Shown piece by piece: positions 1 to 64,000 of a stretch of 64,000 bases of DNA. The notes beneath the pieces were generated by a model. That model was not told the DNA's origin and made no database searches. It saw only the letters and a list, made by a program, of their open reading frames with translations. A program made the position numbers and the translations under genes. Source of the DNA: Aphrocallistes beatrix (Eukaryota > Porifera > Hexactinellida > Sceptrulophora > Aphrocallistidae); the NCBI GenBank assembly GCA_963281255.1, contig OY725488.1:3991925-4055924 (forward strand). The letters run 5' to 3'. Position 1 is the first letter of the stretch, and every line of letters starts with the position of its first letter.

Positions 1-364
1 TTATACAAGATGCTAAGCTTTTAGTTTGGAATGAAGCTCTTATGATGCATAAACATGCTCCCATATAATGTATATATCAGACATTGAGAGATCTATGCGC
101 CAATAATCTACCATTTGGTGGCAAAGTTATTACATCTGGAGGTGGCTTCCGACAAATTTTACCCATCCTTGTGCGTGGATCGAGGTCGTATCAACCTGCC
201 TTAACAGATCTTCACTTTGGTACCTTGTCAAAGTGATGAAATTTACCATGAATATGCTTCTTCGAATAGATTCATGTCAGGATCATGAAGAGGTGAGTAA
301 CTTCTCTGACCTTTTATTGAGGGTAAGAGAAGGTACTGAGCCTCATGATGAGAACAACATGATT

Positions 365-1991
365 CATGGCCTACTCATTATAAGGCTTGGTATCAACCTC
401 AAAATTTTGGACTAGGGATGAAGTAGTGGATGGGAATTATTAGTAAACCAAAACTATTTAGCTTGAATTTTGCATTGTAAGTATAAGCTCCACGAACTTT
501 CAATCAACCTTTGTTTAATATTTGATTATTTATTTCATAAATATGTTACCCTAGCCCAGTGATGAGCAGTTCTCTGCACCTTTTTGACCTATAATTATAT
601 CTTTTTGATTTATTATTAACTGTTTACTATCTATTTTCACGATATCAACTGTTCTCTTTCCGGATGTCGAGTAACTATTCCCCAGATCGTATAAATTGTG
701 AACCTGTTCCCGTAGTTAGACTTTTGAGTTTTATATTTCAACGAAATGATGATTCTGAGAATATGAAGAGAAACAAGAACTGGATAGGACAGCTCATTCA
801 AGAAGGCAGTGGACCAGATGGGACTGGGGTTGGGAGGTTAATCCTTTTCGACCCTGTTACTAATTTACACATAATTTTAATAAGAAGTGCTGTTCTAGAG
901 TTTAGTAAAGCCTGCCTCCTGTGACGTTCAGACCTAAGTTGACTAATTCATTAAAAAATGGCAAAGAATTATAAATTATTCGAATAATTCATAATTCAAG
1001 CATGAATTAGTCAACGATAAGCTAAGTTGACTAATTTATGAATTAATGAATAATTCATAATTCCTGAATTAGGAATTATTCATAATTCAGGAAATATGAA
1101 TTATTTGAATGATTCAGAATCCTGAATTAAGAAATATTCGAGAAATTCATTCATATAATTTATGATATTTTGTTGCAAAAACTTTAAATTTTGAATAATT
1201 CTTCTCAGGCTTGATGAATTATGAATTATTCGAATTATTCGAATTATTCATTAATTCATGAATTAGTCAACCTAGGTTCAGACATACCTTGGAAACTAAT
1301 GTCAGTCAACTCGTACAATTACCACATACGAACTCATACAATATGCCAACTCATACCACATGCCAATTTGTACAACATGCAACTCGTACCAAGTCAACAT
1401 AAAATACTGCTTTTCGCTATGTTCTTGCATATATATAAATTGTATATTTCATTTTTGGTATTTGTTACGAATTGACTGGTTCCTTTGGAAACCACTTAAA
1501 GAATCTACTTCCCGAAGATTGTGTCTAATGAAGTCATTGCAATTGATGATCTACTCTCTTTGTGGAGATAACTACGAGATATTTTTGACACAGTATGGTC
1601 TTTAATTCAGGTTTTATCAAAAATTTTTGATATCGTTATACCCACAAAATATTCGGAAACAAAATATTGACGAAGACAAAGAGATCGAGAGTAGAATACG
1701 ATCTAAAGGATAGAAAGAGATGCGAGCGGCTATAACGAGCATCTATTTTACTGTTAATTTAGCATAGTATACAAATGAAACAAAATATTTTTGTTCTGAA
1801 TGATGTCGAATTAATAAAGTTGAATTCAATTACATTGTTAGATTTATGAGTAGATAATATCAGGAAATGGAATTCTTAAAGAAATTAAATAGCTTATAAC
1901 CTAAGCAGATATATTTTTAAGAATTTAAATTCCCATCCACTACTCCATCCATGGTACATTTGATTCCAGGCCTTATGTTGAGTAGGCTATG
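365..1991. mobile_element. Foldback-like element with CATRGCCTACT ends, inside the helicase
   Basis: The left end reads GGCCTACTCA and the right end TGAGTAGGCTATG; internal flanks ATAAGGC.. and GGCCTTAT.. are also inverted, as are TGGATGGGAATT and its complement near 430 and 1930. The insertion splits helicase codons. The flanks CATGATTCAT (left) and CATGGTTCAT (right) differ at one base, which suggests a target duplication of about 9-10 bp. The same terminal motif bounds the palindrome at 38787-39865 and one end at 52719. No coding capacity is recognised. The superfamily is uncertain; long inverted repeats and 9-10 bp duplications would fit a Mutator/foldback type. Confidence 0.6.
934..1275. 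mobile_element. MITE with CTAAGTTGAC ends and 8-bp duplication
   Basis: Ends are CTAAGTTGACTAATTCAT and the inverse ATGAATTAGTCAACCTAG. The 8-bp sequence GTTCAGAC flanks both sides (926-933 and 1276-1283). The inside is AT-rich and built of repeated GAATTATTC-like palindromes. A second copy lies at 41963-42191. An 8-bp duplication fits hAT or P superfamilies, but the terminus does not look like a standard hAT end. Confidence 0.8.
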
Positions 1992-2103
1992 CATGGTTCA
2001 TTTAGATCACAAATATGTAGTACGTGATGAGTCTATTGGTGACTTAGCCACTGCTATATGTCGTAACATTAAATAATTATGACTTAAATGTTCGTGATTA
2101 CAT

Positions 2104-2262
2104 GGTAATGCGGAAATAGTTCGAATTGTGGATTTAGGAAAGTTTTTTATCAGAGAGACTTTCTATCATTAGGATTAATTGTTTTTTTGCGAACTATTTC
2201 ATTTTTTGGAAAGTCAAACTATTTCCGGTTTTTGTACGAACTATTTCCACCATACCATACCC
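2104..2262. mobile_element. Small MITE with GGAAATAGTTCG inverted ends
   Basis: TGGTAATGCGGAAATAGTTCG at the left pairs with CGAACTATTTCCACCATACCA at the right. It interrupts the helicase reading between the segment ending NVRDY and the one starting PRIMVSPK. Exact ends are uncertain by a few bases. Confidence 0.55.
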
Positions 2263-2576
2263 CGCGTATTATGGTTTCTCCTAAAATGAAACCGCTGAAA
2301 CGATAAATAAATATGTGATTGATCAACTTCCTGGAGATTCGAAGATATTACTGAAAGCTGACTCAGTAGATACCAGTCAGACAGCTATGTAATCCTACTG
2401 AATATCTGAATTCTATTATGCCTACTAGCTTGCCTCCAGGCCGCCTCTAGCTTCAGGAGAATGTGTCAATTGTACTCGGATGTGTAATGGCACCCGATTG
2501 CTAATTAGAGCATTTTAAAACAATGTTATAGATGTTGAAATTGCCACACAGGTATCCATTGTGGCAAACGAGTGTA

Positions 2577-3348
2577 CAGGGTGGCTCATAAGTTCTGTGC
2601 CAAGCTTCATTAGATATAAAATTTCTTATACTCGAACAATCTTAATTAATATGATCTTTAAAGATCGTAATTCGAATATTTTCAATGATTTCAAAAGATT
2701 TTTAGAGGCTAAGACCTGGAACTATGTTTTGTATGGTGATTTTTATGAGGAAAAAATGTGTCCTAGCATGCAGCGAAAATCGAGAATCAGGGCCCACTGC
2801 TTTCCAAATGATCTTTCTAGAGTATTCAAATTCTAGGAAAAATTGGCTCTCACATTTTCCTCGAACACTCTAAATTTGTAGAATTAAAGGGATGTTTATA
2901 TCAGTACATATTGAGAACCATTTGGATCAGATTTTTGGTGATGTGGAAAAAATGCAATTTTGGGTGTTTTTGCTAATTGTACCTAATTTGATCTAGTGGA
3001 ATTATAACTTTCTCTCGTTTCTGATAATGAATTCAATGGATTTATAAAATAATTTCATGGTGAATAAAAGGTATCTGGTGCCAAATCGTCATAGAACATC
3101 GATTATGAAGACATTTTTTACTGAAGCAGTGACCTTGATTCTCGATTTTCGCTGCGTGCCAGGACACATATTTTCTCCATAAAATTCACCCTACAAAACA
3201 CAGTTCCAGGTCTTAGACTCGAAAAATCTTTTAAAACCATTAAAAATATTCGAATTACGATCTCTAAAGACCATAATAACTAAGATTGTTTGAGTATAAA
3301 AAAATTAATACCTAATGAAGCTTGTATTAGAACTTATGAGCCACCCTG
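2577..3348 (+). mobile_element. Tc1/ITm-type MITE, copy 1 (CAGGGTGGCTCATAAGTTCT)
   Basis: This 772-bp insertion is flanked by TA (2575-2576 and 3349-3350) and has long inverted ends beginning CAGGGTGGCTCATAAGTTCT. The arms of about 200 bp are imperfect complements. It sits in the helicase gene between the GTRLLIR-like and FIPRI-like parts. Copy 2 is at 4156-4915 in the opposite orientation, a one-sided fragment is at about 10136-10254 and a diverged relative is at 43826. The ends resemble those of the DD37E transposon at 18532-19876. Confidence 0.8.
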
Positions 3349-4155
3349 TATATTCCTCGCATTATAATGACTCCTGAAAAGGATCCATTTGTCTCAGACG
3401 AAGCATTTTGCTATTCGCCCGCCTATTGTAAAACATATTAACAAAGGACAGGGCCAGAATCTAGAATATGTTGGTATATTTTACCATTTCCTGATGCTAT
3501 ATTCAGTCATGGGCAATTGTACGTTGCCTTGAGTCGAGTTAAGAGCCCTAAGGACTTGAAAGTCATAGTTTGCAGAGCAAACTATTCCACTTCGGGTGGC
3601 ATTTGGAATAGGAATGTGGTCCACCGTGAGGTATTCCAAAACCATAGTATCAATTCACCCCTTAATGATATCATGGATCTTTCTCAAATGGATATATCAT
3701 TGAGTGAAATTTCGTATTCTACTGCAGACTTAAGGAATCACTCTGAGGATGATAGGGATGACTGGGATCCAGCTCCCAGTCAAATCTCCATTCCTATTCG
3801 AGTAGCAGTATGTCTAACAGGTAGTGTCAATCGCTTCTCGCTGAACAGGAGGACTCAGTTAGCCATAAGTATTTACATGGATCCTGAGTTGATTGCAGAT
3901 GAGAACAATTTTGTGAACATTATTGATAGCTATTTAGGACTATATATAGGTCCGTACCAAAACGGCTATCACAAATGTTTGGGGACTCTTTAAATATGTG
4001 TCTTGTCACTGGGGAGGGTAATTATCATTACTGTTCTTTATTTCATATCATATTTGGTACTGAGAAACATTACGACGATTTGAAATCTAAATTGGTTACA
4101 AAATTCCCTAATAGTCCAGAACACACCTTAAATTTCATTCATATGTCAGGCATTA

Positions 4156-4915
4156 TAGGGTGGCTTTTCTAGTTCTTTCCCAAGCTTGAAATTTAGGTAT
4201 AAAATTTCTTATACTCAAACAATCTTAGTTATTATGGTCTTTAGAGACTGTAATTCAAATATTCTCAATGATTTTAAAAGATTTTTCGAGTCTAAGACCT
4301 AAAACTGTGTTTTGTACGTTAAGTTTTGTGTAGAAAATATGTGTCCTGGCGCTCAGCGAAATTCGAGAATCAGGGTCACTGCTTCTGTAAAAAATGTCTC
4401 TATAATCGATGTTGCATGACCTTTTAGCACCTGATATCTTTCATTCACCATGAAAATATTTCACAAATCAATTGAATTCATTATCAGAAACGAGATAAAG
4501 TTATTATTTCACGTGTTCAAATTAGGTATATTTTGCAAAATCACCCCAAATTGCACTTTTTTCACATCACCAAAAATCTGATCCAAATGGTTCTCAATAT
4601 ATACTGATCTAAACATCCTATTTTCTACAAATTTAGAGCGTTCGAGGAAAATGTGAGAGTTAATTTGTCCTAGAATTTGAAGACTCTAGAAAGATAATTT
4701 GAAAAGCAGTGGGCCCTGATTCTCGAATTTCTCTGCGAGCCAGGACACATATTTTCTCAACATAACACAGTTCTAGGTCTTAGGCTCGAAAAATCTTTGA
4801 AAATAATTGATAATGTTTGAATTACAGTCTCTAAAGACCATAATAACTAAGATTGTTTGAGTATAAGAAATTTGATACCAAATCAAGCTTGGGAAAGAAC
4901 TTAAAAGCCACCCTG
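4156..4915 (-). mobile_element. Tc1/ITm-type MITE, copy 2
   Basis: This 760-bp copy is the reverse orientation of the 2577-3348 element: its middle matches the complement of copy 1. The left end is TAGGGTGG (first base changed) and the right end CCACCCTG, followed by TA at 4916-4917. It splits the OTU-like domain. Confidence 0.8.
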
Positions 4916-5037
4916 TACAAGTGAAGTGGAGTTGGATGATGATTTTGCGCTAATCAACATTCCAAACGAATGGGGTACACATATAGAATTAGTTATTTTA
5001 GATGCTCTAGCGCATCTAGATATTTTAGTGATCTATG

Positions 5038-5327
5038 CAAGGCCGTAGCAACCGGTACGGCTGGTACTGCCATGGCCGTACCACATTTACGGCCCTTACA
5101 TCTTAATGATTTTGTATTCAATAAGTGAACCTAAATACCTAATAGTACTATTTACAAAAATGAACTATTGTTGCTTGATAAGAACTGCTGATATCTATAC
5201 TTGAGCCTATAAGGTTCAAAATATTTGTGGCGGGCAAGCCCGCAAGACCCCATATGGTTGCTCGCTACGATCAGTCTGATCCACCAAGAATGGCCGTACC
5301 ACTTTTCATGAGCTTGCTACGGCCCTG
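5038..5327. mobile_element. hAT-type MITE (CARGGCCGTAGCAA ends)
   Basis: The left end CAAGGCCGTAGCAA and the complement of the right end, CAGGGCCGTAGCAA, match. Flanks are GATCTATG (5030-5037) and GATCAATG (5328-5335), an 8-bp duplication with one change, as expected for hAT. Removing it rejoins the OTU-like frame around IYATNNDHQFW. Confidence 0.75.
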
Positions 5328-5567
5328 GATCAATGCAACTAATAATGATCACCAGTTTTGGAGAGTGGACATTAGAGTGTTTCAAAAATTCAAAAGTTTG
5401 AGTCTTTAAATTATTACCCTTCAAATTGCTTACTTTGATCGCCAAATGTTCACAATAAAAAATTCAAGCAATTTGGAGATAATTTAGTGGTCGCGCAAGG
5501 TAGGCTTCTCCGAGTGAAGATATATAATGGGATCTTTCCGGTTTAGGAATAAAATTGCAAAGGTGTA

Positions 5568-5834
5568 CCCTGGTATAAGAAATGGATCTAGAAACCTTGT
5601 ACGTATTGAGATATTTGGGTGTGGTTTTAAATCAGCTAATAATACATTTTCATCGGTCAAAATCTACCAGTTCTGAGATATTGGTGAAAGCAGTTGGGAC
5701 TAGCCTTCGTACTTGTAATTATTAGTGGTTTTTAGTTTTTAGATTTAACCCATCAAAATGTATTATTAGCTGATACGCAACCACACTTAAATATCTCAAT
5801 ACAAAGTTTCTAGATCCATTGCTTATATCAAAAG
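5568..5834. mobile_element. Hairpin MITE with TA flanks
   Basis: Two arms of about 85 bp are inverted complements: ATGGATCTAGAAACCTTGTA at the left, the diverged inverse near 5800 at the right, with AGCTAATAATACATTTTC facing CAAAATGTATTATTAGCT. TA flanks at 5566-5567 and 5835-5836 suggest Tc1/mariner-type mobilisation. No other copy was noticed. Confidence 0.6.
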
Positions 5835-5836
5835 TA

Positions 5837-6703
5837 CATTTTCTTTTTTCCTGTAAGTGGTGTCTTTCTTGACGTTATGTCATGTATGGCTGCTTTGAGC
5901 GCCTCTATTTTGGGCTACTTTAATTGCTAAATTTCCATCATCTGTATAATTATCTCAACAAATCTAATGTTTGGTAAGTATATGCTATTATTAATTAAAG
6001 TAGTATCGACTCATGCAATATATTCTTCTCTCTAAAATAGTACAAAGACGTCGCATAATACCTCATTCAACACGATTAGATTAAACCAAACACAATTACT
6101 ATATTAATGATTCAATTGATTGCTAAGAGGGTAATTACAACTCATTGCATTGTTGTGAGAACATTTTAACTGCTTATAGGTATGTTTCTTAATTAATAGA
6201 TTTATTTATTTATATTTTGAAGGCAATATATCAGTGTGAGTTCTATTATCATTCACTCTTTAGTTAATAATTTGCTTTATGAAATATTCATAGGCATAGA
6301 AGGCGATCAGTGGACACCTAAATTGACTCGAAAAATCTGAATAATTTAGTTCGAACTCGCATTGACTTTCTCAAGACTTTCTCATTAGTTCCGAATATTT
6401 GCATTTTGAGTTTACTTTTAGAAACCTATTTCAAGCCGGATTGAAATTACGTCAAATCGAAATTCCTTTGAACTATAAGTATCTTTTGAAACATGATTAC
6501 TACTAAGTCTTTTCAAAATCTATTTTCAGTCTTGATTGAAATTCAATGCGAATTCTTTTAAAACTGATATTATTTTTGAAACAATGATTAACTAGGAATC
6601 ATACTATATATTAATGCAACTCAAATTTCGATACCTACTATTCTTTAATGTAGCGTATTGAATCATGAAGTCCAGGTAGGTAAGTCCATAATCGACCAAC
6701 TGT
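5837..6703. other. Unremarkable AT-rich sequence
   Basis: No coding frame, hairpin or recognised repeat was found here. It is ordinary AT-rich spacer. Confidence 0.5.
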
Positions 6704-6705
6704 AT

Positions 6706-6905
6706 GGGACGAATGTGTACTCTCTCATATCCAAATATACCCCGAGATGAATCTGCACTCTCTTACGTGCAGATATTCCACCAGACAAATGTGCACTCTC
6801 TTACCTGCAGATTTGCCACGAGACGAATCTGTACTCTCCTACGTGAAAATAAACCACGAGACGAATGTGCACTCTCCTATGTGCGGATATACCGCGAGAC
6901 GATTA
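6706..6905 (+). repeat. Minisatellite, 38-bp unit, about 5 copies
   Basis: Tandem units contain GAGACGAATSTGYACTCTC followed by a variable half and a CCACC or CCAC end. The unit of about 38 bp is not a multiple of three, so short frames through it are not evidence of a protein. Confidence 0.8.
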
Positions 6906-7531
6906 AGACACAATGTTATTAGAACTCTTTATGCACTTATGCTTAATGTTTATATTTAAATGATGAATTGTTAAAATGAAACAACCCTATAATGTGAGTT
7001 AGTACAGAATCAGCAGAACTCGTTTCTTTTCAGATCGATGGGATATTATTGTCGGAGTAGGACATTGAAAATGGTTATGCTGATTCCTTTAATCCTCATA
7101 TTTGACAATAAATGCATATATTGTCAAACATATATGGTTATGCATAGCATTCTAATACACTAAGGCAATGGCGCAGACCTTTTTTTCTGGACCATGGATT
7201 GGTTAAACGAGCTAAATGAATTTTTCTGAAAATGGTTGGATTATGCTGGTATATAACTTCGTATATTATATAATGATCCTTTTCATGGTAATACTGCATC
7301 GATTTTCTTCAAATTGGTTCGAGGATGGCACTGTAGAGAATTTGTGGTTAAACTAATTTTAAGCAACCATATTACTTATATATTAACTTACTACTTACTT
7401 TTTTTGTTTTAAAATCAACCACATGAATTATATATTTATTTACTACCTTGTTATGAAGTTATACAAATCACTCAAAGTTGATCCGAAACACTCCACATAA
7501 GCATCAATCTTTATTACTCTTCCGGAACGAC

Positions 7532-7980
7532 ATGTCCTGTGTTGTTCCAGGCTGCAAGTCCAACTATAAAAGTGAAGCAGAATCCCTCTGCTTTTCATTT
7601 TCTAAAGAATCGTTTAGGGTAATTCCACGCCCACGGAAAGACTAGGGAGCAAACGCTAATGTAAGTAAGTTTCTATAATTTATGTGTTATACGTATTAAC
7701 TGATTGTCACATTTACACTTCTACTCACCGTTTAGATATGTATACATTATTTCAAACCAGATGACATCGAGAGAACCATTACCTACAATGACGGGCTTCG
7801 TACTGTTGCAGTTTGCAGGATAGAATAGCTCTAAAGAAACTGCAGTACCCAGGATATTCCCCGACTACCCTTCCTATCTTTCTGAATGGAATTCCAAGCC
7901 TAAGAGACTATCTTTGGACCACACTGAACGATTGCTGATGGAATCTGCCTACTCTACTAAGAGCACATTGACACCGAAGA
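7532..7980 (+). pseudogene. THAP domain remnant (P-type transposase N-terminus)
   Basis: Exon 1 (7532-7660) starts MSCVVPGCKSNY, the Cys-x-x-x-x-Cys start of a C2CH THAP zinc finger, and reaches IPRPRKD. The next codon, where THAP domains have an invariant Trp, is TAG (7643-7645), most simply a TGG-to-TAG change. A GTAAGT donor follows at 7661. Exon 2 begins near 7736 with ICIHYFKPDDIE, matching the C..HF.P.DIE part, then a stop. A shifted frame at 7830-7950 keeps LKKLQYPGYSPTTLP and IFLNGIPSLRDYL, like the region after THAP in P-type proteins. In copy 2 the start codon and the first cysteine are also lost. Confidence 0.75.
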
Positions 7981-8220
7981 AAAGGTAGATAAGTTCTTAA
8001 TTAGTTCATTTTCAGATATTCTTTCTTAGCTTAGCGACCTCGACGCTCGACCTACGAAACGTCTGGATAGCTCATGTGTCCAATAACTATTTTTTTATTT
8101 TTTATTAAGATAATTATTTCAGAAACCTATATTTACTAACAGGCTCGAATACAAAATGATCCATTAAAACTGAATAAAACATCATTTCAGCTTATATTGT
8201 CAGATATTTAGTTCAAACTA

Positions 8221-8410
8221 CAGTCAAGGTCGTTTATTATGAACCCGCTTAATATGAACATTCGTTTTTTATGAACTAACCTCCTGGTCCCAATTTCATT
8301 TTTAGATAGGTTTTGTATTGAATCAAGTTCGCTTAATACAAGTATGATTGAAGTATATTATGAACATATTTTTTCGTCCCCTGGTGGTTCACAATAAGCG
8401 ACCCTGACTG
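8221..8410 (+). mobile_element. pogo/Tigger-type MITE (CAGTCAGGGTCGCTTA family)
   Basis: Ends are CAGTCAAGGTCG and the inverse CGACCCTGACTG, with TA on both sides. Repeated inverted GTCGCTTATTATGAAC-like blocks lie inside. Other copies are at 30339-30511, 37155-37338 and 48413-48597. It occupies the same site in both P-type copies, so it was inside the P-type element before that element spread. Confidence 0.8.
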
Positions 8411-9962
8411 TATAATATTTCTTAATGTCAAATTTTGGATAGTGAACGTCGACTTCAATTATCCAATCATCTCAAATTTTTTTTCGATTAAACAACATTA
8501 CAATGATCCTAGTATACGACTTTTAATTAGGACCGTGTTTCATGAGGAGATGAAACTTTCATCTCCTCGCCCGCATCAATATTTAGCTACCGCATATATT
8601 GTCATTTGGGATCAGTATCCCATTCTATTTCAGGTACAATGATTTATTGCTTGAAATTGAGTTATATAGTCGATATACAGCATTTCAAATTATATTGATG
8701 GTTATTGAGACTTCAATGCGTGAATTAAATGTTTGTAGCCAATTATATATATCAAATTATCAGCCTTGATTAATTATAAAATAATGAGATAATGGTTATG
8801 ATATAACGCCTGCCCGCATCCCCACTGAAGGTCTTTTTAGAGCTGAAACAACTACTATTAACAATGTCATAGCTCTTGAAGAATATTTGAATAGTTTGCA
8901 GGAATTTTAATGAAATGTATTTAATAATTCACAAAATGAGTACCTAAATAACGTGGCTGGGTGTGAAGTTTTCACTTATACAAAAAATCTAAACTATTTA
9001 ACAACTGATAAGGGATCTCAATAAGTTATCATATATTTATTAGACAGGGGTTACTTATGTATCCATATCCATATATTGCTGTTATCGACCGCGTTACTAC
9101 TTGTATTATCCATAAAACTTTCATCAAATTGCTAACTCTCAAGTTCTTCGAAAACAGTTTTATCCCGGTTCAACTCGTACTAAATTATTAGTATTAATTT
9201 TAATCATAGTTGATGACAAATGGATTGATATGTGTGAGAGAATTGTGTTGTTGTGAAGTATAATCATTCTTCTCTTTCTTAGGAATGGTGTGACAAGACC
9301 GGATAAAGGATGAAGAAAGAGAAGTGATGTCTTACGGAATGACAACGTTTTGATCTTCCTTAATCAAGGAATAGTATCTTCTCTTCATAACATCCCTCAG
9401 TTTACTAATTTTAATTCCTGTAATTCACCATTTCAATAATGTCGTAATTAGTGTCTATTGTTAGTCTAGCCGTGCTGTGCTATCAATCTATTTCGAATGT
9501 ATTCGTTTGTTTGCAATTAAAATTGAACTTATTATGATTATAAACGCTCATTTATTAAGTACTTAACCTTTTGAACTCAATTATATGAGTTTAGTAAGTG
9601 TGGTGGACAAATAGAAAGCGAATACATGTTAAATTGATAATTAGTGATAAATTCACTTAGCTCGTTTAACCAATCCATGGTCCAGAAAAAATGGTCTGCG
9701 CCATTGCCTTACTGTATTAGAATGCTATGGGTTATGTTATTCTCAATTGCAAAATCAGTCATTTCACTGATATATGCTGAACTATTTGCATATAATGCTA
9801 TTTTTCTTATATATAATTATGTTAAAATAATGCATTGACCTAAAGCATTTCAGTATTTCTGGTAGGTTGTTAGGATTTAATTTTATCTAAGCATTTCATT
9901 ATTGAGATTGCATAAATACACTGATAAACGCGTAAGAATTTTAATAAATTCATATACATACA

Positions 9963-10254
9963 ATGAGTGAAACACCCGAGGAGATAATTACTGAAACGTC
10001 TATGGATACAATTATTTACGATGCATCGAGAGAAGATCCGGAAAAGCTGTTCGTGAAAAACAAAACCAAAATAAAGAAGGATAGAGAAGAGGGAAGAAGA
10101 AGAGAAAGGGGCAGAAATTTCCATGTCTTTCAAGCAAAAAGGACGCATTTTTTTTCTTCAAACTCGCCATACAAAACACATTTCTAAGTCTCGTTTGAGT
10201 ATAATAAATTTTATACTTAATGAAGTTTGTAACAGAACTTAATTGTCACCCTGT
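9963..10254 (+). other. Short coding-like frame followed by a MITE end fragment
   Basis: An ATG at 9963 opens 74 codons of acidic then Lys/Arg-rich sequence (SETPEEIITETSMDT, then KKDREEGRRRERGR). The frame runs into a fragment of the CAGGGTGG-type MITE (about 10136-10254, ending CACCCTGTA), so its end is not native. I do not recognise it; it may be a displaced transposon exon or chance. The flanking 9737-9962 shows nothing. Confidence 0.25.
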
Positions 10255-10516
10255 ATACACCTGAAAACCCCATGTCACCCGTTGGAAGCTATTCTCTAGC
10301 ATATTTTTGTGATTTGTTTACTTTATGTCACTATTGTAATCAAAAGTAAACGAATAATTTATTATATTATTAGAAAATGTGACATTCGAAATCTCCAACC
10401 CTGAAAAACCCCTGTCACTCGTTGGATGCTGGTCTCTAGCATATCTTTCAAAATGGTATGATAATATGTATATAAAGGTGTCAAAATATGCACATAACCT
10501 TTTTATTGCTATACAC

Positions 10517-10681
10517 CAGGGCTGTCCAACTATATTTACTTCGGGCCGCAACTGCTTCATACCATTTACTGGCGGGCCGCAATACAGGGGCGTGCACTCG
10601 GGATGAGTATGGATATAGGCATTTTGGACGCAACACGACCCGCACAAAGCAAGGCCGCGGGCCGCCTGTTGGACAGCGCTG
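10517..10681. mobile_element. hAT-Charlie-like MITE
   Basis: Ends are CAGGGCTGTCCAAC and GTTGGACAGCGCTG, with GGGCCGC motifs inside each end, as in Charlie-type hAT elements. Flanks CTATACAC and TTATACAC give an 8-bp duplication with one change. It is GC-rich against its AT-rich host repeat. Confidence 0.8.
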
Positions 10682-10802
10682 TTATACACTACAAAAAAAT
10701 TTAGATATCAATTATAAGTTGTGATTCTGAAGTATCAATAATAATGATAATTTATTGTAGTGCCGTACAATGATTCCTATTGTCAGAGTGAAGTCATATA
10801 TA

Positions 10803-12057
10803 TATCCTTACTATTAAAACTCGATTAATGTATATTTATTTATATATATATACACTGCCTGAACAAAAGTGTTCGTACAGCCCATAATTTCCCATACAAA
10901 TAGTTATAATACTGATTTATTTAGCGAGTGAAGGTATTTAATTGGTATGAGATACGCTTAATTTATTAGTAACTTCAAATTCGAATTCTCCATATTAGAA
11001 TTACTCACTTTTTAATCTTGCAACTTGTTTACATTCCCACACGGTTAAAAATTTTTAAACTGTGACACCTCATACCACCAATGCCATCATGTACAATGAT
11101 GATCTCTCTCTCTCTATATATACATATACGTAACGAATTGATTGAAGAAACTGCCAGGCGAAGAAAGCTGATTTTGGTATGCGGGAGTCTTTTGGCTATG
11201 GCTCCATTAAGTTCTGAGTTCAGACGAAAATTACGACTCATCATGGAATTATGACGTCATTGTCACCTTTTTATAATTAGAAATTTGCATTTTAGGTGAT
11301 AGAAGGCTGAAATTTTAATAGAATATGCATGTATATTAATATCATCAAAAAATGATGACTCATTACTTTTTGATAATAATTGCTTCATATGTGAGGCATA
11401 TTAATACACACATTCTATAAAAAATTCAGCTTTCTATTACTTAAAATTGCTGAATTATGTTCGAAAAACTGAAATTTATAATAATAAAAAGGTGACAAAG
11501 ACGTCATAATTCCATGATGAGTCGACATTTACGTAGTGATAATATCATAACAGAGTGATGAGTTATCATTGTAACGATTTGATTGATGAAACTCCGGGTC
11601 ATAGAAAGCTGATTTTTTGTTTGTGGGGGTCTTTTGGCCATGGCTCCACTAACGCTTGAGCTCAACGAAAATGTCTACTCATCATGGAATTATGGAATGT
11701 ATGACTTCATTGTCACTTTTTATAATTAGGAATTTCAGTTTTTCGGCTAGAACTCAGCTATTTTAGGTGATAAAAAGCTGAAATTTTAATAGAATATGTA
11801 TATTAATATTCACAACTATCTTCCAAAAATGATTACTCATCGCTCTGTTATGACGTCATCAACACGCATCAAAATTTTAAAACATCAAATTTGGTGATTT
11901 TTCGAGTGATATCGATTATACCATTAGGACCTACGTATTTAGAGATGTTTTCTCCTATATCATTAATCAATGTGACCCCAGGCGCCCGCAAGGCGTCTCC
12001 GGCGGACACAAAGTGTCAGCCAGCCGCGCATCTCAAGCATGCGATGCGCGCTTGTTG
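10803..12057 (+). mobile_element. Repeat A, composite copy
   Basis: It starts CCTTACTATTAAAACTCG and ends in the GC-rich hairpin block GCGCGCTTG. The inside is a mosaic: a one-sided Tc1-type fragment (10852-11090, CACTGCCTGAACAAAAG), a 5' half in plus orientation (11108-11340), a minus-orientation partial (11340-11530) and a nearly complete plus copy (11565-12057). The two ends interrupt repeat B. Confidence 0.65.
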
Positions 12058-12254
12058 TATAGAAAAGGAGTGGAAAATCGTTTTCCTTTTTTTTTGTAGA
12101 GGTGTGAAAATTTCGCTTAGATCTTTGAAATTAGTCGTAGTCATATCATTTCACACCTACATACCTATCTTGATATCTCTCCGACTTGCAAATTCTTCAA
12201 CCAATTCGGACAAACTAAAAATCCTAGCCATTTAATGGAAAATATATATACTTA

Positions 12255-13576
12255 GGGCATTCAATAAGTTCGTAACCCTACCTATCATTTCTTTGCTAGC
12301 CTTATTTAAATTCAGTTCTAGTGTGATTATTACAGAGCCATATTTAAACTCCTATTTACTGTTTAGTTTATCTAAATTGATCAAATACTTGAGAAGTTAC
12401 ATCATTTTTACATTTGGCTGTTTGACTCACAGTGATATTTATGGCTTCAAAAATACCAGAAATTAATATAGAGCATAGAGCCTATATTAAAATCAGGTCG
12501 CTTCTTGGAGACACTCCGAGGAATATTTTCAATGATCTATCCCGAGTTTATGGCAGTGATGCTTGTTCAGAATCTACCGTCAAGAAGTGGAGTATTCGTT
12601 TTCGTGAGGGGAGAGAGGCGATAGCAGATGACCCTCGGGCTGGAAGACCGGTTACGGCGACCACCACTAATAATATCTCTCTGGTATCCAAAATGATTGA
12701 AGAGGAACCACATATCACGATTGAGGGTATTGCTAACCATGTTGACTTGTCATCGGGAACAGTTCATGAGATGTTTGCATCTTGGCTTGAGGAAAGTTTG
12801 TTCCCGTTGGGTCCCGCATTTACTTTCTGACAGTCAAAAGAAGGCTCGATTGGATGCAGCTAAGTCTCTCCTGAAAATTTATGGTCATTGCAATGAAAGG
12901 CGATTATTCGAGATCTGTACAGGAGATTAAACCTGGATACGGTTTTCAGAGCCATTACGTAAGGAACAGAATAGAGTATGGCTCCCGAAAGACACAAATC
13001 CACCTGCAATCCCCCGTCCGGACCACTGGGGCCGCAAGGTTATGTACACGATATTCTTTGATGCACATGGCCCAGTGTGTCAAATTTGCACCCCAAAGGG
13101 TAGGACTGTTACAGGAAACTTTTATGCAACGGTGATACTTCCTGCTATAAAGAAACACTATTTAGAGCGTCGTCCAGGATGTGGACTCAGGGGGATAAAA
13201 TTATTGCACGATAATGCCAGACCCCATAAATCGAAGCAGGTGAAGGACAAATTGAAGCCCATGAGGCTTGTCGAATTAGATCACCCTCCTTATAGTCCAG
13301 ACCTAGCACCCTGTGACTTTTGGCTATTTGATGGTCTCAAAAAACACCTAGCAGGGAAGACTTTTGATGAGAGGATGCAACTTGGGAGGACCATTAAACG
13401 GTACCTTAGAGACATCCCGGAAGAGGAGTATAAAAAGACATTTTATATGTGGGTAGAGCGGTTAAAGCTCGTAGTTAAGTACAAGGGAGATTACTTTGAA
13501 CATTTAGTAAAGTTTTGATATGATATAATGTGTATTACCCCTTTTCCATACTGAGTTACGAACTTTTTGAATGCCC
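12255..13576 (+). mobile_element. mariner element 1 (DD34D)
   Basis: The inverted ends GGGCATTCAATAAGTTCGTA and the complement around 13545-13576 are flanked by TA at 12253-12254 and 13577-13578. The 1322-bp length is normal for mariner. It carries a single broken transposase gene. Confidence 0.9.
12432..13518 (+). pseudogene. mariner transposase, frameshifted and with a stop
   Basis: The N-terminal helix-turn-helix half (12432-12780) includes RFREGREAIADDPRAGRP. A frameshift near 12770 moves reading to VCSRWVPHLLSDSQKKAR. A TAA at 12928-12930 replaces the Glu after the first catalytic Asp (TGD, stop, TW). The rest is intact, with LLHDNARPH (second Asp) and YSPDLAPCDFW (third Asp). I count 34 residues between these two Asp, so DD34D. 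The C-terminus ends near the expected length. Mariner transposase does cut-and-paste at TA; this copy cannot make a full protein. Confidence 0.9.
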
Positions 13577-13578
13577 TA

Positions 13579-14912
13579 AGTACATATTGTGGAATTTTAA
13601 GTTTTAATTCAATTGTCATGTGATAGCGTTGCAGTTTTGAAAATCCAACCTTGGAAACTAAAAGTCGTTGAATCTTATATTAACTTCCTATTACACTTTT
13701 TTGAAGCTCTTTATTCTGATAAACTTATAGATTTGCTTTGTAGTATTAATGATATGAATAAGTATTCACTTTGAAAATATTTGGATTGAGGACCTCAAGG
13801 AAATTTGTCGATACTCAGCGCACTTTTGAAATTTTCCCCAAATTTGGTTCGAATATATTAATATCATTTATGTAAATACGAATATATGCCATTGAATGCT
13901 TTTATTTATCCTTCAAGACTCATTTTATGTTGTTTTAATATTTAAACTATCTATATCAAAATCCCTATATCTCGGGACTTTATGATTTAAAAATTCCGGG
14001 CTTTAGGGAAAAAAGAAAAAATTGTTTGAGATCGAAGATTGTAAATTTATATAGTTGTTCCATATCATTATGCGATAAACGTAGAACCACTCAATGTTTG
14101 ATTTCATATAACTTTCTGATTATATTGTTGATTTTCCCTAATATACCGATGTTTCTTGTGTTTTTTGGTACTTTTTATCAGACCCTTATTAAATTTACAA
14201 TTTTGTCATTTTAACTTTATTTTTGGTTCTATGAAGTGGTAAATATATTACGATATCTATGATTCTATTTCGGAAGCATTTGTTTCTATGGTATTTCTAT
14301 ACTTTATTTGAGCGGCGGTTGTCCACCATTACGATGTGATAGCAAAAAACGAAATGAACGAATTTGAGAAGCTGTGTCTCAAAAACTAGATATAAGAATT
14401 AAAGGCAGTCTGGAATGCATAAGTATTTCTGAATGCAACACATGCCCACGCTTACCGTAATATATATATCTCTCTTCATCATATACTCATTCCAAATCGT
14501 AGGGTTTTTGCGGGCGGTATTCTTAAGTAAGACAATAGGTGATCACTCAAAATCTGTATTGAGCCTGACTACTCTTGCCCCCAAAGAGTTCTTGAGTCAA
14601 TATCATGGTAGATTATATGTATTTGAACTCGCTCTTAATATAATTAAAATTCTAGATAGATTGATATGAAAACTGAAGATGTAAAACTTTTAATAACCAC
14701 AGCTATCGCGTCCATAGGTAAAATTTCTCGTAAAAGGTCATGAAGATATATAACATTGTTTAGATTTGGTTCATTATTTCAAACTATGACATTTTAGCAA
14801 AAAAATGAAACGACATCCTTGGCTCAAAAGTTCACTCTAGTGAACATGCCTTATTTTAACACACTAGGCCACATCAGTCGTTTTGCTTTGGGTCATATCT
14901 GATTGAAACAAA
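13579..14912. other. Spacer without recognised features
   Basis: AT-rich sequence with only short frames. The longest (14433-14669) is hydrophobic at its start and resembles nothing I know. No repeat family used elsewhere in the window was seen. Confidence 0.4.
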
Positions 14913-14914
14913 TA

Positions 14915-15319
14915 CAGTGGAACCTCCATAATCCGACATTCAATGGGAGACGAAAAAAATGTCGGATTAGCAAATTGTTGGATTATCGAATAACCTCCAT
15001 AATCCGACAATCAGCAAAATGTCGGATTATGGAGATAAAATAGCCTCCACAATCCGACAATATTTGACAGACGAATAATTTGTCGGATTATGGAGGTAAA
15101 ATAACCTCCATAATCCGACATTATTTGATAGACGAAAAAATTGTCGGATTATACAGGTCGAATTTGCATTACTGGAAAATCATTAAATTGTCGGATTCCG
15201 AAATAGCGAGGTGTCGGATTATTGAGGTTGTTTTCTATAGAAAAACGATCCGTGAACAGAAATAATGTCGGTTTAGAGAAATGTCGGATAACAGGTGTCG
15301 GATTACGGAAGTTCGACTG
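14915..15319. mobile_element. pogo/Tigger-type MITE with iterated terminal motif
   Basis: Ends CAGTGGAACCTCCATAATCC and the inverse TTCGACTG are flanked by TA. The motif CCTCCATAATCCGACA and its complement recur several times through the 405 bp, so the element is largely built of its own terminal repeats. Confidence 0.8.
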
Positions 15320-15321
15320 TA

Positions 15322-16089
15322 TAATAGAATTTATATAAAAAATTTTTGACCGGTTTTAAGCTCATGAAAGTGTCCTCCGAGACAAATAAAACTCAAAGAA
15401 TCCTAGCAGGAGAAAGCTGAAATCGAGATTGCTGATTTTCTTGTCCGATTGAAAACATCCTAAAATCCCCCCTTCGCTTATATTATAAAAGTGTTCAAAT
15501 CAAATCAGAACTTAAATAACTTAACCTTAATAGTCATCAAATAATGCATTGTTTTCCTAATTCATAGACTAGAAAAACATATATGGTATGAAACTTAAAT
15601 TTTATTGGCCGTAGCAATATTTGTCTCTTTAGTTGTAGAAGCTTTCATTTAGGATATTATATGTTACTTAAAATCTTCTAGAATACTACTAGGAACATAG
15701 CCTAAAGATTGTCGTTTACCTTTAGTCTCTCCTTTCGCAGATATGCCTTTCCCGGAGATTTACAAAAATTTAAGGGATTACAGTACAATCAGTGTTTATA
15801 GATTTCTTAAAAATAATGACTCCTAACCACTCATTCAAAATAATATCACTAGCAAGTACATACTACTCTAGATCCCATCTTTACAACGGCCAAAATACTG
15901 GTCATGACCGGTCCACATAATAGAAAAGCTCAGAATCTTTTAAATTAGATGTTAAATTGCTGTCCAGGGTAGTTTATTTATTATATAATGTAGATTAAAC
16001 ATATCTATTATAGTTAATGTTGAGATAAAGGATTTGGGAATTTTTATGATCATACTGAATTGGAGTGAAATGCTGGTCTACAGAATAAA
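15322..16089. other. Spacer without recognised features
   Basis: No coding frame or repeat family member recognised. Confidence 0.4.
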
Positions 16090-16830
16090 GCTTGAGAATG
16101 TATTACCAGCATATCTAAAATGGTGTCAAAGTACCCATATCCGTTGTTAAAATTCTGCTTATTCATTGAATATTTACGCAATATATTTATGACGAATTAG
16201 TGATTTTCAGAGCTGGTTTAAATCGTTTCATGACTAGTAATGTTGTAGCTTCATTTCCGGTTTAAGCTATTCCTAGTAGTAAGCCATTAAATCTGGTGTA
16301 GTTATATAAATAGGATGTACCCCAATGTATCTGAAGGTTAACCCTTGAATGCCTTGGGGTCAAAGGTATCAATAGAAATGACCCCACTTTCATTTACTTT
16401 CAGTTTATTTTCAATTCACTTTCACTTTCACTTAGGCATGCGAAGGTTAAGGACGCTTCTGAGGGCTTTTAATATAAATATTTTCCAAGGAACCGAGCTG
16501 AGAATAGGTTGATGTGATTTTTGTTTTTTCATGAAATGTTGTTAATTTTTAGCAATGCTATAAACGCATTTTGGCCAGTTGGGGTGATATTTTGAAAACC
16601 TCAATAATTAGGCATTCAAATTTGAACTTATTTGGTAGTCATATACTACTCTAGTAACTCGTAAACCTTATAATTTAGGCTTGGAATTGTATTACGGCTC
16701 TATTAGAATGTAGTCTATCGACTATCGAATATAAATCAACATAAATCAACATGCCTAGTCATTGCAGTTTCAAAACATGAACTTAACTGACCAAATTGTG
16801 TTTATGTGGCAAATTTGGAATGTGATAACA
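16090..16830. mobile_element. Diverged half of the foldback family
   Basis: TATTACCAGCATATCTAAAA, GTGTCAAAGTACCCATATCC and, after a piggyBac-like MITE, TTTTGGCCAGTTGG and CTTATTTGGTAGTCATATAC parallel one arm of the palindrome at 38787-39865. Only one arm is present and it is strongly diverged. Confidence 0.55.
16342..16446. mobile_element. piggyBac-like mini-MITE, copy 1
   Basis: TTAA (16338-16341 and 16447-16450) flanks 105 bp with ends CCCTTGAATGCC and GGCATGCGAAGG. The inside holds a CACTTTCATTTAC / CACTTTCACTTTC tract also found at 17347, 46568 and 57526. TTAA duplication is the piggyBac hallmark. Confidence 0.65.
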
Positions 16831-16864
16831 TTCCATGAAAAACAAAATGGTTAATTATAAGCGG

Positions 16865-17161
16865 GAACACATCTCTAAATACGTCTGTCCCACTGCTATA
16901 ATCGATATCGCATGGAAAACACCAAATTTGTCAATTTTAAAATTTTGATGCGTAATGATGACGTCATAACAAAGTGATGAGTCATCATTTTTTGATGATA
17001 GTTGCATGATATGTGTGGTATATTGATATACACATTCTATTAAAATTTCTGCCTTCAATCACCTAAAATGGCAGACTCCCACATACCAAAAATCAGCTTT
17101 CTGCGCCTGGCAGTTTCTTCAATCAATTCACAAACATTAATCGAGTTTTAATAGTAAGGAT
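16865..17161 (-). mobile_element. Repeat A, internally deleted
   Basis: It begins with the ATCTCTAAATACGTCTGTCC block, contains GATGACGTCATAAC and ends with TTAATCGAGTTTTAATAGTA. The middle, including the second CRE-like site, is missing. Confidence 0.75.
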
Positions 17162-17170
17162 TTATATCTC

Positions 17171-17737
17171 TGTAATCAATCGATTGAAGAAACTGCCGAG
17201 CACAGAAAGCTAATTTTTGGCATGTTGGAGTCTTTTGGGCATGGCTCCACTAGGTTCTGAGCTCAGACAAAATGTCGACTCATCATGGAATTATGACGTC
17301 ATTGTCAACTTTTTGTAATTTTTCGATCATAACTCAGCCATTTTAATTAACCCTACTTTGCCTAGGGATTTTGAATTGAAAGTGAATTGAAATTGAAAAT
17401 GAAAGTGGGTTCATTTCTATTTATACCTTTGACCCCAAGTCATCAAGGCTGAAATTTTTAATAAACCTCACATATGATGTAACTATCATCAAAAAATAAT
17501 GGCTTATCACTCTGCTATGACATCATCATTATGCATCGAAATTTAAAAATTGACAAATTTTGTGATTTAGCGAAATCGATTATAACAGTCATACAAACGT
17601 ATTTAGAGATGTTATCTCCCTTATAATTAATCAATGTTTGCCCAGGCGCCCAAAGAGCGCTACTAGCTGGCACAAAGTTTCGCCAGCCGCCCAGCGCAAG
17701 TAAGCGAAGCGCGCTTGTATTTATATAAGTTGGAAAT
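17171..17737 (+). mobile_element. Repeat A, plus copy with a piggyBac-like MITE inside
   Basis: It runs from the GATTGAAGAAACTGCC block to the GC-rich end CGAAGCGCGCTTG and lies head-to-head with the previous copy. A TTAACCCTACTTTGCC-type mini-MITE (17347 to about 17445) is inserted in its middle. Confidence 0.75.
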
Positions 17738-18493
17738 ACATTCCTTTGCTCAATTATACGTGCTAATGATTTAGGGAAGTTATGTATTAGTTCAGTCATC
17801 TTCCACCTCATCCATGGCCAATTTTTGATACTTAGAATACTGGCCTTATAAACAGTTGGTTATGGCTAGCCAATCTGCATTTAGCTGGCCACTTAGATTC
17901 ATTATACTTTCTTTGTATATCATAAGAAGTGACTAATTGTAGTTAAATTAGCTAAGCGCCTTTTGCCTTCATGCAGTGCCCTGCTGGTAGACAGTTTATG
18001 TCTACATCACTAATTAGTCTTTCTTAATGTTATAATCGATCTCGCTCGAAAAATCACAATTCTTTTCAATTTTTCAATTTTTGATGAGTAATGGTGGCTT
18101 CATAATGGAATAATGATTCATTTTTGTTTGATAATAGTTTATCATGTGGATAATTTTAATATATACACTGCATTGAAATTTCTGTATTCTATCACTTTAA
18201 CCTGCGGTTGGCTAAGTGATTTTTTCTATTTATTGTAAGATCCCAAACTTGTATAGCTTCCCCGCCCAAAATGGCTTAAACAAGAATTGACGCAACAAAG
18301 CACATCGCAAAGCGCATGTTTTAATAAAAAGCTGTTTTAGTATATAAACTAAAATTTCTGATGATACAAAAGTTAACAATGGCATCATAAGTCGATATTT
18401 TTGTCTGAACTCGGAACTTTAGTGGAGCTCTCTATGCCTGGCAGTATTTTCAATCAATTGATATGTAGATATATATAGATAGATAGATAGATA
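17738..18493. other. Fragments of foldback family and repeat A
   Basis: 17785-17865 resembles the terminal part of the foldback family (TGTATTAGTTCAGTCATCTT, then GGCCTTATAAACAG). 18025-18200 and 18375-18470 are minus-orientation pieces of repeat A. Short TAGA runs follow at 18475-18492. No gene. Confidence 0.5.
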
Positions 18494-18531
18494 TGTCCTT
18501 GCTATTAAAACTCGATTAATGTTTATATATA

Positions 18532-19876
18532 CAGGGTGGAACATAAGTGCTGTCCTATTGAGTTATGTCAAATAAATGGAATTTTAAGTTATAGTATGCT
18601 ATGATTCACTTATCAATATAATCTCCATCTCTTTCTATTACAAGTTTGATACGATTAGTCATATCTGCCACCAAGTTCGTCAAAATGTCTGGATCTATCT
18701 GACTCCACGCTTTTTTAACTATTTTCACAAGGGTATCAATATCACTTGGTTGTCCCATCTCATTGACCTTGCCTTTGACGATTGCCCAAAGATTCTCGAT
18801 GGGATTTAAGTCTGGGGAGTTGCCTGGCCATTCTTCCTTCCTCCAAAAGTGGGGGAAATTGTTTTTGCACCACTCCTGAGTCAATTTAGCCGTGTGGGCG
18901 GGGGCGCCATCTTGTTGAAAGATAATCTCGGACATGTTTCTTGACATCGCAAGCTTTAGGATTGAGCCCTTCTTGGCCCTACGTTTTAGAGCATCCTTAC
19001 AAGTGTTTGCCAGAATAAAATCACGATAATAAGCTCCGGTTATAGTTTGGCCTTTGGGTACAATGTGCAGATCTGACAGAGCCTGGTGTGACATCATACC
19101 CCACACATGGACTTTAGGAGGAAATTTCACCTTGTAGCAAGGTGGGACAACTTCAGGGTTTCGTGCCCAAACACGATCATTTTGGCGATTAGGGGTAGAG
19201 AATAACTCAAAAACGGACATTCGTCTGACCATAAAACCCTTTTAAAATCATCAACAGTCCACTCTTGGCGCTCTCTGGCAAACTTGATACGATTTTCCTT
19301 CTGACGATTCGTTAGTTTCGGCCTTTTCATCCGTTTGTAAGATTTAGTACCTAAAGAATTCGCCAAATATCTTCGAACAGTGGTGTGAGTGATCGGGTAG
19401 CCCATGCTTGTTATTCTTTTAGCCAATTTTCTGGTAGATTGCCTTCTTTTAGTAACTGATTTAGCAATTACGATTTTTGCCACACGGTGAAATTTCGGCG
19501 GTCGTCCAGACCGCGCTTTTGTCTCTAGTGTTTTCCCAGAATTGTGAATGCTGTACCAACGTCTAATCGAGCGTTCACTAACGTTAAGGGTCTGAGCAAC
19601 TTCTTTTTGCGTCATACCTGCTACAACCATGCCGATTGCCTGAGATCTGAGCTCTAAACCGTGGTCATTGACATCCATATGCAAAAAATAAGCGCCATAA
19701 ATAAGGACAATATATAAAATTCAAAAATTAATAATTCAATTAGGAAATGCAAAAAAAAATGACCTAATTGATAGTTTAAATGATTTTTGAAGTATAAAGC
19801 CTGTTATACTTATTGTTGCATAATAAAAGCAATTTCTAATTTATTTGATATAAGACGGCACTTATGTTCCACCCTG
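18532..19876 (-). mobile_element. ITm-type DD37E transposon, copy 1
   Basis: Ends CAGGGTGGAACATAAGTGC are inverted at 18532 and 19876 and flanked by TA. The 1345-bp element holds one transposase gene on the minus strand with a single frameshift, so it is relatively young. Confidence 0.9.
18606..19684 (-). pseudogene. DD37E Tc1-like transposase, one frameshift
   Basis: On the minus strand the N-terminal part (19684 to about 19215) has a paired-type helix-turn-helix (GMTQKEVAQTLNVSERSIRRW and SGRPPKF) and the first catalytic Asp in VLWSDE. A missing base near 19217 shifts the frame; the rest (to 18606) has KVHVWGMMS, FQQDGAPAHTA (second Asp) and SPDLNPIENLW (Glu). I count 37 residues between these, so DD37E, the spacing of the ITmD37E group first described in mosquitoes. 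Total length of about 345 residues is normal. Apart from the frameshift the reading is clean. Confidence 0.9.
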
Positions 19877-20390
19877 TATATATACACGTATATATAATCT
19901 GTAACGAATTGATTGAAAAAATTGCCAGGCGTGGAAAGCTGATTTTTGGCATGTTGGAGTCTTTTGGCTATGGCTCTAGTAATTTCTGACCTCAGACGAA
20001 AATGTCGATTCATCATGGAATGATGACGTCATTGTCAACTTTTTATAATTAAAAATTTCAGTCTTTCAACTATAACTCAGCCATTTTAGGCGATAGAATG
20101 CTGAAATTTTAATATAATATGTATATTAATATACTTCTCATATAATGCAGCTATCATCAAAAAATGATTACTCATTACTCTGTTATGACGTCATCATTAC
20201 GCATCAAAATTGACAAATTTGGTGATTTTCGTGCGATATCGATTATAGCAGTAGGAAAGGCGTATTTAGGGATGTTATCTTCCTTATAATTAATCAATGT
20301 GACCCCAGGCGCCCGCAGGTCGCCTCCGACGGACACTGTCCGCCAGCCTCGCAGCGCAAGCAAACAATGCGCACTTGTATATATATAAAC

Positions 20391-21283
20391 ACACACCAAT
20401 CTCGTTTCGATAATAAGGATTATGTGACTTTGTTGAAATCCTTCACGAAGTAATAAATTTATAGAAATATTTTATCACTTGTTAAAATGTGAAGAATGAT
20501 TATTTGACAATTCTGAAATTTATAATTGGTCTATTTCGAATCATATTAATGTGTGGAGTTGAAGGAGGTGTCACTCGGTCGATCGAAATTGAAAATTAAG
20601 AAAAGAATGCTATAGCATTCCTGAGACATTCCGGGTTTGCTATGAAAAATTTGTTTCAAATATGGCCTTGTAATACGTATTCCAATTTGATTGGATTCAA
20701 AATTGAGTTCAAAATTCCTTATTCTAAACAGATTAGAGCATATTATCAGATGTTTGCCTAGGGGATGTTCAGAGAATTTCTATAAGATAAGAAAATCAGC
20801 TTCCTCGATATCATTACTTTCCCCTGCTTCGTTCCCTTAAGCGTTTTCGTGCGTTAATTATGATACCTTTATGGGCTTAAAACAGATCATTAGGGTGAAT
20901 CAAAAAACTACAAAATGTTCAAAATTTAAATATTTACAATGGAATTTTGGCCCATGGTCATTTTAATATAAATAATGCTGAACTTTCCTATGCAACTTTT
21001 TTATTGAGCTAGATCACCTTATTTTATTTTTCACACCTGTAAAAAGGGTTTTTTTCAGGCTTTTGCTCCTTTGATTTTAGAAGAGAGTTTATATTGATTT
21101 ATTTTGTGCTAAATCACTTGATATACTTGAAATGACCTATAGCAACATTTTATTTCAATTAACGTTTCCATATTTTCTATATTATGACTTTTAATTGAGA
21201 TCAAATGGGACCTTTCTTCCGGTACCAAAATAATATATACTTTAGATTTATTCTTTTAGCTCAGTCTCAGACACTATAATGAT
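20391..21283. other. Spacer without recognised features
   Basis: AT-rich, no long frames, no repeat family recognised between two copies of repeat A. Confidence 0.4.
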
Positions 21284-21582
21284 AACTACGCGCTTCGCAA
21301 GCTTGCGCTTCGCGGCTGGCAGACACTTTGTGTTGTCCGGAGGTGCCCTTCGGGTACCTGGGGTCACATTGATTAATTATTAGGGAGATAATATCACCTT
21401 TAAATACGTCGGCCCTACTGTCATAATCGATATCGTAGGAAAAATCGCCAAATTTGGATGCGTGATGATGGCGTCAAAACAGAGTGATGAGTCATCATTT
21501 TTTGATGCTAGTATCATTTGTGTGGTATATTAATATACACATTCTATTAAAATTTCAGCCTTATATCACTTAAAATGGCTAA

Positions 21583-21600
<18 letters not shown>
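21284..21600 (-). mobile_element. Repeat A, truncated at a TA microsatellite
   Basis: It begins with the GC-rich hairpin block (GCGCTTCGCAAGCTTGCGC, then GGGTACCTGGGGTCACATTG) and continues through GATGAGTCATCA to about 21585, where a pure TA run (about 21586-21632) replaces the 5' half. Confidence 0.75.
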
Positions 21601-21634
<34 letters not shown>

Positions 21635-21959
21635 TATATATGTGTATCTTGACTCATGAAGATTCCCTCAAATAATCGTCTCTAGGCTGTTAAGATGAAA
21701 TTGGCCATTCTATTTACTACAAAGACCACATTTCACCTCGGGACCAATTTTTCCGATGTTATTTCTGTGATATTACCACAAACGGGTTTATAGTTGATAA
21801 TATGCAATGCATGGACATCTGTTTGAATCATTACTCTAATTCTTCCTTCATAACTTTTTGGCGGTGTAGGTTTCCGTTTAAACGATAAAATAGATTGACA
21901 TAACTGCAAATCATTGAAGTGTAAAAGCAAATTATCCATTGTACGAGGGGAACGCGGAA

Positions 21960-22930
21960 AGATTTTAACTACGCAAAAAGTATTTGATCTTTTAAGTGAA
22001 AATTTTCACAGCTTTCAAACTATTCAAACCAAGCTTGTATGTAAATCCTTCTAAACCACTTTTCAATTATCTGGCACTACTGTGACATGGTGATGCTCTC
22101 AAGGTGGTCTTTATTATCATCAACCGCTGATTCAGGAAACTCAAGACGATCTCACGCATGAGGTCTCTCACTTTAGGGAATACAAAGTAGTTGCAGCGTG
22201 ATAGGTCTGGAGAAAATGACGGATGGCTAAGGACCTGGATCGGCTATAAAATCTCGAGTTGCATTTGTAGTGTATGCACTTTGTTCACAAAGTTTTTTTA
22301 GTACTACAGGAGACAAACTATACAATTCCGTTCAGCATTAACTGTCCTTCAATCTTTTAACTGTTCTGATGCCACTAGTTACTTTTTGTCGACAAAAATA
22401 TCGACAAACTGATTTACGGTCAGATGTCTAAGCACCACTTTATTGGCGCATTCTCACCTAAAATTTAATGGAGCACTCTCACCTAGAATCACCAATACTT
22501 GCGGTTGAGCTTCTTATCAAGTTAATTAGAGTATATTCACGTTTCATCACCAGTAATGATTTGTTAAAATCGATTTAGACATCCCCAATACCAATTTAAC
22601 CTGCATTAGGATACACTAGTCGATCCGGGCCTTTTTTTATCTTCAGTTAAGAAATGTGAGGTCCAGAAATAATTCAACTCGTGGAGTACAAGTTCTTAGT
22701 GGAGAATCTTCCTAAATACCCATGATGATATCCCTTGTTTAGTATGAATTGTCTCATTAGTGATTCTTCGGACTTCAACTTGCAGACTCCGCACGCGATC
22801 TAATTTCCCAGGTTGTTGCATTTGAGTGGCAACCAACTCATGACTCATCTCCAATCGACTACCTTCCACGCGAAAATTCTCAAAAACAATTAGTAACGGG
22901 TCAAAATGAGGGAACACCATTACCAAAAGG
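21960..22930 (-). pseudogene. Degenerate mariner transposase (MOS1/SETMAR type)
   Basis: In broken minus-strand frames, 22700-22860 resembles the N-terminal linker (VRRITNETI.. then WVFRKILH), 22600-22660 has HFLTEDKK, 22540-22570 has QIITGDET (first catalytic Asp), about 22420 has LTVNQFVDI and 22190-22230 has HPSFSPDLSRCNYFVFPK (SPDLAPCD-like, final Asp changed to Asn). Many stops and shifts; inverted ends were not found. Old and inactive. Confidence 0.65.
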
Positions 22931-24773
22931 AAATATCAATCTCTCATAGCATTGCCGATGCGACCCAAAACGCATTTAAAGTCTTGAAAATCATAGCGCG
23001 CGAAAAAGCTCACGTTTGAGATCTATAGTGAAAATAGTGGGACGATTCAAACACTGTTTACTCAAGTCATCATAAAATATACATATAACGATTACAATAA
23101 ATATAGACATGTTAAGGCAAAGAATACAATCTGGACTAATACTTCCCGTTTGTCCATCGTAAAGGTCTACTTAGCTATTTTTCTAAATTTCTAATTACAC
23201 CGGACTCTGTACCAGTGTTTGCAACTGTTCCATCGCTTTCAATAGAACAAATCGATTCTCCTGAATTGCTATCTAAAATAAAGTTATTAATTTCGTGGGT
23301 GATATCAGTGACTTTACCAGTAGCAGGATTAAAATGACATATACTTTGATCCAGGTTCCTTGACTAAGACAACGTTGCTCCTTTACTGAGCCTTTAAAGT
23401 ATTATGACGCAGATTTCTGTTGGCTAATAAAGTCTCATCCTTTCGAACCTCAAGCATTAAATATTTAATGTTTTGGTTCTGTTTATTTTCCATCACTACA
23501 TACATGCCATACTTTCTCTGCAATACTCTACTTTAATTGGATCCAATGTGTTATAAGGTGTATATAATCCTAAATCGTCAAGTATTGCACTACATGGAGT
23601 GCGTCAGACGTTCTGAAATCCCGAATTTCCAAGCTGTAGCAATTAAATTCGGGTGTTCGTTGCAATTCTGCTGTTTTTAATTTTGAATCAGTTGATAATT
23701 GGAAATCTAAATCTGCTGTAATATCATTTTAGAAGGCTGGAGTTTTAATAGAAAGTGTATATTAATATATCTCACATATAATATAACTATCATCAATTAA
23801 TTCTCTAGATGTTTTAATATTTAATTAACTCATGATCTAAAAATTGTAATAATTATTGCCCACAATATAGCTTAACATATTCAAAATGAATCCTCATTCT
23901 AAAATCAAAACTCATGGCCCGCAAAAAAACCTGATTTTACAGGTGTGGAGTAGAAACTAAGATGGTGCTATCTCATTTAATGGGATTCATTTGAAATTTC
24001 TTGATTAATTATAGTATGTAAATGATGATAAGCAAAATTCTCTCGTGAAGATTACCATTTTGAACAATTTGCAGTATTTCGACCCACTTTACCAGTGAGT
24101 GAGTTCACGGATTTTATGTTACAATTTATTTGTGGTTTTCCCATTTTCTCCAATGACTGAACTTTTAGTTGATTGACTTTTTCACTGATTTGATATGTGC
24201 ATGGTGCAGCTTCTTGTCATTCTGTTTAACTTCTTAACTTGCTCCACACTTCCTTGATTTCCTCGTTCACATAGTGCAGTAATCAGTTACTTGTGTACTT
24301 TACCAGCTGCCTTCGTTTCAAGTGCTCTCTGTACAATAACCTTGTTAATGTAGTGAATTGAGTATAATTACTAATGTTCGCGCTCTCAATTCACCTCGAA
24401 ACTCACCACCTTTAGTATGATGCTCAACCATATCTCCAACAAGTAGTAAACTATACCTCTCCACTGCTCACAGTTCTGTAGTTTGGCCAAAACATCATCA
24501 AAATCAACTAATTAACTAACTATCTCTTCACCTCTTCCTAGCTAATTCTAACAGTATATAATAACCCTTTTTTAGTATCATGCCAATTTCACTCTAACTC
24601 TAATAACAGAGCAAATATAAAGTGAATTCTACGCTAACTGTAATAACAGAATTGGTAACAAGTGAATTCCATTCTACCTCTAACGACAAAACAGTAAATA
24701 ATTAACAATCAATGACTTACTTCCTTTGTTGTAAACTTGGTATTGTGAATAATTTTGAATATATTATTGTGCA
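22931..24773. other. Spacer with possible unidentified coding remnants
   Basis: On the minus strand, about 23345-23180 reads about 55 codons (NPATGKVTDITHEINNF, then SICSIESDGTVANT) ending in a stop, and 23440-23540 has MYVVMENKQNQNIKY. I do not recognise the protein. 23725-23790 is a fragment of repeat A. Short TCTAACTCTAATAACAGA-type repeats lie near 24590-24680. Confidence 0.3.
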
Positions 24774-26261
24774 TTACAAATTATTATAAATATTAATAAC
24801 TTTTATAGATTTTCTTGATGTATACATATAATTTCTCTTCTTGATAGTACTTATTAAAAATATATACTTTAATAAAAAATCGGAGTATAAATTATAAATC
24901 TTCAAAACGTTAAAATCAATTGCTTGTAGATCTCCATGGAAAATATTATTCCACTTTCTTTTTAACGGTTTGTAATAACTGTAAACCACACGGAATCTCG
25001 CGGCATTTAAGTTATTTAAGAGATTAACAATTATCTCCAAATTACCGTGCCATCTTGCACACATCTCGATAGCTCTCTCGCCTGATGGATCTTGCGATAT
25101 ATGGTCTCCCTGAACGAGTCCTGTCGGTTATGCACTTCGTATCCTTGCAACGCATATATTAAGATGCACCAACATTTAATTATGTTGTCAACTTAAAGCT
25201 TCTTCAAAATTTCAGTTTGTGTACTGTCACCAAATGATAAGCAATTTCAAATTAATTCATCCTAATGAGATTCGAGCTGAGTTCGTATTTATTCTAGATG
25301 AATCGAGTAATTTTTGGTAGAGTGGCAATTTGCCAATATTTTCAACATTTTGGTCTAATTGTAATCGCTTTTAAAATGGATTCTTGTATTATTATATATA
25401 GAAATCCCGACGAACGTTTCTGATTTATCCGATTAATCATTATTAATCCATTACATATTTGGAGACTATTATTCCCATGCAAACACTTTGTACTAAAATG
25501 GATCTATTCATGAATACGAATACTTCAAAATGGTGATGGATACAATTAATTGGGTTTAAACTCGAAATATACACATTCGATCTATTTTGAGTGAAATAAT
25601 TCTATTCTTCAATCTTAAAATTTTCAAATTATCAGGAAGTGTTACTTTGTGCAACATAGTATATCCATTTCAACCTCTATAGATGATTGTATTCTAATGA
25701 TTAATTTTAGATTTGAGCTAACAACTCTTTGAATTTATTTATTGTGCACTAACCAGACATAGGAATTTGGACACTATATTATTTCCTATACAAATAGTAC
25801 TATATTGTATCTTTTCATGAAAGGAAATGTTTGAACTCTAATAGATACTGAAAGTCTGATTTAAGATTCGAAATATATACATTCATATCAGTAATATTTG
25901 AAGATTTCTGATAAATTGCACAACCAAATAATTAAGAATATTGACTTGTTGCGCAAGAAATATTTCATCACCATCATGTATAGTAGTAAATAGCGACATA
26001 TTTGGCACAATATGGCAGTGATTGATAATTTTTAAAAGGTAAGGATAGCTCAGGATAGCAGGAGTTCCTTTCTATGATACTCGATCAAAGCCTTCATTGA
26101 TGGCAGAGAACTATTGATTATTACATTAGAAGTCAATTTTGATCATTTTACCAAGAAAAAATGTTCAAATCCCACCTTAAAAATAGACATCTCTGTATCT
26201 CTGCAAATATAAGCGCAAATTCTTATTTTTCAATTGTAAATATACTTTTTATAACGCTATA
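24774..26261. other. Spacer with diverged Tc1-type MITE
   Basis: About 25485-26040 shares ordered motifs with the MITE at 59163-59639 (ACTAAAATGG, TATTCATGAA, CTATACAAATAGTA, ACCATCATGTATAGT) but is heavily rearranged. Around 25080-25140 a minus-strand stretch reads TRSGRPYIARS, like a Tc1 linker, but too short to call. Confidence 0.35.
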
Positions 26262-26330
26262 TATATATACAAGCACGCTTCGCTTGCTTGCGCTGCACGG
26301 CTTGAGGACACTGCGTGTCCGCAGAGTCAC
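26262..26330 (-). mobile_element. Repeat A, GC-rich end fragment
   Basis: CAAGCACGCTTCGCTTGCTT and the GGACACTGCGTGTCC hairpin are all that remains, abutting repeat B. Confidence 0.65.
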
Positions 26331-27350
26331 CGAAAATATATGATCCAAAATCTACACCCCTAAAAAACCCATGTCAACCTTAGGAAGCTAGTCTCTAGCC
26401 TATTTTTGTAATTTGTTTACTTTATGTATCTATTGTAAACAAAAGTAAACAAATAATTCATCATATCAATCTGAAAATATGATATTCGAAATCTACACCC
26501 CTAAAAAACCCATGTCAACCGTAGGAAGCTAGTCTCTAGCCTATTTTTGTAATTTGTTTACTTTATGTATCTATTGTAAACAAAAGTAAACAAATAATTC
26601 ATCATATTGATCTGAAAATATGATATTCGAAATCTACACCTTTATAAACCCCATGTCAACCGTTGGAAGCTAGTTTCTAGCATATTTTTGAGATTTGTTT
26701 ACTTTATGTATCTATTGTAAACAAAAGTAAACAAATTGATCATCAAATTTACTCGAAAATATGATATTCGACATCTTGAAAACCCCATGTCAACCGTTGA
26801 AAGCAAGTTTCTAGCTATTTTTGAGATTTGTTTACTTTATGTATCTAATGTAAACAAATAATTTATCATATAGATCTGAAAATATGATATTCGAAATCTA
26901 CACCCCTAAAAAACCCATGTCAACCGTAGGAAGCTAGTCTCTAGCATTATTTTCAAAATTCATCAAATGGTGTGAAAATATGTATATAAAGGTGTGAAAA
27001 TATGCATATAATCTTTTTTATTGCCAAATACTATAATACATTTAAGATATCAAACATAAGTTGTGGCTTTGAAATATTAATAACAATGACGATATATTGT
27101 AGTGTCGTACAATGGTTTCTATTGTGATAGTGTAGTCATTTATTTTGTATAGAAAAGGTGTGAAAAATTGTTTTCCATCTTTTTAGCAGAGGTGTGAAAA
27201 TTTCGCTTAGATTTTCGAACTTAATCCTAGATTCATCATTTGACACCTACATGCCAATTTTCGTACCTCTACGACTTGCCAATTCTTCAATCAATTCGGA
27301 CAAACAAATAAACAAACAAATCCTAGAGTTTTAATATATAAGATATATCA
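26331..27350 (-). mobile_element. Repeat B, uninterrupted copy
   Basis: Tandem units (26340-26945) are followed by AAGGTGTGAAAATATGCATA, TATTGTAGTGTCGTACAATG, GGTGTGAAAATTTCGCTTAG and the end ATCCTAGAGTTTTAATATAT. Read on the minus strand, the 5' end (TATTAAAACTCTAGG, then CCGAATTGATTGAAGAATTG) parallels that of repeat A. Central tandem repeats and a shared 5' end are typical of DINE/Helentron non-autonomous elements, which is the basis of the family guess. Confidence 0.7.
26340..26945. repeat. Tandem array of about 141-bp units in repeat B
   Basis: About 4.3 units start near 26352, 26493, 26634, 26771 and 26898 with CTACACCCCTAAAAAACCCA. Each contains GTTTACTTTATGTATC and the inverted AAAAGTAAAC. 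The first two spacings are 141 bp; the later units are shorter through deletions. Other repeat B copies carry only one or two units. Confidence 0.85.
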
Positions 27351-27566
27351 GGGTAGTATACAGCCCTCCAGAGATAAGCTCCTAATCTCAAACCTCTAAA
27401 TTTTCATACGCCTAAATCGATAAATAACATGATAATACAGGGTAAATTGGGTAATATTCTGGATTTTCACGGTCCTAAACACTTTGAGGCTTAAAATCAT
27501 ACGCCTAAAGGAGCGTCTCGCTCTCCTAGATAATTCCTTGATATATATATATATATATATAATATA

Positions 27567-28042
27567 CACTCGAACCTCTCTTATCCGGACCTCCGATATC
27601 TGGACACCTCTCTCAACCGGACAGCCCTTTCGACATTTAGTCAATATGCATTGTCCTATTTTCAAGTCAATTATTAACCACAATTCCAGTAATCATTATC
27701 ATGTAATATAATTTAATGAACTTTGATAATGAATTTGAAAGATAATTGCGACATCTAATATATTCAGGGGTAAATACTACTTAAAATGTATTAATCAATC
27801 GCAATGGAATAGTTTCTTCTCCTTTATAGAATATCTATTTTACAATCACCTCTCTTATCCGGAACTCAAATTTTGATAACCTCTAAGTTCCGGGCACTAG
27901 ATATTGTTTAAACTCACCCATTATACAAATTGACAGTTTTAATACTATAAACTGCTATTCAAGTTGATTTCTGATTTACGGGCACCACTCTTATCCGGAC
28001 CTCCGATATCCGGGCACTGCCCGGATAAGAGAGGTTCGAGTG
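27567..28042. mobile_element. pogo/Tigger-type MITE (CACTCGAACCTCTCTTATCC)
   Basis: Perfect inverted ends of about 28 bp and TA flanks. CCTCTCTTATCCGGAMCTC motifs recur inside (27846, 27980). TA microsatellites lie at both borders. Confidence 0.8.
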
Positions 28043-28044
28043 TA

Positions 28045-28420
28045 TATATACGTATATATATATTTGTTATACCTTTGTTGATACACTAATTGATAAATCA
28101 AATATTTTCGTTTCTGTTTTTATGTATCAGCATTAAATGGTTACAATCTTTAATCAGTTTTTGTAATGACCAGCATATATGCATTTAATAGGCGTAGTAC
28201 ATTCTAAGCCATATTGTTGTCAGAAAGAATATTTTTAGTCTGCTCCCAATGACTGATATATAATCTTTGATCTTATAGAGTTGTATAGATATATTTTCTA
28301 AAATGAGTGTTATTATAGTTTAGCGGCTTACACTTACCAATTCATGGTTAAAAGATGATGACTTGAAATTGTAAGTGATAATGTCACAATATATGAATCT
28401 TTGCTGCAATTTCCCCATTA
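28045..28420. other. Spacer before the Ginger-type element
   Basis: No gene or repeat recognised. Confidence 0.4.
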
Positions 28421-28432
28421 GTTCTGTTTCAT

Positions 28433-28605
28433 GATATGTTGACTCGAGTGATATATTGACACGCTTATTAGATTATATAGATATCAACCATGGATATTAT
28501 ATTACCGTGATATATTGACACGCTTATTATATTATATAGACATCTACCATGGCTATTGTAATTACCGTGATATGTTGACACACTTAATTAAGTTAATCTA
28601 AGTGC
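28433..28605 (+). repeat. Left inverted repeat of the Ginger-type element, with direct subrepeats
   Basis: GTGATATATTGACACGCTTA occurs twice (28448 and 28508) about 60 bp apart, followed by TGATATGTTGACACACTTA near 28568. The right end (34060-34208) carries the same three blocks inverted. Such reiterated blocks are candidate transposase-binding sites. Confidence 0.85.
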
Positions 28606-28672
28606 AATATTGACATGTTTGCTATATAAATACATGCAAATATAGCAATGTATATGCTACTTGTTCCTTCAA

Positions 28673-31600
28673 ATGGATTCTCATGGATATTAAAAATTAA
28701 TTCATTTCTTGCGTAATGGTGATCTACCATTCGAAATTGAACAAACTTCCTCCAAAGCCAGAAGATATGCCAGGAATAACTTTAGACGTAAAGCGGCATC
28801 TTTTCGAATCACAAAAGAAGGAAAACTATTCAAAGTGAGTAGTCAATAAATTACAAATGTTGAATATGTCATATTTACCAAGTTTATATATGGTTTTTAA
28901 ATATTTTAGCTGATTCAAAATCGATCTGGGAAAGTTGATCAATTTGAATACTCCCTGATGTTTAAAGTCCCTGAAATTCTGGAGCTCTACCACACAGATC
29001 ATCCTGGAATTAATTCAATGCTGTCTTCAATACGTGAGAAGTACTATTGGGTTGGAATGACGGATGAAATAAAGAATTATGTAAGTTTACCAATTTATTT
29101 ACCCTAACTATTTCATCCTTATAATCGAACAGAGCTGTTCGGAGTGCCAGCCATCTCCTTGAGTGACTGTATCCTCGATCCCAATCTTATTGTTGAATTT
29201 CCTTCACAAAATAGCATATTATGTATTTAATGCACGGTTGATCTCCACTTGCTACAAATGTCCTACTGATTGACTAGGAAAGATCTGACCTAAGGTCGAG
29301 CAGTCTATGATCAGTTTTTATCTTATTTCAAGTATTTCGTAGTTAACCAGTTAAGGACTTTCAAATTTTAAGCTGTTTCATAATATACAGTAAAATGTGC
29401 TTGAATAAAAGAAATACATATACTACATATTCGAAGCCTGATTTGTAATCGTATTGCTAAATATCCTTCCTATCTGAATAGCCCGGTAAGAAATCCAAAC
29501 TTAGACAATCGCTTTTAAATTTTTCTGGTATTATGAAAGCCCTTTTCGATTTCTTTTTGTTTACCCCCTCTACTAGCACATCAATACAGAGACCCGGTGT
29601 TTGTTTGGGTATCTAAGTTTTTTGAATTGTAATTACCTTGTAATTACTGCCACACAAGAATCTCTTTAAAAACCACTTTTGTATATCGTTATCTGCAAAA
29701 TTTCCATATTAAAAAAGATAAAATGGAGTAAATTTCAATTGTAGTTAATGTGGAGTTTATATTATTTACATACATAGTACTTCTAGGTTAAATCTTGTCA
29801 CGGATGCCAGGTAACAGCTGCAAAGCCTGCCTCTACAGCCACAACGAGAATTACAACCAATAGTTCCACCTGAGGGGCCTTGGCAACACGTCGGCATCGA
29901 TCTCATCAATAACATGCCTGCTAACGAATTCGGATATTTGCATGTTCTGGTTGTGGTGTGCTATCTTTCGAAATTTGTAGTCGCACGGCCACTTAAGACA
30001 AAAACATCGACAGAAGTTTTAGCTGAGTTACGCAATATTTACCTGACATTTGGGGTACCAACCATAATTCTGCATGATCAAGGCAGGGAATTTATTAGCA
30101 AGGTAAGTAAACACACCAACTAATCTTGAGATGAATGCTTTAAATTATCTATATTATTGAAATACAATTGTTGTACAAGTATATTTGTTCTTTTGTCCAT
30201 AATTAATAATAGAAAATACCATACGCCGTAGGAAGCTGAAATTTATAAATTCACAAATAGGATGCATTCAACCACAAATAGATTGCATCAATTTGAGTTT
30301 GGATTCAATAAAGTTATACGTAGTCAATAAATGTAATACAGTCAGGGTCGCTTAATATGAACATTCGTTTATTATGAACTAACCCCCTGGTCCCAATTTC
30401 ATTTTTTTAGATATGGGAATTATATTGAATCAAGTTCGCTTAATATGAAGTATCTATATTATGAACAGATTTTTTGGTCCCCTGGTGGTTTACAATAAGC
30501 GACCCTGACTGTAATGGTTTTCATTGATTGCGTCAGAATAGAATACTCGAATTATTAGTTATCTGCGTTCACTAGTGTCTAAGATGCCCGAATGTGCTGT
30601 TAGCGAGGCTGCAAAGCTTCTCTATTTTCTATTGAAGTAACCGTAAATATTCTGATATTATGATGCTACTACTACGATTATGTAATGAAAGTACGTACGT
30701 ACATGATGATGACTCTACTACTATTCTAAAATAGGATGAAATCGAGTTACGATCATACAATAAAGTTTCCACAAATACTTCACCTTTTCCTAAAGTGCCG
30801 TGACCAAGCAAACATGTGGTTGTACAAGTAATTATTTCTGACTTGACAAATTAATGACATCTTTCGTTGACTTTAATTTCAACTTACGATTTACAAAATT
30901 CAATGCATCATGTGACGTCATCTATCTGATTATTTGAGTTCGAACAAGGTAATGATGAAGAATTGTTATGTCTCTTTAGGAATTCAAAGATTTCCATCTA
31001 CAACTTGGCGTCGATAACAGGAATACAACGGCATACCATCCACAAAGCAACGGATTAGTTGAATCACACAACAAGATTCTTAAAAGGTACTCACGAATTT
31101 ATCACACTGTTGTAAAGTTAGGGAGCACAATGTATATTAATACCTCGTTAATAAAATATGCAAGAAATTCGAGAAATTACGATTAAACTCAGATGGTACC
31201 TGGCCAACAAAGTTACAGCTTGCAGCATTCGCTGCCAACACTAAGATCAAAAGAGCCACCAAATTCTCTGCATTCGAATTGATGTTTGGACGGAAATGTG
31301 ACCCAGCAACCTTACTCAAATTAAGTAATAATGCCAGTAAGGAAGAGGTTTCGAATGTCAGTGAAGAAGAGCTATCTGACAATGATTATTCTCAAACGGA
31401 ATCTCATGACCCTTTCAGTCTTCCTCCAGATTTGATTCATGAACAGGTAAATGAATTAAAAAATATTCGTACTCAGAATGAAATGGAAGCACGTATGAAT
31501 GTAAAAGTAGAACAGTTCAGACAGAAAAAGATATTCGACAAAAAAGTGATGGATAACAGGTAAGTCCAATCATAAAAATGAAATAACTTATTGCTTTCAT

Positions 31601-32905
31601 TGCACTGAGGTGTGCTAGAAGTAATGTTCATTTTGTACTTTTAGATCGGAACTCCAAAAGGGTGACTTATTTTTAGTAAGAAATATCTCCAAGGATAAGA
31701 AACTTCCAGGGACTGCGAAACAGTTGAAATATCTCGGCCCATTTGAAGCAGAAGATATCGTTAAAAGTCACGTATTAGCAACAGCTAAAACAAAAAAAAA
31801 CAAAAAGTATCCCCTGCACTTGACTAGAAAGTACAATCGTCGTAAGATTCAGGTGATTTGTTTCTATTATCAAGTGTTTAAATTGTTACCTCGTACTACT
31901 TGTTATTTTTTAATTAAAAAATATTGTTTAGATATCAGATGCAAAGTCACCTCCTACACCAGAGTTACCTCTCAGCATTTGTTCAGTGTCTTCCAAAAGA
32001 CTAATCACTAATGATGGAGCATGTTATCCTCCCAAACGACACAAGGTATATTACAAAATACATTTCTATATGTATATTAGGTGAGTTTTTAACAAAATAG
32101 ATATGTTATTTATTTTCAAAATCAATTAGAAATCAACCACCAATCTCTATGTGTACGGATTCGAGCACGATTCTATAATAAGTGATCTTAATTCCCTGCA
32201 GGTAAGAAGCTATTGATAATTTGATATGCAAACTGAATCCACGAAATTTGTTAACCTGTACTCTGTGTTAAACTGTTAAATTGTTGAAAAAAATCATTTT
32301 TTGGCATATTGTAAATTCATATTACATACAAGTATTATTTGAATATCAAAACACACTATCTATTTTAGAACGAAATAATCCAAAGCATAAAAAGTGGCAC
32401 GCCATTTTCTCCTCTTCATGAAGAGTTGATCAATACAACCAACATACGAATGTGTCCAACTTACACAATGCTGTTCTCTTTTCTCAAAGATGTTGACGCC
32501 TTCTCATTGGTATGATTAATATATATACTAAATACTTAATTTTGGACGAATCTTGCGTACATTGAATTATATAATCATGGTTGTAGTCGAATTAAATGAA
32601 TATTTTACAGCGAGAAGAAATGATCGATGTATTCCTCAAATGGAGTTTGGAAGCATTCAATGCAACTTCAGATAACAAAGTGTGCATTGAGTATTCACAT
32701 AAAGTTATCTATCCAGTGGTAAGTTTCAAAAAGACAAATCTATCTAACCGTGAACATTTAAAATTTCTTTTTCTCCTATAGGTTTGTGAACATCTTGAAA
32801 ACAAATATTTCACTGCTTCTCCAACTAAAGCCAATTCTATCCATGTGCACGTACTATATCGACTTCAGATTCTTTCAACTCTAGTCCATGCTACCACCCT
32901 ATTAC
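28673..32905 (+). pseudogene. Ginger-type integrase gene, about 11 exons, with breaks
   Basis: Proposed exons: 28673-28834, 28910-29080, 29787-30102, 30980-31111, 31165-31559, 31645-31852, 31932-32045, 32130-32201, 32369-32509, 32611-32718 and 32782 onward, all with GT-AG introns and matching phases. Exon 2-3 forms an HHCC finger (YHTDHPG, REKYYWVGM, SCHGCQ). The integrase core has WQHVGIDL (first Asp), LHDQGREF (second Asp) and HPQSNGLVESHNK (Glu). Exon 6 has a GPY/F-like YLGPFEA. Exons 7-10 are not recognised. Breaks: TAA at 28688 just after the likely start, a shift near 29833 (or a 28-bp insertion with GT-AG ends), and a shift near 32905 before the OTU frame. The catalytic triad is intact. 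It is probably dead but recently so. Confidence 0.8.
30339..30511 (+). mobile_element. pogo/Tigger-type MITE in Ginger intron 3
   Basis: CAGTCAGGGTCGCTTA at both ends (inverted), TA flanks, 173 bp. It is inside the 30103-30979 intron, so it does not break the gene. Confidence 0.85.
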
Positions 32906-32906
32906 A

Positions 32907-33431
32907 ATGCTTTGGCAACAAGAAATATGCAACAAGATGGGTCTACAATTCATAAAAGAGATAGAGCAGCATAGAGACTTATCAGGACAGCTTCTTCCTC
33001 ATTTGACACCGTGGCAATGCGACCCTATTGAAAAGGACGGGAACTGTTTCTTTCGTTGCATATCTCAAATAATATCTGGGACTCAAGCACATCACCAACA
33101 ATTGCGAGGCGAAGTATGCCGGTTTATTGCGACAGATGGTAGAGAATTCACTCAAAAATATCTAAGGACAAAGTTCTATAAAGAGACTTCCTCTTTAGCC
33201 TATCTTAGGCAATCAGCGATGACTCAGAGTGGAATATGGGCTACTGATGTCGAAATTGTTAATGTCGCGAAGATGTTCAGCACGGACGTCTTCGTTGCAA
33301 CAAAGCAGCATAGCCCTGAGCATCAGTGGAGAAGAATTGATTGGCTACGTTACTCTGGATGCGATTCTACGAAGTCACTTGGTATCTATATCACCAACTA
33401 CGACAACCATTTCGACCTGTTACAAGGTTAA
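32907..33431 (+). CDS. OTU cysteine protease domain of the Ginger-type element
   Basis: This 174-residue open frame has the OTU signature: PIEKDGNCFFRCIS with the catalytic Cys in DGNC (33045-33047), LRGEVCRFI, the SGIWATDVEIVNVAKMF helix and a C-terminal NYDNHFDLL with the catalytic His (33408-33410). OTU enzymes cleave ubiquitin or ubiquitin-like linkages. Exon 11 begins at 32782 in a different frame, so either a one-base shift separates the parts or this region is translated on its own from the ATG at 32907. The frame is clean to TAA at 33429-33431. Domain assignment is strong; what the transposon uses it for is unknown. Confidence 0.8.
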   Translation: MLWQQEICNKMGLQFIKEIEQHRDLSGQLLPHLTPWQCDPIEKDGNCFFRCISQIISGTQAHHQQLRGEVCRFIATDGREFTQKYLRTKFYKETSSLAYLRQSAMTQSGIWATDVEIVNVAKMFSTDVFVATKQHSPEHQWRRIDWLRYSGCDSTKSLGIYITNYDNHFDLLQG

Positions 33432-33561
33432 TGAATCATGGATGTGAATCGCACAGATCAGTCAATTCTAATGAAATAATTGTAGTTAACTAATGATTGA
33501 TTAACTGAATACTAGCGAGCTAATATTTATTGCTTCTCTTCCGTGTTTTAACGACACTATT

Positions 33562-33597
33562 TAATAAAGCTCAAATTATGCTCCGTATGCAATAAAA
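33562..33597 (+). promoter_or_regulatory. Candidate polyadenylation signals of the Ginger-type gene
   Basis: Two AATAAA hexamers (33562 and about 33591) follow the stop codon at 33431 by 130-160 bp. Confidence 0.4.
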
Positions 33598-34213
33598 AAC
33601 TTAATTAACAAACTTTTGCCTAGCCAGTTTACCTATAATATTGAACCTATGTATAGCGATCACCTGCTCAACGCAGCCAGCGGGCTATCCTTTCCAGTCT
33701 CTTGTGGGCCTAAAACTGTCTATAACGGCCACTCTTCATGTTTAGAACTCCTTACATGTGTTTACTACGTTCACTATTCTGAATGATGATCTACTAGTTC
33801 TAGCATCAGTAACATAAGTACGCAGTAACGCACATCAGATTGTTGCTGCATCGCATCGTTACAACCGAAAATGCATGCCAACCGTCCCGTTTTTGCATGA
33901 AATTTCCCTTATATCTCATTCTTTTTGAGTCTACGTATAATACCTTTCTATTGTGTCTCGCCATGTCAAAGCGAAATTCAACGCCGCATCCCGCTTTCAT
34001 TATCACTGAAGTTGGTAATATATCAAAACAAATCTGCTAATAAACAATATTCGATTAATTTAACGTGTCAACATATCACGGTAATTACAATAGCCATGGT
34101 AGATGTCTATATAATATAATAAGCGTGTCAACATATCACGGTAATATAATATCCATTGTTGATATCTATATAATCTAATAAGCGTGTCAATATATCACGC
34201 GGTCAACATACTA

Positions 34214-35498
34214 CGGGCGTTCAATAAGTTCTGATCATTAAGAGATAACATTACTATATTGTACAAGTACCATAATTCGCTCATAGAATATGTTTATTCT
34301 ATCAATTACCTAAAAGTCAGTTTTTATTTCATCTTGATATTCCATATACTTATTGATTCACACATTATTTTGTAAAACCGATTTTGCATACTAATCAATT
34401 ATGGCGTCATCAAAGAAGAATTCTAATATTGAGCAGAGATCGTACGTTAAGATTCGTACTCTGCTCGGGAAATCTGCGCACGATATACATGTTGACTTGG
34501 TGCAAGTCTACGGTATGAAAGGTGCTCTATCTTATCCTGGAGTCAGACGATGGGTCCAGCGCTTTAGAGCAGGTAGGGAGTCTGTGGAAGATGACCCTCG
34601 GGCTGGAGCACCTGTTACGGCGGTTGTCCCCAAGTATTCCAGTGCTATTAAGGAACTCGTTGATTCAGATCCTCATATCACTGTTAAAGAGTTAGTTCAT
34701 ATTATTGGGATCTCAACGGGAAGTGTTGATCACATTCTAAAGTCAACACTAAATCTATCAAAGGTTTGTGCCCGATGGGTCCCTCATTGCTTAACAAAGG
34801 CCCAAATGGCAACCAGGGTAAGATGTTGCCGAAACCTCTTAAAATTGTATAAAGGAGCTGACCCTCGCCGTTTATTTGAAGTAGTGACTGGTGATGAAAC
34901 GTGGGTACAGTATAGCACACCATCTAAAGAAGCGAACAAGGTGTGGAAGGAGAGACACTCAGATCCACCAATGATCCCTAGGCCCGATTTCAGGTCATCC
35001 AAGGTGATGTACTGTATATTCTTCGATGGATATGACCCAATTGCTCAGATAATAGTTCCAAAAGGACAAGGACAAAGACTTTTTAAACGAAGACCTAGTA
35101 CTGGAGCGAAGGAGTTAAAATTATTGCACAATAATTCCCGCCCTCACAAAACCAAGCAGGTCAAAGCCAAAATTACAAGCATGGGGATGGTTGAGCTTGA
35201 GCATCCACCCTACAGTCCAGACCTAGCTCCTTGTGACTTTTATTTATTCCCGAAGCTAAAAGAGTACCTTTCTGGCCGCCATTTCGACACAAATGCAGCA
35301 CTGGGTTCGGCGATTTTCCAGTATCTAAACCTTATACCTCCAGAGGACTATAAAAAAGTATTTGAACAATGGTTAGAACGTTTACAATGCTGTATCAATA
35401 ATCATGGGGAGTATTTTGAAAAAATAAAACATTAACAACTTGTTTATTGTGTATTTTAAATGTTTACAGTGTACTGATCAGAACTTATTGAACGCCCG
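34214..35498 (+). mobile_element. mariner element 2, nested in the Ginger right end
   Basis: Ends CGGGCGTTCAATAAGTTCTG and the inverse are flanked by TA (34212-34213 and 35499-35500). It lies between the inner subrepeats and the outermost 13 bp of the Ginger-type element and is therefore younger than it. Confidence 0.9.
34401..35435 (+). CDS. mariner transposase, open but catalytically defective
   Basis: A 344-residue uninterrupted frame spans the whole element: N-terminal helix-turn-helix (RRWVQRFRAGRESVEDDPRAG), first catalytic Asp in VVTGDETW and third in YSPDLAPCDF. The second catalytic Asp, HDN in mariner 1, is Asn here (LLHNNSRPH), with 34 residues to the third. Compared with mariner 1, about 14 residues are missing after PKG (the TGxFY segment). 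Frame conservation contrasts with loss of catalysis. It may simply be a young deletion copy; a retained DNA-binding role is possible but not shown. Confidence 0.9.
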   Translation: MASSKKNSNIEQRSYVKIRTLLGKSAHDIHVDLVQVYGMKGALSYPGVRRWVQRFRAGRESVEDDPRAGAPVTAVVPKYSSAIKELVDSDPHITVKELVHIIGISTGSVDHILKSTLNLSKVCARWVPHCLTKAQMATRVRCCRNLLKLYKGADPRRLFEVVTGDETWVQYSTPSKEANKVWKERHSDPPMIPRPDFRSSKVMYCIFFDGYDPIAQIIVPKGQGQRLFKRRPSTGAKELKLLHNNSRPHKTKQVKAKITSMGMVELEHPPYSPDLAPCDFYLFPKLKEYLSGRHFDTNAALGSAIFQYLNLIPPEDYKKVFEQWLERLQCCINNHGEYFEKIKH

Positions 35499-35868
35499 TA
35501 GTATCATGAAGCAGTTCTTAAAATAAATATAATATTAGATACTTAAAACTTATTATAATAACTATTTTTTCTTTTATTTACTAAAATACCCCATTTAACA
35601 GGTTTCTAAACATAAATAGTCATTCATATTCCTTGATCATATCATTTCGAAGTTAAGAAAGTAATTTTAATGAAATTATTAAATTTGGGCTTAGTATCCA
35701 CCTTAGCAATGTTCACACATTTAGAGGCCCAAATATAGTGCGAAGTGCGCTTCGCTTGCTTGCGCTGCGCGGCTGGCAGACACTTTCTATCCGCCAGAGG
35801 CGCCCTCCGGGCTCCTGAGGTCACACTGATGAATTATAAGATATATAACTTCTCTAAATATGTCTATC

Positions 35869-38406
35869 TATAGCATTCTAATACACTAAGGCAATGGCAC
35901 AGACTTTTTTTTCTGGACCATGGATTGGTTAAACGATCTAAGTGAATTTATCACTAATTATCAATTTAACATTTATTCGCTTTCTATTTGTCCACCACAC
36001 TTACTAAAGTCATATCATTGAGCCCAAAAGGTTAAGTACTTAATAAATGAGCGATTATAATCATAATATTAATTGCAAACAAACAAATACATTCGAAATA
36101 GATTCATAGCACAGCACGGCAAGACTAACAATTAGACACTAAGTAGGAATAATCATTATTGACATGGTGAATTCCATGAATTAAAATTAGTAAACTGAGG
36201 GATGTTATGAAGAGAAGATGATATTCTAAGATCGAGGAAGATCAAAACGTTGTTATTCCGTTAGACATCACTTCTCTTTCTTCATCCTTTATCCGGTCTT
36301 GTCACACCATTCCTAAGAAAGAGAAGAATTATTATACTTCACAACAACACAATTCTCTCACACTTATCAATCCATTTGTCATCAACTATGATTAAAATTA
36401 ATACTAGTAATTTAGTATGAGTTGAACCGGGATAAAACTGTTTTCGAAGAACTTGAGAGTTAGCAATTTAATGAAAGTTTTATGGATAATACAAGTAGTA
36501 ACGCAGTAGATAACAGCAATATATGGATACATAAGTGACCCCTGTCTAATAAATCTATTAAATTTATTGAGATCCCTTATCAGTTGTTAAATAGGTTTTA
36601 TTTTTTGTATAAGAGAAAACTGCACACCCAGCCACGTTATTTAGGTACTCAATTTGTGAATAATTAAATACATTTCATTAAAATCCCTGCAAACTATTCA
36701 AATATTCTTCAAGAGCTATGACTACTGTTAATATAAAGTTGTTTCGGCTCTCTAAAAAAACTTCAGTGGGGATGCGGGCAGGCGTTATAACATGACCAGT
36801 ATCTCATTATTTTATAATATAATCAAGGCTGCTAATTTGATATACTATAATTGGCTACAAACATTTAATTCACGCATTGAAGTCTCAATAACCATCAATG
36901 TATTTTATATGCTGGCATATCGACTCAATCTCTAGCAATAAACCCTTGTACCTGAAATATAATGGGATACTGATCCTAAATGACAATATATGCGGTAGCT
37001 GAATATTGATGCGGGCGAGGAGATGAAACACGGTCCTAATTAAAAGTCCTATACTAGGATTATTGGATTGTTGTTTAATCGAAAAAAAATTGAGATGATT
37101 GGATAATTCAAGTCGACGTTCATTATCCAAAATTTGACAATATGAAATATTATATAGTCAGGGTAGCTTATTGTGAACCACCAGGGGACCAACAAATTTG
37201 TTCATAATATACTTCATATTAATTAAGCGAACTTGATTCAATACAAATCCTATCTAAAAATGAAATTGGGACCAGGAGGTTAGTTCATAATAAACGAATG
37301 TTTATATTAAGCGGGTTCATAATAAACGACCCTGACTGTAGTTTGAACTAAATATCTGACAATATAAGCCGAAATGATGTTTTATTCAGTTTTAATGGAT
37401 CATTTTGTATTCGAGCCTGTTAGTAAATATAGGTTTCTGAAATAATTATTTTAATTTAAAAAAAAATAGTTATTGGATACATGAGCTATCCAGGCGTTTC
37501 GTAGGTCGAGCGTCGAGGTCGCTAAGCTAAGAAAGAATACCTGAAAATGAACTAACTAAGAACTTATCTACCTTTTTTTCGTTGTCAGTTATGCTCTTAG
37601 TAGAGTAGGACGATTCCATCAGCAATCGTTCAGTGTGATCCAAAGATTGTCTCATAGGCTTGGAATTCCATTCAGAAAGATAGGAAGGGTAGTCAGGGAA
37701 TATACTGGGTACTCAAGTTTCTTTAGAGCTATTCTATCCTGGAAACTGTAACAGTACGAAGCCCGTCATTGTAGGTAATGGTTCTCTCGATGTCATCTGG
37801 TTTGAAAGAATGTACACAACCTAAACGGTGTGTAGTATAAATGTGACAATCAGTTAATACGTATAACACATAAATGATAGAAACTTATTCACATTAGCGT
37901 GTTTACTTCCTTGTCTTTCCGTGGGCGTGGAATTACCCTAAACAATTCTTTGGGAAATGAAAAGCAGAGGGATATTCTGCTCCGCTATTATAATTGGACT
38001 TGCAGCCTGGAACAACATAGGACACGTCGTTCCGGAAGAGTAATAAAGATGGATGCTTATGCTAGTGTTTCGGATCAACTTTGAGTCAAAACTTCACAAC
38101 AAGGTAGCAAATAAATATATAATTCATGTGGTTGATTTTAAAACAAAACAAGTAAGTAGTATGTTAATATATAAGCAATATGGTTGCTTAAAATAAGTTT
38201 AACCACAAATTCTCTATTGTGCTATCCTCGAACCAATTTGAAGAAAATCGATGCAGAATTAATGAAAAGGATCATTATATAATATACGAAGTTATATACC
38301 AGCATAATCCAACCATTTTCAGAAAAATTTATTTAGCTCGTTTAACCAATCCATGGTCCAGAAAAATAGGTCTGCGCCATTGCCTTAGTGTATCAGAATG
38401 CTATGG
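35869..38406 (-). mobile_element. Non-autonomous P-type (THAP) element, copy 2
   Basis: This 2538-bp copy lies in reverse orientation to 7143-9729, with ends TATAGCATTCTAATAC and GTATCAGAATGCTATG. The 7-bp flank GTCTATC is present at both sides (35862-35868 and 38407-38413). Other copies of repeat A have one GTCTGTCC at this position, giving an independent empty site. The THAP remnant (minus strand, about 38020-37600) is more decayed than in copy 1. Confidence 0.85.
37155..37338 (-). mobile_element. pogo/Tigger-type MITE inside P-type copy 2
   Basis: Same family and same relative site as 8221-8410; the first base of the left end is changed (TAGTCAGGG). Confidence 0.8.
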
Positions 38407-38786
38407 TCTATCCTAATGTTATAATCGATATTGCACGAAAAATCAGCAAATTTGTCAAATTTTACTTTTTTTGATGCGTATGATGACGTCATAACAGAGT
38501 GATGTGTCATCATTTTTTCATGATAGTTGTATCACTTGTGAGGTGTATTAATATACACACATTCTATGAAAATCTCAGCCTTCTATTTCGCAAAATGGCT
38601 GTTATGGTCGAAAAACTGACATTTCAAATTATAAAAAAGGTTAGTGACGTCATAATTCCATGATGAGTCGACATTTTCGTATGGGCTCTGAACTTAGTGG
38701 AGCCATAGCCAAAAGACCCCACACGCCAAAATTCAGCTTTCTGGCAGTTTCTTCAATCAATTCGTCACAGATATATAGATATAACA

Positions 38787-39865
38787 CATAGCCTACTATA
38801 CATAAGGCCTCACAACTGATTGTGGATTTTGGACCAGGGATGCGGAGGAAGACCGTTGAACTAATGCATGAGCTGCCTTAAATCATTTACAAAGCACAAT
38901 AGAGCTTAGGAATATATTATCAGCATATATAAATATGGTGTCAAAGTACCCATATCCATTGTTAAAAATTTGATTAGTCACCATATGGTTGCGCAATAGG
39001 TTATATTTGTGACAAATTTGGTGATTTTCAGAGGCCGTTTAGGGGCACTTTTAAGTGTTTTACTGTAAGATTTTTCGCATTGAACTGAGATATGAATGGG
39101 TTAATACGAAAATTTTGGAATTGTTTCATGGAAATGTTGGTACATTCCAGTGTTGCTATGGAAACGTGTTTGGGTCAGTTGGCGTTATATCTTGAAAACT
39201 GCAATGGCTACACATTCAAATATAATTCCATTTGATAGCGAATATACTACTTCCTATTAAGTGATAATATAATTTCGACCTCTAAATTCAATAGTTTATG
39301 AGATATTCGACAATGTACCATATTGGTCACATTTGATAATTTGTCGATTATCTCATAAACCTTTGAATTTAGAGGTTGAAATTATATTATCACTTAATAG
39401 GATGTAGTATATTCCAATCAAATGGAATTGCATTTAAATGTCTAGCTCTTGTGGTTTTCAAGATATGACCCAAACTGACCAAAACACGTTTCCATAGCAA
39501 CACTGGAATGTACCAACATTCCATGAAAAAATTCCAAAATTTTCGTGTTAACCCATTCATATCTCAGTTCTATGCGAAAAATCTTACAGTAAAACACTTA
39601 GAAGTGCCCCTAAACGGCCTCTGAAAATCACCAAATTTGTCACAAATATAACCTATTGCGCAACCATATGGTGACTAATCAAATTTTTAACAATGGATAT
39701 GGGTACTTTGACACCATATTTATATATGCTGATAATATATTCCTAAGCTCTATTGTGCTTTGTAAATGATTTAAGGCAGCTCATGCATTAGTTCAACGGT
39801 CTTCCTCCGCATCCCTGGTCCAAAATCCACAATCAGTTGTGAGGCCTTATGTATAGTAGGCTATG
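38787..39865. repeat. 1.08-kb near-perfect palindrome (foldback element)
   Basis: Two arms of about 520 bp, starting CATAGCCTACTATACATAAG and ending with the inverse, meet around 39326 with an unpaired centre of about 40 bp. Similarity between the arms is very high by eye. No coding capacity. It is inserted in the TATA tract of repeat A. Terminal motif shared with 365-1991 and 52719. Confidence 0.9.
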
Positions 39866-40290
39866 ATATACATTAATCGAGATTAATAGTAAGGATTTAC
39901 TGTTGCTCTTATAATTCCAGAATTATTGCCGAATAACTTTCTTTGTGTGTGTTTGTCCGAATTGATTGAAGAATTGGCAAGTCGTAGGAATGTGAAAATT
40001 GGCATGTAGGTGTCAAATGATATGACTACGATTAAGTTCTAAGATCTAAGCGAAATTTTCACACATCTGCAAAAAAAATGAAATACAATTGTTCACACCT
40101 TTTCAATACAAAATATATGACAAAATATATGACTATCACGATGGAAATATTGTACGGCATTACAATATATTGTCATTGCTATTAATACTTCAAAGCCACA
40201 ACTTATGTTTGATCTAAAATATATCATAATCTAAAATAGATCATAATGTATAGCAATAGAATAGATTATGTACATATTTTCACATCTTTA

Positions 40291-41642
40291 CAGTAAGACG
40301 ACATAATTATTTAGAATCAAAGAATTCTCGAGTTCACTATATTAAATAGTCTCTTTCCTGAAACGAATAGTCATAAAAAAAGTTATTTGTTAGTATTTCA
40401 ATATTTAATAGGGTATCCACTATTATTGACTACCATTCTACATCTTTTTGGCATAAAATGCCAATATGGTTCCAAAAATTCCGGACTTATCCCATTCCAA
40501 ATCTGGTTCAACTTGAGCTCAAGTGCAGAAACTGTAGTAGGCCTTCGGTGCGGGAGCCTATTGAGTTGATATTTAATCCAAGCGAATAAATTCTCTATTG
40601 GATTAATATCCGGGCTTTGACTTGGCCAATCTAACAACTTCCGAGGCATATTTTCTTCCATAAACGTCTTCACAACTTTGGACGTGTGCTTAGGGTTGTT
40701 ATCCTCTACAAGAAACCAGCTATTTTGATGGAAAACGTCTGCCTGGGATAGTAAATGCCATTGTAGGATTTTGCAGTATAAGACTCCTGTTAAATTCTGA
40801 CGGAATATACATAAGGGAAAAGTTCCCATTGAATAAAATGCTGCCCAGATGTGCACCTTTTTCCTATGCTTAGGGACAGTTTGCCAGCGTTTTTTTCAGC
40901 TTTTGTCCATATCTTCACTCTACCTCCATGCAACCAGAAGGAAGCTTCATCACAAAATATAGCATTCATCCAGTGTTTTTTCTCGTATTTCCTTGCCCAA
41001 TCAATTCTTTCAATACGGTTCTTCTCGGATAGCATGAAGGTTTTAAACGGAAACACCTTCTTGTACTAGTGTCTTGCAAGTGCTCGCTCAACAGTACGTT
41101 TACCCACGGCAATATTTAAATTTGCATGCAGATCTTTGATAGTCATTGCTCCTTTAAACCTACGAATCTGTTGCGAAAGACTTCCTTTTATTGCCTGGTA
41201 CTTTACTGCTGGTCTACCGGCACCTACCCCATGTTCAAGAGTGCGGCCTGTCTTAACGCAGTTGAGTGTATTGTAGTCCGTTGCCAGACTAACGGATAAA
41301 AGTTGAGATATAGCCCTAGGAGTGTGCTTACCAACTTCGGATAATACTTGTATTTGTTCCCGCTTAAGTTTCTGGGACATTAGAGAAAGTTTGTAAGCTA
41401 TTTAATGAAAATATATTTAATAAAAACATAGAGATTGAAAAAAATGACAAAAACTATGAAACCTCTGAAGATTCCACAGCCGCATCATGTAAAGTGAAGT
41501 GCAAGTTGCTATCCTAAGCATTCTAGTAGTTCCACAATACACAGAAATATAAATAAAATTGATTTCGTCTATGACCATAACTTATTGAATTGATTGGTTT
41601 TCTAACAAAAACAAAATTCTAAATAATTATGTCGTCCTACTG
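40291..41642 (-). mobile_element. Tc1-type DD35E transposon
   Basis: Inverted ends CAGTAAGACGACATAATTAT and ATAATTATGTCGTCCTACTG are flanked by TA. 1352 bp, one minus-strand transposase pseudogene. Confidence 0.9.
40398..41380 (-). pseudogene. DD35E Tc1-like transposase, one stop and one frameshift
   Basis: Minus strand from MSQKLKREQIQVL at 41380. The N-terminal region has GAGRPAVKY. An in-frame TAG at 41068-41066 follows ERALARH. The first catalytic Asp is in IFCDEASFWLHG. A base appears lost in an A-run near 40858 (after SIGK), shifting to VHIWAAFYSMG. The second Asp is in LVEDNNPKHTS and the Glu in SPDINPIENLF. I count 35 residues between them, one more than Tc1 itself. It is inactive but complete in outline. 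Confidence 0.85.
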
Positions 41643-41745
41643 TATATACATATTTTCACACCATTTGATGAATTTTGAAAAATATGCTAGAGACTATCTT
41701 GCAATGGGTGACATGGGGTTTTTAGGGATTACAAGCGAAGCGCTT

Positions 41746-41962
41746 GTTATCTTTAAGTTTTTAGTTTTTCCACCAGTGGAGTCATTTTGAAAGTTTTATT
41801 CCAATGTCCTACCTTCATCGATTCAGATTTGGATTTTTATCAGTGAAACTCGTTCTCAATGATACGTTAGAAATTCTCCGCATACTTTGCGCTCAAGGGA
41901 CTTAATTGGATCGATACTTCTAAAATTATTGGCTATTCTATGCACTTTTAACTGGTTGGAAT
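41746..41962. other. Short spacer
   Basis: Begins ACAAGCGAAGCGCTTGT, a small GC-rich hairpin reminiscent of the repeat A end; nothing else seen. Confidence 0.3.
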
Positions 41963-42191
41963 CTTAGTTGACTAATTCATTGAAAATAATAAAGAATTAT
42001 GGATTATTCGATTAATGAATTTTTCAAAATCTCAAATATTTTTGCAGATTAATGCCCAAAGGTAGTTAAAATGTTGTTTTGAAGGTTGTTGCTGAGTCCA
42101 TAAACAAAATATCAGATACCTTTTTTTTATTATTTTAGTTTCTTATTTTGAGTAATTAATTCATTGATAGTTCATGAATTAGTCAACTTAG
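41963..42191. mobile_element. MITE with CTTAGTTGAC ends, copy 2
   Basis: Ends CTTAGTTGACTAATTCAT and ATGAATTAGTCAACTTAG; flanks GTTGGAAT and GTTAGAAT form an 8-bp duplication with one change. At 229 bp it is shorter than copy 1 (934-1275) and has a different middle. Confidence 0.75.
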
Positions 42192-42199
42192 GTTAGAAT

Positions 42200-43220
42200 A
42201 TTGAGTGCATAAGGTACATCTATGTATTACAGGCTAAATCATTTGCAATAATTTTGCAAATTGCAGATCCAAAAAAAATAATGAGAATGAGCATCATTGC
42301 CTCTGTTTGATATTTTCTTATACATCCCATCAAACGAACCAATCTCATGGACTAAACCATATTCATCTTTCCAAACTAGCTTTTAATTAATCAATTAACT
42401 CGTAGCTCGCATCATTGAACCACGGACAATGGACTCCGCCACAATCACTAATTTTATTTGCGTGTCAGCAAAATGTCTTGTCGAGAGCCCAATGCCAATT
42501 ATTGCAGGCGTAAAGAAGAGTTGCTTGCGGATAGAACCCAAGTCAGATGACTAGGTTCCCATCGCTGGAACCAATTCGTCTACCACGTCCACATAGAAAT
42601 AGGAACGAAAATATCACATATCATTATTTAAAATAACTAAAATATATTAATATAGTATACGCGTATCGTTTAAGAACATTGTTAATTTTTTTTTTTCAAA
42701 AACCAATCTTTAACCAAAATTCAGGGGAAATTATACTAGATTTGACCCGCCATAAGCAGATCAATAATAATCGGATTGAAGTAATATTTCATTCTCGGAT
42801 TATTATGAATTCCACACTAATATTTTAAAAAATTAGAATATAATTGGCTTTTGATTTTTTTTAAATTTGAGGGTCTGTCATCTTTAATTCAACCTTCGTT
42901 TGTTATTTAGAAAATTAGACCACTATTGGAAGCTTACAGTGCTAGTTTATGAATTCTGTTCAGTAGGATCAAACTTTATATACTATGAGAAAAATCTCGT
43001 AAAATATTTTGCCTATCTCCGCAAAATTTGAAATATAGACATAGATCAACAAGTTGTTCATATATATAGCAATAAATGCCTCGCTTGAAATCTAATAATT
43101 ACTTACCTTTGTAAATTCTGTTTCGGTATTTTCTACTGGTTCGCTGCTAACTTCACACGTACATTTGCACCATATCAATTAATGAATGACATTTAATGCT
43201 ACCTGTCTTCACCAATATCT
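42200..43220. other. Spacer without recognised features
   Basis: AT-rich. About 42593-42650 (CGAAAATATCACATATCATT) resembles 46527-46560, on the other side of the LINE, which may be a small local duplication. Confidence 0.35.
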
Positions 43221-43480
43221 TCAGATTTTGTGCAGGCTTGTATATAATAACTTGACCCTGATAAATTGTATTGATGGCATATTTGTCACTAAAACAATTT
43301 GTGAATATTCTTTAATTAGTTGTGTCATTGAATGAAATCTTGGTGTTTCGCCTCGAATCTTTCGACGAATCCCATCTAATTTAAATAATTCCCTGTTGCT
43401 CACAGGACAATTTCTCAAAAGATGTCTAAGCCTACCACAATTGTACCGCTTCGTTTCTCATATTTAGAACAATACATTGT
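43221..43480 (-). pseudogene. Possible gag-like zinc-knuckle remnant
   Basis: On the minus strand NCGRLRHLLRNCPVSNREL looks like a CCHC knuckle whose first Cys is changed, followed by about 40 further residues. This would fit the end of a retroelement gag or LINE ORF1. No reverse transcriptase lies directly next to it in the same orientation with intact linkage. Weak call. Confidence 0.3.
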
Positions 43481-43825
43481 TATGTGTATTCACCTCCACA
43501 AACAAAATGTTTGAATGTTCTCTGCCTCTTTTCATTTTAGAATATCTCCCTCATAACTTGGCAGTTGCTTCATAACTATCTACACTTCTTCTTGAGTCAA
43601 ATCTACTACTATTGTCGCATCTTTAGAGTACTCTGTCTTCCACATCTTAGAATGTACAAGTATTTCAGTTTTCAAAAAACTCGTTCGTTAAAATACATGT
43701 ATATCTGACATTTGGGTTTTAGACAAATCTTCCACATCGCACTTTTCAGAATGTTTCACTGATGTCATCACACCTTCGCAACATCTCGAAGATTCGCTTT
43801 CTTGACAAATTAATACTACAAGGTG

Positions 43826-44110
43826 GGGCTTAAGTTCTCTCCCCTGTATAATTGGGTTGAGTTATTTTACTCCAATAATCTTAGGTATTATTATCATAAT
43901 TACTAAAGAAAGAATATTCTGGACGATTTTGTTAGAGTATATCCAATCTAGAACCTTAGACTACAATTTTCAGGACAAAGGGTGTGATGAAAAATTAAAC
44001 TCTAGAATATGGGTTAACTGCTTTCCCAACTATCTTTTCACTATCGATATTAGGGGATTGGATGAATTGCGCCTGAAATATTTTGTTAATCGTTGAATTA
44101 TCAAAGAAAT
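43826..44110 (+). mobile_element. Diverged relative of the CAGGGTGG-type MITE, left half
   Basis: TACAAGGTGGGGCTTAAGTT, AATAATCTTAGGTATTATTA and ACTGCTTTCCCAACTATCTT keep the order of motifs in the left arm of 2577-3348. The right half is missing where the LINE begins. Confidence 0.45.
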
Positions 44111-44299
44111 CCGTTAAACTTAGTTCTAGTGAAGAATCAGGCAATTTACTGGCGAGTTGAAATCAGGTCGATTTGTACAATTCCCCCAAATGACTGAATC
44201 TCTAAAATCTTATCTCTATAACTTTTGTATATTTGAGGGAAATGTCTGAGCTAAATTTCTCCAGAATGCACGATCACCCATTGTTTTGGAAGATTTGAT

Positions 44300-46520
44300 A
44301 GTAGGATGTCCAAGAATGATGACATTAGATGATCCTAGAGTACGATTGGATGTCTTAACCTGTATGAGTTGGATGATATAGTCCGGAGCAAGGGAATGGA
44401 GGATTTTGAAGAGGATACGATGTTTAACAGGCAGCCAGTAGAGGTTGATAAGAAGAGGAGAAGAAAGAAGGTACGGGAGACATTGTAGATTAGTCTAGCT
44501 GCACTGTTCTGGACTCGCTGGAATAGAGATAATCGGGATTTGGGGACAACCATACAAGAGGCTGTTTAGATAATCAAGACGAGTTGTGATTAGAGCGCTA
44601 ACTAGAGTTTCACTGACTCGCCTTGAGAGATACTTTCTAATACGCCGGATGTTATAGATGTTGTAGAAACAGGAGGAGGCAACCTTGCTGACCTGAGTAG
44701 ACTTTAAGAAGGTGTTGTCCAACCAAATTCCAAGATTTGCTACTTTGAAAGAAGAGATTCTCGATTCACCAACAGAGATGCTATCAGATTGGACATTAGA
44801 CTGCTGTTGACGAGTCTCTATTATAAGGAATTCAGTCTTGGTGTCATTAAAAAGCGAGTTGTTGGTGAGGAGCCAAGAATGGATCGCAGAGATGCAAGAT
44901 TGGATGGCGGAGAAGGAAGAAAATTTCAGAAGAGATAGAATCGGGTTTAAAAGAAAGATTGACCTGAGTATCGTTGGCATAGCAGTGCATGTCGGGGATG
45001 TGAGACCTAATAAGTTCGAAAGGAGGACTGGTATAGAGGCTAAAGATAAAGCGGACCAAGACAAGAACCCTGATGAACTTCGTGTTGGACTGGGATATTA
45101 CCCTTAATCGAGACGAATTGAATCCTATCAGAGAGGTAAGATTCAAACAAACACAGAGAAGAGCCACAGGTTCCGGAATGAGCCTGGAGACGATTAAGTA
45201 CGATGGTATGGTCGACAGTGTCGAAGGCTGAACAAAGATCAAGAAGAACCAGAAGGGTTGTTGGCGATTCATGTTGAGGAAGATGTCGTTTGTGATCATC
45301 AGGATCGCAGTATCCGTACTGTGATGCTTACGATAAGCAAACTGCGTCCCGCGGAAGAGACGATGTATTGTAGGATGATTCACGACCTGGATGGATGCGG
45401 CCCTCTCAGTTATCTTAGAAATGAAAGAAAGATTGCTGAGAGGAGGATAGTTGGAGAAGATGGGATCGAGATTTTGTTTTTAGTTTGGGCAAGATGATGG
45501 CGCGCTTCCAGAGAGAAGGAAATTGACCAGTAGAGAGTGAACTATTTACTATTTTCTTAATGATGGGCGCTAGGATGTATAGAGATTATTTGACCTGGGA
45601 TGTTGAAATAGGTTCGAGGGAACAAGATTTATTTGGAGCGGAGGAAACGAGTGAAACGATTTCTTCCTCAGATAATTCTCTGAATTAGTTGAATGGATGC
45701 TGGAATTGGATGTTGGAATTATCTGAGGGAGTGATGGAAAACATCGTCGTCTTCCATTACCTTTTGAATAGATGGTGGAACGTATGTTGTTTACTTATAC
45801 AAAAAAGAAGTTGGCGGGTTCCTGAGAGAAAGCAGCCCAGCATGGTGTGGTGAGCCTTTTACTGGCGTAACCTGCGCAGTGAGTTAGCCTTATAGAAGAG
45901 TGAGCGCTGTTCATGACAGACTGACTGATCCAATCAGAATAGAAACTGGGACATCCCTGTTCATAAGATCAGTCACAAGATTCCTCCGATGCTTGAATTC
46001 AGCCAAATGGTCATGGTCATTATACTGGCGCCACTTCCGTTTAGCCTCCCTCTCACTCGATTGGCCAGCTTGATACTACTGGTGTACCAAGGGGCCCTGG
46101 GGACGCGTGACAATGGTTTTGGTTCGCGGCGGAGCATACTGAATATAGATGAAAGATCTATGTTCAGCATGCTCTGTGTATTGCTATATGATGCTATAAG
46201 TTCCTCAATATGATCAGGTAGCTTAGTACAGAGATCAGAGGAAGCGAGATCAGCAATAAAAATTGAGAGGTTGATGGATTTGGAACGATAGGTAACCTCG
46301 TGAGAGAAAAGAGAAGGTTTGGAAAGCGTGAGGCGACAAGAGATGGAGAAATGGTCAGAGAATAGATGGTCAGGAGCAGCATCAGAGGATGAGGTTGTCG
46401 GCAGAACGGGATATTATCAGATCGAGAATGTTACCCTTCTCATGAGTTGGTTGATTCACTTGCTGGATTAAATATAGAGAGTGCAGGAGCTCGAAGAACT
46501 ATAAAGACTCAGACGGGATG
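44300..46520 (-). pseudogene. CR1/L2-type LINE, reverse transcriptase and part of endonuclease, decayed
   Basis: Minus-strand frames read in order: about 46380-45970, end of the endonuclease and linker (PRAPWYTSSIKLANR); 45383-44847, reverse transcriptase (TQFAYRKHHSTDTAIL, DIFLNMNRQQPFWFFL, FIFSLYTSPPFELI and CYANDTQVNLSFKP); 45064-44495, the C-terminal part (LNDTKTEFLII-like, NIYNIRRIRKYLS, TLVSALITTRLDYLNSLLYG); 44560-44500, LFQRVQNSAARLI. The catalytic YADD box is YAND. Several shifts and stops. The order and motifs match CR1/L2-like ORF2 proteins. Dead copy; 5' and 3' ends not defined. Confidence 0.85.
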
Positions 46521-46567
46521 TCGTCAGAAATAGAAACAAAAATATCACATATCTTTATTTAATAATA

Positions 46568-46665
46568 TCCCTAGTTTGCCGCGGAATGTTGAATTGAAAG
46601 TGAACTAAAATTGAAAATGAAAGTGGGGTCATTTCTATTTATACCTTTGACCCATCGTCAAATTA
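46568..46665. mobile_element. piggyBac-like mini-MITE, copy 3
   Basis: CCCTAGTTTGCC, GAATTGAAAGTGAACT and ATTTCTATTTATACCTTTGA match 17347-17445. Terminal TTAA is not preserved. Confidence 0.5.
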
Positions 46666-46893
46666 CTAAAATATATCTCATTTAAAAGAGCAGTTCATAA
46701 ATGAACAGAAATCTTTCTGATTAATTGAAATTATTTAAATGTTATGTCAAACTCTATGATCAAATGCTAACTACACCTATGGTATTACTCAGCAATTTTT
46801 TTGGGTTTCTCATTCTAAATTTCATTTGTATTTACTTTCCGTCTATCATATACCTTTGTTTTGTTTTTTATCTGTATTTTATTTTCTACTTAG

Positions 46894-47502
46894 GTGACAA
46901 CTTTGAGAGGATCATTATTTTCTCGGCATCTTGAAACATTTCGGAGACTTCGCTCACCGTTATCACATAAAAAAGCAATGGAATCAATTACTATTGGTAT
47001 ACTCCACGTTGGGGCTCCTGCTGGGGGTCAAAATCCCGTTACATGTGCTTTTGTTAAGCTTGCAATTAGCTATGGACACAAGATTTTCGGAATTAATGAT
47101 GGATTTAAGGGACTTGCGAATGGAGATTTATATCAAATCGAATTAAGTCATATGGTTACATGGATGACTACTGGAGGATCAAAACTTGGTACCAATCGGT
47201 TGTTGCCTGAAAGGGATAGCTTTTGTGATATCGCAGCAAATTTAGAGAAATTTCAAATTCAAGCAATTGTTATTGTAGGGGGCTTTGAAGGATATCATAG
47301 TCTTATACGAATGGAAACTGCCCGTCAAATTTTTCCAGCCTTCTGTATCCCAATGCTATTTATTCCTGCAACGATTAGTAATAACATTCCTGGTACTGAA
47401 TATACTCTAGGTACTGATACTTCCTTAAATGTGATTCAGGAATGCATGGATTATCTGAAACAATCTGCCTCTGCAAGTAGAAAAAGAGTATTCATTATTG
47501 AG
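46894..47502 (+). CDS. PFK: 6-phosphofructokinase, internal exon (C-terminal half)
   Basis: This is one exon of ATP-dependent 6-phosphofructokinase, which phosphorylates fructose 6-phosphate in the committed step of glycolysis in the cytosol. The acceptor TTTTCTACTTAG precedes 46894; the donor GTTAGT follows 47502. The 203 codons are open and in phase 0 at both ends. The first 30 residues match the linker between the two halves; then come GILHVGAPAGGQNPV, INDGFKGLANG, TTGGSKLGTNRLLP, VIVGGFEGYHSL, IPATISNNIPGTEY and SASRKRVFIIE, all in order as in the regulatory C-terminal half of animal enzymes. Residue conservation and the clean frame argue for a functional host gene. Exons for the N-terminal half were not found upstream. 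Confidence 0.92.
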
Positions 47503-47837
47503 GTTAGTGTCGCTCTACTCTACTCCTCGACAAGGTTTAATTTACTGAGATATTGAGTTCATAATTTTATTTAACATTATTGCCTTCTGGGATACCTTCT
47601 CAAGAACAATTTGTTCCATTTAGATATGCTTTTGTTTAGAAATTGTCTTCATTAGTCATTTCGATCACTACATTATTTTGTGTCTTCAGCTTGCTTTATC
47701 CAGTCGGAGAAATAGTAGAGTGTACCCGAAATCTGATTTCCAAATTTTGTACCATCTTATATTCATATGAAGGGTGGCTATTGACATTACATTACGTGGT
47801 TCTTTTACTACCAACCTCGATGTTAATAGCCACTATC

Positions 47838-47902
47838 CTTACTGTTAAAACTCGATTAATGTATATATATATATACGTGTATATATATATATATACTATA
47901 TA

Positions 47903-47935
<33 letters not shown>

Positions 47936-48305
47936 CTATATATATATATATATATATCTGTAACGAATTGATCGAAGAAACTGCCGGGCGCAGAAAGCTG
48001 ATTTTTGCACGTGGGAGTCTTTTGGCTATGGCTCCACTAAGTTCTGAGCTCAGAGCAAAATGTCGACTCATCATGGAATTATGACGCCATTGTCACATTT
48101 TTAAAAGTTAAACAACACAGTTATTCGGGCATAACTCGGCCATTATTGGAGATAGAAGGCTGAAATTATAATAGAATCTGTATACTAACACGCCTCGCAA
48201 TTGATGCAACTATCATCAAAAAATGATCACTCATCACTCTGTTATGACGTCATCTCTACGCATCAATTAAATTGACAAATTTGGGGATTTTTCGTTATTC
48301 GTGTT
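47838..48305 (+). mobile_element. Repeat A, 3' truncated
   Basis: CCTTACTGTTAAAACTCG, an expanded TA tract, then the CTGCCGGGCGCAGAAAGC and AATTATGACGCCATTG blocks through TATGACGTCATCTCTACG; it stops before the GC-rich end. Confidence 0.75.
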
Positions 48306-48412
48306 ATTCGTATGTTTTCAAATTTTATTCTCTGCTTAACTGGTGTGAAATAATTTACCTCAAATTTATTAAAATATGAGATTTATGATTTATTAAATAA
48401 GTCAGCTTAGTA

Positions 48413-48597
48413 CAGTCAGGTTCGCTTATTATGAACCCGCTTAATATGAAAATTCGTTTATTATGAACTAACCTCCTGGTCACAATTTAATTTTCTAGAT
48501 AGGATTTCTATTGGATCAAGTTGGCTTAATATAAAGTATCTCTATTATGAACAGATTTTTTGGTCCCCAGGTGGTTCACAATAAGCGACCCTGACTG
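48413..48597 (+). mobile_element. pogo/Tigger-type MITE (CAGTCAGGKTCGCTTA family)
   Basis: 185 bp, TA flanks, CAGTCAGGTTCGCTTATTAT at the left and GCGACCCTGACTG at the right. Confidence 0.85.
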
Positions 48598-48672
48598 TAT
48601 TCTGAAAAAGTTAGTCAAGTCACTAATATGACACACTTCTACTAGATATATTTAATGAAATTTACTATTATA

Positions 48673-48862
48673 CAAGTGCGCTTCGCTTGCTTGCGCTGCG
48701 CGGCTGGCGGACACTTTGTGTCCGCCGGAGGCTCCCTTCGGTCGCCTGAAGGTGACATTGGTTAATTAAACGGGATATATCATCTCTAAATATGTCCATC
48801 TTAGTTTTAAAATCGATATCACTCGAAAAAACACCAAATTTGTCAATTTTTAAAATTTTGTA
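48673..48862 (-). mobile_element. Repeat A, GC-rich 3' part only
   Basis: Contains the full hairpin block (GTGCGCTTCGCTTGCTTGCG, then GGCGGACACTTTGTGTCCGC) and the CTCTAAATATGTCC and CACCAAATTTGTC blocks, then ends. A fragment of a CGGATAGTACGTAC-type MITE follows at 48880-48960. Confidence 0.7.
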
Positions 48863-49032
48863 TATTAGATTTCTATATAGTAGTACAAACCCGGTTAGTA
48901 TGTTCTTACGGATAGTACGTACTAATAATTCCTTCCATAAGGAGTGCGTCTTATCCTAGTTCTACTCTATTAATATCTCTAGATAATTTATTAGTAAATT
49001 TATAAAAATAAATTCAGCAATATAAATAGCAA

Positions 49033-49496
49033 TTGCGCTTTGCTTGCATGAGCTGTGTGGTTGGCAGACACCTTGCATTCGCCAGAGGCTGCTTTTTGCC
49101 CAGACTAATTAATTATAAGGTAGATTATATCTCATCAAGGTACGTATGTACTTACTTTTATAATCGAAATCGCCTAATTTGACAATTTGTCAATTTATTT
49201 GTTGATGGTTGATGACGTCTAACAGTGTGATGAGTTATCATTTTTTTGATAAAGTTGTGCTATATGTGAAGAATATTAATTTACCCATCCTTTTAAAATT
49301 TCTGCCTTCTATCACCTAAATGGCTGTTAAATTTGAGTTATATTCTAAAAACTGAAATTTATCATAATAAAAAGGTATCAATGACATCATTTTTCATTTT
49401 TGTTTTAGGCAAAAATTAGTGGAGTCTTAGCTAAAAGATTCCCACATGCCGAATATCAGCTTTCTGTCTAGGCAGTTTCTTCAATCAACCACTTTT
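49033..49496 (-). mobile_element. Repeat A, decayed copy
   Basis: All blocks from a mutated GC-rich end (TTGCGCTTTGCTTGCATGAG) to CAGTTTCTTCAATCAA are present in order, but strongly diverged; the CRE-like motifs are lost (GATGACGTCTAAC, AATGACATCATT). Confidence 0.7.
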
Positions 49497-49886
49497 GTGA
49501 TGTTTGTGGATTTTCATCTAAATGGCGTAATGAAATGATTCGTATCATGATATCTATCTGACACTTTGATATTGGCCTCAATAGCAATACAACCGCAATG
49601 ATTAGAAATGAAGGTTATTCTTTTGCCTTTTATACTTTGTAAGTTTTTTGTATGAGTAAATGAAAACAAACTTTCCCTAGTACAGGGTGTATCATAAATG
49701 TTGTCGTGTAGTAGAATTGCCTAAGTAGTCATACTATTGTATTATAACCACATGTAGTCTTCATTTATTAGTACAGTATTGCTTAGTATCCGGTTGTACT
49801 TTGTAGAAAATTACTTAATCTATTTCTAGCTAAACTGAAATTCCAGAATTTTTACTAACGCTGTCAACCTGTTATTTCCAGGAAAA

Positions 49887-51080
49887 TGAATGCCCGAGAT
49901 CATGGTTTAGAGCTCCATACGCAGGCCATTGGAATGTTGAATGCAGGAATGGCTCAGAAGGGTGTTGCATTAAAGCTCCGAGTTAGTTTGAGATCAATCG
50001 AACGTTGGTGACACGAAACTTGGAGAATCTCAAAAGACCAAAAGTCGCCCCGGACGAAATTCAACTGTTAAAAAGGCCGCCAAAATTATGATTTCAAAAT
50101 CTCTCGGTAAGAGAGGAAAATCTACTAGGAAATCTTGTTCAATCTACCTTTACTGTAATTTTGATTATTATTATTAATTTTCATTTCAAAATCTCTTGGT
50201 AAGAGAGGAAAATCTACTAGAAAATCTTGTTCAATCTACCTTTACTGTCATTTTGATTATTATTATTAAACGCAAGAATAGTTATCAATAGGGGATATCC
50301 TATATCCCATTCAACTGTTTACCGATATCTTAGGGATAGCATAGGAGTGAGATCCTTTAAAAGGTCAAAAATCCCGCGATTGACTGCGAAAATAAAGGAA
50401 AACCGTCTCAAATTTGCTGAATCTCGCAAATAATGGACTGTTGAAGATTGGAAACGCGTTTTGTGGTACGACAAAGCACCCTTTCAATTGTTCAATACAC
50501 TTAATAGACAAAATGATAGTGTTTGGGCTCAGAATTCAGCTGAGGTTGACCCTTGTGTTTAAGTCAAATTTCCTGGAAAAATTAACGTCTGGGGCATGAT
50601 GTCACATCGTGCAGTATCTGAGTTGCATATTGTCCCGCGAAAACAGACGATAAATGGTTGTTACTACCGAAACTATATTCTGGAAATGACCTGTGAGGGT
50701 GCCATTGAACGTAGGTCGGATTATGGTTCAATAATGGAGAAGTCAATGCTCTCAAACATGCACAATTTTATTTTCATGCAGGATGGTGCCCCAGCACACA
50801 CAGCAAATTTGACTCAAGTCTGGTGTGCAGAGCATTTCCCAGGGTTTTGGCGTAAAGGGGAGTGGCCAGGCAACTCACCCGATCTCAATCCTATCGAGAA
50901 TCTATGGTCGATTTTGAAGGATAGTGTCAATCAAATGGAGAATGTCACTAAAATCGAAGACCTGATTTTTCAAGTAAAAAATGCCTGGGCAAGCATTAAT
51001 CCGAATATCTTAGAAATCTAGTCGGCAGTATGCCTGATCGTATTAAATCAGTAATAGATAGTCGAGGAGATTACATAAAT
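49887..51080 (+). pseudogene. DD37E Tc1-like transposase, decayed
   Basis: 49887-50010 keeps the N-terminal part (ARDHGLELHTQAIGMLNAGM, then SLRSIERW and a stop). A 92-bp tandem duplication follows. About 50400-50500 has WTVEDWKRVLWYDKAPF with the first Asp. 50596-51021 is open with MMSHRAVSELHIVP, IFMQDGAPAHTANLT (second Asp) and SPDLNPIENLW (Glu), again 37 residues apart. Related to the copy at 18606-19684 but older. Confidence 0.85.
50091..50268 (+). repeat. 92-bp tandem duplication inside the transposase pseudogene
   Basis: ATTTCAAAATCTCTYGGTAA starts at 50091 and again at 50183; the two units differ at only a few sites. It is out of the coding phase. Confidence 0.85.
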
Positions 51081-51100
51081 AAATCAAAATATATACATGA

Positions 51101-51648
51101 TACAAGCGCGCTTCGTTTGCTTGCGTGCGTGGCGGGCGGACAATGCGTCCGCCGCAGGCGCCCTTTGGGCGCCTGTGGTCACCATTGATTAATTATAAGG
51201 GAGATAACATCTCTAAATACGTCTGCCATAATGCTATAATCGATATCGCACGTAAATCACAAAATTTGTCAATTTTAAAAATTTTGATGCGTAATGATGA
51301 CGTCTTAACAGAGCAATTAGTCATCATTTTTTGATAACAGTGAGGAATATTAATATACATAATCTATTAAAATTTCAGCCTTCTATCTCTTATAATGGCT
51401 GAGTTATGCTCGAATGACTGTATTGCTTAACTTTTGAAAATGTGACAATGACGTCATAATTTCATGATGAGTCGACATTTTCGTCTGAACTCAGTACTTA
51501 GTGGAGCCATTGCCAAAAGACTCACACATGCCAAAAATCAGCTTTATACGCCTGGCAGTTTCTTCAATCAATTCGTTACAGATATACTATATATATAGTA
51601 TATATACGTATATACGTACATTAATCGAGTTTTAATAGTAAGGATACA
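51101..51648 (-). mobile_element. Repeat A, nearly full length
   Basis: From CAAGCGCGCTTCGTTTGCTT through GGCGCCCTTTGGGCGCC, GATGACGTC, AATGACGTCATAATTTCATG to TTAATCGAGTTTTAATAGTA. It is one of the best copies for defining both ends. Confidence 0.8.
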
Positions 51649-52299
51649 TTCTGGGTTATTAAATTCAATTATAGTACCCGACAACACTTATGATACACCC
51701 TCTATATGTATGCCATTTTTGTGTAAAATTCTCAAGAAAGCTTGATTTTTGATATTTGTGAAGTAGCATGACACTCAATACTCCATAGAAATGACATGAA
51801 ATGTGTCGCTGTGTCATAACATAAGAAAATTCAAGAAATATCCTTTTCCACAAAACTTAGTGAACACTTGAAAAAAGGCGTGTATTTGTCATATTTTCCG
51901 GCCAAATAATTTCAGTGGATGAAAATAAACGATTTCAAACTCCAGGTATAGGCAAAATCTCTTGATTGGTAATATTGTTGAGATAGAATTTAGAGAAATT
52001 CTCTCTTGGATCCATTTACAAATTGTACAATTTGCACTCGATTAGTTGGCGCAATTCTCTATATTCTCTGTGGATAGTTGTTTCCATATATACACTATGT
52101 AGTCTACGGTGCGATTTCAAATATATCATAGTCATTGATTGTTTCTACTTTGAACTTGCATAATGTGAATGCTCTAGTGAGATAAAAATTTAATTAGATA
52201 AACCGTGACCTTCTTTATATAAAATAATGCCACTACTTTAAACCATGGATTACTTATTGACTAAAGTCATTAATTCATATGGATTCCAATTAAATGTTA

Positions 52300-52716
52300 A
52301 TCCTTACTATTAAAACTCGATTAATGTTTATATGTGTGTGAATATATATATTTCTCTGCAACGAATTGAATGGAGAAACTGTCAGGCACAGAGACCTAAA
52401 TTTTTGCATGTAGGAGTCTTTTGGCTATGGCTACACTATGTTCTGAGCTCAGACGAAAATTACTCATCATGGAGTTATGAAGTCATTGTCACCTTTTTCA
52501 CTAGTATAATTATTAATTTCAGTTTTCGATCATAACTCAGCCTTTTTGGTGATAAAAGAAAGCTGAAAATTTAATAGAAAGTGTATATTAATATATCACA
52601 AGTATGATAAAGCTATCTTCAAAAAATGTTGATTTATCACTCTGTTATGACATCATCATTACTCTGCAAAAATTGACAAATTTGGTGATTGTGTGATATC
52701 GATTATAACAGTAAGA
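52300..52716 (+). mobile_element. Repeat A, 3' truncated by a foldback-family end
   Basis: CCTTACTATTAAAACTCGAT to CGATTATAACAGTAAGATAT, where CATAGCCTACTTAATATAAG (foldback family) begins at about 52719. Confidence 0.7.
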
Positions 52717-52867
52717 TATACCATAGCCTACTTAATATAAGGCCTGAAAGTAAATGCACCATGGATGAACAACAAGATGGGAAATTTCTTTCTAGGTGCA
52801 ACAAAAGTGTTGTCACCCTAGATCATTCATCATTATGCTTGATTGATATCGAACCAATAGTAATTAC

Positions 52868-53293
52868 CAGGGCCTCTGAGAGAATCAGAGAGGCCCGGGC
52901 CACTGCTAGAATTTAGACTACGATTCCAATAAATGAAAACATGAGAGTGATAAATATTATACAATAATATAAGTGTAATAATGTGAATACAAACGAGCAT
53001 TAATTGATACTTTTCTTACCTTTTTCTGTGCGAATGCATCAATTAATGAGGTAAAATCTAAACCTTCATGCAATATCATAATTTATATTAAGCATGGCCA
53101 GCACAGTTAAACGCTCTGCATAGTTGAACGGTGGTAATTTGAACTTGCTTCCAAATCTTTGAAGGTGCGTTTCCCTGATGCCACTGATGCAGGCAAACTA
53201 ACAAAATATGTTGTGCAATTATGGTATTTAAACATTGCAATAAGCCCAAGTTCGAGTATTTCTCGAAGCAATTCCTTTTGATTGCACCTGTAT
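52868..53293 (-). pseudogene. hAT transposase C-terminus and element end (ZMYM1-like)
   Basis: On the minus strand 53290-53010 reads ELLREILELGLIAMF, VSLPASVASGKRTFKDLEA, NYHRSTMQS and LHEGLDFTSLIDAFA with breaks. This is the conserved hAT dimerisation region (LPVSVASGERSFSKLK and LRSTM in relatives). The element end lies at about 52868, where CAGGGCCTCTGAG and a GAGAGGCCCGGGCCACTG block form a hairpin. The 5' part is absent; repeat B abuts at 53296. Confidence 0.75.
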
Positions 53294-53295
53294 AA

Positions 53296-53640
53296 TCTAT
53301 ATATTAAAATGCTAGGATTTTCTTTGTTTTTTTGTTTGTTTCAATTTTTCAAACAATTTTTACACCTTTTCTCTACAATACTATGTATGTACGGCTTCAC
53401 TCACACAATAGAAATCATTTACGATACTATTGTAGGCTGTCATTGTTTTTAATACCTCAGAGCAATAGCTTATATAGATGTCTCAATTATATTATAGTGT
53501 ATAGCAATAAAAAAGGTTTTGTGTATATTTTCAAACCTTTATATACGTGCATATTTTAACATCATTTGATGGATTCTAAATAAATCGCTAGAGACTAGTT
53601 TCTAACGGTTGACATGGGGTTTTAGGGTGTAGAGTCCGAA
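53296..53640 (+). mobile_element. Repeat B, short copy
   Basis: TATATATTAAAATGCTAGGA at the start, CGATACTATTGTAGGCTGTC, TATTTTCAAACCTTTATATA and TTGACATGGGGTTTTAGGG at the end. The tandem region is reduced to one unit. Confidence 0.7.
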
Positions 53641-53817
53641 TATTGTATTTTTGATTCTATGTGATATATTCTTTGTTTACTTTTTTTAAAATAACGAAAT
53701 ACAACACACAACAGAATTTTTAACTCTCTTTCTCATTCTCTCTCCCCTCATTCGGACTCTAGCTTGTTAGCGCACTAATATGCACTCAATTTATATAATA
53801 CTAGTAGATAGAATCAA

Positions 53818-55376
53818 GGGGCCTTATTCACTAACAAAACTTAAGTTTTGCTTAACTTAAAACTTAAGTATAACTTAAGCAAAAACTAAGTATTTGCTTC
53901 ACTTTAAGCAAAAACTAAGTTTTGCTTAACTTTAAGCAAAATCTAAGTATTTGCTTAACTTTAAGCAAAGACTAAGTATTTGCTTAACTTGAGAAACCGC
54001 AAAGAATTTGCTTGCTTTACAAAAATGTCAAGAATTTAATACTTTTGAATTATCCAAATACTGTAATCACAATCAAGTTCCATGGTTAAATTATATGAAC
54101 AATAGTCCTATTAAATAGTTATAAATTTGTTAAGAAATATTCTAGTTTAGTTAGATTTCATGGCTTCTGCACTAAGTTTACTTGAGATTGAAATTAAAAT
54201 TATTTAAAGGAGTTTACGTCGCCAAAGAGTTTTTAGGGATCGACTTAACCCAATGGAGGCATATTCTGATTTCGATTTTATCGCTAGATACAGAATAACG
54301 AAGTATTAGTTTGTAAACCTCTTGAACAAAATTTCCATCAAACTTCATCGATCTACTGCTCGTTCCCACTCAATTGCTCCAACAACACAACTAGCTGTAG
54401 CTCTGCAGTTCTTAGCTACTGGAACGTTTCAGACAGTTATCGCATCCGCACATGGAATCTCGCAAACGTCTGTATCGAGATGCGTAACTGCTGTGACTGA
54501 AGCATTAACCAGCATAGCTCCAGCATATATCAAATTTCCGAATACAACTCGACAAAGGGTCATTCAAGAATATTTCTTAAAAAAATACAAGTTTCCACTA
54601 GTTCTAGGATGTATTGATGGTACCCATGTTCCCATCCTTGCGCCATCAACGAATGAGGATATCTATGTTAACCGAAAGGGATTTCACTCTATAAACATCC
54701 AAGCAATTTGTGACCATGAATTTCGCTTCATCAATGCTGTTGTCAAATGGCCCGGCTGTACTCATGATGCTTTTATTTGGCGTCAATCAGGCATCAACCG
54801 GGAGATAACAAGTGGTGGGATTGAAACTGACCATGGGTAGTTCTTAGGTGATAGTGAGTATGGATTACGTCCTAATTTAATGACTCCTATAACTTCTCCA
54901 GGTACACCTGGGCAAAGAAGGTATTATCGGGCTTTCCTTAAAGTTCGTCAAACAATTGAGTGTACTTTCGGTATCTGGCAGAGTCGTTGGAGGTCCATGG
55001 ATAAAACAGGTAGGGCTCTCTGTTATAGTCCTGAAAAATGTTGTAAAATAATCATTGCTACTATGGTGCTGCATAACATGTGTATCTGTTATGGACCAAA
55101 GTGTAAAAGATTTGTGAATCTTGGCTAAATGCAACTTTGGCTGAGCCAAAGTGTTGAGTTAACCTAAATTTGATGGGAGCATCATACATCATGGGTTGAT
55201 AAGAAATTGTAGATTTATTTAATCTTATTGCGTTATGCGTGAGTGTAGTAAATATTATGATCACCAGTTGAGAAAATCCTTTAACGCTAATATAAAACTC
55301 ATCCATGTTAACATTAGCAATGCACAATAATATTTAAAAATATTAACAATTCAACAAATATGAGTCATTCGCACTA
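53818..55376 (+). mobile_element. PIF/Harbinger element (left end and transposase)
   Basis: GGGCCTTATTCACTAACAAA at 53818 looks like a Harbinger terminus. It is followed to about 54000 by subterminal repeats of CTTAACTTTAAGCAAAAACT, unit about 33 bp. No matching right end was found, so the boundary is open; it may extend to about 56700 if the second-ORF remnant belongs to it. Confidence 0.65.
54160..55128 (+). pseudogene. Harbinger (HARBI1-like) transposase, three in-frame stops
   Basis: One frame runs from ATG 54160 to TAA 55126 with no frameshift but three internal stops: TAA 54205, TAG 54307 and TAG 54838. Visible family features in order: RRQRVFRDRLNPMEAYSD near the N-terminus, a helix-turn-helix (SAHGISQTSVSRCV), LGCIDGTHVPI (first Asp), NRKGFHSINIQAICD, FLGDSEYGLRP (second Asp), then QTIECTFGIWQSRW (Glu). 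The DDE triad is intact. About 322 codons is a normal length. Inactivated only by point mutations, so relatively recent. Confidence 0.9.
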
Positions 55377-55617
55377 GTCACTTGCTCTGTTACGAGGGAC
55401 AGGGTGTAATTCAGTTGTCACTTGCTCTGTTACGAGGGACAGGGTGTAGTTTAGTTGTTACTTACTTTGTTATGAGGGACAGGGTGTCGTTTATAGTTGT
55501 CACTTGCTCTGTTATGAGGGACAGTGTGTAGTTTAGTTGTCACTTGCTTTGTTATGAGGGACAGGGTGTAGTTTAGTTGTCACTTGATCTGTTATGAGGG
55601 ACAGAGTGTAGTTCAAA
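55377..55617 (+). repeat. Minisatellite, 40-bp unit, 6 copies
   Basis: Units GTCACTTGCTCTGTTACGAG plus GGACAGGGTGTAGTTTAGTT, with small changes and one 42-bp unit. Ends near 55617. Confidence 0.9.
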
Positions 55618-55699
55618 TATATTAAATATACTAAGAATACTGTCAAACAATCTACACTCACTTGGACGTACTCCCTTTGAAGTGCACTTTAGGAGGACC

Positions 55700-56681
55700 C
55701 CCCTGATCTATCTGTAGATTTGATGCTACCTCAAGAGTTTATAGACTCGCTCAATATGATGTAGATGACGCCCTACAGATGGGTGGCGAGATCATCAAAT
55801 TCTCTACTCAAACTACTGAGACTACAGGCAGTTCCTGTCCCACGATCGAGCACGCCTACCCTCCTCCTCCCACTCTCTCGCATGACTCAATGTCAGCCAG
55901 ACGTGACGATTCCTTCAGCCGATGTTTCTAACCAAGTGAATATAGACCAACAGCTTCATATAGCCCAGAACCTGTCCACGGTACACCGAAATTGAAGTTC
56001 CCTCCTCGCCTCTCTCTTCTACTGACGAGCTGGATGAAGCGATTCTTACGACTTGGAGGTTAGACCGCTTATTAGGGCTGATATTGCATCATCTGTTAAC
56101 CTAGACGATATACTGTAGTACTAATCGCTGTATTGTAAGGTTAAATGTTCTTCATTTAATGTCTGCTATGTAAATGTTTCCAGTTTGATAGTGAATAGCT
56201 AGAATTCTGGGACTGTTAAAATCTGTTAAAGAAGGAAGTCGTTTTGTTTTGTAATCAGGAACGACAGGATTGACTCGAGGAAGGAAGGAGTGAATGAGGG
56301 AAGTGTTGGGAAGGGAAAGGAAGAACATTTAACCTTACAATACAGCGATTAGTACTACAGTATATCGTCTAGGTTAACAAATGATGTAATATCATTCCTA
56401 ATAAGCGGTCTAACCTGTCGTAAGAATCACTTCATCCAGCTCGTCAGTAGAAGAGAGAGGTGAGGAGGGAACTTCAACTTCGGTGTACCGTGGACAGGTT
56501 CTGGGCTATATGAAGAACATGGCTGAGGCTGTTGGTCTCTATCCACTTGGTTAGAAACATCGTACATTCCTACAATTTCTTGATCCGTTGGCAAGTACTT
56601 ACAGTTCTCAATATTTAGAATGTATTTATGGACATTCCAAACTAACTTGACTGATAGTAATTGTTTAATTGTCAATTCCAC
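55700..56681. pseudogene. Possible Harbinger second-ORF remnant with a large inverted repeat
   Basis: 55680-55930 on the plus strand reads GGPP, later TSRVYRLAQYDVDDALQM and PPPPTLSHDSMSARRDD; a GGGPP-type motif is common in the Myb/SANT-like second protein of Harbinger elements. 55925-56153 recurs inverted at 56324-56564 (about 230 bp arms, about 170 bp loop). The minus-strand frame 56681-56427 covers the second arm and extends with KQLLSVKLVWNVHKYI. Assignment to Harbinger is a guess; the inverted repeat is directly visible. Confidence 0.4.
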
Positions 56682-56990
56682 ACTAACTAGACTGTAGTTA
56701 CGGACTCGACAAATTCATTAGCTGATTACTTATTACGCTAAAATGTGGTCAGAAATGTTTGTTCATCATGTGTATTGGTTTATAGTTATTTATTTACTCA
56801 AATCAAGCTATGTCTCCATAATCTCTAATAAACGAAATAATGCTCTAATAGGGATGACATGAACAACATGCTTCATCATCAACCCTCAGAGCCTTCCAAA
56901 TGCATGTGTATAGCTGCGATAGTGCCTGAATAATTAATGGATCCCTCTTGCTGGTGCATTTAAAATTATAATGACGAAAATTGCATATAG

Positions 56991-57255
56991 GTACAAGGTG
57001 GAAATTGTGGTTATCTCGCAACAATGAGTGCACTTGCAGGAGGAGCAGATAACGTTTACATTCCCGAACAGCAATTTACAATTTCAGACATTATTTTGGA
57101 TATTCGAGAGATTGTTGCAAAATTTAAAAATGGGAGTAAGCGTGGAATCATAATAAGGAATGAAAATGCAAATTCTTATTATACTACTGATGTAATACAA
57201 AATATATATGAAGCAGAGAGTGAAAACTTCTATTGCTGTAGATCAAGCATATTAG
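56991..57255 (+). CDS. PFK: 6-phosphofructokinase, next exon
   Basis: The acceptor TTGCATATAG precedes 56991 and the donor GTACAAGT follows 57255 (88 codons plus one base). It reads VQGGNCGYLATMSALAGGAD, then VYIPEQQFTISDI, KRGIIIRNENANSYYTTDVI and RSSILG. These match the region after FIIE in animal phosphofructokinases (GGYCGYLATMAGLAAGAD, RGLVLRNEKCNENYTTDFI). It follows the 46894-47502 exon directly. The next expected segment (QQGG.PSPFDR) was not found before the window end, so the gene continues beyond 64000 or across further insertions. Confidence 0.92.
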
Positions 57256-58511
57256 GTACAAGTTGTAATGCATTTTGTTTTCTTATTTTTCATTACTTTA
57301 ATATTTTAATTATTTGAAAGAACAATACTCTACTAACGTTAAAGGTTTAGTCAATTTTATTCTTGTCAATGCACTGTTCTCTATTATCGGTTATTCAGCG
57401 AGAAACATTGATTTGTATTTTGTAATAATAAATTGAATTGAATTAGTGTTTTTTTTATAACTTTTTTTTTTACAGCCTAGAACACCAATATTACTAATAG
57501 TATATTAAGATCAGCAGGCTCGTAGTTACCCTGGGAATACTTGGGGTCAAATGTATAAATAGAAATGACCCACTTTCATTTTCACTTTCAGTTTACTTTC
57601 AATTCACTTTCACTTTCACCTCAACATTCCAGAACGTGCCAGGGTTAACATAGGAATGTTTTAAAATCAAGCAATATAAGTGATAGACCCAGTCTGTTCG
57701 CACAAGACTACTATTTAATCGAAAATTTTGATGCATTTTGATTTATTCTTTTATGATTTTCATGACACCCATCTCTCTAGGTACTTACCATAGACTCCTT
57801 TAACTAATACTGTTGGTATTCAATCATGGGTCTTGGAAATTGAATCCATGGTGTATTTTTGATATCTCTTAATCGCTCAAGTTAGACATAAGAAATTTAT
57901 TATTGTCAAATAGGGAGTCAAAATTTTGGGGTTTACTAATCATGTTACCTTTCCTCAACTATGTGTGAAATGTGAGTTAAGTCGTTTTCACACTTGTTTT
58001 TCACAGATTTTGAGATAAATTTTGGCGTTATTCTGACCTATTTTAAACTAATTTAAACGTTATTAATATATTATTTCCGGAGGATCAGGATGGTGACGAG
58101 TTGATTCGAAATATTTGAAAATATCTGATGGAATATATTTGTATTTCAGCGTTGCTATGGAAAAGTATTTACCATTTCTGGAAGTCGTTTTTATTCGTTG
58201 TTTGCTTGCGCACCTTAATTGTATCCACCCCTCCACTCTATATAAAGTTTGAAACACTATAAGAACAAATCCCAAAAAGAATCATAGATAGTTTAATATA
58301 TTTCCTACTTCACACGGCCAAAATAAAATTAAAAGGACAAAATTGTATATATACTCATAATGTAGGAAATACTATATTTTACATTTCTAATTCGCAATCT
58401 ACACTCTAATTACTCATAATTGAGATCCTCAACTCAATTACTAACTTTAAAAGTATCTACCTTTGATACCTGATGCTACCTGCCCTTAATCACGAGCATT
58501 CAATATGATAA
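57256..58511. other. Intronic spacer with one mini-MITE
   Basis: Apart from the piggyBac-like MITE, no feature was recognised. A short T-rich stretch at 57440-57470 looks like an ordinary low-complexity run. Confidence 0.4.
57526..57648. mobile_element. piggyBac-like mini-MITE, copy 4
   Basis: TTACCCTGGGAATACTTGG at the left and ACGTGCCAGGGTTAA at the right are inverted. CACTTTCATTTTCACTTTC lies inside. Confidence 0.6.
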
Positions 58512-59010
58512 CTACAAGCTCGCTTCGCTTGTTTGCAGTTTGCGGCTAGCGGACACTTTGTGTCCGCCAAAGGCGCCTTGTGGGTGCCTGGGGTCACATT
58601 GATTAATTATAAGAGAGATAACATCTCTAAATACGTCTGTCCTACTGTTATAATCGATATCGCACGAAAAATCACCAAATTCGTCAATTTTTAAAATTTT
58701 GATGCGTAATGACGATGTCATAACAAAGTGACGAGTTATCATTTTTTGATGATAGTTGCATCATATGTGAGATATATTAATATACACATTCTCTTAAAAT
58801 TTCAGCCTTCTATTCCCTAAAATGGCTTAGTTATGGTCGAAAAACTGACTTAATTATGGGAGAAATTTCGTCATAATTCCATTATGAATAGACATTTTGG
58901 TCTGAGGTGAGAACTTAGTGGAGCCCTAGCCCAAAGACTCCCACATGCCAAAAATCAGCTTTCTGCGCCTCACAGTTTCTTCAATCAATTCGTTACAGAT
59001 ATACTATATA
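58512..59010 (-). mobile_element. Repeat A, nearly full length
   Basis: From AGCTCGCTTCGCTTGTTTGC and GCGGACACTTTGTGTCCGCC through CTCTAAATACGTCTGTCCTA to GTTACAGATATACTATATAT, where pogo- and Tc1-type MITEs are inserted in the TA tract. Confidence 0.75.
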
Positions 59011-59012
59011 TA

Positions 59013-59152
59013 CAGTAGAACTCGGATAGTACGTCCTCGGGATACAACGTACTTCGGCTTAGTACGTACTCATTTCTATAAATCAAAATTGATTTATTAA
59101 TAGATTCCTATGTAATATCTACGGAGGGGGACGTACTAACCGAGTTCTACTG
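59013..59152. mobile_element. pogo/Tigger-type MITE (CAGTAGAACTCGG)
   Basis: 140 bp, TA flanks. CAGTAGAACTCGGATAGTAC at the left and GTACTAACCGAGTTCTACTG at the right. Confidence 0.85.
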
Positions 59153-59162
59153 TATATATCTA

Positions 59163-59639
59163 CACTACCCGGACAAAAGTATTTGCACACTTCATTATCT
59201 TACGTGCATTTAATACTAAAATGGGTATATTCATGAAGATTAAAACTCCGAAACGGTAAGTGTTACAACTAATCAGGTTTTAAATTCAAAATCTTCGCAT
59301 TCGAATTAGTTATTGTAGGATATTTCTGATCAATTACTAATTCCCAATTATTTCAAATTATCAATCACTGCCACCTTGTGCTACATATGTCCCTTTTTAT
59401 CACTATACATGATGGTGATGTACTACCCCTTGTGCCACAGGTTGATAATTTACTCATTGGGTTGAGCCATTTGTTAGAAATCTTTAACTATTACTAATTC
59501 GAATGTTTTTTTTCGAATCTTATTTCAGACTCTTAATAGCTCTTTGACTTTGAATACTTTTGCCCTCCATGAAAAGATCAATTTAGTACTATTTGTATGG
59601 GGAAGAATATAGTGTACAAATACTTTTGTCCTGTTAGTG
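59163..59639. mobile_element. Tc1-type MITE (CACTACCCGGACAAAAGTAT)
   Basis: Ends CACTACCCGGACAAAAGTAT and inverse ATACTTTTGTCCTGTTAGTG, TA flanks, no coding sequence. A fragment of the same kind of end lies at 10852. Confidence 0.8.
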
Positions 59640-59658
59640 TATATATCTATTAGTTAGT

Positions 59659-59890
59659 GTATATAAAAACTTTCAACACAAATACTTATTTTCATGTAAA
59701 AAATTATCAATCTGTGCTATTCTGTGTTACTAATCCTTACTATTAAAACTCGATTAATGTTTATTTGTATATACGTATATACAAATAAACATTAATCGAG
59801 TTTTAATAGTAAGGATTAGTAACACAGAATAGCACAGATTGATAATTTTCTACATGAAAATAAATCTTTGTGTTGAAAGTTTTTATATAC
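59659..59890. repeat. 232-bp palindrome containing two repeat A 5' ends
   Basis: Perfect symmetry around 59774/59775 (ATACGTAT) with only a few substitutions and no length change. Each arm holds CCTTACTATTAAAACTCGAT and, outside it, unrelated flank (TAACACAGAATAGCACAG on one side and its complement on the other). Confidence 0.9.
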
Positions 59891-60184
59891 CAGTTCATTT
59901 GGTGACCGTTTGCATTCATAGATTTCAACCGCACTGGAAGGAACTCAATTTTTTCATTGTTATACATTAATTATCAACACAATTCGTAGAAAGGACTTCA
60001 GTTGATTATTTAGTTTTTCAATACGTCTTTAAAATATCATCGCTAAATTTAAAACTTCATATTTTCATTTCTATAGGCCCCTTCAGAGGTCTGTTAGCGT
60101 CATCAATTTGGTCTTGAACTTGCATTCTACCTTTTCTCTATTAACCTCACGAATTGAGAGGTTATGCATTGTAGGATAAAAAAA

Positions 60185-60310
60185 TGACCTTTTTCAGAAC
60201 GTCCTATTGTCAACCGTATGAAGTTGGTCTCTAACCTACTTTTGGAATTTGTTTACTTTCTGTAACTATTATGACCAAAAGTAAACAATTAATTTATCAT
60301 ATAAATTTCA
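60185..60310 (-). mobile_element. Repeat B, single tandem unit fragment
   Basis: TGTCAACCGTATGAAGTTGG, TTTGTTTACTTTCTGTAA and AAAAGTAAACAATTAATTTA match one unit of 26340-26945. Confidence 0.6.
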
Positions 60311-60502
60311 AAATACGATATCAATTATAGTGGATAAGGAATTTGTTGTATTTAAAAAATGAATTTGTGGTTACCATTGGAATCCACGTTCCACTTTTGA
60401 AAATTGTATAATACGAATATATATATAGGGGTATATACGTATATATATATATACTTAGAATTTCTATTTGAAATATAAACTCCGTAACAATTGAATATTT
60501 TC

Positions 60503-61228
60503 ATGGCATATAGTACACGTAATCAAACCATTCATCCCATATTTGGCAAACCGCAGGAGCTACCATTAGGACAGCTTCCAATTCAAAAAGAAGTGTTCCT
60601 GTACTATGAGTTGACTGGCTCGAAACTACAATAATTGGGATGAAACCTTCGAAAATTTGGATACCGCTGAAATTGTAGTTTCAGATGCCCTGTCAATTTG
60701 GAACCGTGCTACTATTCCGACATCTACTTTTTAAACAGTCCAGAAAAAGATGAATGAACTAGTAACTAAGGTCAGGAATCTGATGAAAGTATACAAGAAC
60801 CGTTCGGATACTGAGACATTCAAATTACAAGTAATGCAATTCGACAAACAATTTGACATCTGTTCATGCCCATGTTTCGCGAATTTCGAGACGATTCCAC
60901 AGTCAAAAGAAATATCCACACAATTATGTAGTTGCAATCCAAGGATTCCCATTAACCAGTTTGATATTCACTTCTATTTAGATCAAATGGGTCTCCGTGT
61001 GAAGTTCATTGGGCCTGTAAATTTTAGAGAGACTCAACTGGAATCGAGAGGAGTACAAAAAGATATTCAGGAGAGCATATGAATTGGGAAAGAAAATCAG
61101 CGTATGCAAGATTCAATCTTATCCTTTTCGGATGTACACGTATCTCCATTAAATGAATGCTTTGAGCATATTTCTGATTGTGAAGATAGTGATTTTGAAG
61201 TGCAAACGAGATCGCAGTACACGCAATA
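60503..61228 (+). pseudogene. Unrecognised arthropod-type cysteine-cluster protein, broken
   Basis: From ATG 60503 the frame gives GKPQELPLGQLPIQKEVFL, stops at TAA 60632, shifts to TAEIVVSDALSIWNRATIP with a stop at about 60733, then is open 60750-61082 (LVTKVRNLMKVYKNR, FDICSCPCF, LCSCNPRIPINQFDI, FYLDQMGLRVKFIG). After TGA 61080 the same frame goes on to 61228. The layout (IW.KA.IPT, FDI-C-C-C cluster, C.C...IP, FL.DQ) is one I associate with uncharacterised proteins of arthropod genomes, but I cannot name the family. Four breaks make it a pseudogene. Confidence 0.5.
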
Positions 61229-62880
61229 ATACACACATATACCAATCTCTTGCTGAAATACAGCTATCAGATATGGTATTTCAGATCGTGCAGCCTAAAG
61301 TATGTGCTGTTTTAAGCGCAAAAAGGAATATTCATTGACAAATAAATCTTTTAGGAATCCAAGTAGGAGAAAGCCCTGATATCGTGAGAAAAGATTTTAA
61401 CGATTGAGGATATCACCGAAAATACCTCCTCTTAACAAACCTTTTAAAATGTGCTCCAAATGTAGCTCTTCACAGAGTATCCACATGAGTAATGCAATGC
61501 CATAACAGTTCTTAATAAGTGTTAATTCTTTCTCGATTTAATTAGGAAAGATCTGACTCCCAATCCTTCTTATCCTTCCTTTTTGTCACCTTGTAAGTTC
61601 GGAAACGAATCGATATCAGGCATCGAATTTTGATCTGCGAGCGATTAGGAAATAGCAGCTAAACAATGACGAGATTAGGAGCTCCTGAAGTTAGTTGTAA
61701 AGAGCTATCGAGTCAGTACGTTCTGCGCTGAAACCCAAAAAATATTCAGCAACACAAGGGGAGTAGTGATAATAAACAATCATACGAAATAAATAAGTTA
61801 AAAGGTGTATTATTCCTGCAGACGATTCTGATGACTCTCTATTCTATATTTACGGATACCGATGCCTATGATTGCGTGCATCTGTAATATTTGTGATCAA
61901 ATTTTACCTTCTCAGGAGAGAAATCAATCAATCTCAAATTTGTCATATGTTTCACAACTTAACATCTGTTCCTAATCGTTCAACCACTGTTGTGCACAAG
62001 TTTCTAGGGCCTTAGATGTTAGCTACCTTCGTTTTATGTAATTTACTGCTTGTGACATCTCTCATGATGAAATAGCTTAATTTACAAGTATGGGATATAA
62101 ACACTTCCCGTTTATATCCCAGATTCATGAGCAACATAATTGATGCTACAGTGTGGGTCCTCATCAACAATGTCCTCAATACGAGCGATATTCTCGCCCG
62201 TCCTTAAATTCGGGGCAGGACTGGGGTTGGTTGATCCATTTTAGGGCTCTGTTGTTTTGTTTTTCTCCAGTGCGGTTAACCGGCTAACCGATGTAATTCT
62301 TAATTGGTTGAAATATGGATTTTTGAACTAATGTTGAACCTGATATTGAAAAATTCAATGGTCTCGAAATATTATATTTGGATAGAAATTAGAAATAATA
62401 TTGTATTATCAAATTTTAGAAGTAATATTAATGAATTTCCATCGAACAACAATGAAATTAGTCTAAATACTTAGAAAATCAAGCAGCTCTGCTAAATTCA
62501 AGATTTTCTTAACCGTTAACCTTGATTGACTGCGGTTAGCCGATCAACTGGTTAACCAAACTCAGGCTTGTCGGGGACTGGTCGAATGTCTTCTTCAAAA
62601 GATAGTCTTCATCCTTGGAAAAGAGCTGCCCACTCACATACCCTTGAATACGAGATGCGACTATCAGGACATACAATAGTCAGTTCTTCAAATATCGCTT
62701 TAGCAGCAAACCCGAGTTTTGTGCGAAACTTGATGTAGGTCCTCTGTTAAATAATAGAATCTCATTTCTTTGAGACTATAAAATTAACCCCAATATCAAA
62801 AAGTGAAGTATTACAATCTCGTGAAGCTCTGAAAATATGCTTGCAATTGAGTTGAATTCAACTGCAATCGAAAGGTACAG
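61229..62880. other. Spacer with a possible hAT-like inverted repeat
   Basis: About 62268-62565 has CAGTGCGGTTAACCGGCTAA on one side and GCGGTTAGCCGATCAACTGG plus TTAACC on the other, roughly inverted. No duplication was identified. The rest shows nothing. Confidence 0.35.
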
Positions 62881-62881
62881 G

Positions 62882-64000
62882 CAGTACCGTGATTAGGGGG
62901 GGGGGCGAGCGGGGCATTTGCCCCGGGCGCTAAATTTCTAGGGGCGCAAAAATATGAAGGAACAATCCAGGCAATGGGGCGCTCCAAAATGCAAGGTCTA
63001 AGATTGCCGTTTTTATGCCAACTATACTAGTATGGAACTTTTTTTCAGTAAAAATAAGAAGAAAAACAGGGGAGTAAGCTTGAAAATCGGGGTACTGCTT
63101 ACCTTCTTGTGGTAATACATTAATCTAATGGGTTTTTGTCGAACCTTCTTAGAAAACCTTGTCAATCTTTTCAACTATGTATTCGTAATTAACCAATTAA
63201 TGAAGGATCTATTGTTTGAAAGTGTTTATTAATAACATACTGAAATATGCTTTCAAATATAAATATCAATACGTATCAATGCACTAGTACTTTTATAATT
63301 TCAAAAACAGTTAGAATTCAAATCCACGCTTCTGAAAATAGAAGAGATCTAGGATAAAATGTCTAAAAAAACCTTCTGGTTCTCAATTTCGAAAGAAACG
63401 TTTACAGCAAGAAAAAATTGTGGAAAGTCAACGAGATGCACTTTTGAGTTACGTGCACCCTCAACAAACAGACAACTTTCATGACCTCAGCCAACTCAAC
63501 GAAGCTGCTTCTAATCACATGTTGATAGATGTAGAGAATGAAATTGCCAATGAGCCCACAGTACAAAATGTGTTTGAGTGTGAGGCCTCAGTTTTTGAAC
63601 TCGATGACATAGTACCTGACGCTTCCGTTGAAGAACTTTCTGAGCACATACACGTTAATGCACTTTCATTCAATAACCCCAAAACCTGGATTGATGAAAA
63701 GGATGCAATCATTTCCAAAGTGCGTAAATTACTCGTAGAACACGGGCCGATGAGTGGAGAGAAAGCTGACTATTCAGAATCTTTGTCAGAAGATGGTAGA
63801 AGATTGACCAACGAATGGTTTTATAAACGTATGCACAACGGTGAAAAACTGAAGAGAAAGTGGCTAATGAACTCTGAAAGTGAAAGAGCCATATACTGTT
63901 TTCCGTGCATTGTATTTTATTATCAAGATTGTCAGGATAGCCAAACTGCAGATCCTCAAAAAGGTTTCAAAGATTGGAAACATTTGTATCGGATAATCGA
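62882..64000 (+). mobile_element. hAT element, 5' part, cut by the window end
   Basis: CAGTACCGTGATTAGGGGG at 62882 opens a G-rich terminus with GGCATTTGCCCCGGGCGC, a style common in hAT elements with TTF-type zinc fingers. The transposase gene starts about 480 bp in and runs off the right edge. Confidence 0.75.
63366..64000 (+). CDS. hAT transposase N-terminus with TTF-type zinc finger (partial)
   Basis: An open frame reads KKPSGSQFRKKRLQQEK, a typical N-terminus of TTF/ZMYM1-like hAT transposases, then an acidic linker and NEWFYKRMHNGEKLKRKWL, AIYCFPCIVFY (CFPC, part of the TTF finger) and KGFKDWKHLYRII at the edge. The expected ATG (63359) is separated from this frame by a run of seven A (63365-63371); six would join them. 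So either a one-base expansion inactivates it, a different start is used, or there is an upstream exon. About 210 residues are visible of an expected 600-800. Confidence 0.8.

Follow-up and report, generated by a model that had tools for sequence, protein, structure and literature searches.

Introduction

Among DNA transposons, Ginger elements are closely related to Gypsy integrases. The available text of Bao, Kapitonov and Jurka (2010, PMC2836005) describes Ginger1 as small, low-copy families whose excision is unexplained, and gives TGTNR termini, with a purine at base 5, as a pattern common to Ginger and Gypsy LTRs. Here we analysed a Ginger-type DNA transposon at positions 28425-35513 of the window (the whole 64,000-nucleotide stretch of Aphrocallistes beatrix DNA under study), which measures 5,802 bp without the mariner nested in it. 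We file it under the Ginger superfamily, in a Ginger1-like lineage that falls outside Ginger1 as strictly defined in 2010; this placement is by features, the rows of our integrase tree all coming from this genome.

Results

Element ends and the nested mariner

The element starts at 28425 with TGTTTCATGATA and finishes at 35513 with TATCATGAAGCA, and the target-site duplication (TSD) GTTC is found on the left at 28421-28424 and on the right at 35514-35517. The left terminal inverted repeat (TIR; 28425-28591, plus strand) contains internal repeats about 59 bp apart. The right TIR, on the minus strand, is divided by the nested mariner into an inner part (34055-34213) and an outer part of 13 bp (35501-35513). 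The mariner itself (34214-35498, plus strand) holds a 346-aa ORF matching HTH_48 (E 9e-7) and has a TA at either side, one of them being the final two bases of the inner repeat. The arms at 28445-28591 and 34055-34201 are 96% complementary over 147 nt, and the TIR reaches about 167 bp once the outer 13 bp past the mariner are included. The earlier note had GTTC on both sides only when the mariner is taken out. The flanks themselves hold, but the "only" does not: the element is flanked by GTTC either way, and removal of the mariner is needed for the continuity of the right TIR. The end motif reads TGTTT on the left and TGCTT on the right and so departs from TGTNR, a pattern that does appear in the sister families L047, L055 and L056, which begin TGTTG. 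We did not take the mismatch of the window element as excluding the Ginger superfamily.

A split gene for an integrase-OTU protein

The gene was modelled with 11 exons and 10 introns on the plus strand, using a spliced model guided by a composite query and allowing GT-AG introns only. Exon 1 (28673-28834), upstream of the zinc finger, shows residues in the order Y/F..P..Y/F..Y/F, YPYY-like by order only, and carries an in-frame stop in the window copy. The first part of the H2C2 finger lies in exon 2 (28910-29080; PF17921, Integrase_H2C2, E 4.4e-11), while its second cysteine pair, SCHGC, is found in exon 3 (29787-30102) together with both catalytic Asp residues (PF00665, rve, E 1.4e-8) and a frame break. 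SCSEC at about 29134, a look-alike nearer the finger, was rejected as the second pair because in alignments the sister families match the SCHGC of exon 3. Exon 4 (30980-31086) provides the catalytic Glu of D35E; its match to PF13683 (rve_3, E 6.9e-4) is below the cut-off, and the Integrase_H2C2, rve and OTU (E 4.6e-8) matches in the exon pieces are above it. The catalytic spacing is D-58-D-35-E, and all three residues are kept in the window copy. Exon 5 (31165-31559, or from 31174 in one spliced model, after a tiny false exon) encodes the C-terminal part of the integrase region, and in sequence searches the integrase matched PFV (8.5e-25) and Ty3 (7.2e-19). Exon 6 (31645-31852) contains a GPY/F-like module with the motif GPF, for which a Pfam search returned 0 matches. 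Read by eye, most sister rows have GPF or GPY here, with the exceptions of GTF in L010, GPV in L046, GLQ in L047 and GPC in L055 and L056.

Downstream of exon 7 (31932-32045), a conserved middle region begins in exon 8 (32130-32201), continues through exons 9 (32369-32509) and 10 (32611-32718) and ends in exon 11 (32782-33431), where it is followed by the OTU protease and the stop; this exon also contains one frame break. The OTU exon has DGNC plus a C-terminal NHF and matches OTUD1 (1.8e-9) and OTUD5 (1.4e-8) in sequence, and modelling it alone gave no usable structure (mean pLDDT 36, pTM 0.29). The HHCC finger, the D-D-E core and the OTU domain with DGNC and His, as first read from the letters, were all recovered. 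By its sequence, the window copy looks dead: one in-frame stop and a pair of frame breaks interrupt the spliced model. These defects, like the GNNC target described below, are absent from the earlier note.

A conserved region between integrase and OTU

Exons 7-10 had been put forward as a possible new domain. Exons 8-10 and the beginning of exon 11 are compatible with this, being conserved across families and under purifying selection, with no credible match in Pfam or PDB; exon 7 shows only weak conservation. The best PDB match of the region, "Non-structural protein 1" (E 0.0095), was taken as chance, and the remaining six had E values of 0.35 or worse. Between families, dN/dS ranged from 0.06 to 0.32 over the non-saturated pairs, finite values being obtained for 10 of 21 pairs in the middle region, 5 of 15 in the integrase and 5 of 21 in the OTU domain, with the others saturated. 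This set was compiled without L009 and L019, and L022, L042, L044, L046 and L047 were modelled and left unpaired. The signal of selection was weaker in two close pairs, the window element with L009 (0.31-0.58) and L018 with L019 (0.53-0.55), as expected for decaying copies.

Copies, recent movement and target site

The integrase exon has at least 150 scored matches in the genome, among 675 candidates, and the main exon blocks of the window gene were found again in other families. Full units measured 5.2-7.2 kb, with one gene model each. The end pattern gave 227 genome matches, compared with 2 for a reversed control; a bare 12-base end pattern was rejected for copy counting because it was too loose (66 matches vs 25 in the control). 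Two copies on separate contigs, 5,692 and 5,705 bp long, are about 99.9% alike: they differ at 4 positions over 4,741 bp and, in a further overlapping 1,049 bp, by 2 mismatches and one gap. Both carry the spliced model without a stop or frame break, and their 4-bp duplications differ (GAGC and GGAC). Near-identical copies with open frames and unlike duplications show that a sister family of the window element moved recently. The earlier note had proposed checking further copies for their ends and a 4-bp duplication, and this check came out in its favour: GNNC was duplicated in all 10 insertions with both flanks, a set chosen for its matching ends, and for 4 of the 8 insertions tested an unoccupied site with one 4-mer could be aligned.

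Among the ends listed, of the 227, the duplicated target is GNNC in 93 of 100, mostly inside A-GNNC-T, and 7 of 100 are without it. Nearest facing end pairs have identical 4-mers in 20 of 28 cases and non-identical ones in 8, and the single ends L015 and L024 do not fit GNNC. The window duplication, GTTC, differs from the CCGG/CCGT of the 2010 Ginger1 definition. The literature searched, which included the available text of PMC12863088, PMC10045372, PMC10294476 and PMC12440569, with Repbase and most subscription papers outside its scope, described no Ginger element with a GNNC target. Judged by these insertions, the GNNC target is new, unlike the CCGG/CCGT published for Ginger1.

Discussion

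Classification and alternatives

The locus combines a Gypsy-integrase-like transposase in a DNA transposon with TIRs and a 4-bp duplication, and has no RT in the unit among the best 150 of 713 RVT_1 candidates, as in the Ginger superfamily. It also has the GPY/F motif and, out of the C-terminal OTU or Ulp1 of the 2010 Ginger1 definition, an OTU. The domains, the further copies, their duplications, the empty sites and the absence of an RT alongside all bear out the first reading, a Ginger-type element that combines a gypsy-like integrase, a GPY/F-like module and an OTU with a 4-bp duplication. For the arthropod-like genome that the earlier note inferred, mitochondrial COX1 gave a pattern compatible with a protostome but not peculiar to one: TGA is read as Trp, and AGA stands at several positions where Ser is usual.

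The same integrase, Gypsy/retroviral in type and bearing a GPF motif, could be the surviving end of a Gypsy LTR retrotransposon whose inverted LTRs were mistaken for TIRs, and inverted LTRs are one possible origin of Ginger1 TIRs in the available text of Bao et al. (2010, PMC2836005). However, Gypsy elements have the RT in the same unit as the integrase, and among the best 150 of 713 RVT_1 candidates the RT start nearest to the window integrase exon lies 780,812 bp away. The earlier note had asked whether the integrase falls inside gypsy with an RT nearby. Among the matches listed, an RT start lies within 6 kb at 3 of 150 integrase places, vs 2.7 expected by uniform chance, and a branch with SH-aLRT 100 separates five in-genome Gypsy integrases from 18 Ginger rows, in a quick, unrooted tree of this genome's rows with Gypsy_L050 on a long branch. 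With the OTU inside the same gene model as the integrase and the units bounded by 4-bp duplications, we rejected a Gypsy remnant as very improbable. A domesticated, Gin-like host gene would also be multi-exon with an integrase core, as are Gin-1/Gin-2 and Imagin in the available text of PMC2836005 and PMC12863088, but we give this practically no credence: TIRs and a TSD flank the window gene, its catalytic D, D and E are intact, many further matches exist in the genome, and the frame of the window copy is broken.

A TSD other than CCGG/CCGT might instead indicate Ginger2/Tdd or Polinton/Maverick. Polintons carry further genes, whereas the full units here (5.2-7.2 kb) have one gene model. Polinton duplications are given as 6-bp in the available text of PMC10045372. 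Animal Ginger2 elements do make 4-bp duplications, but are described in the consulted part of PMC2836005 as lacking GPY/F and YPYY and preferring RTATAY, and here we find GPF, a YPYY-like order and a GNNC target. The GPF motif, the GNNC target, the 4-bp duplications and the one-gene units led us to reject both as highly unlikely.

A Ginger1-like lineage and its relation to known systems

We are highly confident that the window element is a dead copy belonging to a DNA transposon lineage of Ginger1-like type, one that has expanded in this genome and has sister families that moved recently. Its gene would encode one protein of about 810 residues. TIR binding and the joining of element ends to target DNA would fall to the H2C2 finger and DD35E core, multimerisation probably to the GPF module, and a role in adaptation or oligomerisation probably to the middle region. 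The OTU domain probably strips ubiquitin, either from the transposase itself or from host proteins of chromatin or repair. A 4-bp stagger of strand transfer at a palindromic target, mostly A-GNNC-T, would duplicate GNNC, and the lineage may move by excision or by copying. On balance, we lean towards a distinct Ginger lineage that follows a palindromic target rule of its own, A-GNNC-T, and whose gene has 11 exons and an undescribed domain between integrase and OTU; it would number well above 100 copies in one animal genome of about 100 Mb and would have been moving until recently. One genome offers many diverse copies, some recently moved, with a strict palindromic target, and therefore target choice by the integrase, excision and what the OTU domain contributes should be directly testable.

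Like Ginger1 with OTU in the available text of PMC2836005, the element has a Gypsy-type integrase with H2C2, DDE and GPY/F, a C-terminal OTU and a 4-bp TSD, the Ginger1 ranges being 40-270 bp for TIRs and 2.6-7 kb for length. Unlike Ginger1 as described there, it has GNNC instead of CCGG/CCGT as TSD, TGTTT instead of TGTNR at the window end (TGTTG in some sister families), and 10 modelled introns instead of the 0-4 of Table 1. Ginger2/Tdd shares the Gypsy-like integrase, TIRs and 4-bp TSD in animals, but in the same source has neither GPY/F nor YPYY, and its preferred target is RTATAY. Gypsy LTR retrotransposon integrases have H2C2, D,D-35-E and GPY/F in common with it, whereas TIRs and an OTU, with no RT found with the element, set it apart. 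Imagin, a crustacean gene derived from Ginger1, is likewise a multi-exon integrase gene, yet in the available text of PMC12863088 it is single-copy and domesticated and no longer has the DDE triad or the inverted repeats, both of which the window element keeps.

The element and its target sequence

The Ginger-type element occupies window positions 28425-35513, with GTTC immediately outside each end. A mariner (34214-35498) sits between two TA within its right inverted repeat, and once this insertion and one TA are subtracted, the element measures 5,802 bp. Across 147 nt its inverted repeats agree at 96%, and they contain internal repeats spaced about 59 bp. Pfam models for the integrase zinc finger, its catalytic core and the OTU domain each scored above the cut-off, and a further integrase-core match fell below it; among the exon pieces of the element that were scanned, no additional family exceeded its cut-off.

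To characterize the target, we built a termini pattern from six families, which found 227 ends in the genome versus 2 for a reversed control. GNNC, which makes up 3.1% of 4-mers in the sequence analysed, directly preceded 93 of the 100 ends listed. The base just before the 4-mer was A in 88 and G in 12 of the 100, a bias due to the exclusion of T there by the pattern, which leaves GNNC unaffected. Nearest facing ends carried the same 4-mer in 20 of 28 pairs; these matches are partly non-independent, since two related copies (L011 and L012) have common flanks, therefore reflect a segmental duplication and count as one event, and two equal pairs on contig C2 near 1.53 and 1.55 Mb may likewise be one event. 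At least one of the eight mismatched pairs (C2:1713455) joins ends of different elements. All ten insertions with both flanks known, which were chosen for matching ends, showed GNNC, with A before it in eight and T after it in nine. Single ends of two loci (L015 and L024) depart from GNNC.

Additionally, we searched for unoccupied sites with the joined flanks of eight insertions and scored the best 40 of 4,476 candidates. Uninterrupted sites were aligned for four loci, with the 4-mer present once in each: L043 (six places, 96-100% over 200 bp, two of them aligned), L033 (two places, 98%), L035 (up to 99%) and L022 (about 82%, the flank having a 15-bp gap). For L045, an unaligned match spans the junction by 29 nt (97%), and among those best 40 candidates none was seen for the window element, L011 or L047. 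The copies L033:356-4121 and L035:399-1619 lie at the same GGCC in opposite orientation, in related repeats about 83% alike. L043:376-1844 is a 1,469-bp Ginger derivative inside a repeat, some empty copies of which adjoin other Ginger integrase exons; this is Ginger nested in Ginger.

Copy number and probable recent transposition

The integrase exon and the OTU exon each gave at least 150 genomic matches (the best 150 of 675 and of 437 candidates, respectively), some being fragments of one copy and the OTU matches including a different kind of element (L029). Two copies, L055 on contig 10 (5,692 bp) and L056 on contig 14 (5,705 bp), align in two slightly overlapping stretches, one of 4,741 bp at 99.9% identity and one of 1,049 bp at 99.5%. 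Both yield spliced models without a stop or frame break, and their target-site duplications are GAGC and GGAC, respectively. Recent transposition best explains this likeness, intactness and difference in duplications.

A split gene with a conserved middle region

Spliced alignment with a composite-peptide guide, allowing GT-AG introns only, resolved the window gene into 11 exons; an extra tiny exon near 31122 in a second model was false. Eight of ten aligned loci gave 10-11 exons whose main boundaries coincide; the outlying counts for L011 (17) and L033 (3) arose because the alignment ran across insertions or introns. Further families have the same exon blocks, some with fewer exons (eight in L042; L036 and L043 partial). 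In the set of families whose exon peptides were compared, identity is roughly 40-79%, and DNA matches to members of this set mostly fall in the exons. The catalytic core is spaced D-58-D-35-E. In the window copy, exon 1 contains a stop and the reading frame is broken in exons 3 and 11, and all nine copies of its family examined, itself included, are broken; the family is therefore decaying.

The region between the GPF module and OTU (exons 8-10 and the start of exon 11) was aligned across 13 elements in rows of 85-135 residues, with L, H, L, Y and V invariant and 15-55% identity to the window row. In L042 and L045 it lies wholly in one exon. Computable dN/dS values were 0.12-0.32 here, 0.06-0.16 for the integrase and 0.06-0.27 for OTU, so that this region is constrained like its neighbours. 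Four single rows gave no Pfam match at an E threshold of 0.1, and a profile had no credible match in PDB. Because no matches were found, the middle region may constitute a new domain.

A seven-row OTU profile compared with nine PDB sequences matched OTUD1 (1.8e-9) and OTUD5 (1.4e-8), E-values that may be slightly off because one row, taken from the different element L029, begins with erroneous letters. All seven rows keep the catalytic Cys and His, but Tyr replaces the Asp of DGNC in two. Bao et al. (2010, PMC2836005) suggested a function in transposition for OTU and Ulp1, e.g. through DNA repair; we infer that OTU and the middle region may each have a role in transposition here. L029 carries a 981-aa ORF (1281-4226, minus strand) without an integrase match and with a terminal OTU domain (PF02338, E 2.6e-9; 31% identity to Ginger OTU), found at five equal-scoring places among the matches listed. 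The OTU module may be common to Ginger and another kind of transposon.

Relation to Gypsy and genomic surroundings

Among the 150 places listed, no RVT_1 match fell in the window element, and the nearest listed start is 780,812 bp away. Listed reverse transcriptase starts lay within 6 kb of 3 of 150 integrase places (2.7 expected by uniform chance) and within 10 kb of 7 (4.5 expected). A quick unrooted tree separated five in-genome Gypsy integrases from 18 Ginger rows by a branch with SH-aLRT 100. Two reverse transcriptase matches, at C7:4288315 and C13:981781, have related Ginger OTU matches some 2 kb away; the layout is alike at both places and may represent a block that was duplicated.

Other transposase ORFs surround the element (12931-13515, 18609-19720, 40401-40895, 50563-51018 and 54310-54837; Transposase_1/DDE_3, HTH_Tnp_Tc3_2 and DDE_Tnp_4). 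The window also holds a phosphofructokinase coding piece at 46894-47553 (PF00365, E 1.2e-49). Elsewhere, the mitochondrial COX1 frame on contig 28 (L049) has 14 TGA, no TGG and 16 AGA codons. TGA is read as Trp, and AGA stands at several positions that are usually Ser in COX1, a code that would suit a protostome without being specific to one.

Comparison with published Ginger1

According to Bao et al. (2010, PMC2836005), Ginger1 has terminal inverted repeats of 40-270 bp, a CCGG or CCGT target-site duplication, 0-4 introns, a protein marked by YPYY, H2C2, DDE and GPY/F and, in all but one, a C-terminal OTU or Ulp1. The architecture of the window element agrees with this description, whereas its target sequence, the fifth base of its end and its intron number differ. 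We therefore assign it to the Ginger superfamily as a Ginger1-like lineage and regard it as a variant.
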